In this document: positions 1-64,000 of the stretch, in pieces
Position numbering within the stretch: position 1 is the stretch's first letter
Layout of the letters: the number at the start of each line of letters is the position of its first letter
NCBI GenBank assembly: GCA_902598305.1
Contig: CACKBL010000001.1
Coordinates: 180,205 to 244,204, forward strand
Length of the DNA stretch: 64,000 bases
Direction of reading: 5' to 3'
From: an uncultured Bacteroidota bacterium
GTDB taxonomy: Bacteria > Bacteroidota > Bacteroidia > Flavobacteriales > Flavobacteriaceae
The notes under the pieces: generated by a model
The model's input: the letters and a program-made list of their open reading frames with translations, nothing else
What the model was told of the DNA's origin: nothing
The model's database searches: none
Made by a program: the position numbers and the translations under genes

Positions 1-663
1 GGTGGTTTGGGGAGAATTAATACCCAAGGATTAGGTTCATATAGATATGAGATTAAATTTAAAGGACCTGGTGGTCACTCATGGGGTGCATTTGGACTTG
101 CAAATCCACATCACGCACTTGGTGATGCTATATCAAAATTTGTCGAAAAAGCAGATGAATACACTTCAAAAGGACCAAAAACCAGTTACAATGTTGGAGT
201 AATTAATGGTGGTACGTCAATAAACTCTATTCCTTATGAATCAAGCATGCTTATTGATATTCGCTCAGTTAGACCTGAAAATCTAGATGATATGGAAGTC
301 ATTCTTAAAAAGACATCAGAAGATGCATTAGCAAAGCAAAATGCTATGAAAAGAATAGGACCAAATTTAGAGCTAGAAATAAATAAAATTGGGAATAGGC
401 CATCCGGAAAAGTTGATGTAAAAAATCATTTGGTTCAAAGAGCAATTGCTGCAACAAATTATATGGGAGGAGAGCCAAAATTAACTATAGGTTCTACAGA
501 TTCAAATGTGCCAATTGCACTGGGTCTACCAGCTATAACAATAGGACGAGGTGGTGACGGTGGAAAAAATCACTCTCTAGACGAGTGGTGGCTAAACAAA
601 GATGGTTACAAAGCAATACACTTGGCACTCTTGGTCCTGTTGGCCGAAACTGGATATAAATAA
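1..663 (+). CDS. M20 family metallopeptidase, 3' part (5' end outside window)
   Basis: The reading frame is open from base 1, so the TTG listed as a start at base 7 is not a real start and the gene continues to the left. The visible 220 codons hold the dimerisation (lid) domain, beginning near GPGGHSWGAFG, and the C-terminal part of the catalytic domain, with the GSTDSNVP and NHSLDEWW segments that carry late metal and substrate contacts in M20 enzymes. The family includes PepT-like aminopeptidases and amidohydrolases; the substrate cannot be told. Any signal peptide and the first metal ligands lie outside the window. The stop abuts the stop of the convergent alkB-like gene with no spacer. 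Confidence 0.85.
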   Translation, partial: GGLGRINTQGLGSYRYEIKFKGPGGHSWGAFGLANPHHALGDAISKFVEKADEYTSKGPKTSYNVGVINGGTSINSIPYESSMLIDIRSVRPENLDDMEVILKKTSEDALAKQNAMKRIGPNLELEINKIGNRPSGKVDVKNHLVQRAIAATNYMGGEPKLTIGSTDSNVPIALGLPAITIGRGGDGGKNHSLDEWWLNKDGYKAIHLALLVLLAETGYK

Positions 664-1695
664 TTATTTATTTGGAATTCTAGAATTCATTAATTTAAAC
701 CAAATAGGCGGTAATAAGGCAATTAAAATAGAGGTTGGGTATCCATAGGGTAATTGTGGACTTACAGGCTGATTTTCTAGAATTTGATATTTTTTTGAAG
801 CAGAAAAATGATGATCACTATGACGAGTGAGTTCATACAATACAATTCTTCCAATAATATGATTAGAATTCCATGAATGATGTAGTTGAACTCTTTCATA
901 TCTTCCAGAAGGCAAAATTTTTCTTTCAAGACCGTAATGCTCAATGTAATTTATTGTCTCGAGGAATAGGAATGAAATAACTCCGACGATTAAGGCTACA
1001 ATTAATCCCTTAAGTCCAAAAATATAAAAAACAAAAAGGAGATATAAACTTTGAAAAGCAATGTACCAAATCATATCGTTTTGAAAAGAGACAAATCTTT
1101 TATTATTTCTTTTAAGAATTAAAATTTGAGTTTTCCACGCATTTATGTATTGCCAAAAAACGGATGTAAACCAAAAATTGTAAACACTTTGATTAAATTT
1201 TGAAGTTGCAGGATCTTTGGGAGTAGCAACATTTATATGATGACCAAAATTATGTTCAATATAAAAATGCATGTAAAGGCAAGGCATTAACAATATTTTT
1301 GATAGAGTTTTTTCAAATTGTGATTTTCTGTGCCCTAACTCGTGAGCAACGTTAATGGCATTTGTTGCAAGCAAAATACCTAAAGACAAAATCATTCCAA
1401 TATATTCATAAAAAAAGTATGTGGAGCTTGTAATTACAAAAAAACCATAAAAAAGGATTGAAAAAACAAATGGAAGATTTAAATAAAGTAGAACATCAAA
1501 TAAAAAGTTAGCAAGTCTGTTGCTTTTCTCTTCTTCAGTGTATTTTTTGTCAGAGTCTTTTAAAATAATTTCTAAAATAGGAATGAATATAAATGCATAA
1601 ATGGGAGCAGTATATGAGAAAATACCCTTAAAGTATACTGAAATAAAAGTAACTAAAGGAATTGAATAAGCAAACAAATACTTTAAGTCTTTCAT
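664..1695 (-). CDS. alkB: AlkB-like integral membrane non-haem di-iron hydroxylase (alkane 1-monooxygenase family)
   Basis: This 343-residue polytopic protein has all the histidine boxes of membrane alkane hydroxylases: HELGHRKS at about 118-125, EHNFGHH at about 147-153, NYIEHYGL near 250 and LTRHSDHH near 290. Family members hydroxylate the terminal carbon of alkanes or other alkyl chains in the inner membrane using electrons from rubredoxin. No rubredoxin, rubredoxin reductase or alcohol dehydrogenase gene lies beside it, so the electron partner must be elsewhere and the natural substrate is an inference. The start is an ATG directly preceded by a run of fourteen A on the coding strand. 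It converges on the M20 gene and is divergent from the TauE-like gene, 44 bases away. Confidence 0.85.
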   Translation of the reverse strand: MKDLKYLFAYSIPLVTFISVYFKGIFSYTAPIYAFIFIPILEIILKDSDKKYTEEEKSNRLANFLFDVLLYLNLPFVFSILFYGFFVITSSTYFFYEYIGMILSLGILLATNAINVAHELGHRKSQFEKTLSKILLMPCLYMHFYIEHNFGHHINVATPKDPATSKFNQSVYNFWFTSVFWQYINAWKTQILILKRNNKRFVSFQNDMIWYIAFQSLYLLFVFYIFGLKGLIVALIVGVISFLFLETINYIEHYGLERKILPSGRYERVQLHHSWNSNHIIGRIVLYELTRHSDHHFSASKKYQILENQPVSPQLPYGYPTSILIALLPPIWFKLMNSRIPNK

Positions 1696-1739
1696 TTTTT
1701 TTTTTTTTGCAATTTAAGAATTTTTACTAATTAATTTAA

Positions 1740-2504
1740 ATGTTTATTTTGGCTCCCAACTTAAACCATTCTGTGGAATCTTTACCTATAATAATTTCAA
1801 TACTAGCGTCAATCATTGTAGGGATATCTAAAGCTGGTGTAAAAGGTATTGGTGTTTTTTTTGTGATTCTACTTGCATACTCATATGAACCCAAGATATC
1901 AACTGGGATTTTGTTGCCTCTTTTAATAGTTGGAGACCTTTTTGCAATAATTTATTATAAAAAAAACATAGTTTGGAAATACATCTTTCAACTTATTCCA
2001 TGGATGGCTATTGGAGTAATTTTTGCTACTTTAACTGGAGATATAATTGATGAAATAGCTTTTAAAAGACTTATGTCTATTGTGATTTTTTTATCTGTTC
2101 TAATCATGTTGTTTATGAATGATAAAATGTCAAATTTAATTTCAAAGCACTGGAGTTTTGGTCCACTATTAGGGGGAGCTGCTGGTTTTACAACAATGAT
2201 AGGTAATGCAGCCGGTCCACTTGCAAATATTTATTTTATAGCTATGAAAGTGGAAAAAAAACCCTTCATTTCATCTTCAGCCTATATATTTTTTTTAATA
2301 AATATAATTAAACTGCCTTTTCATATTTTTATTTGGAAAACTATAAACTATTATAGTCTAATTGAAAGTCTAAAAATGACACCATTTGTTTTTTTAGGCC
2401 TTATAATTGGAGTATATATCGTTGACAAAATCACTGAGAAATACTATTCTAAACTTATCTTAATTCTAACAGCTGCAAGCTCAATGTTTTTTCTATTTAG
2501 CTAG
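1740..2504 (+). CDS. TauE/SafE family (DUF81) membrane permease
   Basis: This 254-residue protein is almost entirely hydrophobic with about eight predicted membrane segments. The N-terminal half has the IVGISKAGVKGIG stretch that resembles the first repeat signature of TauE/SafE proteins, and a similar glycine-rich segment (LLGGAAGFTTMIGNAAGP) opens the second repeat. The family exports or imports sulfite, sulfoacetate and other small organic anions, but substrate cannot be assigned. It is transcribed divergently from alkB, and its last 12 bases overlap the end of the convergent acs gene. Confidence 0.8.
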   Translation: MFILAPNLNHSVESLPIIISILASIIVGISKAGVKGIGVFFVILLAYSYEPKISTGILLPLLIVGDLFAIIYYKKNIVWKYIFQLIPWMAIGVIFATLTGDIIDEIAFKRLMSIVIFLSVLIMLFMNDKMSNLISKHWSFGPLLGGAAGFTTMIGNAAGPLANIYFIAMKVEKKPFISSSAYIFFLINIIKLPFHIFIWKTINYYSLIESLKMTPFVFLGLIIGVYIVDKITEKYYSKLILILTAASSMFFLFS

Positions 2505-4400
2505 TTTATTTTTAATTTCATCTACAACTTCTGGATTTAACAAAGTAGAAATGTCACCTAGCTTCTCGAAATCACCGGATGCTAACTTTCTTAGTATTCT
2601 TCTCATAATCTTTCCGCTTCTTGTTTTTGGCAATCCTGAAACAACAACGATTTTTTCGGGTTTTGCAATGGGCCCAATTTGATTAGAAACCAAATCCCTA
2701 AGTTCAACAGTTAATTTGCTAGTTTCAACTTTACTTTTTAAAATTACATATGCCATTAAAGCATTTCCTTTAACCTCATGGGGATATCCTATAACAGCAC
2801 TCTCAGCTACATCCTTGTGTTCATTGATTGAATTCTCAATTGGGGCTGTTCCAAGATTATGCCCGGAAACTATTACAACATCGTCTACTCTACCTGTTAT
2901 TCTAAAATTTCCATCTACGTCTCTTAAAGAACCATCTCCAGGAAAATAATATCCTTCATATGCAGTGAAGTAAACTTCTTTATATCTAGTATGGTCTCCA
3001 TAAATTGTCCTAGCAATACCTGGCCATGGAAATTTAATAGCTAAGATACCTTCAGCCTCTTTTTCTGTAATCTCCTGACCTTTATTATTTAAAAGAACCG
3101 GTCTAATACCTGGTATCGGTTTTGTTGCAAATGTGGGTTTTTGATCTGTTACACCTGGTAGGGAGGATATCATTATTCCACCAGTTTCAGTTTGCCACCA
3201 CGTATCAACAATTGGGGTTTTATTTTTTCCTATATTTTGATTATACCAATTCCAAGCCTCAAGATTAATTGGTTCACCAACAGAACCAAGAACCTTTAAA
3301 GAACTTAAGTCGTGTCCATCAATTAATTTTAATGGTTGCTTTGCTAGTGTTCTTATGGCGGTGGGGGCTGTATAAAATTGATTTACCTTATATTTTTCAC
3401 ATACTTCCCAAAATCTATTCCAATTTGGATAAGAGGGTATACCTTCAAAGTGAACGGAGGTAGCACCAACCGCCATAGGGCCATATATCATATAGCTGTG
3501 GCCAGTTATCCATCCAATGTCTGCTGTACACCAATATATGTCTCCCTCTTTATATTGAAACACATTCAAAAATGTATAGGCGGTATACACCATGTATCCA
3601 GCGCAAGTATGTACCATACCTTTTGGTTTCCCCGTCGAACCAGATGTATATAAAATAAATAATGGATCTTCTGAATCCATTACTTCTGGTTCACAGTAAT
3701 CCGAAAGACCTTCGATAAAATCATGCCACCAGATGTCAACTCTTTCGTTCCATTTAATTTTTTGAAACGTCCTTTGTAAAACAATACATTTTATTATGCT
3801 TTCACATTCATCTAAGGCTTCATCTACAATTTTTTTTAATGGAACAGTTTTATCGCCTCTAAAAGCTCCATCAGCTGTAATTATAAGATTACATTTGGCA
3901 TCATTTATCCTAGTTGATAATGCTGCAGCAGAAAAACCCCCAAAAACTACAGAATGAACAGCACCTATTCTTGCACATGCAAGAACAGCAATAGTCAGCT
4001 CAGGTACCATGGGCATATAAATACAAACCCTATCCCCTTTTTTAATGCCCTGGTTCTTTAAACCATTTGCAAATTTACATACCAAAGAAAGAAGCTCACT
4101 ATAAGTATATTTTACAGATTTATCATTTGGATCATTGGGCTCCCATAAAATTGCTAATTTGTCAGGGTTTTTATCCACGTGTCTATCTAAACAATTAACA
4201 GTTATATTTAGTTTACCATTTATAAACCACTCTGTTTTTGGTATGCTCCAATCAAAACTTAATATTTGATCCCATTTTTTAAACCAACTAAACGTAGATG
4301 CAATTTCAGACCAAAATAGCTCTGGATTATCTATTGATTTAGTCCTTGCAGTTTCAAAATTTTCTTGGGATTTAATTTGATAAAATTCAATTGGGTTCAT
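2493..4400 (-). CDS. acs: Acetyl-CoA synthetase (acetate-CoA ligase, AMP-forming)
   Basis: Converts acetate, ATP and CoA into acetyl-CoA through an acetyl-adenylate in the cytoplasm. With the ATG at 4400 the product is about 635 residues, normal for Acs. The adenylate-forming P-loop YTSGSTGKPKGMVH is present, as are the WWQTETGG motif, the hinge region GRVDDVV and the C-terminal PKTRSGKIMRR segment whose lysine is the acetylation-regulated catalytic residue in this family. The ORF track start is a TTG four codons upstream; I prefer the ATG giving MNPIEFYQ. It is divergent from the asparaginase-glp operon, with an 86-base shared upstream region. Confidence 0.93.
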   Translation of the reverse strand: MNPIEFYQIKSQENFETARTKSIDNPELFWSEIASTFSWFKKWDQILSFDWSIPKTEWFINGKLNITVNCLDRHVDKNPDKLAILWEPNDPNDKSVKYTYSELLSLVCKFANGLKNQGIKKGDRVCIYMPMVPELTIAVLACARIGAVHSVVFGGFSAAALSTRINDAKCNLIITADGAFRGDKTVPLKKIVDEALDECESIIKCIVLQRTFQKIKWNERVDIWWHDFIEGLSDYCEPEVMDSEDPLFILYTSGSTGKPKGMVHTCAGYMVYTAYTFLNVFQYKEGDIYWCTADIGWITGHSYMIYGPMAVGATSVHFEGIPSYPNWNRFWEVCEKYKVNQFYTAPTAIRTLAKQPLKLIDGHDLSSLKVLGSVGEPINLEAWNWYNQNIGKNKTPIVDTWWQTETGGIMISSLPGVTDQKPTFATKPIPGIRPVLLNNKGQEITEKEAEGILAIKFPWPGIARTIYGDHTRYKEVYFTAYEGYYFPGDGSLRDVDGNFRITGRVDDVVIVSGHNLGTAPIENSINEHKDVAESAVIGYPHEVKGNALMAYVILKSKVETSKLTVELRDLVSNQIGPIAKPEKIVVVSGLPKTRSGKIMRRILRKLASGDFEKLGDISTLLNPEVVDEIKNKLAK

Positions 4401-4486
4401 ACAAATTGTCAAATTTTACATCCGTCGAATATATTAAATATTTATCAATGTTAGGTCAGCTGATTGTATTTTAATAAATTACGAAT

Positions 4487-5449
4487 GTGAATAGAAGATT
4501 ATTTTTTAATAGATTATTAATAGGTGTTGGTGCAGCATCAATTGTGAAAGAACGAACTTACGCTAATAAAAAAAAAAATAACGATATGGTAAAAAATCCT
4601 ATATCAATTTGTACATGGGATTTTAAAGAGGCAAACTTTCAGGCTGGAATGGCACTAGAAAGTGGAAAAGATTCGTTATCATCTGCAATTATTGGAGCAA
4701 ATGTTGAAGAAGAAAATCCCAAAAATTCGACTGTTGGATATGGTGGTGCCCCAGACAGAGAAGGTACAGTTACTCTAGATGCTGCCGTTATGGATTACAA
4801 AGGGAATTGTGGATCCGTTTTAGGGGTTGAAAAAATTGTTAATGTTAGTTCTTTAGCAAAAGATGTTATGGAAAAAACACCTCATGTGATTTTATCTGGA
4901 AAAGGGGCTCAAAATTTTGCTTTAAATAATGGCTATAAATTAAACTCTTTACTAACTGAAGATTCAAAAAGAAAGTGGATGGAGTGGAAAAAGAAGTCAG
5001 TTTATAATCCCAAAACAAATGTTGATAACCATGATACCATCGGCATTCTTTGCCTTGACAAAAAAGGAAATATCGGAGGAGTTTGCAGTACAAGTGGTTT
5101 AGCATATAAAATGGAAGGTCGGATTGGAGACTCACCCATTATTGGTTCTGGATTGTACATAGATAACGATGTAGGCGGAGCTGTTGCTACCGGGATGGGT
5201 GAAGAAATTATAAAAATTGTTGGGTCATTTCTGGTAGTTGAACTAATGCGAAATGGTAAAACCCCAAAACAAGCTTGCGACGAAGCTATCTTAAGAATTT
5301 ATAGAAAAAATAAAAGTCCAAAATTTCAAGTTGCTTTTTTAGCATTGGATAAACACGGAAATTCAGGATCAAGTTGTTTGCAAGAGGGTTTTAGTTATTA
5401 CCGATATAAAAATAACATTAATAAAAATTTTAAAGTCAAACCTATATAA
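4487..5449 (+). CDS. Glycosylasparaginase / isoaspartyl peptidase family Ntn-hydrolase, exported
   Basis: Members cleave the GlcNAc-asparagine bond of glycopeptides or isoaspartyl bonds after autocatalytic cleavage that exposes an N-terminal threonine. The HDTIGIL motif at about 182-188 marks the expected cleavage point (Thr184), and the IIGSGLYIDNDVGGA and ATGMGEE segments match the beta subunit. The N-terminus (MNRRLFFNRLLIGVGAAS) looks like an export signal, possibly Tat because of the twin arginine. The start is GTG at 4487; an ATG two bases earlier is out of frame and runs directly into TGA. Only 6 bases separate it from glpK, so it probably heads the glycerol operon. Confidence 0.87.
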   Translation: MNRRLFFNRLLIGVGAASIVKERTYANKKKNNDMVKNPISICTWDFKEANFQAGMALESGKDSLSSAIIGANVEEENPKNSTVGYGGAPDREGTVTLDAAVMDYKGNCGSVLGVEKIVNVSSLAKDVMEKTPHVILSGKGAQNFALNNGYKLNSLLTEDSKRKWMEWKKKSVYNPKTNVDNHDTIGILCLDKKGNIGGVCSTSGLAYKMEGRIGDSPIIGSGLYIDNDVGGAVATGMGEEIIKIVGSFLVVELMRNGKTPKQACDEAILRIYRKNKSPKFQVAFLALDKHGNSGSSCLQEGFSYYRYKNNINKNFKVKPI

Positions 5450-5455
5450 ATTAAA

Positions 5456-6928
5456 ATGGAAAGTATTATAGCCATCGATGCAGGAACCACAAGCTCCAGA
5501 ACTATAGCTTTTAACAAAAAAATCCAGCAATTAGCCATTTCACAATTTGAGTTTACCCAAATTTTCCCGAAAAAAAGTTGGGTTGAGCATAATCCAAATG
5601 AAATATGGGAGACTCAACTAAAAGCAATAAAAGAAGTTTTAAAAAGTGATAAGATAGATATAGAAAAAATTAAATCAATTGGAATTACAAATCAAAGGGA
5701 AACAACTGTAATATGGAACAGAGACAATGGAAAACCAATATATAACGCAATAGTCTGGCAAGATAGAAGAACCGCCCAAATGTGTGAAAATTTGAGTAAA
5801 CAAACAACCACCTTTCTTGAAAAAACAGGACTTGTCCTTGATGCTTACTTTTCCGGAACAAAAGTTAAATGGATATTAGATAATGTTAAAGATGCTAGAG
5901 AACTTGCAGTTCAAGGAAAACTTGCCTTTGGAACTATAGATACCTGGCTAATATGGAAATTAACAAAAGGAAAAGTTCATGTTACCGACGTAACCAATGC
6001 AAGCAGAACCCTTCTTTTTAACATAAATACTTTACAATGGGATGACGAACTTTTAGATATATTAAATATACCTAAGGAACTACTCCCAAAAGTTGTTAGT
6101 TCTTCAGAGATTATAGGCCATACAGATTCATCCTTATTTGGTAAAAAAATCCCAATTAGTGGAATTGCTGGTGATCAACAATCAGCACTATTTGGACAAA
6201 TGTGCATAAAAGAAGGAGATGTTAAAAATACCTATGGAACTGGATGTTTTTGTATAATGAATACAGGAAAAAAAATTATTAAATCAAAAAATAGGATGTT
6301 ATCAACAATAGCTTGGAAATTAAACAATGAAGTGACTTATGCTTTAGAGGGAAGTGTTTTTATTGCTGGCGCAATAGTTCAATGGCTTAGAGATAAATTA
6401 AATATAATAAAAAATGCATCTGAAATTGAGAATTTGGCTAAACAAGTAGATGATAATGGAGGAATAACATTTATTCCCGCTTTATCTGGATTAGGTGCAC
6501 CGTATTGGAATCCAAATGCTACTGGAACAATATTTGGTCTTACTAGAGACTCCAATAAGTCTCACATCGCAAGAGCAGCGTTAGAAGCAATAGCCTTGAG
6601 ATCAAGAGAAATTATTTTAGAAATGCAAAAAGATGCAGGTTTTGAATTTGGTGAATTAAAAGTTGACGGTGGTGCTTCTAAAAACGATCTTTTGATGCAA
6701 GTACAAGCAAATTTACTTAACAAAGATGTTGTAAGGTCTAAATCTCCAGAGTCAACTGCACTAGGAGCAGCTTTTTTTGCAGGTTTATCCGTAGGTTTTT
6801 GGAATAATATTGAAGAAATAAAAAGCTTATGGGAAAAAGATATTACTTATCACCCTGAATCTGACTCAAAAAAAACACAAATAATAATAGATGAGTGGAA
6901 CAAAAGAATTAAGATGATAAATGGATAG
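5456..6928 (+). CDS. glpK: Glycerol kinase
   Basis: Phosphorylates glycerol to sn-glycerol 3-phosphate in the cytoplasm. The 490-residue FGGY-family protein has the N-terminal phosphate-binding loop AIDAGTTSSRT, the central GDQQSALFGQ motif, the GAPYWNPNATG segment and the C-terminal VDGGASKNDLLMQ adenosine-binding region, all in the usual order and at the usual length. Its stop overlaps the start of glpD by 8 bases, so kinase and dehydrogenase are translationally coupled, and glpF follows. The set gives uptake, phosphorylation and oxidation of glycerol in one transcript. Confidence 0.96.
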   Translation: MESIIAIDAGTTSSRTIAFNKKIQQLAISQFEFTQIFPKKSWVEHNPNEIWETQLKAIKEVLKSDKIDIEKIKSIGITNQRETTVIWNRDNGKPIYNAIVWQDRRTAQMCENLSKQTTTFLEKTGLVLDAYFSGTKVKWILDNVKDARELAVQGKLAFGTIDTWLIWKLTKGKVHVTDVTNASRTLLFNINTLQWDDELLDILNIPKELLPKVVSSSEIIGHTDSSLFGKKIPISGIAGDQQSALFGQMCIKEGDVKNTYGTGCFCIMNTGKKIIKSKNRMLSTIAWKLNNEVTYALEGSVFIAGAIVQWLRDKLNIIKNASEIENLAKQVDDNGGITFIPALSGLGAPYWNPNATGTIFGLTRDSNKSHIARAALEAIALRSREIILEMQKDAGFEFGELKVDGGASKNDLLMQVQANLLNKDVVRSKSPESTALGAAFFAGLSVGFWNNIEEIKSLWEKDITYHPESDSKKTQIIIDEWNKRIKMING

Positions 6929-8468
6929 ATTAAAAAGTCTTAAGAAAATATCCAAAAAAAAAATTTGGGATTTAATCATTATTGGAGGAGGCTCATCGGG
7001 TTTGGGAATTGCTGTAGATTCTGCAAGTCGAGGTTATAAAACATTACTAATAGAAAAACATGATTTTTCGAAGGGGACCTCTTCTAGAAGCACCAAACTA
7101 GTTCACGGTGGTGTAAGATATCTTCAAAACGGAGATATCTCACTTGTTGTAGAAGCCTTAAGAGAAAGGGGGATTATGAGAAAAAATGCACCTCACCTAG
7201 TAAGAGATTTAAGTTTTGTTATCCCCTCTTATGATTGGTGGAATAGTCCTTTTTATGGGATTGGCCTAAAAATCTATGATATGATGTCTGGAAAACTTGG
7301 TTTAGGTCCTTCCACTTTACTAAGTAGGGACGAGATAATCAAATTAATTCCAAATGTTAAAAAAAATGGTTTAAAAGGAGGTGTGATTTATAATGACGGT
7401 CAATTTGATGATGCCAGAATGGCTATTAGTTTAGCACAAACTGCAGAAAATCATGGGGCAACTTTGATAAATTATTTTGGAGTCGAAGATTTAATAAAAG
7501 AGAATGAAATGATTGCTGGAGTCGTTGCGAGAGATTCCATTAGAAATAAAACCTACAAAATAATGGCCAAAGGAGTTATAAATGCAACTGGGGTTTTTTC
7601 TGATTCGATAACAAATTTAGACATCAAAAAAAGAAAAAAAACAATAGTTCCTAGTCAAGGTGTCCATATTGTATTAGACAAATCTTTTTTGGCTGGTAAC
7701 CATGCGATCATGGTCCCACACACAACAGACGGTAGAGTCCTTTTCGCAGTTCCATGGAATAATTATGTCATTGTTGGAACTACAGATACTCAAATTGAAA
7801 AGAGTAATATAGAACCCATACCACTTGATGAAGAAATTAAGTTTATTTTAAAAAATGCTGGATCATATATGAAAAGTGCACCAACTATTAAAGATATAAA
7901 AAGTGTTTTCGCAGGTCTAAGACCCTTAGCAGCACCAGAAAACAATGAAAAGGCTACTAAAGAAATATCTAGACATCATAAAGTTACGGTAAGTACATCT
8001 GGTCTTATTAGTATACTTGGAGGAAAGTGGACCACATATAGGAAGATGGCTGAAGACACAGTCAACACCGCTCGATCGGTAGCTGGTCTTCAAGAAAGAG
8101 AATGTATTACTCATAATCTTACCATTCATGGTTATGATTATTCATCCAATTGGGAAAACCCAATACACTTTTATGGAACAGATATAGAAAAAATTGAAAA
8201 CTTGTGTAATGAAGGTAATATCTCGATTAGTGAAAAGTTTTTTATTTCAAAAAACCAGATAATATGGTCAATTCGAAATGAAATGGCAATGACTCTTGAA
8301 GATGTTATGGCTAGAAGAACAAGATCCTTATTTCTAGATGCTAGAGAGAGTCTGAAGATTTCCCCAAAAGTATTAGAAATTATGGCTAAAGAAATGAAAA
8401 AAAATATAGATTGGATTAAAAATGAAAGCGCTAACTTTGAAAAAATAGCAAGAAATTATATAGTATGA
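6921..8468 (+). CDS. glpD: Aerobic glycerol-3-phosphate dehydrogenase, FAD-dependent
   Basis: Oxidises glycerol 3-phosphate to dihydroxyacetone phosphate and passes electrons to the quinone pool at the inner membrane. The dinucleotide-binding motif IIGGGSSGLGIAVDSASRG lies at about residues 21-39, followed by the GTSSRSTKLVHGGVRYL signature typical of GlpD. The SILGGKWTTYRKMAED region and the C-terminal helical domain (from about 390) complete the 515-residue protein, normal for the family. It overlaps glpK upstream (8 bases) and glpF downstream (4 bases). Confidence 0.95.
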   Translation: MDRLKSLKKISKKKIWDLIIIGGGSSGLGIAVDSASRGYKTLLIEKHDFSKGTSSRSTKLVHGGVRYLQNGDISLVVEALRERGIMRKNAPHLVRDLSFVIPSYDWWNSPFYGIGLKIYDMMSGKLGLGPSTLLSRDEIIKLIPNVKKNGLKGGVIYNDGQFDDARMAISLAQTAENHGATLINYFGVEDLIKENEMIAGVVARDSIRNKTYKIMAKGVINATGVFSDSITNLDIKKRKKTIVPSQGVHIVLDKSFLAGNHAIMVPHTTDGRVLFAVPWNNYVIVGTTDTQIEKSNIEPIPLDEEIKFILKNAGSYMKSAPTIKDIKSVFAGLRPLAAPENNEKATKEISRHHKVTVSTSGLISILGGKWTTYRKMAEDTVNTARSVAGLQERECITHNLTIHGYDYSSNWENPIHFYGTDIEKIENLCNEGNISISEKFFISKNQIIWSIRNEMAMTLEDVMARRTRSLFLDARESLKISPKVLEIMAKEMKKNIDWIKNESANFEKIARNYIV

Positions 8469-9208
8469 TGAACAATCCACTAATTGCTGAATTTATTGGT
8501 ACTGGAATTTTACTTCTTCTTGGATGTGGAATTGTGGCAAATGTGAATCTTAAGAAAACAAAAGCTGAGGGTCAATCACCTTGGGTTCTTATCACATCCG
8601 CATGGGGATTTTCAGTTTTTGTTGGTGCTTACGTTGCAGGTAAATATAGCGGTGCCCATTTAAACCCCGCTGTTACAATAGGACTTGCAACAGCAGGAAA
8701 ATTTACTTGGAAAATGGTTTTGCCATACATAATATCTCAACTTTCAGGAGCTATGTTTGGATCCTGGATTGTTTATTTAGTTTATATTGATCATTACAGG
8801 CAAACCAAGGATGAAAAAATTGTCTTGAGTACATTTGCAACAGGTCCAGCAATTAGAAATTTTAAAAATAATTTTTTTAGCGAGTTTGTTGGAACCTTTA
8901 TTTTGGTATTCTGTATTTTCTTTATTGTAAATCCAAATATTGCTTTTGAAAACATTGAGACTATAAACTTTGGAATAGGTTCATTGGAGTCATTACCAGT
9001 TGGAATTTTAGTTTGGGTTATAGGAATGGGGCTCGGCGGCACTACAGGCTATGCTATAAACCCAGCGAGAGATTTGGGTCCAAGGATTGTTTATCAATTA
9101 TTACCAAGAAAAGAAAAAGATGCAGACTGGTCATACAGTTGGATTCCAATCGCAGGTCCTATCGGTGGAGCTATTTTTGCTGGGTTATCCTACAGTTTTT
9201 TAATATAA
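8465..9208 (+). CDS. glpF: Glycerol uptake facilitator, aquaglyceroporin family
   Basis: A 247-residue six-helix MIP channel. Both pore motifs are visible: GAHLNPAVT (NPA at about 67-69) and GYAINPARDLGPR (NPA at about 199-201). The aspartate directly after the second NPAR is the hallmark of glycerol facilitators rather than water-only aquaporins, and the operon position after glpK-glpD supports glycerol as substrate. Two adjacent ATG codons are possible starts; the first makes an ATGA overlap with the glpD stop. It is the last gene of the operon and is convergent with the 6S-like RNA and zapA. Confidence 0.95.
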   Translation: MMNNPLIAEFIGTGILLLLGCGIVANVNLKKTKAEGQSPWVLITSAWGFSVFVGAYVAGKYSGAHLNPAVTIGLATAGKFTWKMVLPYIISQLSGAMFGSWIVYLVYIDHYRQTKDEKIVLSTFATGPAIRNFKNNFFSEFVGTFILVFCIFFIVNPNIAFENIETINFGIGSLESLPVGILVWVIGMGLGGTTGYAINPARDLGPRIVYQLLPRKEKDADWSYSWIPIAGPIGGAIFAGLSYSFLI

Positions 9209-9210
9209 AA

Positions 9211-9369
9211 ATCTGCGCTAACTTAGGTTTTGTATAAACTCCTATATAAACAGGATTTAGGCTAACCTCTGGATCAAGGGTCTTTTCAAGAAAGCATGCT
9301 TTTACCAAACGGACTCACCCTTTATTAAAAATTTCGTTGAGTTTATCAAAAAAATAAACTAACGCAGAT
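9211..9369 (-). ncRNA. ssrS: 6S RNA candidate (6S-Flavo-like), downstream of zapA
   Basis: The 172-base gap between glpF and zapA folds, on the minus strand, into one long nested rod. A closing stem joins ATCTGCG to CGCAGAT (9363-9369 with 9211-9217), extended by TTAG with CTAA. Inside it ATAAACTC pairs with GAGTTTAT (9339-9346 with 9234-9241), then AAGGGT with ACCCTT (9317-9322 with 9276-9281), and a small AAAGCATGCTTT hairpin caps it. The stretch between the second and third stems is a large asymmetric bubble with a side hairpin (CCTGTTTATATAGG). That is the 6S architecture. A T-run follows the closing stem on the minus strand only. In my recollection, 6S genes sit next to zapA in Bacteroidota and other bacteria. 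The exact ends are inferred. Confidence 0.65.
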
Positions 9370-9381
9370 AATTAACGAAAT

Positions 9382-9681
9382 TTACAAAAAATTAGTAATA
9401 TGCTCTTGAATCAATTCGTTAATATTTGAAAGCTTTTTTAAATTTTCTTGATTTTGAACATCATCAAAATTATTCTTTTGAATTAGTTTAGTTGCATACT
9501 GCAATGAACACATAGCTAAAACATCTTGCTTATCCCTAACTGCATAGCTTTTCTCAAATTGTCTTATCATTTGATCAATTTTTTTTACAGATAATCTTAT
9601 TGCTTCTTCTTGTTCTGGTCGAATTGTTAAAGGATAAATTCTATCAGCAATTTTAACTTTTATTTTGATTTTATTTTCCAT
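9382..9681 (-). CDS. zapA: Cell division protein ZapA
   Basis: A 99-residue cytoplasmic protein that binds FtsZ and bundles its filaments at the division site. The N-terminal beta-rich head (KIKVKIADRIYPLTIRPEQEE) followed by a long helix (IRLSVKKIDQMIRQFEKSYAV, then QYATKLIQ) matches the ZapA fold and length. It is preceded three bases upstream by a gene for a short coiled-coil protein and followed by the 6S-like RNA on the same strand, so the three may be co-transcribed. Confidence 0.9.
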   Translation of the reverse strand: MENKIKIKVKIADRIYPLTIRPEQEEAIRLSVKKIDQMIRQFEKSYAVRDKQDVLAMCSLQYATKLIQKNNFDDVQNQENLKKLSNINELIQEHITNFL

Positions 9682-9684
9682 GAT

Positions 9685-9981
9685 TTAAAAAGAAGATTCT
9701 AGTTGATTTATACAGGTATCGATTTCTTTTATTAATATGTTAATCTTTTCCTTTGTATCTCCATTATTTTCATCACTTCCTAATAAAGAATTTGCAACCG
9801 ACAAGCTTTTGTTTTTTTGCTTTAACAAGCTTATCTCTTCACTAAAAATTAAATTACTGGATTCCAATTCCTTCAATTTTGATTGTAAAGATTGAATTAA
9901 TAGATAATTATCTTTTAGTTTGTTTAAAAGTAGAACTACATTTTTTTCGATTTCTTTAACCTGTTCTTCGGAATGATTCAT
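9685..9981 (-). CDS. Small coiled-coil protein upstream of zapA
   Basis: A 98-residue hydrophilic protein that is heptad-like for most of its length (LLLNKLKDNYLLIQSLQSKLKELES and on). It lacks a signal peptide, cysteines and any recognisable catalytic motif. Its position 3 bases before zapA on the same strand suggests a role with ZapA in Z-ring organisation, comparable in layout to the ZapB/ZapA partnership. That is inference from context and coiled-coil character only; I do not see sequence identity to ZapB that would justify the name. Confidence 0.75.
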   Translation of the reverse strand: MNHSEEQVKEIEKNVVLLLNKLKDNYLLIQSLQSKLKELESSNLIFSEEISLLKQKNKSLSVANSLLGSDENNGDTKEKINILIKEIDTCINQLESSF

Positions 9982-10039
9982 TTTTTATAAATCTAATTAA
10001 TAAAGTTAGCGAATTTCATTTTATACAATTAAAATCAAA

Positions 10040-10384
10040 TTAAGATAAAGAATTTAAAATTTGAAAAGCTTTTAAACCATCATTCAAAGGGACAAAAAAA
10101 TAATCATTATCATAACCAGAAATAACATTACATGCAATATTATTTGATGCCAGAATAGATGTAATTTTTGACGAAATACCAACGTCAGTCAATTTTGTTT
10201 TTGATAATAGCTTTATACACCTAGATTTAAAAGTATAATCTATTTTTAACTTAATAGCTTTATTTATCTCAATAATCGATGTATTATAATTTGACTCTTT
10301 GAAGGAAAGCAGTGAATGTTCGTTAAAGTCTAGAGATTTTGTAAAAACATATATTTCGGGAAACAAATAAAATTGAAAAATCAT
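10040..10384 (-). CDS. ACT-domain protein (DUF2241-like)
   Basis: The C-terminal half (SRCIKLLSKTKLTDVGISSKITSILASNNIACNVISGYDNDYFFVPLNDGLKAFQIL) has the pattern of the small stand-alone ACT proteins: a helix, IACNVISGY and a closing FVPLNDG strand. These are presumed to bind an amino acid and act in regulation; no ligand can be assigned. The track starts at 10420, but the internal ATG at 10384 (MIFQFYLFPE) removes an atypical leader and gives about 114 residues. It is divergent from the M23 peptidase gene and stands 58 bases upstream of the coiled-coil/zapA pair. Confidence 0.7.
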   Translation of the reverse strand: MIFQFYLFPEIYVFTKSLDFNEHSLLSFKESNYNTSIIEINKAIKLKIDYTFKSRCIKLLSKTKLTDVGISSKITSILASNNIACNVISGYDNDYFFVPLNDGLKAFQILNSLS

Positions 10385-10459
10385 ACGATGATTTAAATTA
10401 CTTAATTGAAAATATAACAATATAATTTAATAATTTAAATTTGAAGTATATTAGAATAT

Positions 10460-12157
10460 ATGAGATTGTTATATAGAATCATTTTAATAATCTTTATTTC
10501 TGTCAGTAACTTATTCTCTCAGGAAAAATTTAGTCCTGTTGAAATTCCAATTCTTTTGTCAGGAACTTTTGGGGAATTTAGAAAAACACATTTTCACACA
10601 GGTATTGATATAAAGACACAAGGGAAAGAAGGGCTCAGAGTAAGAGCAATAGATGATGGGGACTTAATAAGAGTTAAAGTTTCTACATCCGGTTATGGAA
10701 AGGTAGTCTACATTAGACATTACGATGGTACAACATCAGTATATGCTCACCTTAAAAAATTTTCACCAAGAATTCAGCAGATTATAAAAAGACTGCAATA
10801 CGAGAAAAAAAGATTTAAAATTGAAAAGTTCTTTAAAAAAGGAGAGTTTAAAATAAAAAAATCAGAAATAATTGGCTTTTCTGGAAATACAGGTAGTTCA
10901 AGTGGTCCGCATTTACATTTTGAGTTAAGAGATACTGAAAAGGAAAAACCATTAAATCCCTTAAAATATGGATATTTTGTTGCAGACACTTTAGCTCCCA
11001 GGATTCATAACTTATACTTATACAAATTTTTAAAAGAACGAATTTCTAATAAAATTAAAATAGAATTAATAAAAAATAAAAACTTATATACCTGTAATGA
11101 TACAATAAAAATTAATGGGACGTTTGGATTTGGTTATAGTGGATACGATAGGCAAAATTCTAGCTATAATAAAAATGGAATTTATAAAAGGGAATTAACT
11201 ATTAATGGAAAAAGATTCTATTCATATAAGTTTGATGATTTGATTTTTCCAGATGGAAAAAAAATTGATTTATTAATCGATTATGAAGCGTACAATATTG
11301 ATAAAATAAGAATTAAAAAACTGTACCAAACTATAGATTCAAAATTTAGTTTTCTTGAAAATAATGACAATCGTGGACTCTTTAAAGTTATTAAAGATTC
11401 TCTGTATAATATAAAAATAATTTTTGAAGACATTAATAAAAATAAAAGTATTGTTAGTTTAGTTGTAAAAGGAGCTGAAAATGTGAAAAGCTATAATTTT
11501 CCAGAAAACAAGATTGAGGATGAATTATATCACACTGATATGGAATATGAAAGAAAATTCAAAGATTTAAATTTAGTTATACCCAAAAATGCGTTTTATG
11601 AACCCACAAACTTAAATTTTAAGTACAAATTAGACACTCTAATAATTGAAAAGTTTACAAAAGCTCCGAAAAAAGGTCTCAATTTAGAGTTTTTTTTACC
11701 TAAAAATTTAGATTCAGTCTATTTAAGGCAAACATGTATTGGAAAATTAAATATTAATAAAAGAGGTAAAAGAAATAAAATTCAATACGTTTTTGGAAAC
11801 CAAAAAGACAATTTAATTTATGCAAAATCCATATCAGGAGGAAAATATTTTTTAACTAAAGACACTATATCTCCATCAATAAAACCTATAAATTTTAGAA
11901 ATGAAAAGTGGGTCACTAACCTCTCAACTCTAAGAATAAGAGTAGATGATGAATTTTCAGGTATAAAAAAGTACAAAGCTAGTATAAATGGAAAGTGGAT
12001 TTTAATGGAACACGAACCAAAAAGAAAACTTTTATTTTTTGAATTTGATGATGTAAAATTTAGTAAAACTGAACTTAAGCTAAACCTACATGTAGAAGAC
12101 ATGGTTGGAAATGTTAAAGAATTTGAAGCAACTATTTACAGAAAAAAAATTAAATAA
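10460..12157 (+). CDS. M23 family (LytM-type) metallopeptidase, secreted
   Basis: The 565-residue protein starts with a signal peptide (MRLLYRIILIIFISVSNLFSQ). The peptidase domain lies early, at about 25-170, with the zinc ligands HTGIDIK and the HLHF motif in GPHLHFELRD; this fold cleaves peptide cross-links of peptidoglycan, and both motifs are intact so it may be active. The remaining 390 residues are beta-rich with no known domain that I recognise, which is the usual form of this protein in Flavobacteriia. Probably periplasmic, acting in wall remodelling. Its last 8 bases overlap the end of the convergent cysteine desulfurase gene. Confidence 0.88.
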   Translation: MRLLYRIILIIFISVSNLFSQEKFSPVEIPILLSGTFGEFRKTHFHTGIDIKTQGKEGLRVRAIDDGDLIRVKVSTSGYGKVVYIRHYDGTTSVYAHLKKFSPRIQQIIKRLQYEKKRFKIEKFFKKGEFKIKKSEIIGFSGNTGSSSGPHLHFELRDTEKEKPLNPLKYGYFVADTLAPRIHNLYLYKFLKERISNKIKIELIKNKNLYTCNDTIKINGTFGFGYSGYDRQNSSYNKNGIYKRELTINGKRFYSYKFDDLIFPDGKKIDLLIDYEAYNIDKIRIKKLYQTIDSKFSFLENNDNRGLFKVIKDSLYNIKIIFEDINKNKSIVSLVVKGAENVKSYNFPENKIEDELYHTDMEYERKFKDLNLVIPKNAFYEPTNLNFKYKLDTLIIEKFTKAPKKGLNLEFFLPKNLDSVYLRQTCIGKLNINKRGKRNKIQYVFGNQKDNLIYAKSISGGKYFLTKDTISPSIKPINFRNEKWVTNLSTLRIRVDDEFSGIKKYKASINGKWILMEHEPKRKLLFFEFDDVKFSKTELKLNLHVEDMVGNVKEFEATIYRKKIK

Positions 12158-13286
12158 ATTCTCTAATTGTTTTAATTAGAAAGTCAATTTCGTCTTTGCT
12201 GTTAAACGAAGAAAAGGAAAACCGAAGAGAAGGTCTATTTTTTAGTTCATTTGGTACCACTAGGTCTAATACATGCGATCCTTTGGTACTTCCAGATTGA
12301 CATGCACTTCCCTTTGAACAAGCAATTCCCTTTAAATCTAATTGAAAATCTAAAAGATCTTTTTTTTCAGAACTTATAGGTAAGTTTACATTAATAAGAT
12401 TATATGCACTTTTTTCATCTTTGTCACAATTTCCATTAAAATGTGATTCTGGAATGAATTCATTTATTTTTGAGATTGCATAATTTTTTAAATTTCTTAT
12501 ATATTTACTTTCTTCTTCTAAATTTTCATATGCCAATTCAAGTGCCTTGGACATACCGACTATATTGTGCACAGATTCTGTTCCAGCTCGAAGACCTCTT
12601 TCTTGCGAGCCACCAAGAATAAAAGGATTTAAACCAGAATTTTTTCTCACAAATGAGAAACCAATACCTTTTGGGCCATGAAATTTATGGGCTGCAGCTG
12701 ACAAAAAATCAACCTTTAATTTAGTCAAATCAACTTCATAATGACCTATACTTTGAACTGCATCCGTGTGCAACAAGACTTCGCTAGATTGACATATTTT
12801 AGATATATATTCTAAATCAATCTTGTTACCAATTTCGTTATTAACATGCATTAGTGAAACTAATTTTTTGGAATTATCCAATGATAAAGCTTTCTCTAAA
12901 TCTTGGTATTTGAATTCTCCATTTTTGTCAACTGGAAGATAAACTATAGAAACATTCTTCTTTTCTAGATAGTCTAATGCGTGTAAGATTGCATGGTGTT
13001 CTATTTTAGTACTGATGATAGTTTTGATGTTTAAATCCTCTACTGCAGACCTTAACAACATATTATCAGATTCTGTTCCTCCAGATGTAAAAATAATCTC
13101 TTGTGGACTGACATTTAGTATAGATGAAATTATTTTTCTGGAATTTTCAATTAAATTTTTTGCTTTTCTTCCAAAAGAATGATTTGAAGAAGGGTTACCG
13201 TAAGTTTCTACCAATACCTCATTAATAGATTCTATAACCTCTTTTCTGAGGGGAGATGTAGCTGCATTGTCAAAATATATTGGCAT
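12150..13286 (-). CDS. Cysteine desulfurase (NifS/IscS-like, PLP-dependent)
   Basis: Removes sulfur from cysteine to form alanine and an enzyme persulfide used for Fe-S clusters and thio-modified tRNA. The N-terminus MPIYFDNAATSPLRKEV is typical; the PLP lysine sits in SAAAHKFHGPKG and the catalytic cysteine in ACSKGSACQSGS. I use the ATG at 13286, giving about 378 residues; the TTG of the track would overlap the ornithine aminotransferase gene by 14 bases. With this start the two genes are four bases apart on the same strand and probably co-transcribed. No iscU or sufE is next to it, so iscS as a symbol would be a guess. Confidence 0.92.
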   Translation of the reverse strand: MPIYFDNAATSPLRKEVIESINEVLVETYGNPSSNHSFGRKAKNLIENSRKIISSILNVSPQEIIFTSGGTESDNMLLRSAVEDLNIKTIISTKIEHHAILHALDYLEKKNVSIVYLPVDKNGEFKYQDLEKALSLDNSKKLVSLMHVNNEIGNKIDLEYISKICQSSEVLLHTDAVQSIGHYEVDLTKLKVDFLSAAAHKFHGPKGIGFSFVRKNSGLNPFILGGSQERGLRAGTESVHNIVGMSKALELAYENLEEESKYIRNLKNYAISKINEFIPESHFNGNCDKDEKSAYNLINVNLPISSEKKDLLDFQLDLKGIACSKGSACQSGSTKGSHVLDLVVPNELKNRPSLRFSFSSFNSKDEIDFLIKTIREFI

Positions 13287-13290
13287 ATTA

Positions 13291-14535
13291 CTATTTATTT
13301 TCAAATTTAACTAAAGTTGACTTTATAATTGTGATAGCTTTTGTAATTTGGTTTTTATTTATTACTAATGGAGGTGCAAACCTTATCACATTTTTATTTG
13401 TGGGTTTAGCTAGAATACCATTTTTCATCAAATCAATACAAATTTCCCAAGCTGAATTTTTCATGCCATTATCTTTTATAACCATACCATTTAATAATCC
13501 TTTGCCTCTAATTAATTTTACAATACTACTTTTTGAGATGTAATCATTTAAATTTTTTCTAAATATTTCACCTAATTCAAATGCATTTTCAGCTAGTTTT
13601 TCATTAATTATTACTTCTAAAGATTTTTTAGCTACTTTAGCAGAAAGTGGGTTTCCCCCAAAGGTTGAACCGTGCTCCCCAGGACGAATACATAACATTA
13701 CTTCATTATTAGCAAGAACGGCAGAAATTGGCATTATACCACCTGATAATGCTTTGCCTAGAACCAATATGTCTGGTTTTGCATCCTCATAATCGGTTGC
13801 TAATATTTTTCCTGTCCTCCCAAGACCGGTTTGTATCTCATCAGCAATGAATAAAACATTATACTTATTGCACAAAAACTTGACATTTGATAAGTATCCA
13901 TCAGATGGTACAACTACTCCTGCTTCACCTTGAATAGGTTCTAACATGAATGCAACACAATCTGGATTTTTTAATTTTGCCTCCAATAAATCTAAATTAT
14001 CATATGGAACAGTTTCAAAACCATGTAACAAAGGTCCAAAATTATTATATGCAACTGGATTTGTAGAACTAGAAATTGCGGCTATAGATCTGCCCCAAAA
14101 ATTATTTTTAGGAAAAATAATTTTAGCATTATTTTTTTTAACTCTTTTTTTTTCATATCCCCATTTTCTCGCAAGTTTTACCGCAGATTCTGCAGCTTCA
14201 ACGCCAGAATTCATTGGCAAAACTTTTTCGTATTTAAATAAAGTACAAATAAATTCTTCGAATTTTCCAAGAGTATCATTATAGAATGCTCTGGAGGTTA
14301 ATGTGAGTTTTGATGCCTGATTGAATAAGGCTTTCAATATTTCTGGGTGACAATGACCTTGATTTACAGATGAATATGCTGATAAAAAATCAAAATATTT
14401 TTTATCGTTCAAATCCCAAAGAAAGGGACCTAACCCTCTTTTTAAAACAACTGGAAGGGGATGGTAATTTTGAGCACCAAAAGTTTTTTCTAATTCAAAA
14501 TATTTGGCTTCAATTGGCGAATATAGATGATCCAA
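13291..14535 (-). CDS. rocD: Ornithine aminotransferase
   Basis: Class III PLP aminotransferase of 414 residues that converts ornithine and 2-oxoglutarate to glutamate semialdehyde and glutamate. The N-terminal FGAQNYHPLPVVL is characteristic of ornithine aminotransferases, followed by the cofactor motif MNSGVEAAESAVKLARKWGY, the aspartate in FIADEIQTGLGRTG and the PLP lysine in LVLGKALSGG. The only available start is TTG at 14535, because an in-frame stop lies a few codons upstream and no ATG occurs before residue 100. It is divergent from rlmD across about 100 bases and leads into the desulfurase gene. Confidence 0.93.
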   Translation of the reverse strand: MDHLYSPIEAKYFELEKTFGAQNYHPLPVVLKRGLGPFLWDLNDKKYFDFLSAYSSVNQGHCHPEILKALFNQASKLTLTSRAFYNDTLGKFEEFICTLFKYEKVLPMNSGVEAAESAVKLARKWGYEKKRVKKNNAKIIFPKNNFWGRSIAAISSSTNPVAYNNFGPLLHGFETVPYDNLDLLEAKLKNPDCVAFMLEPIQGEAGVVVPSDGYLSNVKFLCNKYNVLFIADEIQTGLGRTGKILATDYEDAKPDILVLGKALSGGIMPISAVLANNEVMLCIRPGEHGSTFGGNPLSAKVAKKSLEVIINEKLAENAFELGEIFRKNLNDYISKSSIVKLIRGKGLLNGMVIKDNGMKNSAWEICIDLMKNGILAKPTNKNVIRFAPPLVINKNQITKAITIIKSTLVKFENK

Positions 14536-14636
14536 ATCTGTGATTTAATGTGGTGATTTTCTAATTTACAAATATTTCATTTATAAAAAACTAACTTTAC
14601 AATTAAAGAAAAAGTCTAAAATTATATTTTATTTAT

Positions 14637-16049
14637 ATGACTAAGATAAGTTCAAATAAAATACTTGAAAAATGTGAGGTAATAGATATTGCTGATAAAG
14701 GGAAATCAGTTGCAAAATCTAAGTCAGGTGAAATAGTTTTTTTAGAAAATGCAGTTCCTGGAGATATTGTAGATGTTTTAATTAAAAGAAAAAGAAAGGG
14801 AAGCTTTATTGGAAAAATTTTAAAATTTAATTTAAAATCTCAAAAAAGAGTAAAACCTATTTGTGAGCATTTTGGGGTTTGTGGGGGTTGCAAATGGCAA
14901 AATATGAATTACAATTCACAACTTTTTTATAAGGAAAGAAGGGTTCATGAAAATTTATTTAGGATAGGAAAAATAAAACCTAAAAAAATATTACCAATTC
15001 TTGCAAGTAAAAAAATATATTATTACAGAAACAAAATGGAATATTCTTTTTCTAATACTCGGTGGCTTTCTGAATCAGAGATAAAATCCAAAAAAAAATT
15101 TAAGAGGGAAGCTTTAGGATTACACAAAAAGGGAAGATGGGATAAAATTGTGGATATAAAAAAATGTCACCTTCAAGAAGATATTTCAAATACCATTAGA
15201 AATAGAATTAAAAAATTTGCAATTGAAAACGAAATCGATTTTTTTGATCCATATGAAAATAAAGGATTGCTAAGAAATTTAACTATTAAAATTACCTCAA
15301 CTAAAAATATAATGGTTTTATTGCAGTTTGGATTTAAAAGTGATTTTATTTTCAAACTTTTAAATTTTTTAAAAAATAGTTTTGAAAACATTAATTCCAT
15401 ACTTTATGTAATTAATATGAAGCCAAATGACTCAATTTATGATCAAAAGGTAAATTTATTTTATGGTAAAGATTACATAACTGAGAAGATATGTGGATTA
15501 AGATTTAAAATTACTGCTAAAACTTTTTTTCAAACTAACTCAACACAAGCCGAAAATCTTTTTTATTTGGTAAAAAAGTTTTTAGAACCTAATAAAAATG
15601 ATATACTTTACGACCTATATTCTGGTATTGGGACTATAGGTCAAATTTTATCAAAGGATGTTAAGAAGGTTGTTGGAATAGATATAGTTGAAGATTCAAT
15701 CAATTTTGCAAATGAAAATTCCAAACTAAATAATCTTTCAAATACAAAATACTTTTCAGGAGATATGAAAGATATTTTTACAGAGGCATTTATTAAAGAA
15801 AATGGTAAACCATCTGTTACAATTGTAAATCCACCAAGAGAAGGAATTGATAAAAAAGTAATTGAAAAAATTATTGACACAAAACCAAAAAAAATTGTGT
15901 ACGTAAGTTGTAATAGTTCAACACTAGCCAGAGATTTGTTTATATTTCAAAAAACATATGAAATTTCAAAACTTCAAACAATAGATATGTTTCCCCACAC
16001 AAGTCATGTCGAAAATGTAGTGCTTTTAAAAAAATTGATTGATGTTTAA
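14637..16049 (+). CDS. rlmD: 23S rRNA (uracil-5-)-methyltransferase RlmD/RumA family
   Basis: SAM-dependent enzyme that makes 5-methyluridine in 23S rRNA. The 470-residue protein has an N-terminal TRAM domain (about 10-65), the four-cysteine Fe-S motif beginning CEHFGVCGGCKWQ near 80, the SAM-binding segment LYDLYSGIGTIGQ near 325 and the catalytic cysteine in VYVSCNSSTLARD near 425, so all key parts are intact. RlmD and RlmC/TrmA paralogues share this plan, so the exact target uridine is inferred. The DUF6452 gene begins inside its last 8 bases. Confidence 0.92.
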   Translation: MTKISSNKILEKCEVIDIADKGKSVAKSKSGEIVFLENAVPGDIVDVLIKRKRKGSFIGKILKFNLKSQKRVKPICEHFGVCGGCKWQNMNYNSQLFYKERRVHENLFRIGKIKPKKILPILASKKIYYYRNKMEYSFSNTRWLSESEIKSKKKFKREALGLHKKGRWDKIVDIKKCHLQEDISNTIRNRIKKFAIENEIDFFDPYENKGLLRNLTIKITSTKNIMVLLQFGFKSDFIFKLLNFLKNSFENINSILYVINMKPNDSIYDQKVNLFYGKDYITEKICGLRFKITAKTFFQTNSTQAENLFYLVKKFLEPNKNDILYDLYSGIGTIGQILSKDVKKVVGIDIVEDSINFANENSKLNNLSNTKYFSGDMKDIFTEAFIKENGKPSVTIVNPPREGIDKKVIEKIIDTKPKKIVYVSCNSSTLARDLFIFQKTYEISKLQTIDMFPHTSHVENVVLLKKLIDV

Positions 16050-16527
16050 AAAAATATTTTTTTGCTCTCTATTTATCATGTTTTTATTTAACTGTGAAAA
16101 AGATGATATATGTTTACAAGGAACTCCTGGAACACCAAGACTAATTATTAGATTTTTTGATTATAACGAAATAACGATACCTAAATCATTATCAAATGTT
16201 ACGATAAAAGCCCTAAGTAGAGATGAAGATTATACTGTTTTTTCAGGGGATTCTTTAGCGATTCCATTAAAATTAATTTCTAATTCCACTATCTACACCT
16301 TCACATATCTTAATGATTTGGGTGATCAAGAAAAGGTAGATACACTAAAATTTAACTACAAAAGGGAAGACTATTATATTAACAGAGCCTGCGGTTTTTT
16401 ATCTAATTTGATATTTACGACCCCAGCCGTTGAAATTATGAGTAAAGAAAGTCTATTCTTAGATTTTAACATTTTAAAGGATACTATAAAAAATGAAAAT
16501 CAAGCACATTTGGCTATTTATCACTAG
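16042..16527 (+). CDS. DUF6452 family lipoprotein
   Basis: A 161-residue protein with a lipoprotein signal (MFKKIFFCSLFIMFLFNC, lipid cysteine at 18) and a conserved-looking start of the mature part, CEKDDICLQGTPGTPRL. The rest is mostly beta. It matches the DUF6452 protein that sits after rlmD in Flavobacteriia; its function is not known. I use ATG 16042 rather than the preceding TTG. It overlaps rlmD by 8 bases at its start and the DUF6048 gene by 35 bases at its end, so the three are tightly coupled. Confidence 0.8.
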   Translation: MFKKIFFCSLFIMFLFNCEKDDICLQGTPGTPRLIIRFFDYNEITIPKSLSNVTIKALSRDEDYTVFSGDSLAIPLKLISNSTIYTFTYLNDLGDQEKVDTLKFNYKREDYYINRACGFLSNLIFTTPAVEIMSKESLFLDFNILKDTIKNENQAHLAIYH

Positions 16528-17230
16528 CATGCTATATGGGGTTAATCTAATCTGCCAAGATAGTTTGACAATTGAAAAGAATAAAGATCTCAAAGTTTTT
16601 TCACTCAGATTAGGTATTGATCTTTTTAAACCAATTAAAACCAATTTAGAGGAAAATTTTCAGGGGCTTGAAATCGTTGGAGACTTAAAAATAAATAGAA
16701 GAATTTTCATAGCAGCAGAATTAGGAAGTGAGAAAAAGACTCAACAAACTGAACAATTAAATTTTACGACTAATGGTTCATATGTCAAATTAGGTGTTGA
16801 TTACAATTTTTTTAATAACTGGAAAGGAATGGATAATTCCCTTTTTGTTGGTATTCGTATATCAAATAGTATTCATTCACATAAAGTAAATGAATATATT
16901 TTATATGAAAATTATAGTGCTGCAGACTTTAAAAACTCATATTTTGAGAGATCAGTAATTAATGAAGGTAATTTAATTGGAGAAAGAAAACAGCTAAATT
17001 CAAATTGGATCGAAGTACTATTTGGAACTAAAGTAGAGGTATTAAATAATTTTTACATAGGGGCAAGCATAAGGCTTCATAGGTTATTAAACAATTCGCA
17101 ACCTGAAAACTTTGGGAATTTATATGCACCTGGGTTTAATAAAATAGTTGATGATAATAGATTTGGAGCCAGTTTTAATTATACTTTAAATTATAAATTC
17201 CCTTTTTCATTTAAAAAAAACAAAAATTAA
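16493..17230 (+). CDS. DUF6048 family outer-membrane beta-barrel-like protein
   Basis: A 245-residue protein with a signal peptide (ending near YGVNLICQD) and alternating hydrophobic/polar strands through to an aromatic-rich C-terminus, consistent with a small outer-membrane beta-barrel. It is the usual third member of the rlmD-DUF6452-DUF6048 cluster. Function is unknown. Its start lies 35 bases inside the DUF6452 gene in another frame, and its stop overlaps by 4 bases the end of the convergent THUMP methyltransferase gene. Confidence 0.75.
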   Translation: MKIKHIWLFITSMLYGVNLICQDSLTIEKNKDLKVFSLRLGIDLFKPIKTNLEENFQGLEIVGDLKINRRIFIAAELGSEKKTQQTEQLNFTTNGSYVKLGVDYNFFNNWKGMDNSLFVGIRISNSIHSHKVNEYILYENYSAADFKNSYFERSVINEGNLIGERKQLNSNWIEVLFGTKVEVLNNFYIGASIRLHRLLNNSQPENFGNLYAPGFNKIVDDNRFGASFNYTLNYKFPFSFKKNKN

Positions 17231-18378
17231 TTTTTAATTTTTTTTGACCCTTTATAGATTTCATATTTAATAAATTTTGATTCCAACTTTCCATTGTATA
17301 TTTTAATTTTTTTTGATGGTTTTAATCCAATTCCTTTTAATGCCTCAAAATTTGATGAAATAATCCATGCATTAGTATTTTGATATTTTTGCTTAAGCGT
17401 ATCCCCAATCATACCATAAATTTTATTTAACTCTTTCCCAATTCTCACCCCATATGGAGGATTGATTACAACATGAAGATTTTCTTTACTGTTTTTTTTA
17501 GAATTAAAAAAATCAATATTTGAAACTGAGATTAAATCGGAGAAGTTAGAGTTTTTAATATTGTAGTTTAATTTCTTAAACGTATTATTAGATTTTTCAA
17601 AACCACGAATAGTTGGTTTAGTCTCTTTTATTTTTTTTGTTAAAGATTTAGAAATATTTATAAATAAGTCTTGATCCCAATCATTCCATTTTTTAAAAGC
17701 AAAGCTTTTTCTATTTAAATTTGGTGGAATATTTTTAGCAATCATACAAGCCTCAAATAAAAATGTTCCTCCTCCGCACATTGGGTCTAAAAAATCATCT
17801 TTTGTGTTCCAATTTGAAAGTAGAATTAAACCTGAAGCTAGGACCTCATTTAGTGGTGCCTCCGTAGTTTTTTTTCTGTATCCCCTTTGATTTAAATTTC
17901 TTCCAGAACTATTCAAAGAAAAAGTACAAAAATTTTTATCTATATGAACATCTATATATACGTCTGGATTAGACTTATCAACAGTAGGTCTAGACCCTTT
18001 TGACTTTCTAAATCTATCTACTATCCCATCTTTGACTCTTTGTGATACATACAAGGAATGTGTAAAAACTTTTCCAAAACATACACTATTTATATAAAAT
18101 GAAGAATCTTTGTTGAAATATTTCTCCCATTCAAAATTAAATGAGAATTTGTAAAGTGATTCATAGTTTGAAATTTTTCTCTTAGCAATAGGGAGCAATA
18201 TCTTTAATGCGGTGCGTAAACATAAATTTGCTTTGTACATCATTTCCTTATTACCTTTAAAGTGAACTATTCTATTTGATTTAATCACATCAATAGCATC
18301 AATTTTTTTTAGCTCCTCACATAATATATCTTCAAAACCATAAAAAGTTTTAGCCGACATTTGAAAAATTTCTTTCAT
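17227..18378 (-). CDS. THUMP-domain class I RNA methyltransferase (RlmL/YpsC-like)
   Basis: A 383-residue SAM-dependent RNA methyltransferase. An N-terminal ferredoxin-like plus THUMP region (about 1-160) binds RNA. The catalytic part has the LDPMCGGGTFLFEA SAM motif near 195 and NPPYGVRIG near 310, the NPPY signature of N-methylating enzymes. It resembles the N-terminal half of E. coli RlmL (G2445 of 23S rRNA) and Bacillus YpsC; the precise target is inferred. An internal ATG seven codons in (MSAKTFYG) is an alternative start. A DUF4294 gene lies 16 bases upstream on the same strand. Confidence 0.88.
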   Translation of the reverse strand: MKEIFQMSAKTFYGFEDILCEELKKIDAIDVIKSNRIVHFKGNKEMMYKANLCLRTALKILLPIAKRKISNYESLYKFSFNFEWEKYFNKDSSFYINSVCFGKVFTHSLYVSQRVKDGIVDRFRKSKGSRPTVDKSNPDVYIDVHIDKNFCTFSLNSSGRNLNQRGYRKKTTEAPLNEVLASGLILLSNWNTKDDFLDPMCGGGTFLFEACMIAKNIPPNLNRKSFAFKKWNDWDQDLFINISKSLTKKIKETKPTIRGFEKSNNTFKKLNYNIKNSNFSDLISVSNIDFFNSKKNSKENLHVVINPPYGVRIGKELNKIYGMIGDTLKQKYQNTNAWIISSNFEALKGIGLKPSKKIKIYNGKLESKFIKYEIYKGSKKIKN

Positions 18379-18394
18379 AATATTTAAATATTTC

Positions 18395-19066
18395 TCATCT
18401 TTTAGTTTTCCATATTGAATACAAAGAATCTAAATCATAATCAATTTTTGCATTTTGTTCAACTAAGTATTTTTCTGAAAAAGCCCGTTGTAGTATATCT
18501 TCAATAAGATAATCTTCTAAGATATCTGCGGGGTTGTATTTATCTTTTAATGATAGTTTAAACAAAGAGGCTGTTGTTTGATAAAAGAAAGCTTTAAGTC
18601 CAGTTCTTAGTTCTTTGATAAGTTCAAAGATTGTAATACCAGTTTGTCTATGAACTAATTTTATTAGAATTCTTCCTTGAGATCTCGATAGTTTTTTTAA
18701 TTCTTGCTCAAATTCTTCGTACAAAAATTTTTCAAGTCTTCGTAAATATTTCCTTTTTGATCTCTTTGACTTTAAATTATTTAATCTTTTATTCAAAATC
18801 ATCAACCTATCACTTGCCAATTTTGCATATGGGTAAACTTTTATTACCCTCCTCCTTAAAATCAAATAATTTTTTAGATCATCTATTGTTCTAAATTTTA
18901 GTGGTTGAAAAAGTACAACCTCTTTAAGAGGGATTCCAAATTGAGGTATGGTATCTTTAAAAATGGGAGTTTCTAAAGGATAGAATTTTTCCTGAGAATG
19001 AATTTTCAGAATACAAAATAAAAATGCTATCGTTTTGATCTTATTATTTATCAAATAAAAAAACAT
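18395..19066 (-). CDS. DUF4294 family exported protein
   Basis: A 223-residue protein with an N-terminal hydrophobic signal (IKTIAFLFCILKIHSQ) and a strongly basic, helical core (NYLILRRRVIKVYPYAKLASDRLMILNKRL) that is characteristic of DUF4294. Its function is unknown. It sits head-to-head with the M42 aminopeptidase gene (60 bases apart), the arrangement commonly seen in Flavobacteriia, and upstream of the THUMP methyltransferase gene. Confidence 0.82.
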   Translation of the reverse strand: MFFYLINNKIKTIAFLFCILKIHSQEKFYPLETPIFKDTIPQFGIPLKEVVLFQPLKFRTIDDLKNYLILRRRVIKVYPYAKLASDRLMILNKRLNNLKSKRSKRKYLRRLEKFLYEEFEQELKKLSRSQGRILIKLVHRQTGITIFELIKELRTGLKAFFYQTTASLFKLSLKDKYNPADILEDYLIEDILQRAFSEKYLVEQNAKIDYDLDSLYSIWKTKR

Positions 19067-19126
19067 ATTAATAAGGAATTATTTATAACAAATTTAAATT
19101 TTACATTTGCAATAAAAATATTTTGT

Positions 19127-20209
19127 ATGGAAATTATTAAACCTTCTTCTCTAGAATTTTTAAAAAAATATTTAAATAATTCATCACCTACTGGCTATGA
19201 AATTAAGGGGCAAAAGATTTGGATCGAATATTTAAAAAATTATGTCGATAACTTCATAACAGACTCTTATGGAACAGCAGTTGGTGTTATAAACAAGGAA
19301 GCTCAATTTAAATTGGTCATAGAAGCCCATTCTGATGAAATTTCCTGGTACGTGAATTATATAACTGACAATGGGTTAATTTATGTAATTAGAAATGGTG
19401 GTAGCGATCACCAGATTGCACCCTCTAAAGATGTAGATATACATACAAAAAAAGGAATTGTTAAAGGAGTGTTTGGTTGGCCAGCAATACATACAAGAAA
19501 ACCTAGCAAAGAAGAATCCCCTAAAATAGATAATATATTTATTGATGTTGGAGCAAAAGACAAAAAGGAAGTTGAAAAACTTGGAATTCATGTAGGGTGC
19601 GTAATAACCTATCCTGACAAATTTAGAATACTTAATAAAAATAAATTTGTCTGTAGGGCGATAGATAATAGAGTTGGGGGCTTCATTATTGCAGAGGTTG
19701 CGAGATTAATACATGAAAATAAAATAAAATTACCTTTTGGACTTTACATAACAAATTCGGTTCAAGAAGAAGTTGGTCTTAGAGGTGCTGAAATGATTAC
19801 TCAGAATATCAAACCGGATTTGGCTATTGTTACAGATGTATGTCACGACACTACAACACCAATGATAAATAAAAAAGAAGAGGGCCATATTGAAATGGGT
19901 AAAGGTCCAGTAATCTCTTATGCTCCTGCTGTTCACAACATTTTGAGAGATGAAATAATCGACATATCAGAAAAACTTAAAATTCCTTTTCAACGTTTAG
20001 CTTCGTCAAGATACACAGGAACCGATACTGATGCTTTTGCCTATAGTAATGGTGGAGTTCCTTCAGCACTAATTTCCTTACCTCTCAGATATATGCATAC
20101 AACTGTAGAGATGGTTCAAAAAGAAGATGTTGAGGGTGTAATTAAAATGATTTATGAGACGGTAAAAATGATTGACCCAAATAAAAAGTACGATTACTTC
20201 AGCGACTAA
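19127..20209 (+). CDS. M42 family metallo-aminopeptidase
   Basis: A 360-residue cytoplasmic dinuclear zinc/cobalt aminopeptidase of the glutamyl/tetrahedral (TET) aminopeptidase family, which form large oligomers and trim peptides. The metal ligands are visible in order: [17 protein letters not shown], the catalytic glutamates in [18 protein letters not shown] and YMHTTVEM near the C-terminus. No signal peptide is present. It is divergent from the DUF4294 gene, and its last 11 bases overlap the end of the convergent pyrD gene. Confidence 0.9.
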
Positions 20210-21233
20210 TCGATTTTTTTAATAGTTCTTTATTTATTTTTTTTACAATATAAGGTCCCTCATATATAAATCCTGTATACACTTGGACCAAGCTGGCACC
20301 AGATTTCAATTTTTCTATAACATCTCTGTGAGAAAAAACTCCCCCTACTCCAATAATAGGAAATGAACCATTACTTTTTTTATGTATAAACCTGATAACT
20401 TCATTACTTTTAGAAGCGAGCTGTTTACCACTTAAACCCCCTAATTCACTTGTAAGTTTAGATTCTGATTTTAAGTTCTCTCTGGTAACAGTTGTATTTG
20501 TAGCTATAACTCCATCTAGTTGTTCTTTCTGAATCACCGAAATGATGTCTAACAACTTGTTTTCGCTTAAATCAGGTGAAATTTTTAATAATATCGGTTT
20601 TCTTTTTTTTTTCTTATTTCTATGTAAGTTTAATTTTCTCACTAAAGTTGTTAGTGGCTTTTTGTCTTGCAAATCCCTTAAATTAGGAGTATTCGGAGAA
20701 CTAATATTAATTACAAAATAGTCTACACAGTCATACAGGTTATTAAAACAACTTAAATAATCATCGATTGCTTTTACATTGGGTGTATTTTTATTTTTGC
20801 CAATATTAGCACCAATAATAATTTTTCCTTTATTTTTTAATTTATTTTTTATGTAATTGACTCCTTTATTATTAAACCCCAATCTATTGATTAGAGATTG
20901 ATCTTTATTTAATCTGAAAATTCTTTTCTTTTTATTTCCAGGCTGTGGTTGAGGAGTTACAGTACCAATTTCAATAAAACCAAATCCAAAGCTTGATAGT
21001 TCACTAAAAAGTTCAGCATTTTTATCAAACCCGGCTGCAAGTCCAACAGGATTCGGAAATTTTATTCCAAAGACTTCTCTTTCTAGTAATTTTGAAGTTA
21101 TAGAAAAGTTCTTTTTGGTTAAATATTTAACACCCGGAATATTTATAAATATTTTAATTATGAAAAAAGATATGTGATGAATTAGTTCTGGATCAAAAAG
21201 AAAAAGAATTGGTCTTAAAAGCCTTTTATACAT
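20199..21233 (-). CDS. pyrD: Dihydroorotate dehydrogenase (quinone), class 2
   Basis: Oxidises dihydroorotate to orotate with FMN, passing electrons to quinone at the inner membrane; fourth step of pyrimidine synthesis. The N-terminal amphipathic helix region ([21 protein letters not shown]) that docks class 2 enzymes to the membrane is present. FMN and substrate contacts appear in [14 protein letters not shown], the catalytic serine in [13 protein letters not shown] and the phosphate site in IIGVGGVFS. The 344 residues are normal. An intrinsic terminator lies just upstream of its start codon on the same strand, between yajC and pyrD. Confidence 0.94.
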
Positions 21234-21244
21234 AATTTTAAATC

Positions 21245-21277
21245 AAAAAAACCAACTTTTAATCAAAGTCGGTTTTT
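21245..21277 (-). terminator. Intrinsic terminator after yajC
   Basis: On the minus strand AAAAACCGACTTT pairs with AAAGTTGGTTTTT across a five-base GATTA loop (13 pairs including one G-U), followed by a run of T. On the plus strand the same stem has an A-C mismatch, so the minus strand is the better reading. It ends the nusB-DUF1573-yajC unit and lies only about 11 bases upstream of the pyrD start codon. Confidence 0.75.
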
Positions 21278-21296
21278 AATTTTCTTAAATATTTCA

Positions 21297-21569
21297 TCAA
21301 TTATTTTTGGAAAATTTAGAGGATAACTCCAGTGATAAAGATGATTTTTCCATTTTGATTTTACCAGCAAGGGTTTCAATTACACATGACCCGTCCTTAT
21401 CATTAAGCTCCATTACTTTTCCATGCATGCCACTTTTAGTGATTACTCTATCTCCTCTTTTAAGAGAATTAATAAAGTTCTTTTCTTTTTTTTGACGCCT
21501 TTGTTGAGGTAGGATTATGAAAAAGACAAAAACCACCACCATCAATAAAAGAAAGGGTAATTGATCCAT
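21297..21569 (-). CDS. yajC: Preprotein translocase subunit YajC
   Basis: A 90-residue single-span inner-membrane protein associated with SecDF. It has one N-terminal membrane helix (LPFLLLMVVVFVFFIIL), the PQQRRQKKEK basic turn and the conserved SLKRGDRVITKSGMHGKV cytoplasmic motif. It follows the DUF1573 gene with a one-base overlap and is terminated by a clear hairpin. Confidence 0.93.
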   Translation of the reverse strand: MDQLPFLLLMVVVFVFFIILPQQRRQKKEKNFINSLKRGDRVITKSGMHGKVMELNDKDGSCVIETLAGKIKMEKSSLSLELSSKFSKNN

Positions 21570-22072
21570 TAATTATTTTGTTGTGCTCTTGCGGCTGCAG
21601 CAGCATCTCTTTGTTTTTGCTTAATTGGATCTGCTTGAACTAAAGCTTTTATTCTAATAGTTTCTCGTCCAGAATCTGTGTTGGCTGAAATTGTAACTGT
21701 CTTTTGTTGCATATTAGGCTTGTTACTTGAATCAAAACTTACTCTAATTTTACCTGTCTCTCCAGGAGGAATAGGAGTGTTTTTTGGATATTCAGGAACT
21801 GTACAACCGCAACTTCCACGTGCATCAACTATAATAAGGTCAGACTTACCTGTATTTGTGAACGTGAAGATTGTCTCTACTGTCTCGCCTTCCTGTATAG
21901 TTCCAAAATCATGAAGGGTTTTATCGAATGACATAGCTGGACTCTCAGAAGTTGACATCATTGAAGATGAAGATGGATTTTCTGATTTAGCATCCTTTTT
22001 ATTTGAATTATTGTCACATGAAAGAGGAAGCAAAAAAATGCTTAATAAGATTGTTCTAAAATAATTTTTCAT
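21569..22072 (-). CDS. DUF1573 domain lipoprotein
   Basis: A 167-residue protein with a lipoprotein signal (ILLSIFLLPLSC) and then a serine-rich linker. A single DUF1573 Ig-like domain (about 48-145) follows, with the signature DFGTIQEGETVETIFTFTNTG and the GSCGCTVPEYP cysteine motif. The C-terminus is alanine/glutamine-rich. The domain is abundant in Bacteroidota envelope proteins; its role is unknown. It lies between nusB and yajC, a conserved order in the class. Confidence 0.88.
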   Translation of the reverse strand: MKNYFRTILLSIFLLPLSCDNNSNKKDAKSENPSSSSMMSTSESPAMSFDKTLHDFGTIQEGETVETIFTFTNTGKSDLIIVDARGSCGCTVPEYPKNTPIPPGETGKIRVSFDSSNKPNMQQKTVTISANTDSGRETIRIKALVQADPIKQKQRDAAAAARAQQNN

Positions 22073-22147
22073 AATTAAAATTTTATTAACACAAATGTAA
22101 AGAAAATTATCTCAAAAACATTGTTCAAAATTATTGACTTTATTCAA

Positions 22148-23059
22148 TTATTGATTGTTTTTTATTATACTATCAAGGACTCCATTAATAAATTGACTGC
22201 TTTTTGGTGTAGAGTATTCTTTGGAAATTTCCAAATATTCATTAATAGAAACAGTTTTAGGAATTTCAGAGAAATAAATAAGTTCAGTAATAGACATTTT
22301 AATTATTATTTTATCGATAGGTGCAATTCTTTCAATATCCCAATTTAATGTTCTACTTTGTACGTCCTTATCTAAATTATCTGAATTTTCGTAAACTTTT
22401 TTGAATAATTTTAAGGCGAATTCAATATCTTTTTCTGTGTTTAGAAAACTTTTTTTGAACAATTTAAATTCTTTTTTCAGTTTAAAAGTCTTCATCAACC
22501 TAAGCAAAAAAGTATTAACTAGGGGTACATCGTCAATCCAATAAATATTTTGCTCTTCTATATAACTAAAAAATTTTTTGTCAAAAACTAAAATTTTTTT
22601 AAAGATGTAAATAAGTAATTTTAGTTGCGCTTTGTAATCTTTCTCTTTAGTAATGATATACTCTTTAAAACCTTCAGAATCAACTATTTTTAAAAAAAAC
22701 TCATTTAAAAAGTCTTGTTTATTATCCCAAAAAATAGATTTATCCGATGATAACCTAGTAATTAGATTTTTATTTTTTGCAATAGATTTTAATGGTCTTA
22801 ACTCACTAATTAGGGTATAATTTTCGTCTATTGGTTTTAGACTCTTTTTGAAATTCCTTTGATAATTATCTCTTTGGTATGAAAATTCCCAAAAACTTTT
22901 AAAGAAATTTAAATAAAATAAATACAACGTATTTGTTTGTATAAAACTATTTGTTATGTTTTTTTGCCCCTCGACTAATGAATTTTCATTTCCCGAAAGA
23001 AAACTGTATAGTTCTTGTAAGACTTTTATTCTTATTTGTCTACGATTAATAATTTTCAA
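22148..23059 (-). CDS. nusB: Transcription antitermination factor NusB, extended form
   Basis: NusB binds the boxA RNA with NusE (S10) in rRNA antitermination complexes. Here the recognisable NusB core occupies about the last 130 residues (SRTLNWDIERIAPIDKIIIKMSITELIYF and YSTPKSSQFINGVLDSI). It is preceded by a helical extension of roughly 170 residues; the N-terminus RRQIRIKVLQELYS also fits the first NusB helix. At 303 residues it is about twice the E. coli length, as is usual in Flavobacteriia. It leads the nusB-DUF1573-yajC unit and is divergent from the ABC exporter gene. Confidence 0.87.
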   Translation of the reverse strand: MKIINRRQIRIKVLQELYSFLSGNENSLVEGQKNITNSFIQTNTLYLFYLNFFKSFWEFSYQRDNYQRNFKKSLKPIDENYTLISELRPLKSIAKNKNLITRLSSDKSIFWDNKQDFLNEFFLKIVDSEGFKEYIITKEKDYKAQLKLLIYIFKKILVFDKKFFSYIEEQNIYWIDDVPLVNTFLLRLMKTFKLKKEFKLFKKSFLNTEKDIEFALKLFKKVYENSDNLDKDVQSRTLNWDIERIAPIDKIIIKMSITELIYFSEIPKTVSINEYLEISKEYSTPKSSQFINGVLDSIIKNNQ

Positions 23060-23107
23060 AGATCAAAGTTTTAATTAGAAAAAATCTAGTATTAAATTAG
23101 CTAACGA

Positions 23108-24871
23108 ATGCAAGAGCTAAAATACCTAAATAAATACTTATTCAAATATAAATGGAAGTTATTATTGGGAATATTTATAACTATTATATCAAGAATTTTT
23201 TCGCTATTTACACCTAAAGTAGTTGGAAATTCAATGACTTTAATTGAAAAGTCCAGTTTGGATATTGAACAAATTGATGGAAAGTTGGAAGTCCTTTTGT
23301 TAAGAAATATATTAATTATATTGTCAGCTTCATTAATTTCCGGTTTTTTTACTTTTTTAATGCGTCAAACAATTATTAATGTTTCAAGACACATAGAATT
23401 CGATTTAAAAAATGATGTTTATAATCATTATCAATCTTTGTGTTCTTTATTTTACAAAACAAATAGAACAGGTGATTTAATGAGTAGAATAACAGAGGAT
23501 GTAAGTAAAGTCAGGATGTACGTTGGGCCTGCAATAATGTACAGTATTAACACAATAACATTGTTTGTAATAGTCATTAGTTTTATGTTTAGTATATCTC
23601 CCTCACTTACAATTTATTCATTAATTCCTCTTCCGGTTTTATCATTTACAATTTATAGATTGAGCAAAAAAATACATTTAAAAAGTACATTAGTTCAGGA
23701 ATATTTGGCTAAACTTTCCACATTTTCTCAAGAGACTTTTAGTGGTATAAAAATAATTAAGTCATTCAATATGCAAAAAATAGTAACTGAAAAATTTGAG
23801 AATTTTTCAATTTCAAGTAAAAATAAAAGTGTTGATTTATCAAAAGTGCAAGCACTTTTTTTTCCATTAATGATACTTCTTATTGGGATTAGCAATATAA
23901 TTGTGATTTATGTTGGTGGAAGTCAATACATAGAAGGGAAAATTAATATTGGAGTAATTGCTGAATTTATAATTTATATCACAATGCTCACTTGGCCAGT
24001 TGCAGTTGTAGGTTGGGTAACATCAATAATACAACAAGCAGAGGCCTCTCAAAAGAGAATCAACAGTTTTCTTAAAAGTAAATCTTCAATAGATAATTAT
24101 GGTAAAATTCTCAATTTAAAAAGTAGTGATATTAAATTCAAAAATGTTTCATTTAAATATCCGGAAACAAATTTATATGCTTTAAAAAATATAAATTTTT
24201 CTATTGAATCTGGTAAGACTTTGGGAATTATCGGAAAAACAGGTTCAGGAAAGAGTACTATTTTAGAACTAATCACAAGGTCATACGATGTTACTTCTGG
24301 AAATATTTACTTAGACAGTCAATTGTTGAGTTCGTATGACTTAAAATCTCTGAAATCATTCATAAGCTATGTGCCGCAAAATTCTTTTTTATTTTCTGAC
24401 ACTATAATAGAGAATATAAAATTTGGAAATTACACTGCTAAAGACAGTGAGGTAAATAAAGTGGCAAAAGATTCATCAATTCACTCAGACATATCAAGAT
24501 TCAAAGATAAATATGAAACTCTTTTGGGAGAACGGGGAGTGAATTTATCAGGTGGTCAAATACAAAGAATTACAATTGCAAGAGCTTTGTTGAAAAAGTC
24601 TAAAATCTTAATACTTGATGACTGTTTATCTTCGGTTGATGCTAAGACAGAAAGAAGTATCCTTTCTAATATAAAAAAAAGTAAGAAGGAGGAAACCGTA
24701 ATTATAGTTAGTCACAAAATATCTTCAGTGATACATGCTGATTTAATTATAGTTTTAGATAAGGGTATTATTATTGAGAAAGGTACACATAATCAACTTT
24801 TATCAATTGATGGATTCTATAAAAAATTAGCCCAAAAACAGTTAGAGAGTATTGATTCTATTAAAATCTAG
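23108..24871 (+). CDS. ABC exporter, fused permease and ATPase (MsbA/MdlB-like)
   Basis: A 587-residue half-transporter that should act as a homodimer. An ABC transporter type 1 membrane domain with six segments spans about 15-310. The nucleotide-binding domain follows, with Walker A IIGKTGSGKST near 375, signature LSGGQ near 480, Walker B ILILDDCLSSVD and the H-loop in VSHKISS. The substrate is not evident from sequence; lipid or drug export is typical. In the Walker B the usual catalytic glutamate position is an aspartate, as in several exporters of this group. Confidence 0.88.
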   Translation: MQELKYLNKYLFKYKWKLLLGIFITIISRIFSLFTPKVVGNSMTLIEKSSLDIEQIDGKLEVLLLRNILIILSASLISGFFTFLMRQTIINVSRHIEFDLKNDVYNHYQSLCSLFYKTNRTGDLMSRITEDVSKVRMYVGPAIMYSINTITLFVIVISFMFSISPSLTIYSLIPLPVLSFTIYRLSKKIHLKSTLVQEYLAKLSTFSQETFSGIKIIKSFNMQKIVTEKFENFSISSKNKSVDLSKVQALFFPLMILLIGISNIIVIYVGGSQYIEGKINIGVIAEFIIYITMLTWPVAVVGWVTSIIQQAEASQKRINSFLKSKSSIDNYGKILNLKSSDIKFKNVSFKYPETNLYALKNINFSIESGKTLGIIGKTGSGKSTILELITRSYDVTSGNIYLDSQLLSSYDLKSLKSFISYVPQNSFLFSDTIIENIKFGNYTAKDSEVNKVAKDSSIHSDISRFKDKYETLLGERGVNLSGGQIQRITIARALLKKSKILILDDCLSSVDAKTERSILSNIKKSKKEETVIIVSHKISSVIHADLIIVLDKGIIIEKGTHNQLLSIDGFYKKLAQKQLESIDSIKI

Positions 24872-24928
24872 TTTTTTTTAGTTCAATAATCTGTTTTTTA
24901 TTAATTTTAGGTAACAAATTGAATTAAA

Positions 24929-25237
24929 ATGGAAACAACTCAAGAAGAAATCTATTCTAAAGTTCTTCGTGCTGGAAGGAGAACATATTTTTTTGATGTA
25001 CGTGAAACTAAAGCTAGTGATTATTATCTTACAATTACTGAAAGTAAAAAGTACTCCAATGATGATGGTACCTTCTTTTATAAAAAACATAAGATTTATT
25101 TATATAAAGAAGATTTTTCAGATTTCAAAGATATATTATCTGAAGTGATGGATTTTATAATAAGTGAAAGAGGAATTGAAGTTATTAGCGAAAAGCATCA
25201 AAAAGATTTTAATGAGCAAAAAGAAAAAATAGCTTAA
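24929..25237 (+). CDS. DUF3276 / PUR-alpha-like nucleic-acid-binding protein
   Basis: A 102-residue cytoplasmic protein with the single PUR repeat typical of Bacteroidota: VLRAGRRTYFFDVRETKASDYYLTITESKK followed by the KHKIYLYKEDFSDF strand-helix. A crystal structure of a family member (Borrelia and Bacteroides homologues are known) shows a Whirly-like dimer that binds single-stranded nucleic acid. The biological role is unclear. It stands alone between the ABC exporter and the M14 peptidase, with about 57 bases before it. Confidence 0.85.
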   Translation: METTQEEIYSKVLRAGRRTYFFDVRETKASDYYLTITESKKYSNDDGTFFYKKHKIYLYKEDFSDFKDILSEVMDFIISERGIEVISEKHQKDFNEQKEKIA

Positions 25238-25257
25238 TAAAATCAAATTAGTTATAA

Positions 25258-27807
25258 TTGGTAATTTTAAATAAATCATACTCAATATTTAAAAAATTTT
25301 CTTTTTTATTTATTTTAAACTATTGCTTCGTAATTTATTCTCAAGTAGATAAAGATTATTTCTTACCTACAAATGAAAAATACAATGATGGTATTCCTAA
25401 ACCAAAAGAAATTTTAGGGTTTAATGTAGGTGATTGGCACATAAACCATGACAAGTTAATTGGTTATTTAACTAAACTTTCGGAATCATCAAAAAGAATA
25501 AAAATTGAAAACAGAGGATACACCTATGAAAATAGACCTCTAGTTTTGCTTACAATTACAAGCGAAAAAAATCACTCCAGACTAGAGGAGTTAAGAAAAA
25601 ATCATATTAACATATTAAATAAAAGTCTATCACAAAATAATTTAAAACAAATGCCAGCTGTGGTATACCAGGGGTTTTCAGTACATGGAAATGAAGCAAG
25701 TGGTTCAAATGCTGCCGTTTTATTAGCATATTACTTAGCATCATCAGAAGATGAGAAAGTTTTAGAGCTTTTAGATAATCTTATCATTTTATTAGATCCA
25801 AGTCTAAATCCTGATGGTTTACAAAGATTTTCACAGTGGGTTAATTCGCAAAGATCATATATTAAAAATCCAGACTCATACGAAAGGGAGTATAACGAAA
25901 TATGGCCTGGAGGAAGGACAAACCATTATTGGTTTGATTTAAATAGGGATTGGTTGACAGTACAATTGAAGGAGTCTAAATCAAGAATTTTGACATTTAA
26001 TAAGTGGCTTCCAAACATTTTGACGGATCACCATGAAATGGGAAAAGATCAAACCTTTTTCTTTCAACCAGGAATTCCATCAAGTGTAAATTCACTGATC
26101 TCAAAAAAAAATCAAGATTTAACACTCAAAATTTCAAAATTCCATGAAAAGGAACTAGATGAAATTGGTTCTTTATATTACTCTAAAGAAGACTATGATG
26201 ATTTTTTTTTAAGCAAGGGTTCAGCATATCCAGATATCAACGGTGGTGTTGGAATTTTATTTGAACAAGCCAGTTCTAGAGGTTATAATCAAAACACAGA
26301 AAATGGAGTGTTAACTTTCCCGTTCTCAATCAGAAATCAATTTAAAACTGCTATATCCACTTTAAAAGCGGCTAATTACTTAAAAGAAGAATTATTGGAA
26401 TATCAAATAGAATTTTTCAATAACTCAAAACTTGAAGGTAGAAAGAAGAAAGAGAAAGCCATTTTATTTGGAAATCAAAAGGATATTTCATCTACATTCA
26501 AATTAGTAGATATTCTAAAAACTCATAATATTAAAATTCATAATTTAAAAAAAGATATAAAAATAAATGGGAAAAAATTTGCAATTGAAAATAGTTTTGT
26601 TGTTCCGTTAAATCAAGAAAAGTTTAAAGTAATTCAAGCAATTTTCGATAAACAAAAAAAATTTACAGATAGTACATTCTATGACGTATCAACATGGACC
26701 GTACCACTTGCTTTCGATGTGAATTTTGAAAAGATAAGCGATACAAATTTGATTGGAAAAGTGATGGGAAATGATAGAAAAATTATCATAAAAAATTTAA
26801 AAAAATCCGACTATGCCTATTTATTTGAGACCCACGGTTATTATTATCCTAAAGCGCTATACAAATTATTAGACTATGGATTAAGGGCAAAAGTTTCAAT
26901 GAAAAAATTTAAAATTAATAATAAATCCTTTGATTATGGAACAATTATGATTCCAACCCAAAATCAAAATTTGAATCCAAATGAAATTCACAAAATACTT
27001 TCAGAAGTTTCGGTTACTTCTGAATTAAATATTTATGGAACCAACACTGGAGCTTCTCAAGAAGGTATTGATTTAGGTTCGAGAAATTTTAAAACGATAA
27101 AAAAGCCGAAAATTGGTTTATTAGTTGGTGATGGCGTAAGAAGTTACGATGCAGGTGAAATATGGTATATAATGGACAGACAGTATAATATTCCCATTAC
27201 AAAAATTGATACTAGAATTTTAGAAAGATTGAATTTAGAAAAATACACTCATTTCATATTCCCTAGTTTTACTGGAAATTTAAGTAGTAAAACCCTTAAT
27301 AAAATTAAATCTTGGATTGAAAAGGGAGGGACTCTAATTCTATACAGAGAAGCAATAAAATGGGCAAAAAGAAATCATTTAATTGAAATTGAAATAATTG
27401 AAAATGAATTAATCGCAGAAAATGTAGATTTTGTTGACAGGACAAATTTCAAGAGAGCTCAATCTATCTCCGGAGCGATTTTTAAGGCAAATTTAGACAG
27501 AACTCACCCAATTAATTTTGGAATTGAAAATAATTCAATTTCATTATTCAGGAATACTGATATTTTTATAAAGCCGGATAACGAAAGTTACAACAACCCA
27601 ATTAAATATGATAAAAATCCGTTAATTAGTGGATACACATCAAAAGAAAATTTAAAAACATTATCGAATACTGTCCCATTTAAAATTCAGTCAATTGAAA
27701 ATGGCAGAGTTATTATTATGACAGATAATACAAATTTTAGAGGATATTGGATTGGAACTCAACACTTTTTAGCCAATATGATTTTCTATTCTAATTTTAT
27801 GAACTAA
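25258..27807 (+). CDS. M14 family zinc carboxypeptidase-like protein, secreted
   Basis: An 849-residue protein with an N-terminal signal (FKKFSFLFILNYCFVIYSQ). The M14 domain (about 40-370) has the zinc motif HGNEASGSNA, DPSLNPDGLQRF, TDHHEMG and the catalytic glutamate region GVGILFEQASSRG. The rest is a long C-terminal region with a class I glutamine-amidotransferase-like fold hint (KIGLLVGDGVRSYDAGEIWY), usual for this Bacteroidota family. Probably periplasmic or secreted peptide or peptidoglycan-peptide hydrolysis. The start at 25258 is TTG, the only start that keeps the full signal. Confidence 0.86.
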   Translation: MVILNKSYSIFKKFSFLFILNYCFVIYSQVDKDYFLPTNEKYNDGIPKPKEILGFNVGDWHINHDKLIGYLTKLSESSKRIKIENRGYTYENRPLVLLTITSEKNHSRLEELRKNHINILNKSLSQNNLKQMPAVVYQGFSVHGNEASGSNAAVLLAYYLASSEDEKVLELLDNLIILLDPSLNPDGLQRFSQWVNSQRSYIKNPDSYEREYNEIWPGGRTNHYWFDLNRDWLTVQLKESKSRILTFNKWLPNILTDHHEMGKDQTFFFQPGIPSSVNSLISKKNQDLTLKISKFHEKELDEIGSLYYSKEDYDDFFLSKGSAYPDINGGVGILFEQASSRGYNQNTENGVLTFPFSIRNQFKTAISTLKAANYLKEELLEYQIEFFNNSKLEGRKKKEKAILFGNQKDISSTFKLVDILKTHNIKIHNLKKDIKINGKKFAIENSFVVPLNQEKFKVIQAIFDKQKKFTDSTFYDVSTWTVPLAFDVNFEKISDTNLIGKVMGNDRKIIIKNLKKSDYAYLFETHGYYYPKALYKLLDYGLRAKVSMKKFKINNKSFDYGTIMIPTQNQNLNPNEIHKILSEVSVTSELNIYGTNTGASQEGIDLGSRNFKTIKKPKIGLLVGDGVRSYDAGEIWYIMDRQYNIPITKIDTRILERLNLEKYTHFIFPSFTGNLSSKTLNKIKSWIEKGGTLILYREAIKWAKRNHLIEIEIIENELIAENVDFVDRTNFKRAQSISGAIFKANLDRTHPINFGIENNSISLFRNTDIFIKPDNESYNNPIKYDKNPLISGYTSKENLKTLSNTVPFKIQSIENGRVIIMTDNTNFRGYWIGTQHFLANMIFYSNFMN

Positions 27808-27827
27808 ATTATATATTTAAAAATATT

Positions 27828-28406
27828 ATGGTCCTAACTGCATCTAGTATTATTAGAGATAAAATAAAATTAAAAAATTTTAAATTACTTAATACTACCA
27901 AAAATAAACAAGAAAATATTTCTAAATATTATGGGAAAAAAGGGACACTAATTATTTTTATGTGCAATCACTGCCCCTATGTTGTTCATCTTATTGACCA
28001 TATCATTGGCTTTTGTGAAAAAATTAAAGAAAGTGAAATTTTATCCATAGCAATTTCAAGTAATGATATTGTAAACTATCCTCAAGATTCACCAGAAAAA
28101 ATGAGCATCTTAACTAGAGAAAAAAAAATTGAATTCCCATATTTTTTTGATCATAATCAAAATGTTGCTCACTACTACAAAGCTTTGTGTACTCCGGAAT
28201 TCCTATTATTTGATAAAAATCATAAACTGTTTTATCATGGTCGGTACGACAAATCAAGACCAAATAATGGAGTTGAAATTACTGGTGAGGATTTAGAAAA
28301 TGCTATAGAAATGTTGAATAAAAATTCAAAAATTAATTTTTTGCAATATCCAAGTATGGGGTGTAATATAAAATGGATTAAAGGAAATGAACCCACATTC
28401 AACTAG
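27828..28406 (+). CDS. Thioredoxin-like / AhpC-TSA family protein
   Basis: A 192-residue cytoplasmic protein with a thioredoxin fold of the peroxiredoxin-like group. The redox motif is CNHCP, in the sequence LIIFMCNHCPYVVH near residue 47, and the cis-proline region is YYKALCTPEFLLFD, with a further cysteine. No signal peptide is visible. Family members are annotated as thiol-disulfide oxidoreductases or peroxiredoxins; the substrate is unknown. It follows the M14 gene by 20 bases and converges on the cyclophilin gene with a 6-base gap. Confidence 0.87.
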   Translation: MVLTASSIIRDKIKLKNFKLLNTTKNKQENISKYYGKKGTLIIFMCNHCPYVVHLIDHIIGFCEKIKESEILSIAISSNDIVNYPQDSPEKMSILTREKKIEFPYFFDHNQNVAHYYKALCTPEFLLFDKNHKLFYHGRYDKSRPNNGVEITGEDLENAIEMLNKNSKINFLQYPSMGCNIKWIKGNEPTFN

Positions 28407-28412
28407 GAATTA

Positions 28413-28943
28413 TTAATTATTAATTCCTGATTCAAAAACTTTTACTTCATCAAACTTTTCTGCTTCAACACCTACTCTAATAATCTCTATTTTTACAATT
28501 TTGTCGCCGTTTGAAATTGAATCAACGACAGACTGTCCTTCTATTACACTTCCAAAAACTGAATGCTTTCCGTCAAGCCAAGGAGTTGGAAGATGAGTAA
28601 TGAAAAATTGGCTCCCATTAGTGTTGGGTCCAGCATTAGCCATTGACAAAACTCCAGGTTTGTCATGTTTTAAATCAGCATGGAATTCATCTTTAAAATT
28701 ATATCCTGGACCTCCCATACCATTTCCATTAGGGCAGCCGCCTTGTATCATAAAGTCAGGGATAACTCTATGAAAAACTAAGTCATCATAAAATCTTGTA
28801 TTTTTTTTGTTTGAGTGATTAGACAAAGTACCAGATGACAAACCTATAAAATTAGATACTGTTATTGGAGTTAACTTATACTCTAAAAAAATTAATATTT
28901 CTCCTTTTTCAGTCGTTATTTTAGCATAAATGCCGTTTTCCAT
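28413..28943 (-). CDS. Cyclophilin-type peptidyl-prolyl cis-trans isomerase
   Basis: A 176-residue cytoplasmic protein that consists of a single cyclophilin domain. Active-site residues are in FHRVIPDFMIQGGCPNGNG, followed by SMANAGPNTNGSQFFIT and LDGKHSVFGSVIEG, all well conserved. It has no signal peptide, unlike many other Bacteroidota PPIases. It lies 23 bases downstream of recQ on the same strand. Confidence 0.93.
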   Translation of the reverse strand: MENGIYAKITTEKGEILIFLEYKLTPITVSNFIGLSSGTLSNHSNKKNTRFYDDLVFHRVIPDFMIQGGCPNGNGMGGPGYNFKDEFHADLKHDKPGVLSMANAGPNTNGSQFFITHLPTPWLDGKHSVFGSVIEGQSVVDSISNGDKIVKIEIIRVGVEAEKFDEVKVFESGINN

Positions 28944-28966
28944 TATGTTAAATTACAATTTTTAAA

Positions 28967-31144
28967 TTAATTAGCTACTTCACTCAAAAATTTCAAACGA
29001 TACAACCGTATTTCATCTTCATCAAATTCTCCATCAAACTCATTTAAAGCAACACTAAGATCGTCCGTTTCTGAATCTAAGAAGTAATCGTGAAGCTCAT
29101 CTTGCTGGTCTTCATCAAAAACTTCATCAAGCCAATAATCAATATTAAGTTTAGTGCCCGAATAAACTATTGTCTCGGCCTCTGAAATAAGAGCCTCCAT
29201 AGTCATACCCTTAGCAAATGCAATATCTGGCAATGGTAATTTTCTGTCAATAGACTGAATAAGATAGAGTTTAAGTGCTGAATTTGACCCTGTGGTTTTA
29301 ACAATGTGTTCCTTATTTCGAATTACATTGTTACATTCTACATAATCATAGATTACTTTTATGAATTCGGCCCCATATTTTTTAGCTTTTCCCTCACCTA
29401 CACCATGTATATTTTTCATTTCTTCCATATTTATAGGGTACTTTAATGTCATATCATTAATTGATGCGTCTTGAAAAACTGTATATGGTGGAATTTTATT
29501 TTTATCTGCTACTTTTTTTCTTAACTCAAGTAAAATCTTTCTCAAATTTTCATCATTAATTGAGGGTTTTAGGGTAATCTGCTCAATGACATTGTTTTTT
29601 TTCTCATTAAGGTAAATACTAAAAGAAAATTGATTTTTTAAATATTCAGTTCCTTTGTCAGTCAATTTTATAATGCCGTAGTTTTCAATATTTTTTTTGA
29701 TAAATCCTGAAATTGAAGCTTGACAAATTAGTGAATTCCAAAAAGATTTACTGTTATTTGATCCCTTACTAAAGAAAGATATTTTTTGTAAATCATAACT
29801 GTTTATTATTGAGTTAGTCTCACCTACAACTATTTTAACTATTTCTTTGGTCTTTAATTTTTGATTTGTGTTTTTTATAAGATTTAATAGAAGATGAAGT
29901 TCTTTTGTAGCATCAATCTTGTCTTTGGGATAACGAAGATTGTCATCCATTTTATGTAAATCGTCCTCAACATTAAAATCCTCACCAAAATAATGTAAAA
30001 TAAATTTTCTCCTAGATATTGATGTTTCTGCATATGATACAATTTCGTTTAATAATGCGGTCCCAAGTTCTCTCTCGGAAACTGTTTTTTTTGACAAAAA
30101 ATTTTCCAACTTTTCAACGTCTTTGTAAGAGTAAAATGCTAGACAATGTCCCTCTCCCCCATCTCTGCCAGCTCTACCAGTTTCTTGATAGTAACTTTCC
30201 AAACTTTTAGGAATATCGTGATGGATAACAAATCTAACATCTGGTTTGTCTATACCCATCCCAAAAGCTATAGTAGCTACTACTACATCGCAGTCCTCTT
30301 TTAAAAATGAATCTTGGTTTTTTGATCGTGTTTTAGAATCTAAGCCAGCATGATAAGGAACAACACTGATATCATTGACTTTTAGTGTTTTTGTAAGCTC
30401 TTCGACTTTTTTCCTTGATAGGCAATATATTATCCCAGACTTTGATTTATTATTTTTTACAAATTTAACTATATCAATTATTACATCTTTTGTCTTTTCT
30501 CTTACTTCATAATACAAATTTGGTCTGTTGAAAGAAGCTTTAAAAATTTCAGCGTCTTTAATTTTTAAATTCTTAAGTATATCCTGTTGAACTTTGGGAG
30601 TAGCAGTAGCCGTTAGAGCCATTATAGGAGTATTTTTATTTATTTGATCTAATACTTTTCTTATATTTCTGTATTCAGGTCTAAAATCATGTCCCCATTC
30701 AGAAATACAGTGAGCTTCGTCTATAGCTAAGAAGGAAATTTTTACTGATTTTAAAAAATTAATCAGATTTATTTTGACCAATGATTCAGGAGCTACAAAA
30801 AGGATTTTTGTTTCGTTATTAAAAACATCATTTTTTACTTTGTTAATTTCAGTTTTAGTTAAAGTAGAGTTAATAACGTGGGCTATGCTATCACTAAGTG
30901 AATTTCCACGTAAAAAATCTACTTGGTTTTTCATCAAAGCTATTAGAGGAGAAACTATAATCGAAGTCCCTTTTAGTAGTAAAGATGGTAATTGGTAACA
31001 CAATGACTTACCAGCTCCTGTTGGCATAATGACAAATGAATTTTTGCCACTTAAGAGGCTTTTAATTATTTCTTCTTGATGACCTTTAAATGAAGTAAAT
31101 CCAAAATACCTCTTCAATTCTAAATTTAAATGTTCAAAATGCAT
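28967..31144 (-). CDS. recQ: ATP-dependent DNA helicase RecQ
   Basis: 3'-5' DNA helicase for recombination and replication-fork repair. The 725-residue protein has Walker A PTGAGKS at 41-47, DEAH at 142-145, TATATPKV near 179 and QETGRAGRDG near 320. A winged-helix RQC region and an HRDC domain (about 535-610) follow. The zinc-binding subdomain is altered: around 370-400, where four cysteines normally sit, the sequence SYAETSISRRKFILHYFGEDF and the following residues contain none. An extra C-terminal segment ending in acidic residues is present. It is divergent from kdsD. Confidence 0.93.
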   Translation of the reverse strand: MHFEHLNLELKRYFGFTSFKGHQEEIIKSLLSGKNSFVIMPTGAGKSLCYQLPSLLLKGTSIIVSPLIALMKNQVDFLRGNSLSDSIAHVINSTLTKTEINKVKNDVFNNETKILFVAPESLVKINLINFLKSVKISFLAIDEAHCISEWGHDFRPEYRNIRKVLDQINKNTPIMALTATATPKVQQDILKNLKIKDAEIFKASFNRPNLYYEVREKTKDVIIDIVKFVKNNKSKSGIIYCLSRKKVEELTKTLKVNDISVVPYHAGLDSKTRSKNQDSFLKEDCDVVVATIAFGMGIDKPDVRFVIHHDIPKSLESYYQETGRAGRDGGEGHCLAFYSYKDVEKLENFLSKKTVSERELGTALLNEIVSYAETSISRRKFILHYFGEDFNVEDDLHKMDDNLRYPKDKIDATKELHLLLNLIKNTNQKLKTKEIVKIVVGETNSIINSYDLQKISFFSKGSNNSKSFWNSLICQASISGFIKKNIENYGIIKLTDKGTEYLKNQFSFSIYLNEKKNNVIEQITLKPSINDENLRKILLELRKKVADKNKIPPYTVFQDASINDMTLKYPINMEEMKNIHGVGEGKAKKYGAEFIKVIYDYVECNNVIRNKEHIVKTTGSNSALKLYLIQSIDRKLPLPDIAFAKGMTMEALISEAETIVYSGTKLNIDYWLDEVFDEDQQDELHDYFLDSETDDLSVALNEFDGEFDEDEIRLYRLKFLSEVAN

Positions 31145-31226
31145 TAAATTTTATGAATCAAATTTTAAATTTGTATATAATAAATATAATATTTAGTGTT
31201 TAATTTTCTTATCAAATCTTAAATAA

Positions 31227-32192
31227 TTGAATAATCAAAAGGAAATTTTAGAAATTGCTGAAATGGTTCTTGTCAAAGAATCCAATTCTATAAAGGGTTT
31301 AATTAATCAACTTAATGACCAATTTGTAAATGTTGTTAATCTAATTTTAAATTCCGATGGAAAAGTAATAATTACAGGAATCGGAAAAAGCGCTATAGTA
31401 TCTATGAAGATTTCATCTACATTAAATTCAACTGGAACTTCCTCGGTTTTTCTGCATGCCGCAGATGCTATGCACGGAGATTTAGGTTTGGTTAATCCAA
31501 GTGACCTAATTATCATTATATCAAATAGTGGTTCATCAAACGAAATAAAAGATTTGGTCCCTCATCTAAAGAAAAGAGGTAATATAATTATTAGTATAAC
31601 TGGAAACTTAAATAGCTTCTTAGCTAAAAAGTCTGATTATCTTTTGTCATGTTTTGTGGAAGAAGAAGCCTGCCCAAATAATCTTGCACCAACTTCAAGT
31701 ACCACTTCTCAAATGGCTTTAGGGGATGCATTAGCTGTTTCTTTATTAAAGCTAAGAGGTTTTAAGACTGAGGATTTTGCAATCCATCATCCAGGTGGCT
31801 CTTTAGGTAGGAAATTAAACATGACATTAAAGGATTTAGCATCAAATAATCCAATACCGATTGTTAAAGAAAAATCTAAAATAAACGAGGTAATTAAAGA
31901 AATTACTTCAAATAGATTAGGGATAACTTTGGTTATGAAAAAAGAAAATTTATTAGGAATTATAACAGACGGTGATATTAGGAGAATGCTTGACGAAAAT
32001 GAAGATATGGTAAATCTAAGAGCTAAAGATATAATGAGTAAAAATCCAATATTATTTGATGAAAACATGTTAGTTGAACTTGCCTCTAAAGAGATTAAGA
32101 ATAGATCAATAAATCACATGATTTTGATGGACAAAAATAATAATTGCTCTGGTGTTGTACATGTATTGGATATCATAAAAAATTTTGATTAG
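31227..32192 (+). CDS. kdsD: Arabinose-5-phosphate isomerase, KpsF/GutQ family
   Basis: Converts ribulose 5-phosphate to arabinose 5-phosphate, the first committed step to Kdo for LPS. The SIS domain (about 30-170) has GIGKSAIVSMKISSTLNSTG and LIIIISNSGSSNEI. The CPNNLAPTSSTTSQMALGDALA stretch is diagnostic for this isomerase. Two CBS domains fill about 205-321. The start is a TTG at 31227. It is followed 2 bases later by tatC and then lptB, an order I recognise from Flavobacteriia. Confidence 0.93.
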   Translation: MNNQKEILEIAEMVLVKESNSIKGLINQLNDQFVNVVNLILNSDGKVIITGIGKSAIVSMKISSTLNSTGTSSVFLHAADAMHGDLGLVNPSDLIIIISNSGSSNEIKDLVPHLKKRGNIIISITGNLNSFLAKKSDYLLSCFVEEEACPNNLAPTSSTTSQMALGDALAVSLLKLRGFKTEDFAIHHPGGSLGRKLNMTLKDLASNNPIPIVKEKSKINEVIKEITSNRLGITLVMKKENLLGIITDGDIRRMLDENEDMVNLRAKDIMSKNPILFDENMLVELASKEIKNRSINHMILMDKNNNCSGVVHVLDIIKNFD

Positions 32193-32194
32193 AA

Positions 32195-32986
32195 GTGTCA
32201 GAAGATAATGAAATGTCATTTTTAGAACATCTTGAGATTTTAAGATGGCATATAATTAGATCTTTCCTCGCCGTTTTGGTTACAGGATTAATTGCTTTTT
32301 TAGCAAAAGACTTTATTTTTGAATTTATAATCTTTGGTCCCAAAAAATCAAATTTCCCAACATATAGATTTTTTTGTGAAATATCAGAAATTCTCTGTAT
32401 TCAAGAACTTCCTTTTAGAGTTCAAAGTAGAACCGTTTCAGGTCAATTCTCAGCTCATATTTGGACATCTATTACAGCAGGATTTATTTTATCTTTCCCT
32501 TATGTACTTTTTGAGTTATGGAGATTTATTAAACCTGGTTTACATGATTATGAGAAAAAGAATGCGAGAGGATTTATTTTTGTTGCTTCTTTTCTATTTT
32601 TTATTGGTGTCCTTTTCGGTTATTACGTTGTTACTCCCCTTTCCGTAAATTTTTTGAGTAATTATACAATAAGTAAAGAAGTATTTAATGATTTTGATTT
32701 AAATAGCTATATTGGTTTACTAAGAGCTTCTGTTTTATCTTCTGGATTCATTTTCGAGCTACCTATTGTGATTTTTTTCTTGACCAGGATAGGAATGGTG
32801 ACCCCAAATTTCCTTCAAAGAAACAGAAAATTCGCAATTGTTATTGTTTTAAGTATTTCAGCAATAATTACCCCACCAGACATAACAAGTCAAATAATTG
32901 TTACAATCCCAGTATTAATTTTATATGAAATAAGTATTTTAATATCTAAATTCATTGTAAGAAAACAGATTCAAAAATCAAAATGA
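32195..32986 (+). CDS. tatC: Sec-independent protein translocase subunit TatC
   Basis: Six-span inner-membrane receptor for twin-arginine signal peptides. The N-terminal [18 protein letters not shown] segment and the [17 protein letters not shown] signature of the fourth to fifth helix are characteristic. Length is 263 residues, normal. The track start is GTG 32195, two bases after the kdsD stop; ATG 32213 is an alternative. No tatA gene is in the window. Candidate Tat clients seen here include the Rieske lipoprotein (62387) and perhaps the glycosylasparaginase (4487). The stop overlaps lptB by 4 bases. Confidence 0.93.
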
Positions 32987-33720
32987 TTTTAAAAGCACTA
33001 AATATAGTTAAGTCGTTCAGATCAAAGAAAGCTGTGGATGATGTTTCTCTAGAGGTAAAACAAGGAGAAATAATAGGCCTTTTAGGTCCAAATGGGGCTG
33101 GCAAATCAACTTCTTTTTATATGATAGTTGGACTCATAAGACCTGATTCTGGTAAAATTATTCTTGAGAATAAAGAAATAACAAAATATCCAATGTATAA
33201 AAGAGCACAAAATGGGATTGGGTATCTTTCTCAAGATCCATCAGTATTTAGGAAGCTAAGTGTTGAAGATAATATTTTAAGTATTTTACAATTGTCTAAA
33301 TTATCGAAAAAGCAACAATTAAAAAAAATGGAGAGTTTACTTGATGAGTTTGGATTAATTAGTATAAGAAAAAATCGTGGTGATCTCCTTTCAGGTGGAG
33401 AAAGAAGGAGAACAGAAATTGCCAGAGCCCTAGCATCTAACCCAAAATTTATTCTTTTAGATGAGCCTTTCGCGGGCGTTGATCCTATTGCCGTTGAAGA
33501 CATACAAAAAATAGTTTCTCACCTGAAAAATAGAAACATAGGTGTTTTGATAACTGACCATAATGTTCAAGAAACATTAGCAATAACTGACAAAACTTAT
33601 CTAATGTTTGAAGGCAAAATTTTAAAAGAAGGAACACCTGAAGAATTGGCAAAAGATGAAATGGTAAGAAAAGTATATTTAGGGAAAAATTTTGAACTTA
33701 GAAGGAAAACTAATTCCTAA
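32983..33720 (+). CDS. lptB: LPS export ABC transporter ATP-binding protein LptB
   Basis: The cytoplasmic ATPase that powers LPS extraction from the inner membrane with LptFG. It is 245 residues with Walker [17 protein letters not shown], the LptB-type signature [15 protein letters not shown], Walker [18 protein letters not shown] and switch histidine in [11 protein letters not shown]. The FAGVDPIAV wording distinguishes LptB from branched-chain amino acid ATPases. It overlaps tatC by 4 bases (ATGA) and its last 11 bases overlap the end of convergent pssA. Confidence 0.94.
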
Positions 33721-34414
33721 ACTGAAAATAAGTCAAACTAACTACCATATACATAAAGATAAAAACGGTTAAAATTGCAAAATTTGTTAATACTACTAAA
33801 GAAGCAATTAAACAGAAAAGCAATAAGACAATTAGTATATTTATATTTTTTAATGATATCAGTTTTATTTTAGAATTTAATATGTAAATGGAAAAAATTG
33901 TTATTGTAAACAACAAATTATGATTTAAATACTTTTCTCCTAAAAAATCAAACATAAACGGAAGTCCTATTATCATACAGCAGTTAGCAGGTGCTGGAAG
34001 GCCTTGAAAGTAATTATCTTCATTTTTCGTTAAGTTAAATTTTGACAATCTAAATGCAGTTGCAATAGTTATTAAAAATCCCAATAGAGATATTGGAGAA
34101 AAATAAAAATTGAGATTCAATAAATTCGATATTATTAGTTTTTCTGATAATCCAGACTTTATAAGTAATTTATACATAACAAAACCAGGGACTACGCCAC
34201 TTGTAACAAAATCTGAAAATGAATCTAATTGTCTACCTATTCCACTTTCGGTATTTAGTAAACGTGCCAGAAAACCGTCAATAAAATCAAATAAAAAAGC
34301 AAACAAACAAAAAATTACTGTTGCATAGTAATTATCTTTTGATATTAGCAAAATAGCTAAACAGCCACAAATTAAATTTAAACAGGTAAAAAAATGAGGT
34401 ACATATTTTTTCAT
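33710..34414 (-). CDS. pssA: CDP-diacylglycerol-serine O-phosphatidyltransferase
   Basis: Makes phosphatidylserine, precursor of phosphatidylethanolamine, in the inner membrane. The CDP-alcohol phosphotransferase motif DG-x2-AR-x8-G-x3-D-x3-D is complete in [19 protein letters not shown] followed by SFSD. The 234-residue polytopic protein with an N-terminal [17 protein letters not shown] stretch is typical of the Bacteroidota and Bacillus type II enzymes. The gene is monocistronic, convergent with lptB and divergent from lnt. Confidence 0.92.
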
Positions 34415-34507
34415 CTAGATGACAATGTACAATTTTTCATAATTAAAATTCTAGGTTAATCATTACTATTTAATTCCATATTTTTGATCTAAATATAAAG
34501 TTAATAA

Positions 34508-36109
34508 TTGAAGAAAAATCTAACCTTTTCAATTTTAAGTGGTCTTTTGTTGGGCTTTTCTTGGCCAACAAAAGGGCAATCCTTATTAATTTTTTTTAGT
34601 CTTGTCCCTTTACTAATAACAATCAAAAGAATAAATGATAATGAAAAAAAATACAAAAATGTAATCACCTTTTTTGTTTCTTATTTGTCCTTTTTTTTAT
34701 GGAATTTACTCACTACTTGGTGGATATACAATTCTACTGAATTTGGTGCTTTATTTGCAATTTTAGTTAATAGTTCTTTTTATTCGTTAATTATGGTTGT
34801 TTATAGAATTTCATTGAACTTAATTCCCAAAATAACAAGTCATATTTTATTATTAAGCATGTGGATTTCATTTGAAAAATTTCACCTTAATTGGGATTTT
34901 TCATGGCCTTGGCTTAATTTGGGTAATGTTTTTTCAGAAAGTGTTTATTTCATTCAATGGTATGAATATACAGGAGTATTTGGAGGAACTTTATGGATTT
35001 TAGTAGTCAACCTCTTTGTTTTTAATTTCTTAAATACTGAATTGAAAGAATTGAATAGGAAAATAATTATTTCAAAAGTCTTAATGTTTATATTTTTAGT
35101 TGGCACTCCTATTCTTCTATCTTTATTTATATATGACTCAAATACAGAAAAAAATAATAAAATAGAAATAGCAATTTTGCAACCTAACATTGATCCTTAC
35201 AATAAAAAATTTAAAAGTAATAACAGTGAACTTTTTGAATTAATTAAAAATCAAAGTATCGATTATATTAGTCAAGATACAAAATACTTAATTTTACCTG
35301 AAGGATACTTTGACGAAGGAATTGGTATAAATTTAAAAACCTATGAAGACTCTGAATTAAAGTTTAGTATTGATAGATTTTTAAATGAATACAAAAATTT
35401 AAACCTAATTGTTGGAGCTCAATCATTCAATATTTATCCTATAAGTGAAAATTCTCCAACGATTACAGCTAATAAAATTTCAAATGGTCGATGGGTAGAT
35501 ATCTACAACTCTGCTTTTCAATTTAGCAATAATTATAAGTCACAATTTTATCACAAATCCAAATTAGTAGTTGGAGTTGAATTTATGCCTTACAAAAAAA
35601 TTCTGGAACCAATTATTGGCGAGGTACTATTAGATTTTGGAGGTACTGTTGCTACTCGAGGTATTCAAGATAAGAGAGCCAATTTTCAATCAAAAGAAGG
35701 GGTTATTACGGCTCCAATAATATGTTATGAGTCGATTTATGGATCATTTATAACAGAATATGTTAGATTAGGAGCTCAATTTCTAATTATAATTTCAAAT
35801 GATGCGTGGTGGGGTAATACAGAAGGGCATCGTCAATTACTAAGCTATTCTAGACTAAGAGCTATTGAAAATAGAAGAGCTATTGCTAGAAGTGCAAATA
35901 CTGGAATTTCTGCTTTTATTGATAAGAATGGAAGAATAATAAAAAAAATTGATTACGAGAAAAATGGCATATTAATTGGAAATCTTCCGTTAGCAAACAA
36001 CCTTACTTTTTACACAAAATATGGAGATTATGTTGCTAGGATAGCACTATTATTGTTTATATTAACACTACTTTTTTTATTTAGAAATTTTTTAATTAGA
36101 GATAAATGA
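34508..36109 (+). CDS. lnt: Apolipoprotein N-acyltransferase
   Basis: Adds the third acyl chain to lipoproteins at the periplasmic face of the inner membrane. The 533-residue protein has about seven N-terminal membrane segments and a carbon-nitrogen hydrolase domain (about 215-500). The catalytic triad is visible as Glu in LILPEGYFDEG, Lys in FYHKSKLVVGVEFMPY and Cys in PIICYESIYG. A final membrane helix closes the protein. It overlaps the cobalamin adenosyltransferase gene by 4 bases (ATGA). The start is TTG. Several lipoprotein genes in this window would be clients. Confidence 0.92.
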   Translation: MKKNLTFSILSGLLLGFSWPTKGQSLLIFFSLVPLLITIKRINDNEKKYKNVITFFVSYLSFFLWNLLTTWWIYNSTEFGALFAILVNSSFYSLIMVVYRISLNLIPKITSHILLLSMWISFEKFHLNWDFSWPWLNLGNVFSESVYFIQWYEYTGVFGGTLWILVVNLFVFNFLNTELKELNRKIIISKVLMFIFLVGTPILLSLFIYDSNTEKNNKIEIAILQPNIDPYNKKFKSNNSELFELIKNQSIDYISQDTKYLILPEGYFDEGIGINLKTYEDSELKFSIDRFLNEYKNLNLIVGAQSFNIYPISENSPTITANKISNGRWVDIYNSAFQFSNNYKSQFYHKSKLVVGVEFMPYKKILEPIIGEVLLDFGGTVATRGIQDKRANFQSKEGVITAPIICYESIYGSFITEYVRLGAQFLIIISNDAWWGNTEGHRQLLSYSRLRAIENRRAIARSANTGISAFIDKNGRIIKKIDYEKNGILIGNLPLANNLTFYTKYGDYVARIALLLFILTLLFLFRNFLIRDK

Positions 36110-36642
36110 AAATATACACAAGAACCGGAGACAATGGAAAAACTAGCTTATTATCAGGTAAAAGAGTAGATAAACATGATAAAAGAATAATTGCATACGG
36201 TTCTGTTGACGAATTAAATTCTTTGATGGGAATTGTAAGGGACTTTTCTCCAAAAAAATATCAAAATGAAATATTTAAGATTCAAAATAAACTTATGATA
36301 ATTGCTAGCCAATTGTCTAATGATAAAAACTACAAAAATTTACCCAACATTAGTATAAAGGATACTGAGTTTCTTGAGAATGCTATCGACAGAATGACAA
36401 TTGAGTTAGATCCGCTCAAAAATTTTATAATTCCGGGAGGAAATAAATTAGTTTCTTTTACACATCTTGCAAGATGTGTATGCAGAAGAGCTGAGGTTAA
36501 TATTACAGAGTTGAAAGAAAAAGAAGATTTAAACAGAGAAATATTATTATTTATTAACAGACTATCAGATTATTTATTTACGCTTGCAAGATTTTTTTCT
36601 AAAATGCTTAAAATCAATGAATTAAAGTGGAATGTTGAATGA
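36106..36642 (+). CDS. Cob(I)alamin adenosyltransferase, PduO type
   Basis: Makes adenosylcobalamin from cob(I)alamin and ATP. The 178-residue protein starts with MKIYTRTGDNGKTSLLSGKRV, the ATP-binding N-terminus of this family. It then has YGSVDELNSLMG, FIIPGG and the HLARCVCRRAEV helix with the key arginines near 125-135. Presumably it supplies methylmalonyl-CoA mutase or ribonucleotide reductase encoded elsewhere. It is translationally coupled to lnt by a 4-base overlap, without an obvious functional link. Confidence 0.92.
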   Translation: MKIYTRTGDNGKTSLLSGKRVDKHDKRIIAYGSVDELNSLMGIVRDFSPKKYQNEIFKIQNKLMIIASQLSNDKNYKNLPNISIKDTEFLENAIDRMTIELDPLKNFIIPGGNKLVSFTHLARCVCRRAEVNITELKEKEDLNREILLFINRLSDYLFTLARFFSKMLKINELKWNVE

Positions 36643-36702
36643 AAAACAATATTTTTCTTGTTTTTCCTAAAGTAACAATTATTTTTGCAAAAAAAATAAC
36701 GC

Positions 36703-36924
36703 ATGTATTGGACATTAGAATTAGCCTCTTATTTGAGCGACGCACCTTGGCCTGCGACAAAAGATGAGTTAATTGATTTTTCAATAAGAACAGGAGCACC
36801 CTTAGAGGTGGTTGAAAATTTACAGTCTATGGAGGACGAAGGGGACGTTTATGAATCAATAGAAGAAATATGGCCAGACTTTCCATCTGACGAGGACTAC
36901 CTCTGGAATGAGGACGAATATTAG
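36703..36924 (+). CDS. DUF2795 small acidic protein
   Basis: A 73-residue, very acidic protein (MYWTLELASYLSDAPWPATKDELIDF, then an aspartate/glutamate-rich tail ending LWNEDEY). It resembles the DUF2795 proteins that in Flavobacteriia sit just before secA. The Pfam family has no assigned function. No signal peptide or cysteine. It lies 60 bases after the adenosyltransferase gene and 65 bases before secA on the same strand. Confidence 0.82.
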   Translation: MYWTLELASYLSDAPWPATKDELIDFSIRTGAPLEVVENLQSMEDEGDVYESIEEIWPDFPSDEDYLWNEDEY

Positions 36925-36989
36925 TTTCTAATTTCTTATATCTAGTAAAGATTTTATTTATTTAAATTTGCTTTATACAAAAAAATAAT

Positions 36990-39900
36990 ATGGGCTTATT
37001 CAATTCTATTTTAAAAGCTTTTGTTGGTGACAAAGCCAAAAAAGATTTAAAATTAATTTTACCCTTAGTAGATGAAATAAAAAAAATAGGTGTTGGTTTT
37101 GAAAAGTTAACAAGTGACGAATTAAGGCAACGAACAAATCATTTTAAAGAGAAAATATTATCTAAAAGAAAGGGGTTCGATAAAGAAATTGAGAAGATTA
37201 GAATTGATATATCCAAATCGGAAGACATAGTTGAAACTCAAAATTTATATACAAAGATTGATAACCTTGAAAAACTGGGTTTTGAAAAAACAAATGAAGT
37301 CTTAGATGAAATACTACCTGAAGCATTTGCTGTAGTAAAAGAGACTTGTAGAAGGTTTTACAATTCTTCACAAATTGAGGTGTCAACTACAGAATATGAC
37401 CGACTTCTTTCGCAAGAAAAGAATTACGTAAAAATTAGTAACAATAAAACAATTTGGTCTAATGAGTGGGATGCTGCAGGAAAACCAATAAAATGGGATA
37501 TGATTCATTATGATGTTCAATTAATTGGCGGAATTGCTTTGCACCAAGGAAAAATTTCTGAAATGCAAACTGGGGAAGGAAAGACGCTTGCAGCAACATT
37601 ACCAATATACTTGAATGCTTTACCAGGTAAGGGTGTACATCTCGTCACTGTGAATGATTATCTCGCAAAGAGAGATAGTGCATGGATGGGGCCTATTTTC
37701 GAATTTCATGGGTTATCTGTCGATTGTATTGACAAACATAAGCCAAATAGTATTGAAAGAAAAAATGCCTACAGAGCAGATGTAACTTATGGAACTAATA
37801 ATGAATTTGGATTTGATTATCTAAGAGATAATATGACTCACACCCCTGATGACTTAGTTCAAAGGGTTCATAATTATGCTATTGTTGATGAAGTAGATTC
37901 TGTTTTAATTGATGATGCAAGAACACCTCTAATAATTTCAGGTCCAGTCCCAGAAGGTGAAAGACATGAATTTGATCAATTGAAACCTAAAGTATACAAT
38001 TTATTCATGTATCAAAGAAAAATGCTTAATAATGTTCTTGCAGAAGCAAAGAAAAAAATCTCTAATGGAGACAACGATGAGGGAGGAAAACTTTTGTATA
38101 GAGTGTTTCGTGGACTTCCTAAAAATAAAGCATTAATTAAATATTTAAGTGAAGATGGAATAAAACAGTTATTACAAAAAACTGAAAACTTCTATATGCA
38201 GGACAATAATAGAGAAATGCATGTTATTGACTCCGAGCTATATTTTGTTATTGACGAAAAAAATAATTCAGTTGAGTTAACTGAAAAAGGACTTGAAAAT
38301 TTGTCTGAGAGTATAGAAGATAAAAATTTCTTTATACTTCCAGACATTGGAACTGAAATCGCAAAAATTGAAAACAAAAGCCTTAAACCAGAGGATGAAG
38401 CCGAGAAAAAGAATAAGCTTTTTAAGGATTTTTCTGTAAAAAGTGAAAGAATTCATACTATGAATCAACTTTTTAAAGCATATACTTTATTTGAAAAAGA
38501 TACAGAGTATGTAGTAATGAACAACAAAGTTTTAATAGTAGATGAACAAACTGGAAGAATTATGGATGGAAGAAGGTATTCTGACGGGCTACACCAAGCA
38601 ATTGAAGCTAAGGAAAATGTTAAAATTGAGTCGGCTACCCAAACATTTGCCACTATAACATTGCAAAACTACTTTAGAATGTATAATAAACTCTCTGGAA
38701 TGACTGGAACAGCTATTACTGAATCCGGTGAATTTTGGGAAATCTATAAGTTGGACGTCATAGAAATACCAACCAACAGACCCATTGCAAGGAGAGATGA
38801 AGACGATTTAATATATAAAACGAAGAGAGAAAAATATAACGCAGTGATAAATGAAGTTAGTAAACTCTCTAAAAAAGGACGACCTGTTTTACTAGGAACC
38901 ACATCAGTTGAAATATCTGAATTACTGAGTAAAATGCTTAACATACGTAAAATAAAACATAACGTATTAAATGCTAAACTTCATAAAAAAGAAGCTGAAA
39001 TTGTTGCAGAAGCTGGACAAAGCGGAATAGTAACAATCGCTACCAATATGGCGGGAAGGGGTACAGATATAAAATTATCAAATGAAGTAAAAGAAGCTGG
39101 TGGTTTAGCAATAATCGGTACAGAAAGACATGACTCAAGAAGAGTGGATAGACAGTTAAGAGGAAGGTCCGGACGACAAGGGGACTCAGGTAGTTCCCAG
39201 TTTTATGTTTCACTAGAAGACAATTTGATGCGATTGTTTGGATCTGACAGAGTAGCAAAAGTAATGGATAGAATGGGACTTGAAGAAGGGGAAGTAATAC
39301 AACATTCTATGATGACAAAATCAATTGAAAGAGCACAAAAAAAAGTAGAAGAAAATAATTTTGGAATAAGAAAGAGACTTTTGGAATACGATGATGTAAT
39401 GAATTCCCAAAGAGAAGTAATTTACAAAAGAAGAAAAAATGCTTTACAAGGAAATAGATTAAAATTAGATATCGCAAACCTACTTTACGATACTTGTGAG
39501 GAAATTATAATCGAAAGTATGTCTAATAAAGACTATAAAAATTATGAGTATAATATAATAAGCACTTTTTCTGTTTCACCACCAATAAGCTCTGAGCAAT
39601 TTGAAAATAGTGATGAAAAGTTATTGATTGAAATAACATATAAAGAAATCTATAAAATCTACCAAACTAAGGGAGAAATAAATGCTTCTTTATCATTTCC
39701 AGTAATAAAAAATGTTTACGAAAATCCAAGAAACAGATTTGAAAAAATTGTCGTTCCGTTTTCAGATGGAAACAAGACCTTAAACGTTGTAACTAACCTC
39801 GAAAAGGCATACAAATCTAATGGTAAGCAATTAATAGATGATTTTGAAAGGAATATTAGCCTAGCAATTATTGACGAATCGTGGAAAAATCACTTGAGAA

Positions 39901-40352
39901 AAATGGATGAATTAAAACAGTCAGTTCAGTTAGCTGTTCATGAACAAAAAGATCCACTCCTGATTTATAAATTTGAATCCTTTGAATTATTTAAAAATAT
40001 GATTAGCTCTCTAAATAGGGACATAATTTCATTCTTGTTGAAAGGAAATATCCCCAGCCAAAATCCATCTATAGAAGAAGCAAAAAAAGCTAGGAGTATA
40101 GATAAATTAAAAACATCTAAAGACGAAGTTTTAAATTCCGAGGAGTTAGCAGCCAAACAAAGAGCTATAGGTTCAAATGCAAGTAACAATGCTCAAAGAA
40201 TTGAAACAGTTGTTAGGGAAGTTCCTAAAATAGGTAGAAATGAAAAGGTAAGAATACAAAATGTTAAGGATGGGAAAGAAAAGACAATTAAATTTAAAGT
40301 TGCAGTCCCATTAATTAGCAGTGGAGAATGGATATTGATTGAAAAAATGTAA
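36990..40352 (+). CDS. secA: Preprotein translocase ATPase SecA
   Basis: Motor that pushes preproteins through SecYEG. The 1120-residue protein is longer than E. coli SecA (901), as usual in Bacteroidota, because of insertions in the first nucleotide domain (around 330-480). Walker A is MQTGEGKTLAATLP near 193, the DEVD box VDEVDSVLIDDARTPLIISG near 305, and the second helicase domain has TNMAGRGTDIKL and RRVDRQLRGRSGRQGD. The C-terminus ends in SGEWILIEKM and lacks the CxCxSGKKYKHCHG-type zinc motif. That motif is known to serve SecB and phospholipid contacts. Confidence 0.95.
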   Translation: MGLFNSILKAFVGDKAKKDLKLILPLVDEIKKIGVGFEKLTSDELRQRTNHFKEKILSKRKGFDKEIEKIRIDISKSEDIVETQNLYTKIDNLEKLGFEKTNEVLDEILPEAFAVVKETCRRFYNSSQIEVSTTEYDRLLSQEKNYVKISNNKTIWSNEWDAAGKPIKWDMIHYDVQLIGGIALHQGKISEMQTGEGKTLAATLPIYLNALPGKGVHLVTVNDYLAKRDSAWMGPIFEFHGLSVDCIDKHKPNSIERKNAYRADVTYGTNNEFGFDYLRDNMTHTPDDLVQRVHNYAIVDEVDSVLIDDARTPLIISGPVPEGERHEFDQLKPKVYNLFMYQRKMLNNVLAEAKKKISNGDNDEGGKLLYRVFRGLPKNKALIKYLSEDGIKQLLQKTENFYMQDNNREMHVIDSELYFVIDEKNNSVELTEKGLENLSESIEDKNFFILPDIGTEIAKIENKSLKPEDEAEKKNKLFKDFSVKSERIHTMNQLFKAYTLFEKDTEYVVMNNKVLIVDEQTGRIMDGRRYSDGLHQAIEAKENVKIESATQTFATITLQNYFRMYNKLSGMTGTAITESGEFWEIYKLDVIEIPTNRPIARRDEDDLIYKTKREKYNAVINEVSKLSKKGRPVLLGTTSVEISELLSKMLNIRKIKHNVLNAKLHKKEAEIVAEAGQSGIVTIATNMAGRGTDIKLSNEVKEAGGLAIIGTERHDSRRVDRQLRGRSGRQGDSGSSQFYVSLEDNLMRLFGSDRVAKVMDRMGLEEGEVIQHSMMTKSIERAQKKVEENNFGIRKRLLEYDDVMNSQREVIYKRRKNALQGNRLKLDIANLLYDTCEEIIIESMSNKDYKNYEYNIISTFSVSPPISSEQFENSDEKLLIEITYKEIYKIYQTKGEINASLSFPVIKNVYENPRNRFEKIVVPFSDGNKTLNVVTNLEKAYKSNGKQLIDDFERNISLAIIDESWKNHLRKMDELKQSVQLAVHEQKDPLLIYKFESFELFKNMISSLNRDIISFLLKGNIPSQNPSIEEAKKARSIDKLKTSKDEVLNSEELAAKQRAIGSNASNNAQRIETVVREVPKIGRNEKVRIQNVKDGKEKTIKFKVAVPLISSGEWILIEKM

Positions 40353-40363
40353 ATTTAAAATAA

Positions 40364-41605
40364 ATGAGTACATACGCAAACGTTTTAACTATAGCTATTC
40401 CTATCTTCTTCTTTCTTGTTTTAGTTGAAATTCTATATGGACTGATTTCAAAAAAGAATTATTATAATTTAATGGATACACTCTCAAGTCTAAGTTCGGG
40501 AATAACAAACTTATTGAAAGATCTTCTTGGAATTGGATTTATTATTATTTCTTATCCATTTATCAAGAAATCAATTTCAATTATAGAATTAAATGAAAGC
40601 ATAATTTTATATTTTGTTGCCTTTATATGTTTAGATTTTGCAAGCTATTGGAATCATAGGTTAAATCATTCAATTAATTTTTTTTGGAATCAACATGTAA
40701 TTCATCATAGTAGTCAAGAATTTAATTTAGCTTGTGCTTTAAGACAAAGTATTTCTAACTTACTGGGATATGGAGCAATTTTCTTAATTCCAGCAGCACT
40801 TTTAGGAGTTCCTCACAAAATAATTTCATTCCTAGCTCCTCTTCACTTATTTGGTCAATTCTGGTATCATACAAAACACATAGGCAAATTAGGGATTTTG
40901 GAATATATTTTTGTAACCCCATCTCAGCACAGAGTTCATCATGCAATTAATACAGAGTATATTGATAAAAACCTTTCCGCTATTTTTTGTGTTTGGGATA
41001 GATTATTTGGGACTTTTCAAGAAGAACTTGAAAACGTACCTTGTGTGTATGGCACATTAAAACCAGTTAATACGTGGAATCCCTTTATTATAAATTTTCA
41101 GCACTTATGGTATTTAATTGTTGACGCATGGCATACGCGTACTTTTAAAAATAAGGTTAAAATTTGGTTTATGCCAACTGGATGGAGACCAGATGATGTT
41201 AAAGTTGCAATCAAAAGAAATAAAATAATCGATGTGTATAATCAAAAGAAGTATAATGTTGAATATAAAAACATTCATGTTTTTTTTGCCATATTTAATT
41301 TTATATATATAAATGCTGCCCTGTGGTTGTTGTTAACTGGATACGATGAATTAGGTTATAACTTGAAAATCTTTTATTCAATATTCATATTAACCACCAT
41401 TTTTGGATTCACTTCTGTTATGGACAGTTATAAATGGGCCACTTACATTGAGTTTTTACGACTGATGTTGGGAATAATCTTTATAAATAATATAACTGAA
41501 TTTGAAAATTTTAACTTCTACTTTTTTAATTTTTATTTCATGTTTTCTGTTTTTCTTACACTAACAGTTTCAAACTATCTCCCTAAGGAAAATAAAATGG
41601 TTTGA
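40364..41605 (+). CDS. Sterol desaturase/fatty acid hydroxylase family protein (alkylglycerol-monooxygenase-like)
   Basis: A 413-residue polytopic membrane protein with the di-iron histidine clusters of the fatty acid hydroxylase superfamily: HRLNH near 105, NQHVIHHSSQEFN near 118, FWYHTKHIG near 165 and HRVHHAIN near 190. The arrangement, with further C-terminal membrane helices, resembles alkylglycerol monooxygenase (TMEM195) and related Bacteroidota proteins. The substrate may be a lipid, ether lipid or sphingolipid, but is not known. It begins 12 bases after secA and is followed by a glycosyltransferase gene 5 bases later. Confidence 0.85.
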   Translation: MSTYANVLTIAIPIFFFLVLVEILYGLISKKNYYNLMDTLSSLSSGITNLLKDLLGIGFIIISYPFIKKSISIIELNESIILYFVAFICLDFASYWNHRLNHSINFFWNQHVIHHSSQEFNLACALRQSISNLLGYGAIFLIPAALLGVPHKIISFLAPLHLFGQFWYHTKHIGKLGILEYIFVTPSQHRVHHAINTEYIDKNLSAIFCVWDRLFGTFQEELENVPCVYGTLKPVNTWNPFIINFQHLWYLIVDAWHTRTFKNKVKIWFMPTGWRPDDVKVAIKRNKIIDVYNQKKYNVEYKNIHVFFAIFNFIYINAALWLLLTGYDELGYNLKIFYSIFILTTIFGFTSVMDSYKWATYIEFLRLMLGIIFINNITEFENFNFYFFNFYFMFSVFLTLTVSNYLPKENKMV

Positions 41606-41609
41606 AAAA

Positions 41610-42725
41610 ATGCAAGGAAAAAAACTTGATTACCTTTTTTTAGGACCCTCAAAACCTTTTAGAGGAGGGATTGCTGAAACTCAAAACTATCTAGCTGAAG
41701 AAATATCATTAATGGGATTTGATGTAGAGATTTGGACATTTACAAAACTTTATCCAAAGATACTTTTCCCAGGAAAAAGTCAATTTGATGAAAGAAAAAT
41801 TCAAAAAAATAAATTGAAGTCAAAAAGAGTAATTCATGCTTACAATTTTTTTAAATGGAAATCTGTTGCTGAAAAAATAAATTTTTTAGGACCAAAAATA
41901 GTAGTTTTTAGATATTGGACACCTCTTATAAGTCCTTGTTGGTGGTATATAAAAAGAAACCTTGATACATCAATTAAAACAGTTGGGCTGATTGATAATT
42001 GGGAACATCATGAACCAAAAATATGGGATAAAAAACTAAATTCATGTTTTGGAAATTCAATGGATATGATAGCTACATTCTCAGAGGCTGTTGCTAATCA
42101 AATAAAGAAAACAATTAAGAGGAAGGTTTTAACAGGTTTTCATCCTATCCCCAGTGAAAATGAATTTGAGAAATCAAACGCTGGTCATGGCAACACAAGT
42201 GAATCAAGTTATGTACTATTTTTTGGCTTGATTAGAAAATACAAAGGTCTTGAAACCTTAATAAATTCCATGAAATATAATCACAATTTCAAATTACTAA
42301 TAGTAGGTGAATTTTATGATAATAAAAAAAAATATTTAAATTTAATTGAAAAGCTAAAACTAAAAGAAAGGATTGATATTGTTGACAAATTTGTTAGGAA
42401 TGATGAAATTAGAAATTATTTTTTAAAAGCAAAAGCAGTAATACTCCCATACAAAACTGCATCTCAAAGTGGAGTAATATCCTTAGCTTATTTGTTTGAA
42501 AAACCAATTGTTGTGTCAAATTTAGAAGGTTTAACATCATACGTTAAATATGATAACTCAGGAGTTGTGTTTAACAATACCTCAAAAGGTTTGGCAAACG
42601 CAATTAGTGTGGTTTTAGATAAAACAAATAATTCTCTTTTTTCTAAGAATATAGGGAAAAATAAAAAAAAATATTCTTGGAATAAGTTTGCTGATGAACT
42701 TGTGAAGTTTACTTTTATTAATTAA
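41610..42725 (+). CDS. GT4-like (GT-B fold) glycosyltransferase
   Basis: A 371-residue cytoplasmic glycosyltransferase. It opens with a Rossmann fold, LDYLFLGPSKPFRGGIAETQNYL, in which the GGIAE turn is typical of GT-B nucleotide-sugar enzymes. The C-terminal domain contains VLFFGLIRKYKGLETLI and the donor-binding region VILPYKTASQSGVISLAYLFEKPIV. Sugar donor and acceptor cannot be read from the sequence. It follows the sterol-desaturase-like gene by 5 bases and precedes msrA by 15, so the three likely share a transcript. Confidence 0.85.
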   Translation: MQGKKLDYLFLGPSKPFRGGIAETQNYLAEEISLMGFDVEIWTFTKLYPKILFPGKSQFDERKIQKNKLKSKRVIHAYNFFKWKSVAEKINFLGPKIVVFRYWTPLISPCWWYIKRNLDTSIKTVGLIDNWEHHEPKIWDKKLNSCFGNSMDMIATFSEAVANQIKKTIKRKVLTGFHPIPSENEFEKSNAGHGNTSESSYVLFFGLIRKYKGLETLINSMKYNHNFKLLIVGEFYDNKKKYLNLIEKLKLKERIDIVDKFVRNDEIRNYFLKAKAVILPYKTASQSGVISLAYLFEKPIVVSNLEGLTSYVKYDNSGVVFNNTSKGLANAISVVLDKTNNSLFSKNIGKNKKKYSWNKFADELVKFTFIN

Positions 42726-42739
42726 AACTTAATTATAAT

Positions 42740-43390
42740 ATGAGATTTATAATATTAGCATTGTTTTTAAATTCCTGTATATCTATAGGACAGCTAAAAA
42801 ATAATGAAAATCCTGTATGGGAACCACCTAATAATAACTATAAAAATTTAAAGAAAGCATATTTTGCATCAGGGTGTTTCTGGTGTGTAGAAGCAGTTTT
42901 TGAAAGTGTTAAGGGTGTTTATGAAGTATATTCAGGATATTCTGGAGGTTATTTAAAAAATCCAACTTATTATCAAATAGGCACAGGAAAAACAGGCCAT
43001 GCAGAAGCAGTAGAAGTACTTTATAACGAAGAAGAGACTGGATTTGGAACTTTATTGCAGGTATTCTTTGGATCCCATGATCCAACAACACTAAATAGAC
43101 AGGGCCCAGATCGAGGGGAACAGTATAGATCTATTGCTTTTTATAAAAATGAACAGGAAAAAAAACTAATTCAAGACTACATAAAACTATTAGAAAATAA
43201 TAAAGTTTTCGATAAGAAAATTGTAACTCAAATTTTACCATTTGAAGTTTTTTATTATGCTGAAGAATATCATCAAAATTATGAGAGATTAAATCCTAAA
43301 GATCCGTATGTAATAAATGTGTCGATACCAAGAATCAATAGATTTAAAAAATTATATCCTGAGTTATTGAAAGAATCCTTTAATAACTGA
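42740..43390 (+). CDS. msrA: Peptide-methionine (S)-S-oxide reductase, lipoprotein form
   Basis: Repairs oxidised methionine. The catalytic motif ASGCFWCVEAVFE is at about 44-56 (Cys46), with GYSGGYLKNPTY and the GTGKTGHAEAVEVLY segment after it. The N-terminus MRFIILALFLNSC is a lipoprotein signal with the lipid cysteine at 13, so the enzyme should be anchored in the periplasm rather than cytoplasmic. The reductant there is not encoded nearby. The last 11 bases overlap the end of the convergent PAP2 gene. Confidence 0.92.
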   Translation: MRFIILALFLNSCISIGQLKNNENPVWEPPNNNYKNLKKAYFASGCFWCVEAVFESVKGVYEVYSGYSGGYLKNPTYYQIGTGKTGHAEAVEVLYNEEETGFGTLLQVFFGSHDPTTLNRQGPDRGEQYRSIAFYKNEQEKKLIQDYIKLLENNKVFDKKIVTQILPFEVFYYAEEYHQNYERLNPKDPYVINVSIPRINRFKKLYPELLKESFNN

Positions 43391-43952
43391 AAATTATGTT
43401 CTTCAAATATTTTTTTAAAAAATAAATATATAATTTAGAAATACTTAATCCGACCGATGCTCCTATTAAAACATCTAATGGGTAATGAACTCCGATATAA
43501 ACACGACTATAGGCAATTAGTGTTGCTAGAAACAAAATAAAAATCCTTAAAAATTTTATATGTTTAAAAATAAACGAAAAAAAAGTAGCAATAGCAAAGG
43601 AATTGGAAGCATGGGCAGAGAAAAAACCAAATTTACCACCACATTCGGAAGAAACTAATCTTGACAATAAAGAAATTTGTTCATTATGACATGGTCTTAG
43701 TCTTTCAAAAAAAAGTTTCGAAAGATTTGTAGATTGGTCAACTACACCAATTAAGATTAAGGCAAATAGAAAAATGTTTAGTGTTTTGGTTGCACCATGT
43801 CTTGTGTAGAGTGCAAAAAGAAGTGAAAAATAAACAATAAAATTTAAGAATTTATTTGTTATCAATAACCAAAAAAAATCAAAACTACTGGAACCCAGGG
43901 AGTTTAAATATAAAAAAACAAACACATCAAAATTTATAATTTCTTCAATCAT
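43380..43952 (-). CDS. PAP2 family membrane phosphatase
   Basis: A 190-residue polytopic protein with the three PAP2 motifs: KLFFERLRPCH near 80, GFFSAHASNSFA near 110 and SRVYIGVHYPLDVLIGA near 150. The lysine, arginine and histidine residues of the catalytic site are present. Family members remove phosphate from undecaprenyl pyrophosphate, phosphatidic acid or lipid A. The substrate is inferred only at class level. It follows the MATE gene by 10 bases and converges on msrA. Confidence 0.88.
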   Translation of the reverse strand: MIEEIINFDVFVFLYLNSLGSSSFDFFWLLITNKFLNFIVYFSLLFALYTRHGATKTLNIFLFALILIGVVDQSTNLSKLFFERLRPCHNEQISLLSRLVSSECGGKFGFFSAHASNSFAIATFFSFIFKHIKFLRIFILFLATLIAYSRVYIGVHYPLDVLIGASVGLSISKLYIYFLKKYLKNIIFSY

Positions 43953-43962
43953 GAAATATAAA

Positions 43963-45342
43963 TTATCCTTTTTTAAAAATAAAATTTAAATCATATCTAA
44001 ACCTTAAAAGTAGAAAAATTGATGATGATAATAAACCTATCAATAAACCAATCCAAATTCCAACAACCCCAAGAGGTGTATTAATTCCTAAATAAAAGGA
44101 TACAGGTAATCCAACTAAAATATAAGCAATAAAAATTAATAAAGTTGGAATAACTACATCTTGGATACCTCTTAAAGCTCCTAAAATAACAGCTTGTAGA
44201 CCATCAAAAATCTGGAAAACACCAGATATCATTATAAGTTTTGATGAAATTTCAATTACCTCAAATACATCTGATACCGATTTATCAATGGTTTTATTTA
44301 AGTAAATACTTGGCAAATATTCATTAAAAAGTAAAAATATTATACAAAAAAATAAGTCGAATAATAATACAATAAAGAATAATGAATATGCGATTCTTTT
44401 TAAATTTATGATATCTTTTTTTCCAAACATTTTTCCTAGTCTTATCATAGCTACAACTGAAAAACCCATTGCGACCATGAACGTCATTGATGAAAGGTTT
44501 AATGCTATTTGGTTTGCAGCCTGTTCGTTTTTACCTAGTAATCCAGACATCCATATGGCTGTTATAAAGAAAAATACTTCAAAAAACATCTGAAGCGCAG
44601 AAGGGAAGCCCAAAAAAATTACTTTTTTTAATGTATAAAAATTAAATTTTATTTCTGTAAATGAAGATAAATATCTATTTAAAGTGGAGTTATAATAAAA
44701 ATAAAGAATGATAAATATCATTGATGAAAATCTAGCTATTAAAGTCCCAATCGCAGCACCTTCTATTCCTAATGATGGAAAACCAAATTTTCCAAAAATT
44801 AAAATATAATTTAAAATAATATTAATAAAATTGGAAAAAACTGTAGCATACATTGCAGGGCGGGTCATTGACAAACCGTCAGTAAATTGCTTAAAGGCTT
44901 GAAAAGAAATAAGTGGTATAAGAGATATTGAAACCCACTTCAAATAAGAATAAGCTAAAGAAACAACAATTGGAGGTTGTCCCATATCAAAAAGATATTC
45001 TTTTAAAACATATACACCAATGAACATAAGAAATCCTAAAAAAACACACAATAAAAAACCATGAGTTAGAAAGTCCTTTTCAGAATTATTTTTTTTCCCA
45101 ATCGACTCAGAAACTAATGGAGTAATTGCAGTCGAAAAACCTATTCCAACAGACATAGCAATTAGAATAAAACTGTTGCCTAGTGATATGGCCGCGAGTT
45201 CGCTGGTTCCTAATTTACCAACCATTATATTGTCTATCAGTTGAACTATTGTATGTCCTAAAAGTCCGAGTGTGACCGGATAAGATAAAGTTAAATTGTA
45301 TTTAAACTCTTTAGTGTAATCGAATAATTGGACCAAAATCAA
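43963..45342 (-). CDS. MATE family efflux transporter
   Basis: A 459-residue protein with twelve predicted membrane segments in two MatE repeats. The first repeat contains GHTIVQLIDNIMVGKLGTSELAA and the second SALQMFFEVFFFITAIWMSG. Family members export drugs or metabolites with Na+ or H+ counter-flow; the substrate is not evident. The start is TTG at 45342, overlapping the M28 stop by 4 bases. Same-strand run with the M28 peptidase and PAP2 genes. Confidence 0.9.
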   Translation of the reverse strand: MILVQLFDYTKEFKYNLTLSYPVTLGLLGHTIVQLIDNIMVGKLGTSELAAISLGNSFILIAMSVGIGFSTAITPLVSESIGKKNNSEKDFLTHGFLLCVFLGFLMFIGVYVLKEYLFDMGQPPIVVSLAYSYLKWVSISLIPLISFQAFKQFTDGLSMTRPAMYATVFSNFINIILNYILIFGKFGFPSLGIEGAAIGTLIARFSSMIFIILYFYYNSTLNRYLSSFTEIKFNFYTLKKVIFLGFPSALQMFFEVFFFITAIWMSGLLGKNEQAANQIALNLSSMTFMVAMGFSVVAMIRLGKMFGKKDIINLKRIAYSLFFIVLLFDLFFCIIFLLFNEYLPSIYLNKTIDKSVSDVFEVIEISSKLIMISGVFQIFDGLQAVILGALRGIQDVVIPTLLIFIAYILVGLPVSFYLGINTPLGVVGIWIGLLIGLLSSSIFLLLRFRYDLNFIFKKG

Positions 45343-46721
45343 AGTTTAAAATAGTCAACTAAATAAATTAGTGATACAATACTTGCAGCCCCAAGCTCCA
45401 ATTCTCTTTTGTTGACTGAGCTGAAAACGTCATTTTCAGAATGGTGATAATCAAAGTATCTTTGAGAGTCAGGTCTAAAACCGACCAAAACATTTTCTTC
45501 ATTTTTTAAATATGAAATATCAGCTCCACTCCCCCCTTTTTCAAAGTAGTGTACAAAGTAGGGTTTAAAGTATTTGCTCCAATTACTAATGATTTTAAAT
45601 TTATCATCGTTTGAATCCACGCTAAAGCCTTTAGGCGTAAAACCCCCTGCATCAGATTCTATTGCAAAAACATGGTTTTCGTTTTTAATTTTTGATTCCT
45701 GGCTATACTTAATTGCACCTCTTTGTCCATTTTCTTCATTAATAAAAAGCACAATTCTTAATGTTCTTTTTGGTTTATAGTTGATTTTTTTTAATAATCG
45801 GGGTACTTCCATTGATTGAACTACTCCTGCACCGTCGTCGTGAGCTCCATCACCTAAGTCCCAAGAATCTAAGTGAGCACCAACAATCATAATTTCGTTT
45901 GGAAATTCAATTCCCTTAATTTCTCCAATCACATTGTATGACTTTACATCAGGTAAATTTTTACAATTTTGTTTTAAGTAAAACTTTAAGTTTTTGTTTA
46001 GAGACAGCATTGAGCTGAGAAGTTCTGCGCCGTTTGTACTAATCGATGCGGCTGGAATTCTTTTTGACAATGGTAAATTTCCATAACTCATTGTGCCTGT
46101 GTGAGGCTGATCGTCTAGTTTTAGATTTAATGAACGAACTACAACACCTACAGCTCCGAATCTCGCAGCAATTTCGGCCCCTTGTAACCTCTGATTGACG
46201 GCTTCAGAATAGGCTTCGAAAGTATTTACTAAATCTGCACGCATTGCCCTATTAAAAAAAACTATTTTACCTTCTATTTCGTTTTTCTTTTCAAAGAGTT
46301 CGTCAAATGTCTTTACTTCAATTACATTGGCTCGCAGACCACCCAACGGAGTCGAGATAGAACCACCCAGTGCGCAAACAGGAACATTGATTGTATTACC
46401 GGGACTTGTTTCAATATTTGCATATTCAAATGTACCACGAATCCACTTAGGGACCATTACAGGTTGAAGATAAACCTTATCTAGCCCTAAGTTCTCTAGT
46501 TCATTTTTTGACCACTCAATTGCTCTTTGTGAATTTAAGGAACCTGACAATCTCCCTCCAATCTTATTTGATAAATGGTCTAACCACTCATAACTTTTCC
46601 CTTCGGTCAGTGATTTCTTAAATAAGATCTGAATATTTTTCTCAACTTCAGATTGTGGCAATAAAATTTTTGAAATAAATAGAAAAAAAGTGAATAAATA
46701 AATTGATTTATTTTGGAGCAT
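45339..46721 (-). CDS. M28 family peptidase (carboxypeptidase Q-like), secreted
   Basis: A 460-residue protein with a signal peptide (YLFTFFLFISKILLPQS). A PA-type insert lies around 130-240, and the M28 catalytic part begins at about 270. Zinc ligands are in GAHLDSWDLGDGAHDDGAG, the general base in FINEENGQRG, ESDAGG follows and DYHHSENDVF near the C-terminus gives the last histidine. The enzyme is expected in the periplasm or outer membrane, trimming peptides. Its first 14 bases overlap the end of the upstream regulator gene. Confidence 0.9.
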   Translation of the reverse strand: MLQNKSIYLFTFFLFISKILLPQSEVEKNIQILFKKSLTEGKSYEWLDHLSNKIGGRLSGSLNSQRAIEWSKNELENLGLDKVYLQPVMVPKWIRGTFEYANIETSPGNTINVPVCALGGSISTPLGGLRANVIEVKTFDELFEKKNEIEGKIVFFNRAMRADLVNTFEAYSEAVNQRLQGAEIAARFGAVGVVVRSLNLKLDDQPHTGTMSYGNLPLSKRIPAASISTNGAELLSSMLSLNKNLKFYLKQNCKNLPDVKSYNVIGEIKGIEFPNEIMIVGAHLDSWDLGDGAHDDGAGVVQSMEVPRLLKKINYKPKRTLRIVLFINEENGQRGAIKYSQESKIKNENHVFAIESDAGGFTPKGFSVDSNDDKFKIISNWSKYFKPYFVHYFEKGGSGADISYLKNEENVLVGFRPDSQRYFDYHHSENDVFSSVNKRELELGAASIVSLIYLVDYFKL

Positions 46722-47871
46722 ATGTTTTTATATTTTCAATAGATATTGGATTATCACCAAGTATCATTAACCTTTCGATGACATTTCTCAACTCACGTAT
46801 ATTACCACTCCATGGGTAATTTTCTAGTGTGCTTATTGCTTCTTTGCTAATTTTCTTTTTGGAAACACCTTGCTCTTCGCTTATTCGTTCAAGAAAGTAA
46901 TCACATAAACTTTTTATATCTGACTTTCTTTCAGATAAAGTAGGAAGTTTTATTTCAATTACAGCCAACCTATGAAAAAGATCTTCTCTGAAATTATTTG
47001 ATTCAATTAGTTTTTTTATTTTTTTATTAGTAGCAGCAATTATTCTTACATCCACTTCAATTACTTTTTCACTTCCTACTTTCTGAATTTTACCTTCTTG
47101 TAAAGCTCTTAAAACTTTAGCTTGAGCTTTAAGACTTAAATCTCCTATTTCGTCTAAAAAAAGGGTTCCACCATTTGCTAATTCAAACTTCCCAACCCTA
47201 TCTTTAATTGCTGAAGTAAAAGAACCTTTTACATGACCAAACAATTCACTTTCAATTAATTCAGAAGGAATAGCTGCACAATTTACTTCGATTAATGGTT
47301 GTTGGTTTCTCAGACTTTTAAAATGAATTTGTTGAGCAACCATTTCTTTTCCTGTTCCATTTTCTCCAGTGATAAGTATTCTTGCATTTGTAGGAGAGAC
47401 CTTTTCAATCAATTGTAAAACATTTTTAAATTTTGAAGAACTACCTATCATTTCATGCTTTTTCACAAGTTTTTTCTTTAATCTGGTATTCTCGTTTTGA
47501 AGATTTCTTATTTTAAAAGCATTCCTAACAGAAATTAGCAACCTATTTAAATCAGGAGGTTTTTCAATAAAATCATAAGCTCCTATTTTCATAGAGTCTA
47601 CTGCTGTTTCAATATTTCCATGACCGGTTAACATAATAAATGGTGTCGATAAATCCTTTTTAATAGCGAATTTAAGAACATCTAAACCATCTTTTTTAGG
47701 CATTTTAATGTCACAGACTGCGAGGTCAAATTTATCTCTGGATAATTTATCAATTGCATCATTCCCATCAATTGCTTCAGAAATTTTAAACTCTGGATTT
47801 TCATCAGTTAAAATTCTTTTTAAAACTCTTCTAATCGGTTCCTCATCTTCAATGATTAAAATCTTTTTCAT
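46708..47871 (-). CDS. NtrC-family response regulator (REC-AAA+), no HTH domain
   Basis: A 387-residue response regulator: receiver domain 1-120 with phosphoacceptor Asp54 (VCDIKMPKKDG), then a sigma-54 interaction AAA+ domain from about 143. Walker A is GENGTGKE at 169-176, the L1 loop reads GSFTSA at 216-221 instead of GAFTGA, Walker B is LFLDE at 237-241, and the sensor and arginine-finger regions follow. The protein ends at ISIENIKTYAPK, so the usual Fis-type DNA-binding helix-turn-helix is absent. Such proteins can act from solution on sigma-54 holoenzyme. No histidine kinase gene is adjacent. It follows dnaJ by 9 bases. Confidence 0.92.
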   Translation of the reverse strand: MKKILIIEDEEPIRRVLKRILTDENPEFKISEAIDGNDAIDKLSRDKFDLAVCDIKMPKKDGLDVLKFAIKKDLSTPFIMLTGHGNIETAVDSMKIGAYDFIEKPPDLNRLLISVRNAFKIRNLQNENTRLKKKLVKKHEMIGSSSKFKNVLQLIEKVSPTNARILITGENGTGKEMVAQQIHFKSLRNQQPLIEVNCAAIPSELIESELFGHVKGSFTSAIKDRVGKFELANGGTLFLDEIGDLSLKAQAKVLRALQEGKIQKVGSEKVIEVDVRIIAATNKKIKKLIESNNFREDLFHRLAVIEIKLPTLSERKSDIKSLCDYFLERISEEQGVSKKKISKEAISTLENYPWSGNIRELRNVIERLMILGDNPISIENIKTYAPK

Positions 47872-47880
47872 TAAATAAAT

Positions 47881-48990
47881 TTAAGAAAACATATCCTTTA
47901 CTTTCTCAAAAAACGATTTGTCTGACTTTTCAGGTCTTGGTTCAAAATTTTCATCCCCTTTCATTTTTTGAAAAAATTGCTTTTGTTCTCTATTCAAAAC
48001 CTGTGGTGTCCATACATTTATATGAACCAAAAGATCTCCTTTACCGTAAGAATTTAAATCTGGTAAACCTTTACCTCTGAGGCGTAAAGTCTTGCCAGAT
48101 TGAATACCAGATTCTAGTTGAATTCTTACCTTGCCCTCTACAAGCTGAACCTCTTTAGAACAACCTAATGTAGCCTCAGAAAGTGATATATATAAATCAA
48201 AATGCAAATGACTTCCGTCTCTAATAAATTTGTCATGTACTAATTCTTCAATGAGTACAATCAAGTCACCTGCTATCCCATTACCAAACGACTCATTTCC
48301 TTTTCCCGATACCTTTAATTGCATACCTTCTTCAACTCCAGGGGGAATTTTAATACTTACCGTTTCTTCAGAATAAATCATTCCATTTGAATCACTCCCT
48401 TTAGGTCTATCCTTAATTACCTGACCTGTCCCGTTACAACTTGAACATGTTGTGGTTGTTTGCATTCTACCCAAAATCGTATTTGCTATTCTTACGCTTT
48501 GACCGCTTCCTCCGCATTGAGAACAGCCAGTAAAATTTAAACCTTCAGCTTTAATCTTTCTTTTAACCTTTACTTTTTTGTCAACGCCGTTAAAAATCTC
48601 TTCAAGTGATAATTTTACTCTGATTCTTAAATTTGCTCCTTTAGATACTCCTCTGCTACTTCCACCAAAACCTTCGAAACCACCACCAAAAGCACTTCCG
48701 AAAATATCACCAAACTGACTGAAAATATCTTCCATATTCATGCCTCCTGAGCCAAAACCCTGACTTCCTTCAAATGCTTGGTGGCCGTATTGATCATATC
48801 TTGCTTTTTTATCTGGATTTCCTAGAACTTCATAGGCCTCAGCTGCTTTTTTAAAGTTCAACTCAGCCTCACTGTCACCTGGGTTTTTGTCTGGGTGATA
48901 CTGTATGGCTTTTTTTCTATACGCTTTTTTTATTTCGGAGTCGGAAGCAGTTTTAGAAACACCCAAAATATCATAATAATCTTCTTTCAT
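47881..48990 (-). CDS. dnaJ: Chaperone DnaJ with shortened zinc-binding region
   Basis: Hsp40 co-chaperone of DnaK. I use the ATG at 48990 ([13 protein letters not shown]), giving about 369 residues, since the TTG upstream is inside grpE. The J domain has the catalytic HPD in YHPDKNPGD, then a Gly/Phe-rich linker. The cysteine-rich region contains only two CxxCxGxG units, CSQCGGSG and CSSCNGTG, instead of four. The two C-terminal substrate-binding domains are intact. It lies directly downstream of grpE. Confidence 0.94.
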
Positions 48991-48997
48991 AATATAT

Positions 48998-49513
48998 CTA
49001 TTGACCAACAACAACCTTAGGAAAACGTATAATTTTATCTCCTAATTTATACCCCTTTTCTATGATGTCGATTATCTTTCCAGAATCCTTTTTGTCAGTT
49101 TTTATTTGAGATATTGCTTCGTGCAATTCCGGGTCAAAAGAATCTCCCTTTTGAACTTCTAGATCTAACAAACCATTAGTCTTTAGGATATCATTAAATT
49201 TGTTAAAAATTAACTCCAGACCAACGAAATCATCTGAATTTTTCATTTTCTTTGATTCCCTAATCGCTCTTGAAAAGTCATCTAACACAGGGAGTAGGCT
49301 CCCAATTACTTCTTGTCCAGCTGTTTTATATAAATCAATTCTTTCCTTGGTTGTCCTTTTTTTGTAATTTTCAAATTCAGCAAAAAGCCTTAAATATTTA
49401 TCCTCTTCTTCCTTTAATTCAGTTTTTAAATCATTAATTTGGTTTTCAACCTTGTTAGAATTTGATTTAGATTTTGATTGCTTTTTGTTAGGAGGTTTTT
49501 TTGCCACTTTCAA
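48998..49513 (-). CDS. grpE: Nucleotide exchange factor GrpE
   Basis: Exchange factor for DnaK. The 171-residue protein has a basic, low-complexity N-terminus ([17 protein letters not shown]). A long coiled coil (about 25-75: [29 protein letters not shown]) follows, and then the C-terminal beta wing with HEAISQ and [18 protein letters not shown]. The start is ATG; the gene is the first of the grpE-dnaJ pair, with 8 bases between its stop and the dnaJ start. dnaK is not in this window. Confidence 0.94.
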
Positions 49514-49574
49514 TTATTTATTAAAAATTTATCAAATTTTCTGCCAAATTATGAAAATTGTCAAATTGTCATCA

Positions 49575-50495
49575 TTAATCTTTAACTAAATTCATGAAAG
49601 CTTCTTCTATTTCTAAAAATCTAAAAATAAAACCAGAGTCTATAATTTTTTTTGAACTTACATATTGACTATTAAAAATTAGTGTGCTCATTTCTCCAAA
49701 AAGTAGTCTAATCATAAACTTTGGTATAGGTATTGGTAATGATATTTTATTTAATGATTTAGCATAAAGCTTCACGAATTTTTTTTGTCTGACTGGATTT
49801 GGGCTAACTGCATTATAAACTCCGACCCATTTATTAAATATTGATTCCATTATCATATTTGATAAATCATATTCATGAATCCATGACTGATATTGATTAC
49901 CATCTCCAATAGGAGCTGCAATATTAAATTTTGTCGGAATTTGAAGTGTTTTTAAAATGCCACCTTTTCTGCTCAAAACCAAACCTATTCTAAAAATAGT
50001 GATGCTTATTCCAAGTTTCTTAAAGTTTAAAAGTTCTTTTTCCCATTTTTTAACAACTTGCTGTAAAAATGTTTTGCCTTCACAAATTGATTCTTCATCA
50101 TAAATTTTGTCATACGAAGATTCATAAATCCCTATAGCTGATGCACAGACTATATGCTCTATTTTTGATAAACTGCCATACTCTGATAAAGAATTGAATA
50201 AAAGTTTGGTCGTCAACAATCTACTAGATAAAATATTTTTTTTTCTTTTATTGGTCCATCTTTTAGATATGCTCTCTCCAGATAAATGAACAATATGAGT
50301 AACATCTTCAAAACATTTCTGATCAATTGTTTGTTTATTAGGATTCCAGAGGAATCCATTAAGATTTGGTGATTTTTTGATTTTTGTTTGATTACGCGTT
50401 AGGTAGTTTACTTTAAAACCTGTAGATAAAATTTTATCTATAAGGAATGAGCCAATATTTCCAGTTGCACCGGTTATTAAAAATTTCATTTTCAA
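49575..50495 (-). CDS. TIGR01777 family NAD(P)-dependent epimerase/dehydratase-like protein
   Basis: A 306-residue extended short-chain dehydrogenase. The nucleotide-binding motif ITGATGNIGSFLIDKIL starts at residue 6. The TIGR01777-type HLSGESISKRWTNKRKKNILSSR region follows near 70, and the C-terminal DUF1731-like helix segment is present (SLPIPIPKFMIRLLFGEM). The substrate is unknown. It follows the mnmD-like gene by 17 bases and precedes grpE by 61. Confidence 0.88.
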   Translation of the reverse strand: MKMKFLITGATGNIGSFLIDKILSTGFKVNYLTRNQTKIKKSPNLNGFLWNPNKQTIDQKCFEDVTHIVHLSGESISKRWTNKRKKNILSSRLLTTKLLFNSLSEYGSLSKIEHIVCASAIGIYESSYDKIYDEESICEGKTFLQQVVKKWEKELLNFKKLGISITIFRIGLVLSRKGGILKTLQIPTKFNIAAPIGDGNQYQSWIHEYDLSNMIMESIFNKWVGVYNAVSPNPVRQKKFVKLYAKSLNKISLPIPIPKFMIRLLFGEMSTLIFNSQYVSSKKIIDSGFIFRFLEIEEAFMNLVKD

Positions 50496-50512
50496 TTATT
50501 TAAAATTTATGT

Positions 50513-51199
50513 TTAATAATTTTTGATAGCTCTTATCATTTTTTTTTTTTTATTGGGTCCAGGTATTTTTTCAACATTCAATTTTAAATCTTTAAGTGAA
50601 TCAAATAAAATTTTCATAGATGAAAAGGTTACAAAAACAGAGTATTTACTCATTGAACTAACTATTTGATTTATTATTTTTTTTGACCACATTTCAGGTT
50701 GAACTCTATAACAAAACGGATCAAAATAAATTATATCCGGATTTATTTCAATATTAAAATTTTGTATCGTTGAAATGTTTTTAATCAATGTAAAATTTTT
50801 AGATAATTGAACTGGCGAATTCCATTTTGAATTATGTATAAAATTAAAAACCCTATTATTATCATTTAATTTTTTGCCATAATTCAATTTTTCGATTTCT
50901 GATAATTTTAAAGGGTAAGGTTCTACCGAGGAATACGTGAGTTTTGTATTAAGTATAAATTTAGATTCTTTAAAAGTTAAAAATGCATTCAAACCTGTAC
51001 CAAATCCGACTTCAAATATATTACAGTATTTCTTATTTGGATTTCTTTTCTTCCAGAAGTACAATCCATTTTTTATAAAAACGTGTTCAGATTCACTGAC
51101 GGCTCCGTATTTTGAATGGTAATACTCATTAAAGTCAGGTAAAAAAATTGTAGAACTCCCGTCGCCAGTAATGCAAATCAATTTTTTAAAATTTTTCAT
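50513..51199 (-). CDS. mnmD: tRNA 5-methylaminomethyl-2-thiouridine methyltransferase MnmD
   Basis: Last methylation step of mnm5s2U34 synthesis in tRNA. This 228-residue protein corresponds to the N-terminal DUF752 methyltransferase half of E. coli MnmC; the oxidase half is absent, as in many Gram-positive and Bacteroidota species. It has the GFGTGLNAFLTF SAM motif near 65 and the DPFCYRVQPEMWS motif near 140. The start is ATG, facing ilvE across 75 bases. The partner enzymes MnmE and MnmG are not here. Confidence 0.88.
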   Translation of the reverse strand: MKNFKKLICITGDGSSTIFLPDFNEYYHSKYGAVSESEHVFIKNGLYFWKKRNPNKKYCNIFEVGFGTGLNAFLTFKESKFILNTKLTYSSVEPYPLKLSEIEKLNYGKKLNDNNRVFNFIHNSKWNSPVQLSKNFTLIKNISTIQNFNIEINPDIIYFDPFCYRVQPEMWSKKIINQIVSSMSKYSVFVTFSSMKILFDSLKDLKLNVEKIPGPNKKKKMIRAIKNY

Positions 51200-51274
51200 T
51201 AATTAACTTTCAAAATGTAAATTTATTGAGGTAAATTTTAAATTTAGTACTAATTTAGTCCTTAATAAATTTAC

Positions 51275-52333
51275 ATGCGAATAGAAAAAGCTTCCATTTC
51301 GAGATTAAATGACACCGATTTTAGTAATCTAAAATTTGGAGAAACATTTACTGATCATATGTTTGTCTGTGATTACGAATATGGAAAATGGGTTGATCCA
51401 AGGATTATACCTTACAAACCTATAGAGATAGAACCTTCTGCGAATGTATTTCATTATGGCCAAGCTGTTTTTGAAGGCATGAAAGCTTACAAAGACGACT
51501 CAGGAAAAATTTGGCTTTTTAGACCAACTGAAAATTACAAAAGAATATCTATTTCCTCAGAAAGATTAGCTATGCCAGAACTAGGAGAAAGTGTTTTTTT
51601 ATCAGCTTTGAATGAACTATTAACTCTTGACAGTGAGTGGGTAAAATCTGGAATAGGTAATTCAGTGTATGTAAGACCATTCATTTTTGGAAGTGAACAT
51701 TGTATAGCAGCCTCTCCCTCCAAGAAATATAAGTTTATGATTATTTTATCTCCGGTTCAAAGTTATTACAATGGTGCTCTTAAAGTTCTTGTGGCAGAAA
51801 AATATTCCAGAGCAGCTAACGGTGGTGTTGGATACGCAAAAGCCGCTGGTAACTATGGTTCACAATTTTATCCAACAGGTTTGGCTCAAAAAGATGGCTA
51901 CGATCAAATTATATGGACTGATTCCAAAGATCATAAGTTTTTGGAAGAAGCTGGAACAATGAACATATTTGTTCGTATTGATGATACAATAATTACAGCC
52001 CCAACTACTGATACAATTCTTGATGGGATAACTAGAAAGAGCATTATCAAAATTGCTAATGACAATAATATCAAGGTTGAGGTGAGACCTATTTCTATTG
52101 ATGAAGTTATTGAAGCTCATTCAAAAGGTAGGCTTAATGAAATTTTTGGTTCAGGAACTGCTGTTGTAGTTAGCGAAATTTCAAGCTTTGGGTATAAAGG
52201 AAAAAATTACGATCTAAAAAAAATTGAAAACAGTTACGCTGAAACTTTAAAGTCTATTATAACAAAGATTCAATACAATTTAATCAAAGACCCCTATGGA
52301 TGGAGGTCAGAAGTGAGTGCAATTAAGGTTTAA
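51275..52333 (+). CDS. ilvE: Branched-chain amino acid aminotransferase
   Basis: Fold-type IV PLP aminotransferase, 352 residues, that interconverts Val, Leu and Ile with their 2-oxo acids. The PLP lysine is in GVGYAKAAGNYGSQF near 195, with VFHYGQAVFEGMKAYK near 65 and the phosphate-binding region GTAVVVSEISSFGYKG near 300. Length and layout match the BCAT group II enzymes. Its last 11 bases overlap the end of the convergent MazG-like gene. Confidence 0.93.
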   Translation: MRIEKASISRLNDTDFSNLKFGETFTDHMFVCDYEYGKWVDPRIIPYKPIEIEPSANVFHYGQAVFEGMKAYKDDSGKIWLFRPTENYKRISISSERLAMPELGESVFLSALNELLTLDSEWVKSGIGNSVYVRPFIFGSEHCIAASPSKKYKFMIILSPVQSYYNGALKVLVAEKYSRAANGGVGYAKAAGNYGSQFYPTGLAQKDGYDQIIWTDSKDHKFLEEAGTMNIFVRIDDTIITAPTTDTILDGITRKSIIKIANDNNIKVEVRPISIDEVIEAHSKGRLNEIFGSGTAVVVSEISSFGYKGKNYDLKKIENSYAETLKSIITKIQYNLIKDPYGWRSEVSAIKV

Positions 52334-52712
52334 GTATTTTTCTAATATCTGGTTTAAAATAATTAGGACCTTTTAGCACTTTACCATCCTCTCTGTAAAT
52401 CGGCTTTCCATTATCCCCTAGTTTACTCATATTTGAACTTTGAATTTCTTGAAAAATTTCTTCAATTTTATTTTGAAGACCATGACTTATTATCGTACCA
52501 CAAAGAATATAAAGCATATCTCCTAAAGCATCTGCAATTTCAACAATATCGTTTTCTTTAGAAGCTTTTAAATATTCTAAATTTTCTTCCTCCATTAATT
52601 TGAATCTTAACTCTTTGATTTCTTCTGGAATATTTGCTTTAGGATCATTCAAATAATTTATATTAAATTTTTTGTGAAATAACTTTACTGAATCTAACTC
52701 TTTTTTTATCAT
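52323..52712 (-). CDS. MazG-like / phosphoribosyl-ATP pyrophosphohydrolase superfamily protein
   Basis: A 129-residue all-alpha NTP pyrophosphatase-like protein. The Mg-binding pattern of the superfamily is seen in LMEEENLEYLKA and the EIADALGDMLYILCG helix. These enzymes hydrolyse non-canonical or excess NTPs to NMP and pyrophosphate. The specific substrate is unknown; hisE-like function in histidine synthesis is less likely given its position beside ilvE and crcB. Monocistronic on the minus strand. Confidence 0.8.
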   Translation of the reverse strand: MIKKELDSVKLFHKKFNINYLNDPKANIPEEIKELRFKLMEEENLEYLKASKENDIVEIADALGDMLYILCGTIISHGLQNKIEEIFQEIQSSNMSKLGDNGKPIYREDGKVLKGPNYFKPDIRKILKP

Positions 52713-52754
52713 GAAAATATTTATTAGTTTCGAAATTAAATTGTAAAATAATCA

Positions 52755-52943
52755 ATGTTTAGTGCAGGTCAAATTGTTTTCGCTTTATTTTTTTTTATTT
52801 CATTTATAATAATAATTTTTTATTCATACAAACAGGATAGAAAAACTATTAATTTATTTTACAGAGACAGTTATAAAATTTTGCTCGCCTTCATTTTTTT
52901 TTTCTTTCTACTGTTTTGTATAAAGTATTTTTTAATAGACTAA
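52755..52943 (+). CDS. Small two-span membrane protein upstream of crcB
   Basis: A 62-residue protein with two hydrophobic helices (VFALFFFISFIIIIFYSY and YKILLAFIFFFFLLFCIKYF) joined by a short basic loop (KQDRKTINLFYRDS). No known domain. I believe similar small proteins recur near crcB in Flavobacteriia, but that is memory rather than a search. It is 26 bases upstream of crcB on the same strand. Confidence 0.6.
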   Translation: MFSAGQIVFALFFFISFIIIIFYSYKQDRKTINLFYRDSYKILLAFIFFFFLLFCIKYFLID

Positions 52944-52969
52944 TTTTGATTTAATTAATTATCATAGTT

Positions 52970-53341
52970 TTGGATTTAAAATCTTTAGTTCTAGTTTTCT
53001 TTGGTGGAGGTATTGGAAGTTCAATTAGATATATAGTTACAAAATACTCTAGCAAAAATTTAATCACTTTCCCGATAGGAACCTCTGTTTCTAATTTGGT
53101 TGGGTGTTTTATTATAGGTTTATTAATTGCTTTCTATGATAGGAATTCTATCGCGAAAAAAGATATATTTTTATTTATTTCTATTGGAATTTGTGGAGGT
53201 TTAACAACATTTTCAACATTTATGTTGGATATATACTATATGTTTAAAAATGAAAATTTTCAAAATATTTTAACCTACTTTAGTATAAATATCATTTTGG
53301 GATTTTTTTTTATATGTCTTGGTTTTTTCATTTTTAAATGA
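52970..53341 (+). CDS. crcB: Fluoride exporter CrcB/Fluc
   Basis: A 123-residue four-span membrane protein of the Fluc family, which forms antiparallel dimers and exports fluoride. Family signatures are visible: VFFGGGIGSSIRYIVTKY, the SVSNLVGCFIIG helix break with the conserved asparagine, and ICGGLTTFSTFMLD in the third helix. The start is TTG at 52970. No fluoride riboswitch (crcB motif) is recognisable in the 27 bases before it or before the small upstream gene. A single copy is seen, so a homodimer is likely. Confidence 0.92.
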   Translation: MDLKSLVLVFFGGGIGSSIRYIVTKYSSKNLITFPIGTSVSNLVGCFIIGLLIAFYDRNSIAKKDIFLFISIGICGGLTTFSTFMLDIYYMFKNENFQNILTYFSINIILGFFFICLGFFIFK

Positions 53342-53386
53342 TTTAAGTTTTTTTAAATAATTCTCAATTTTGATATCAAAAATTTA

Positions 53387-53411
53387 AGTATGTCTAAAAA
53401 TTTATCATACT
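53387..53411. promoter_or_regulatory. Inverted repeat upstream of glnB
   Basis: AGTATG and CATACT form a perfect 6-base inverted repeat separated by 13 bases, in the 179-base gap between crcB and the PII gene. No T-run follows, so it is not a convincing terminator for crcB. It could be an operator for the nitrogen block. This is a visual observation in AT-rich DNA and may be chance. Confidence 0.3.
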
Positions 53412-53454
53412 GAAATTACGTACTTCATAATTTTTCTAAATCTTTTTTTTTTCA

Positions 53455-53486
53455 TTCGTAGTGATTATTGCTGTTTAATATTTTTG
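53455..53486 (+). promoter_or_regulatory. Candidate Bacteroidota-type promoter for glnB-amt
   Basis: TATTTTTG (53479-53486) fits the -7 consensus TAnnTTTG of the Bacteroidota primary sigma factor. TTCG (53455-53458), 20 bases upstream, is a weak match to the -33 TTTG. It would start transcription about 25 bases before the PII start codon. No Shine-Dalgarno sequence is visible, as usual for the phylum. Confidence 0.4.
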
Positions 53487-53520
53487 ATCATTCATTAATT
53501 AAATAATAAACAAAATATCT

Positions 53521-53859
53521 ATGAAAAAAATCGAAGCAATCATTAGAAAGTCAAAGTTTTCTGATGTTAGAGACGCCCTTCATGAGGTAGATGTAAATTT
53601 TTTCAGCTACTGGGATGTTACTGGAATTGGTAACGAAAAGCAAGGGCAGGTTTATAGAGGTATAAGTTATTCTACCTCTGACATTCAAAGACGTTTTTTA
53701 TCAATCGTTGTCAATGACGACTTTGTTGATAAGACAATAGACGCAATAGTAAAATCAGGTGCCACAGACAAGGTTGGTGATGGGAAAATATTTGTACTTC
53801 CAATTGAAGATGCAATAAGAATCAGAACTGGAGAACGTGGCGGTAACACTTTAAATTAA
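53521..53859 (+). CDS. glnB: P-II family nitrogen regulator
   Basis: A 112-residue trimeric signal protein that senses 2-oxoglutarate and ATP/ADP and plugs the ammonium channel. The N-terminus MKKIEAIIRKSKFSDVRDAL and the ATP-binding B and C loops TDKVGDGKIFVLP and IRTGERG are conserved. The T-loop (TGIGNEKQGQVYRGISYS) is about one residue shorter than that of E. coli GlnB. The position usually taken by Gln39 is not a clear glutamine; the tyrosines matching 46 and 51 are present. It is next to amt (6 bases), so a GlnK-like role with the channel is likely; glnK would be an equally valid name. Confidence 0.93.
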   Translation: MKKIEAIIRKSKFSDVRDALHEVDVNFFSYWDVTGIGNEKQGQVYRGISYSTSDIQRRFLSIVVNDDFVDKTIDAIVKSGATDKVGDGKIFVLPIEDAIRIRTGERGGNTLN

Positions 53860-53865
53860 TATAAC

Positions 53866-55107
53866 ATGGAAAACACAGCTTTATTTACAGCAAACAATGT
53901 ATGGATGATGATTTGTACAGGACTAGTATTTTTTATGCATTTAGGTTTCTCGTTTCTAGAGATTGGATTAACTAGGCAAAAAAATACTGTAAACATTTTA
54001 TTTAAAAACTTTTTTGTAATAACAATTGGTTTGTTATTATATATGTTAGGCGGTTTCAACCTCATGTACCCTGGATTTGAAGAAGGCTCAGCGGGTATTT
54101 TCAAATTCGCAGGTTTCGGTATTGGTGCTCCTGAAGGAGGAATGACACCTGGATACGCTGATGGTGGTTATACTTGGTGGACGGACTTTCTTTTTCAAGG
54201 GATGTTCGCAGCAACTGCTGCAACAATAGTTTCTGGAGCAGTAGCTGAGAGAATAAAATTAGGTGCTTTTATGCTCTTCACAATTTTCTATGTAGGTTTG
54301 ATTTACCCTATTATCGGATCATGGAAATGGGGAGGCGGATTTTTAGATGCAATGGGATTTTATGATTTTGCGGGTTCTACCCTAGTACACTCAGTTGGTG
54401 GATGGGGTGCACTTGTAGTAGTCTATTTCCTAGGTGCAAGAATAGGTAAATTTGGTGATGATGGAAAGCCAAGGGCTATTCCTGGACATAACTTACCACT
54501 TTCCGCTGCCGGTGTTTTGATTCTTTGGCTTGGGTGGTTTGGATTTAACGGAGGATCCGTTTTATCGGCCGACCCAGAATTAACATCGTTGACACTGGTC
54601 ACAACATGTATTGCTGCGGCTGCAGGTGGAGTTTCTGCTGCGATTTTTTCAAATATTCTTTACAAGACATACGACTTAACTATGTTTATGAATGGTGTTC
54701 TGGGCGGACTAGTTGGGATTACAGCGGGTGCAGACCAGATGAGTCCCACAGATGCTACTCTTATAGGTCTAATAGCGGGAATAATTCTTCCACTTGGTGT
54801 GTCATTAATTGATAAATTAAAATTAGATGACCCTGTAGGAGCTATCGCTGTACACCTAATTTGTGGAATATGGGGAACATTAGCTGTTGGAATTTTTGGA
54901 GCAATGGCAGGTGTAGATCAATTCATAACACAATTAATTGGCGTTGGCGTCATTGGTGCATTTAGCGTTGTAAGTGCAGCTATTATAATATATGCAATAA
55001 AAGCAATATCTGGAATCAGGGTAAGCGAAGAAGAAGAATTGAAAGGTCTCGACTTATCTGAACACTCTATGGGTGCTTATGCAGATTTTAGTGTAGATCA
55101 AAAATAA
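53866..55107 (+). CDS. amt: Ammonium transporter Amt
   Basis: An 11-span inner-membrane ammonium channel of 413 residues. The twin pore histidines are visible in FAGSTLVHSVGGWGALVV and VGAIAVHLICGIWGTLAVG. The GWFGFNGGSVLSA segment is also typical. The C-terminal cytoplasmic tail is short and charged (SEEEELKGLDLSEHSMGAYADF), a region that in Amt proteins interacts with PII. It starts 6 bases after the PII gene and is followed 25 bases later by a porin gene. Confidence 0.94.
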   Translation: MENTALFTANNVWMMICTGLVFFMHLGFSFLEIGLTRQKNTVNILFKNFFVITIGLLLYMLGGFNLMYPGFEEGSAGIFKFAGFGIGAPEGGMTPGYADGGYTWWTDFLFQGMFAATAATIVSGAVAERIKLGAFMLFTIFYVGLIYPIIGSWKWGGGFLDAMGFYDFAGSTLVHSVGGWGALVVVYFLGARIGKFGDDGKPRAIPGHNLPLSAAGVLILWLGWFGFNGGSVLSADPELTSLTLVTTCIAAAAGGVSAAIFSNILYKTYDLTMFMNGVLGGLVGITAGADQMSPTDATLIGLIAGIILPLGVSLIDKLKLDDPVGAIAVHLICGIWGTLAVGIFGAMAGVDQFITQLIGVGVIGAFSVVSAAIIIYAIKAISGIRVSEEEELKGLDLSEHSMGAYADFSVDQK

Positions 55108-55132
55108 ATATTAACCTTTAATTATTATAAAA

Positions 55133-56143
55133 ATGAAAAATATTAAATACTTATTATATTCAGTTCTTACGTTTGTTTCTTTTTCAATAAATGCACAAGA
55201 AGAGACAACTGAAGAAGAACCAACTTTTTCTGTTGCAGGGTCTATTGATACCTATTTCAGAAGTGCTGATTATGCGCCTGGAACATCGTTTGCAAATAAA
55301 CCGGGTTTTGCGCTCGGTATGGCAAATGTTATACTTTCTTATGAAGGAGAAAAGTCAGGTTTTGTAGCTGATTTTGTATACGGACCAAGAGGAGTTGAAG
55401 CTGTTTTCAATTCAAGCGGTTCCTCAAATATTGTAAACCAATTATACGCTTATTTAAATGTTAGTGATAATTTCACCCTAACTTTAGGTAACTGGAATAC
55501 TTTCTTAGGTTATGAGGTGATTTCTCCTACGGGTAATTTCAATTATTCTACTTCATACATGTTTTCTTACGGACCTTTTTCACATACGGGAATCAAAGCT
55601 GATTTTACTCTTAGTGAAAAAACTTCATTGATGCTTGCTGTTATGAATCAAACTGATTTTACAGAAGGTAACTTTGACAGTGTACTTACAGGAATTCCTT
55701 TTGATGCATACATGTTCGGGGCACAACTTGGGATTTCAGGTCAGTATTTAAATTTACTGGCAGGTGACGGTTATACACAAATTGATTTTACTGGAGGTTT
55801 TGATCTTAGTGATTCTTTTTTCTTAGGAATAAATGCGACTTCTGCCGATATGGATGATGCTGGAAAATTCTCAGGTGTAGCACTATACCCACAGCTCGCA
55901 CTAAGTGATACTTTTACACTCGGTTTGAGAGGTGAAATTTTTAATGATGATAGTGGTATTTTAGGTGGAGGTGATCAAGATAATACTTCTTTTACAATCA
56001 CCGGAAGTTTTACATCTGGCAACTTAACTATCAAACCAGAAATTAGAGTTGATTCAGCATCAGCTGAAATTTATTCTAAATCATTAACGGATTATACAGA
56101 TAATTTAGCCTCATTTGTTCTTGCGGCTATCTATGCATTTTAG
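55133..56143 (+). CDS. Outer-membrane beta-barrel porin (BBP2/OmpL-like)
   Basis: A 336-residue protein with a signal peptide (YLLYSVLTFVSFSINAQ). An acidic linker follows, and then alternating beta strands run to a C-terminal aromatic residue (LAAIYAF), as in outer-membrane barrels. The early part (GSIDTYFRSADYAPGTSFANKPGFALGMANVILSYEG) resembles the putative beta-barrel porin-2 family. Its position directly after PII and Amt suggests that it lets ammonium or other nitrogen compounds cross the outer membrane, which is inference. A terminator hairpin follows. Confidence 0.82.
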   Translation: MKNIKYLLYSVLTFVSFSINAQEETTEEEPTFSVAGSIDTYFRSADYAPGTSFANKPGFALGMANVILSYEGEKSGFVADFVYGPRGVEAVFNSSGSSNIVNQLYAYLNVSDNFTLTLGNWNTFLGYEVISPTGNFNYSTSYMFSYGPFSHTGIKADFTLSEKTSLMLAVMNQTDFTEGNFDSVLTGIPFDAYMFGAQLGISGQYLNLLAGDGYTQIDFTGGFDLSDSFFLGINATSADMDDAGKFSGVALYPQLALSDTFTLGLRGEIFNDDSGILGGGDQDNTSFTITGSFTSGNLTIKPEIRVDSASAEIYSKSLTDYTDNLASFVLAAIYAF

Positions 56144-56165
56144 TGTTTGATTAATTGTTTGGTTT

Positions 56166-56207
56166 CCCCTCCTTTGCAGATATTTTGTTTTGCTCTGGGG
56201 GGGTTTT
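56166..56207 (+). terminator. Intrinsic terminator after the ammonium operon
   Basis: CCCCTCC pairs with GGGGGGG (seven pairs, one G-U) over a 24-base loop, followed by TTTT. It lies 22 bases after the porin stop and before the convergent pyrF end. The minus-strand reading has no T-run, so it serves the plus-strand operon only. Confidence 0.65.
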
Positions 56208-56212
56208 AAATT

Positions 56213-57040
56213 TCAAATGATCTGTTTGTTTTTTAGTATTAACTCCATCCTCACTTGAAGATTTTTTGCTTCTGCTGCTGCCTTTTCAGCAAAATCCCCC
56301 TTATTTGACGCGTAGATAATTGCCCTTGAGGAATTAACTAAAATCCCAATATTTTTATTTAATCCCAAAGTCGAAACCTCTTCTAAACTACCACCTTGTT
56401 TACCTACCCCTGGAATAAGTAGGAAGGAGTTAGGGATTAATTTTCTAACATTTTCTAAATGAATAGCTTTAGTTGCCCCTATAACATACATCATATTTTC
56501 ATTTCCACCCCATTTTTTGGATTCAACTATTACATGTTCGTAAACCTTTTTACCTTCCGATGAAATAAATTGAAAATCCTCAGCTCCAGAATTTGAAGTA
56601 AGTGCTAATATAATTGTGTGCCTGTTCTCAAAACTCAAAAAAGGTTCAATAGAGTCTCTACCCATGTAAGGAGAAACAGTAATTGAGTCAAAACCAAATT
56701 TTTCAAAAAAAGCTTTGGCATATCTACTTGAAGAATTTCCAATGTCTCCCCTTTTGGCGTCCGCGATAGTAAAAACATGAGGGTACTGTGTATTAACATA
56801 TTTAATTAGCTTTTCAAGTGAAACTAAACCGTCAATTCCATAAGCTTCAAAAAAAGCAATATTGAATTTAAATGCAACAGCGAATTTTACAGTAGAGTCA
56901 ATTATTGATTTTGAGAAAGTGTATATAGGGTCTTTTTGATTTCTAATATGTCCTGGAATCTTTTCTAAATCAGGGTCTATACCAACACATAAGTATGATT
57001 TTTTTAATTTGATTTGCTCAATTAGACTACTTAGCTTCAT
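56213..57040 (-). CDS. pyrF: Orotidine 5'-phosphate decarboxylase
   Basis: Last step of UMP synthesis. The 275-residue protein is the longer, type 2 form of the enzyme. Its N-terminus has [25 protein letters not shown] follows, and the catalytic D-x-K-x-x-D set is in [11 protein letters not shown]. The phosphate-binding PGVGKQGG is near 215. It overlaps prfA by 4 bases and is the second gene of a prfA-pyrF unit. Confidence 0.94.
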
Positions 57041-58119
57041 GTTTTAAAGACCTCTCCAGCTTTTTTAAGTTTTTCTGTGTTTTGATAAAGTTTTAATTCT
57101 TCAATAAGTTTATCTATCCCGCCATTAACTATATTTTGTAAATCATAAAGTGTAAGTCCTATTCTGTGATCAGTTACTCTTCCTTGAGGATAATTGTAAG
57201 TTCTAATTTTAGCTGATCTGTCTCCAGAAGAAACAAGACTATTTCTTTTTTCAGAGTCAGCTTCCATTTTTTTAGAAAGTTCTAATTCATAAAGTCTAGA
57301 TCTTAAAACTTTAAGTGCCTTTTCTTTATTCTTATGTTGAGATTTTTGATCTTGACATTGAGCTATTATACCTGTAGGCTCATGAGTCAAACGAACTGCG
57401 GAATAGGTTGTATTTACCGACTGTCCTCCCGGTCCAGACGAACAAAAATAATCCACTCTAACTTCGTTCATATCTATTTTTATATCAAACTCCTCCGCTT
57501 CTGGAAGCACCATTACTGTTGCAGCTGAGGTATGAACTCTACCCTGAGTTTCTGTTTGAGGTACACGTTGAACTCTATGAACACCAGATTCAAATTTTAA
57601 AAAACTATAAACGTCCTCACCAGAAATTTCAAATATTATCTCCTTAAAACCTCCTGCGGTCCCCTCACTAATATCGACTGTGCTTGTAGACCATCCTCTA
57701 TCCAAACAATATTTAGTATACATTCTAAATAAATCCCCAGCAAAGATACTAGCCTCGTCTCCACCAGTACCAGCTCTTATTTCGACTACAACATTTTTAG
57801 AATCATCTGGATCTTTTGGTATAAGAAGGATTTTTAATTCCTCTTCGAGCTTTGGTATTAAGTTACGAGATTCTTCAAGTTGCTTTTTTGCCATATCCTG
57901 AATTTCAGGATCAGATTCATCTTTTATTAAATCAAGGGCTTCTGATTCATTTGATAGAGTTAATTCGTAAGTCTTAAATTTCTCAATTATTTTATTTAAC
58001 TCTTTATATTCTTTACTTAAATCAATATATTTCTTTCTATCTGATACAATATCTGGACTAGATATTAGTTCCGAAACCTCATTGAATCTGTTTTTTATAA
58101 CATCGAATTTGTCGAGCAT
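57037..58119 (-). CDS. prfA: Peptide chain release factor 1
   Basis: Releases finished peptides at UAA and UAG. The 360-residue protein has the RF1-type anticodon tripeptide PxT, here PQT, within [18 protein letters not shown]. The catalytic GGQ is in [19 protein letters not shown] near 235, followed by [13 protein letters not shown] and the C-terminal [13 protein letters not shown]. No internal frameshift is seen. It overlaps pyrF by 4 bases. Confidence 0.95.
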
Positions 58120-58158
58120 TTAATTTAAGTTGAATAAATGCAAATTTACTTATAAATT

Positions 58159-58710
58159 CTAATTATCAATTTTATTGAAGATTAATTGATATTTAACAAA
58201 AATCTCTTTATCAATACTTCTCATCATAAAAGTTGGCAATTTAACCTTATGGTCTACAAGGGATACGTTAAATTCTCCACTTAAAACTAATTTTTTATTT
58301 GTCTTTTTTATTTCAGAAGTTATATTTAAATCTCGTGAGATTCCGTGGAAATTGAGGTTGCCTAAAAATGAAATTTCATCCTTACCTAGAGAAATTTTAT
58401 TAGAGTAATATTCAATCTTAGGAAATTTGATAACTTCCAAAATCTCCAACATGTTTGAATCTCTATTACCATTTCCACTGTCAAAATCTTTCACAAACAT
58501 TGCTAAAGCTATTTGTTTAAAATTTTTTTCCTCAAGGTTTTCTATAATAACACCTCTAATTCTTTCATTTTTACCTGACCAACTATGAAGAAAATGTTCT
58601 CCGTCATAACTTATAAATGACTCATTAATATCTAAAGACCATTTAATGGTCTGAGAAAAAATTTGATTTGTAACTAAAAATAAAGAGAATATTAAAAGGT
58701 ATCTAGTCAT
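58159..58710 (-). CDS. YceI family periplasmic lipocalin-like protein
   Basis: A 183-residue protein with a signal peptide (YLLIFSLFLVTNQIFSQ) and one YceI domain. The domain opens with WSLDINESFISYDGEHFLHSWSG and includes the conserved EYYSNKISL and FLGNLNFHGISRDLNI strands. YceI proteins form a barrel that binds polyisoprenoids or other hydrophobic molecules. The gene follows the b561-like membrane protein gene directly (stop next to start), suggesting a joint function. Confidence 0.88.
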   Translation of the reverse strand: MTRYLLIFSLFLVTNQIFSQTIKWSLDINESFISYDGEHFLHSWSGKNERIRGVIIENLEEKNFKQIALAMFVKDFDSGNGNRDSNMLEILEVIKFPKIEYYSNKISLGKDEISFLGNLNFHGISRDLNITSEIKKTNKKLVLSGEFNVSLVDHKVKLPTFMMRSIDKEIFVKYQLIFNKIDN

Positions 58711-59325
58711 TTATTTAAATTTAAAAACCACAACGGCGGCAAAGTAGCTGGCAAAAGTTGTGTAGGCTGAATATTTGTGAAAATCTGTATTTTTTTTTGA
58801 AAAATAGTTTGTAGCCATCATACCCGAGAAGTGAATGGTTGCTAAAATTTTATGAGCTTTTATTGAATTAAATCCTTCGACTTTTCTGTTAATTAAGGGT
58901 GGTGGAGCAAATAATGATAGACCTGCACCAGTGAAATAGGATGCTGTAACAATATTACCTACAGTTTTGTGAGTATTATAAAGATCTCTTTCCCAGTTAT
59001 TGTAGAGTTTACCACCTAATATACCTTGAGTAATCATACCTGCAAGGGTTAAATAACCTATGATTTGATGAGATTTTAACATTATTTTTCTAAGTTTTAA
59101 TTCTTTAACTCTTTGTTCTTTGTTCAGCTTTGATATTCCTGTTTTTCTAAATATTCCATTTTTACCCCACAAAATGGATTGTGTAAAAACCATTCTTTCA
59201 GGCAGTAACTTTTCGCTCTCTTGGATTTCCTTTTTATCAAAAAGAGATTCTAATAAAAGTTTGTCCTCCTGCCCATGCAGACTTAGAAAAATAAAAAAAG
59301 TAAAAATGATTATTTTTTCTTTCAA
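58711..59325 (-). CDS. Cytochrome b561-like membrane protein
   Basis: A 204-residue protein with a signal peptide, a soluble stretch to about residue 80 and then four or so membrane helices. The helices carry regularly placed histidines at about 86, 119, 158, 165 and 183 (KSHQIIGY, NTHKTVG, KAHKILATIHFSG, FHKYSAY). This is the pattern of haem-b binding b561-type or DUF4405-like proteins. I recognise no exact family. It is immediately upstream of the yceI gene, and YceI and b561 genes are neighbours in other bacteria too. Confidence 0.6.
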   Translation of the reverse strand: MKEKIIIFTFFIFLSLHGQEDKLLLESLFDKKEIQESEKLLPERMVFTQSILWGKNGIFRKTGISKLNKEQRVKELKLRKIMLKSHQIIGYLTLAGMITQGILGGKLYNNWERDLYNTHKTVGNIVTASYFTGAGLSLFAPPPLINRKVEGFNSIKAHKILATIHFSGMMATNYFSKKNTDFHKYSAYTTFASYFAAVVVFKFK

Positions 59326-59336
59326 TCTAAATAAAA

Positions 59337-60506
59337 TTAATAAACAAATGTGCCCTCTTTAGTTTGTATTGTAAGTGACTTTTGACTTGCATTCTCAACT
59401 CTTCCGATAATTTGAGCATCGATATTAAAACTCTTTGCAATATCAATTATTTTAACTGCATCATAATCATTTGTGTATAATTCTAACCTATGACCCATAT
59501 TGAAAACCTTATACATTTCTTTCCAGTCAGATTTTGATTCACTTTGGATCAATTTGAATAACGGAGGTGTAGGAAACAAATTATCTTTAATCACGTGTAG
59601 TTTATCAATAAAGTGTAAGGTTTTAGTTTGCCCACCTCCAGTACAATGAACCATACCATTAATTTTGGATCTTCCAATTTCAGAAAATATCTTTTTTACA
59701 ACAGGGGAATAAGTTCTAGTAGGAGATAAAACTAAAGTTCCGATGTCTAAATGGATATTTTCTAATTTATCTAAAAGTTTTTTACTGCCAGAATATATAA
59801 GATTTTTAGAAATATTATTATCATAGGTTTCAGGAAATTTTTCTCCAATAGATGAATGAAAAATATCATGTCTAGCTGAAGTTAAACCATTACTTCCAAT
59901 ACCACTGTTGTAATTTTTCTCATAAATGCTTTTTCCAAAAGAAGCTAAACCAACTATGACATTTCCACCGCAAATATTAGCATTATCAATAACTTCAGAT
60001 TTTTTTAATCTGGTTATTACGGTCGAGTCCACAATAATTGTTTTAACAATATCTCCTACATCCGCGGTTTCACCTCCTGTACTATAAATGTTGACTCCAT
60101 ATTCTCCAAATTCTTTTATAAGCTCCTCTGTGCCGTTAATAATTGAAGAAATCACATCACCTGATATTAATTTTTTATTTCTACCAATTGTAGAAGAATA
60201 CATTATATTGTCGGTAGCTCCCACACACAAAAGATCATCTATATTCATTACTAGAGCATCTTGAGCAATTCCTTTCCAAACATCTAAATTTCCTGTTTCT
60301 CTCCAATAAGCATAAGCTAGTGAAGATTTTGTACCAGCTCCATCTGAATGCATCACTAGACAATAATCATCACTATTTGATAAATAATCAGGTACGATTT
60401 TACAAAATGCACGCGGAAATAAACCCTTGTCAATATTTTTTATAGAATCATGAACATCTGTTTTATCGGCCGAAACACCTCTAGATTCATATCTGTCTTT
60501 TGTCAT
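59337..60506 (-). CDS. purM: Phosphoribosylformylglycinamidine cyclo-ligase
   Basis: Fifth step of purine synthesis: closes FGAM to AIR with ATP. The 389-residue enzyme has the AIRS N-terminal domain with MHSDGAGTKSSLAYAYW, the ALVMNIDDLLCVGA loop and GGETADVGDIV. The C-terminal part has INGMVHCTGGGQTK and FNMGHRLELY. Length is a little above E. coli PurM (345), as is usual in Bacteroidota. It precedes the b561-like and YceI genes (11-base gap) and is divergent from glnA. Confidence 0.94.
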   Translation of the reverse strand: MTKDRYESRGVSADKTDVHDSIKNIDKGLFPRAFCKIVPDYLSNSDDYCLVMHSDGAGTKSSLAYAYWRETGNLDVWKGIAQDALVMNIDDLLCVGATDNIMYSSTIGRNKKLISGDVISSIINGTEELIKEFGEYGVNIYSTGGETADVGDIVKTIIVDSTVITRLKKSEVIDNANICGGNVIVGLASFGKSIYEKNYNSGIGSNGLTSARHDIFHSSIGEKFPETYDNNISKNLIYSGSKKLLDKLENIHLDIGTLVLSPTRTYSPVVKKIFSEIGRSKINGMVHCTGGGQTKTLHFIDKLHVIKDNLFPTPPLFKLIQSESKSDWKEMYKVFNMGHRLELYTNDYDAVKIIDIAKSFNIDAQIIGRVENASQKSLTIQTKEGTFVY

Positions 60507-60616
60507 TTTTTAACAATCTGAGTTTAGATTAAATGTATAGCATTTTTTTTAATTTTTTTTTTATGATTAAAACAAATTTCAGTGTTATTTTTTGGTATAA
60601 TTATAAAAATAGTTGT

Positions 60617-60633
60617 GAATTTTTAAAAAATTC
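60617..60633. promoter_or_regulatory. Palindrome in the glnA-purM intergenic region
   Basis: GAATTTTT-A-AAAAATTC is a perfect 17-base palindrome in the 217-base divergent region between purM and glnA, about 60 bases upstream of the likely glnA start of transcription. It could be an operator for either gene, but a run of this kind is not rare in such AT-rich DNA. Confidence 0.3.
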
Positions 60634-60696
60634 GTAATTAATCATCCATGTTGATATCTATAACACTTATTAACAACAAGTTGGAATTCTAAATTA

Positions 60697-60704
60697 TACA
60701 TTTG
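60697..60704 (+). promoter_or_regulatory. Candidate -7 element for glnA
   Basis: TACATTTG is a perfect match to the Bacteroidota -7 consensus TAnnTTTG, 19 bases before the glnA start codon. That would give a very short leader. A TTG at 60681 is too close (13 bases) to be a normal -33 element, so the promoter call rests on the -7 box only. Confidence 0.35.
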
Positions 60705-60723
60705 AAATTCAAAATCGAATCTT

Positions 60724-61728
60724 ATGAGTAAAACAAAATTAGAATATATATGGTTGGATGGATATAAACCAACTGCCAACCTAAGAAGTAAAACAAAAAT
60801 AGTTGACAAATTTGGAGGTAAACTAAGTGATTGCCCTATGTGGTCATTTGACGGTAGCTCCACTCAACAAGCTGAAGGTGGTTCTTCGGATTGTCTTCTT
60901 AAACCTGTTGCTGTTTATCCAGATCCAGTTAGAAAAAATGCTTTTTTAGTTATGACAGAAGTTCTTAACGCTGATGGAACTCCTCACGAGTCTAATGGAA
61001 GAGCTACAATCGATGACGATGATAATGATTTCTGGTTTGGTTTTGAGCAGGAGTATTTTTTATGGGATCCGGAAACTAATCTTCCTCTTGGATTTCCAAA
61101 AGACCAGACACCTCAAGGGCAATTTTATTGTTCTGTTGGAGGAAAAAATACTTTTGGAAGAGACGTAATGGATGAACATCTAGATATTTGTCTTGAAGCA
61201 GGAATTAATGTTGAAGGTACAAATGCTGAGGTTGCTGCTGGGCAGTGGGAATTTCAAACCTTCGCTAAAGGTGCTAAACAGGCAGGCGATGAAATGTGGG
61301 TTGCAAGATATCTGCTTGAAAGAACAGCTGAAAGTTATGGCTTGGCTATTGAATACCATCCTAAACCACTTGGAGCTACTGACTGGAATGGTTCTGGAAT
61401 GCATGCAAATTTCTCAAACAACATCTTAAGAACTTGTGGTGATAAAAAAACTTATGAGAAAATATGTGAGGCGTTTAGGCCAGTCGTTAAAGAGCACATT
61501 GATGTATATGGAGCTGATAATGACCAACGTCTTACTGGAGAACACGAAACTCAATCTATAAATGAATTTAGCTACGGTGTTTCTGATAGAGGAGCATCAA
61601 TTAGAATCCCCATTATGACTGTCGAAAACGGATGGAAAGGTTGGCTAGAAGATAGGAGACCGGCATCAAACGGTGATCCATATAAAATTGCAGGTAGAAT
61701 AATTAAAACCGTAAAGGGAGCTATTTGA
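60724..61728 (+). CDS. glnA: Glutamine synthetase, type II (eukaryote-like)
   Basis: Makes glutamine from glutamate, ammonia and ATP. The 334-residue protein has the short GSII layout: a beta-grasp N-terminus with EYIWLDGYKPTANLRSKT, PMWSFDGSSTQQAEGGSSD, FWFGFEQEYFLWD, and NVEGTNAEVAAGQWEFQ. The glutamate-binding HANFSNN and the catalytic core near RIPIMTVENG complete it. GSII is the eukaryote-like class and lacks the adenylylation loop of GSI, so control must be at expression level or by feedback. It stands alone on the plus strand with its own promoter region and a strong terminator. Confidence 0.95.
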   Translation: MSKTKLEYIWLDGYKPTANLRSKTKIVDKFGGKLSDCPMWSFDGSSTQQAEGGSSDCLLKPVAVYPDPVRKNAFLVMTEVLNADGTPHESNGRATIDDDDNDFWFGFEQEYFLWDPETNLPLGFPKDQTPQGQFYCSVGGKNTFGRDVMDEHLDICLEAGINVEGTNAEVAAGQWEFQTFAKGAKQAGDEMWVARYLLERTAESYGLAIEYHPKPLGATDWNGSGMHANFSNNILRTCGDKKTYEKICEAFRPVVKEHIDVYGADNDQRLTGEHETQSINEFSYGVSDRGASIRIPIMTVENGWKGWLEDRRPASNGDPYKIAGRIIKTVKGAI

Positions 61729-61751
61729 TTATTTTATAGTACTATTCGAAT

Positions 61752-61779
61752 AAGCATCCTCTCTGAAGGATGCTTTTTT
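61752..61779 (+). terminator. Intrinsic terminator after glnA
   Basis: AAGCATCCT pairs perfectly with AGGATGCTT over the 6-base loop CTCTGA, and the stem runs into a T-tract. It lies 23 bases after the glnA stop and separates glnA from the lipoprotein cluster. Confidence 0.92.
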
Positions 61780-61804
61780 CTTTTTTTTATACTTTTGCAA
61801 GAAT

Positions 61805-62377
61805 ATGTTAGAAAATTTATTAAAAGGATTTATAATTATCGTTTTCTTGAACTTTACTCTTATTAGTTGTTCAAAAAGTGAAGAAGAAGAAAAACCTTTG
61901 GGGTATTTGCAAGAAGAGAGTAATATTCCAGATTATGATAATGATCCAATTTATAGTAAGGCAAACCCAAAAAATCTTCCAACCTATTGGGACATATTTG
62001 TTGAATCAGCAGCTCTCTATGGTGTTGATTTATCCGACATAACAGATGTAGAATTTATATCAGAAGATTTAAGTGGTGGTACTGCAGGGAGGGCAATTGG
62101 TTCTTGTCATGACTATGTTAAGATACAGGTTGACGAAACTATTTTTAGAAATCTTACAACAGGGGAACAAATATTTCTGATGTATCATGAACTTGGACAT
62201 GATGTTTTCAATGCTTCACACGATGGCGGAGGTTTAATGGCTCCAAATGTTCGATCAATTGAATATACTCTTTTTCAAAAAGAGGTAGAAGATTTTTTTA
62301 CTGGTGTGGATTACGTGCAGTGGACGGATGAAGAGTGTGAGTTTATTAGGGAACTCTTAAAGACCGAAACTCAATAA
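61805..62377 (+). CDS. Putative zinc metallopeptidase lipoprotein
   Basis: A 190-residue protein with a lipoprotein signal (FIIIVFLNFTLISC, cysteine at 22) and a short acidic tether (SKSEEEEK). The mature part has an HELGH motif at 128-132, followed six residues later by another histidine (H139) and by GGGLMAP. That resembles a metzincin-like zinc site with a Met-turn, but the spacing is not canonical, so the family is uncertain. The protein would be displayed in the envelope. It is the first of four plus-strand genes after glnA. Confidence 0.7.
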   Translation: MLENLLKGFIIIVFLNFTLISCSKSEEEEKPLGYLQEESNIPDYDNDPIYSKANPKNLPTYWDIFVESAALYGVDLSDITDVEFISEDLSGGTAGRAIGSCHDYVKIQVDETIFRNLTTGEQIFLMYHELGHDVFNASHDGGGLMAPNVRSIEYTLFQKEVEDFFTGVDYVQWTDEECEFIRELLKTETQ

Positions 62378-62386
62378 TTTATATTC

Positions 62387-62866
62387 ATGAATCAAAATAA
62401 ATACAAAAGAAGACATTTTTTAGAAAATGTTTGCCCTCAAGTCGCTCTTGCTATGTTTGGTTTAACTTTAGCTGAAGCTTGCTCAAAAGGTGACGATGAT
62501 TCTGGAATTAATTCAAGTTCAAATGATACAATGACAGGTTACACTGTTAACGGTAATACAGTATCTATTGATTTAGACGACACATCATTTAGCGTTCTTC
62601 AATCTAGAGGATGGATGAATTTTACTCAACAAGGAATGCTATTATTAAAGCTTAGTGATACATCATATAGAGCTTTTACTAATAGCTGTCCTCATGCCGG
62701 ATCAAGAAATGCCTGGTCTTATAATGATACTCAAGAGAGGTTTATTTGCTCTAGCCACAGTAATTCCTACCCTTCGGATTGTACCACCCCTGGATCAACT
62801 GATGATGTATTGGAATGTTATAGTACTAGCTTGATGGGTTCAACATTAACGGTTACAAAATCATAG
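62387..62866 (+). CDS. Rieske [2Fe-2S] protein with Tat signal and lipobox
   Basis: A 159-residue protein. The N-terminus has a twin arginine (KRRHFLE) and a lipobox (TLAEAC, lipid cysteine near 32), so it looks Tat-exported and then lipidated. The Rieske ligands are C101-x-H103 in CPHAGS and C121-x2-H124 in CSSHS. The fold is otherwise short and beta-rich. It is not obviously the Rieske subunit of a bc-type complex because no cytochrome b gene lies beside it; the redox partner is unknown. It ends with TAG overlapping the next gene. Confidence 0.82.
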   Translation: MNQNKYKRRHFLENVCPQVALAMFGLTLAEACSKGDDDSGINSSSNDTMTGYTVNGNTVSIDLDDTSFSVLQSRGWMNFTQQGMLLLKLSDTSYRAFTNSCPHAGSRNAWSYNDTQERFICSSHSNSYPSDCTTPGSTDDVLECYSTSLMGSTLTVTKS

Positions 62867-63396
62867 CTTACAAATACATACTTAGTTTAATAATTGTAAT
62901 TAGTTTTTTTTCATGTAATTACAGTGATGAAAATTGTACAAGTGTTTACCTTATAAGACACGCCGAGAAAATCAGGACTGACAAAAATGAAAAAAATCCA
63001 TCATTAAACAAAAGTGGTCTTTTAAGAGCTCAAAAATGGTCTGAAATATTTGAAAAAATTGAAATTAACAAGATACTCTCCACAGATACCAAAAGAACAA
63101 TATCTACTGCTATTCCAACATCTGAGGGAAAAAAAATAAAAATTGATATATATAAACCAGAAGATATAAGTTACGAAGCCTTCTTAAAAGAAAATAAAGG
63201 AAAAAAAGTTTTAATTGTTGGTCATAGTAATACAATTCCAGAGACCACTAACATCCTTATAAAAAACAAATTTTACAATCAAATAGAGGATAACAATAAC
63301 AGTAATCTTTATTTCGTAAATATTTGTGATGGAGTAATAAGTCATGAATTACTTTATTACCCTATGGAAGGGCAGATAGCCAAAGATTCTATTTAA
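62863..63396 (+). CDS. Histidine phosphatase family lipoprotein with a non-ATG start
   Basis: This ORF is missing from the track because no ATG, GTG or TTG occurs in frame before its catalytic site. The frame is open from 62830, has a signal-like stretch (YKYILSLIIVISFFSC) ending in a lipobox, then VYLIRHAEK, the phosphate-binding RHA motif, and VGHSNTIP near the end with the second catalytic histidine. ATA at 62863 overlaps the TAG of the Rieske gene as ATAG, the layout expected of an ATGA-style coupled start; ATC 62860 or ATT 62845 are alternatives. The 177-residue product is a small phosphoglycerate-mutase-superfamily protein. The start is inferred. Confidence 0.7.
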   Translation: MAYKYILSLIIVISFFSCNYSDENCTSVYLIRHAEKIRTDKNEKNPSLNKSGLLRAQKWSEIFEKIEINKILSTDTKRTISTAIPTSEGKKIKIDIYKPEDISYEAFLKENKGKKVLIVGHSNTIPETTNILIKNKFYNQIEDNNNSNLYFVNICDGVISHELLYYPMEGQIAKDSI

Positions 63397-63424
63397 AAGT
63401 ATTTATATTTTTATATTGGTTCTA

Positions 63425-64000
63425 ATGATAGATTTATCAAAATATAAAAATGTGATTCTAGACTTTGACGGGGTCATACTTGATGCAAATAGCCAGAGAA
63501 AATTAAATATGAAACTTGTTTTAGATGAAAACCTAAATCAAGAATTATCTATCCTTACATATGATTATTTTTCTAAAAATTCCGGAGTCTCAAGAAATGT
63601 CAAGCTAGGTAAATTTATTAAAGATAAATTTATTTTAAATAAAGTTTTAAAGGAATACTATGAGTTAAATCTTTCGACTCTTCCAAAATGTCAGCTTGTA
63701 AAGGGTGTTAAAGAATTCATTGTGAAATATCATAATTCAAAAAAAATATTTATTCTAACCGGGGCTGATGAAGAGGAGGTGAAAATTTTAGTTAGTAACA
63801 AAAATCTAAATAATTACATATTCTATTTGGGAGGAGGGCCAAAATCAAAAATCCAGCACCTGAAAGAAATACAACTTGAAGGAGATACTATTTTCTTTGG
63901 AGATAGCAAATATGATAATTTTACAGCTAGTGAATATAAATTTGATTTTGTGTTTGTTAATGGTTACACAAATACAAAAGAGAAAAATCTTGAATATAGT
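63425..64000 (+). CDS. HAD superfamily hydrolase, 5' part (3' end outside window)
   Basis: The ATG at 63425 opens a reading frame that runs past the window edge (192 codons seen, no stop). HAD motif I is present in NVILDFDGVILDAN, with the nucleophile and acid/base aspartates, motif II in FILTGADEEE and the motif IV region in TIFFGDSKYDN. The fold is that of a phosphatase with a helical cap between motifs I and II. The substrate is unknown. It follows the histidine phosphatase gene by 28 bases and may share its transcript. Confidence 0.82.
   Translation, partial: MIDLSKYKNVILDFDGVILDANSQRKLNMKLVLDENLNQELSILTYDYFSKNSGVSRNVKLGKFIKDKFILNKVLKEYYELNLSTLPKCQLVKGVKEFIVKYHNSKKIFILTGADEEEVKILVSNKNLNNYIFYLGGGPKSKIQHLKEIQLEGDTIFFGDSKYDNFTASEYKFDFVFVNGYTNTKEKNLEYS

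Follow-up and report, generated by a model that had tools for sequence, protein, structure and literature searches.

Between zapA and glpF of an uncultured bacterium of the family Flavobacteriaceae lies a short segment for which a sequence-only reading had proposed a structured RNA of the 6S design on the minus strand. The segment was analyzed within a window of 64,000 nt, that is, the whole stretch of DNA under study, in which zapA occupies positions 9382 to 9681 of the minus strand (Pfam PF05164, E value of 5.7 × 10−17) and glpF positions 8465 to 9208 of the plus strand (Pfam MIP, E value of 2.5 × 10−49). When the window was scanned against all of Rfam with cmscan, a single match above the gathering score was obtained, to RF01685 (6S-Flavo) at positions 9236 to 9342 of the minus strand (90.6 bits compared with a gathering cut-off of 85; E value of 3.3 × 10−14). 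The match was full length, not truncated, and spanned the entire 108-position model in sequence and structure, which upheld the proposed identity and the check with this family that had been suggested for it. The other family suggested as a check, RF00013 (6S/SsrS), gave no match at the gathering score in the window, and RF01693 (Bacteroidales-1) was not found there by the Rfam scan. The score of the window is modest within 6S-Flavo, with relatives reaching 114 bits; the genome carries one copy, and RF01685 matched 43 of 60 relatives and none of 14 control genomes. The stretch had been described as free of open reading frames, and indeed it is overlapped only by the tail of a TTG-start frame (9013 to 9237) inside glpF, which is not a credible ORF. 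On the minus strand, the region from 9205 to 9375 folded at −42.1 kcal/mol compared with a mean of −29.4 kcal/mol for shuffled sequences (z score of −3.85; none of 200 shuffles was as good), and the plus strand of the same region folded more weakly (z score of −2.43).

To analyze the structure, we aligned the full region of 43 relatives, including the flanks that are unpaired in the Rfam structure, and counted pairs in a six-helix structure. Standard pairs filled 94.1% of the cells compared with 80.1% in shuffles and at most 47.5% in slid versions of the structure, a control that favors our structure because it was derived from the same alignment; the evidence from compensatory changes does not hinge on this derivation alone. 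Changes on both sides were found in 27 of 36 pairs, a count reached by none of 500 shuffles, and double changes occurred in 233 cells compared with 64 in shuffles, so the positions expected to pair do covary among relatives. The closing stem P1 (9359 to 9369 paired with 9211 to 9221, extendable to 9356 and 9224) was paired in 98.5% of the cells and showed double changes in 10 of its 11 covarying pairs, and it contains, at 9363 to 9369 and 9211 to 9217, the AUCUGCG/CGCAGAU stem given in the sequence-only reading. Compensatory changes were observed even within the genus, between the closing stem of one congener (locus L030) and that of the window. Stem P2, formed by 9339 to 9346 (AUAAACUC) and the covarying 3′ arm at 9234 to 9241 (GAGUUUAU), was paired in 98.2% of the cells.

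Between P2 and the apical stem, the conserved structure leaves a central bubble of 17 nt per strand unpaired (9322 to 9338 on the 5′ side and 9242 to 9258 on the 3′ side), and the motif ACUCAAC at the edge of the 5′ strand with P2 is almost invariant in the alignment. The bubble had been described as large and asymmetric with a side hairpin; covariation does not bear out the asymmetry, as the two strands are of about equal length (17/17 nt), while a side hairpin is possible in the 3′ strand at 9241 to 9254. The apical domain (9259 to 9321) comprises helices 3 to 6, with covariation in helices 3, 4, and 6 and weak support for helix 5 (65% paired), and the minimum free energy fold of the single sequence departs from the family structure in this part. 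The run of T residues reported after the fold is present and terminator-like, but it counts only five bases (9207 to 9211), reaching into the glpF stop codon, and in relatives the T-runs after P1 are mostly 6 to 9 long. Taken together, the RNA displays the general 6S architecture of a long hairpin with a closing stem, a central bubble, and an apical stem, and from the RF01685 core, P1, and the U-run we predict a primary transcript of approximately 160 nt spanning 9207 to 9372 on the minus strand.

The RNA thus belongs to an already known family; it agrees with RF01685 (Weinberg et al., 2010; PMC2864571) in sequence and structure, but the Rfam model begins and ends inside P2 and omits P1, the stem that covaries strongly here, and the neighborhood of the gene in the window, which lacks rny, is the less ordinary part. 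RF01693, described as “6S-Bacteroidales RNA suggested” and modeled across both ends, detects the same RNA in some relatives (L037 to L040), although it stays below its cut-off throughout the order. The overall architecture is like that of 6S/SsrS (RF00013), and zapA adjoins the gene in both; however, the gene that often follows 6S in gammaproteobacteria is ygfA/fau (PMC7641849), not rny.

The linkage to zapA had been noted from the sequence by analogy with ssrS, and it proved to be general. In 43 of 43 whole-genome loci in the order, zapA is the immediate upstream neighbor of 6S and has the same orientation. Of 80 named Flavobacteriaceae loci in which 6S was located with a covariance model built from our own alignment (R1), among them Flavobacterium hibernum, Aquimarina, and Gillisia, all 80 have 6S directly after zapA; such linkage is typical of 6S RNA, rather than defining. 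The same linkage of zapA and ssrS is documented in beta- and gammaproteobacteria (PMC7641849). It has been lost in one family (f22), in which 6S persists elsewhere in the genome. On the other side, the gene after 6S is rny, encoding RNase Y, in 79 of the 80 named loci and in every locus of the first set that does not belong to the genus of the window. Across the phylum, RF01693 was a poor probe, with matches in only 3 of 148 genomes, and R1 recovered 6S in just 20 of 148, because the deep 6S RNAs are too diverged; since few of the deep loci reach a model cut-off, the presence of 6S was judged there mainly by spacer length and recognizable motifs. Nevertheless, in one deep branch of Bacteroidota (L105), the RNA in the slot between zapA and rny reaches the RF00013 cut-off (47.1 compared with 46.4 bits), and in another (L097) it approaches it (38.3 bits). 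The occurrence of canonical 6S RNA in the same slot links 6S-Flavo by position to classical SsrS within the phylum.

Several other explanations of the segment were weighed. The window is A+T rich and long hairpins arise by chance, yet the notion of a merely foldable spacer is refuted by the covariation and hardly deserves consideration given the folding z score, the E value of the RF01685 match, and the compensatory changes inside the genus. It is also very improbable that the segment is no more than the zapA 3′-UTR or terminator, perhaps one that zapA has in common with the convergent glpF, and has no role in trans. Such a reading would account for a gene that begins just past the stop codon of zapA and whose end, beside glpF, consists of a stem and a U-run, but terminators need neither a conserved 108-position core with a bubble and apical helices, matched far above chance, nor covariation throughout, and 6S survives away from zapA in family f22. 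Slightly less remote, though still improbable, is a different polymerase-binding RNA that resembles 6S, as the actinobacterial Ms1 does, and that would bind the core polymerase rather than the sigma holoenzyme. Structure alone cannot separate the two, as Ms1 is structurally related to 6S yet binds the core (PMC9130861); against it stand the positional continuity with canonical RF00013 6S RNA in the same phylum and the 6S and product RNAs reported in Bacteroides thetaiotaomicron (PMC7366714). Collectively, we consider it highly probable (roughly 93%) that positions 9211 to 9369 of the minus strand constitute a 6S RNA gene, the ssrS equivalent of the 6S-Flavo type, which in this genus forms a stand-alone unit after zapA.

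The conserved structure of this 6S RNA is a long hairpin whose central bubble imitates an open promoter; by analogy with published work on homologues, the RNA would be expected to sequester the holoenzyme of RNA polymerase and the primary sigma factor as growth slows. Its release would come about when the polymerase copies a short product RNA, with the 5′ bubble strand as the presumed template judging from known 6S RNAs. Weinberg et al. counted 6S-Flavo among the RNAs whose function matches that of a validated class (PMC2864571), 6S RNA was detected in Flavobacterium psychrophilum (PMC9723704), and 6S was detected together with pRNAs in B. thetaiotaomicron (PMC7366714).

In the genus of the window, the surroundings of the gene have changed. 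Neither Pfam PF12072 nor a full-length protein search, which scores 770 to 870 bits in two relatives, revealed RNase Y in any of its seven genomes (G000 to G006), and with the genomes 65 to 100% complete, a joint miss in all seven is unlikely. RNase E/G is retained in six of the seven, and nearly every other relative searched has RNase Y. The place of rny after 6S is taken in the window by the convergent glpF, and the 6S gene fills nearly all of the space between the ends of zapA (9382, minus strand) and glpF (9208, plus strand), so that its U-run extends into the glpF stop codon. The two genes are convergent and abutting (8465 to 9372), and the 3′ ends of both transcripts may therefore overlap. 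In the sole named locus that lacks rny, from a Red Sea Flavobacteriaceae metagenome-assembled genome (L230), 6S likewise faces convergent glpF and glpD; the locus probably represents a neighboring lineage that shares the same rny-loss event.

Loci with the rny order carry a further element. The motif GTTCTTTAAAATA is conserved between zapA and 6S in loci L002 to L026, L031 to L034, and L193 to L272, located at the stop codon of zapA or shortly behind it, some 20 nt ahead of P1. In the rRNA leaders of the same genomes, GTTCATTAACATA or GTTCTTTGAAAAT follows the rRNA promoter, and the counterpart motif in the deep branches is GTTCTTTGAAAAA or GTTCTTTGACA. We read the GTTCTTTAAAATA-type motif as a boxA-like element, boxA being the binding site of NusB and S10 in rRNA antitermination (PMC7819879). 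An alternative role as a promoter element was rejected, since the same motif in the rRNA leaders lies downstream of the promoter. With a matrix built from the rRNA leaders only, most Flavobacteriaceae spacers scored well above their own shuffles; the scan began at the zapA stop codon, so motifs overlapping it were scored too low (L036, L042, and L043). At the boxA place, GTTCTT or GTTCAT was found in 79 of 79 named loci with rny and not in the one without it, counts that do not represent independent events because the loci are related, the loss in the lineage of the window being one event.

The matrix scan of the spacers found no boxA-like motif in the five loci of the window's genus. The motif was likewise absent from zapA-rny spacers without 6S (families f22, f18, f20, and f21), from the relocated 6S genes of f22 (L084 to L086), and, in f24, f33, and one f41 genome, from loci where 6S follows zapA but rny is missing. 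Arrays that possess boxA usually have a T-run of at least 6 after P1. We rejected a general rule that boxA occurs whenever 6S precedes rny: families f28, f36, f25, and f5 are mostly without it, although one f28 locus and one f36 locus do score by the matrix, and the motif of f29 is no more than a variant. In f46, f42, f12, and f2, individual members also have 6S before rny without a recognizable boxA, and three Flavobacteriaceae loci (L019, L020, and L035) have degenerate forms only. The T-run of boxA-less loci is mostly short in f28, f36, and f46 and not short in f25, f5, f12, and f2.

The start of transcription may differ as well. A search for a conserved sigma-A promoter in the 25 nt preceding P1 was negative in relatives: none of 56 rny-order loci matched TAnnTTTG at 5 or more of its 6 positions. 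The genus of the window has a TAnnTTTG-like box, TAAATTTC or TAATTTTC, 7 nt before P1; in the window itself, TAAATTTC (9377 to 9384, minus strand) matches 5 of 6 positions and is a weak candidate for a −7 box, lying in A+T-rich sequence and overlapping the stop codon of zapA. Boxes with at least 5 of 6 matches close to P1 were also found in L230, in L086, and in three of four f24 loci, and a perfect box, TATATTTG, lies 3 nt before the closing stem in L085 of family f22. Such boxes in rny-less or relocated lineages fit a switch in which transcription reading through from zapA gave way to a promoter of the 6S gene itself, a fit that is weak for this genus.

From these patterns we tentatively propose, as possible rather than probable, that zapA, boxA, 6S, and rny form one transcription unit in much of Bacteroidota. 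Antitermination of the NusB/S10 type at boxA may carry the polymerase past the terminator-like closing stem and U-run of 6S into rny and so couple 6S output to RNase Y; loss of rny or relocation of 6S would then entail loss of boxA, and several such lineages (this genus, L230, f22, and f24) have a sigma-A-like −7 box near the closing stem in its place. In the genus of the window, the gene now stands alone after zapA, having lost both the RNase Y gene that normally follows it and the boxA-like element that precedes it in rny-order relatives. The proposal has exceptions, and the antitermination idea is weakened by family f33, in which a same-strand gene, read as ymdB from its sequence, directly follows 6S without boxA. 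A literature search that covered few subscription papers returned nothing relevant on boxA in connection with 6S RNA or on 6S RNA together with RNase Y in Bacteroidota. To the published family we add the covarying closing stem, the positional link to RF00013 in the phylum, and the boxA/rny hypothesis, without claiming novelty for them. The alignment gives a fuller 6S-Flavo model that includes the closing stem and ties the family to SsrS by position. If true, the boxA pattern would offer a testable explanation for the lasting association of 6S, zapA, and an RNA-decay gene throughout the phylum and would represent rRNA-style antitermination used outside ribosomal operons.

Directly upstream of zapA, the window also contains a 98-amino-acid frame (9685 to 9981) without a Pfam match; its product is rich in charged residues, probably forms a coiled coil, and is possibly a ZapB-like partner.
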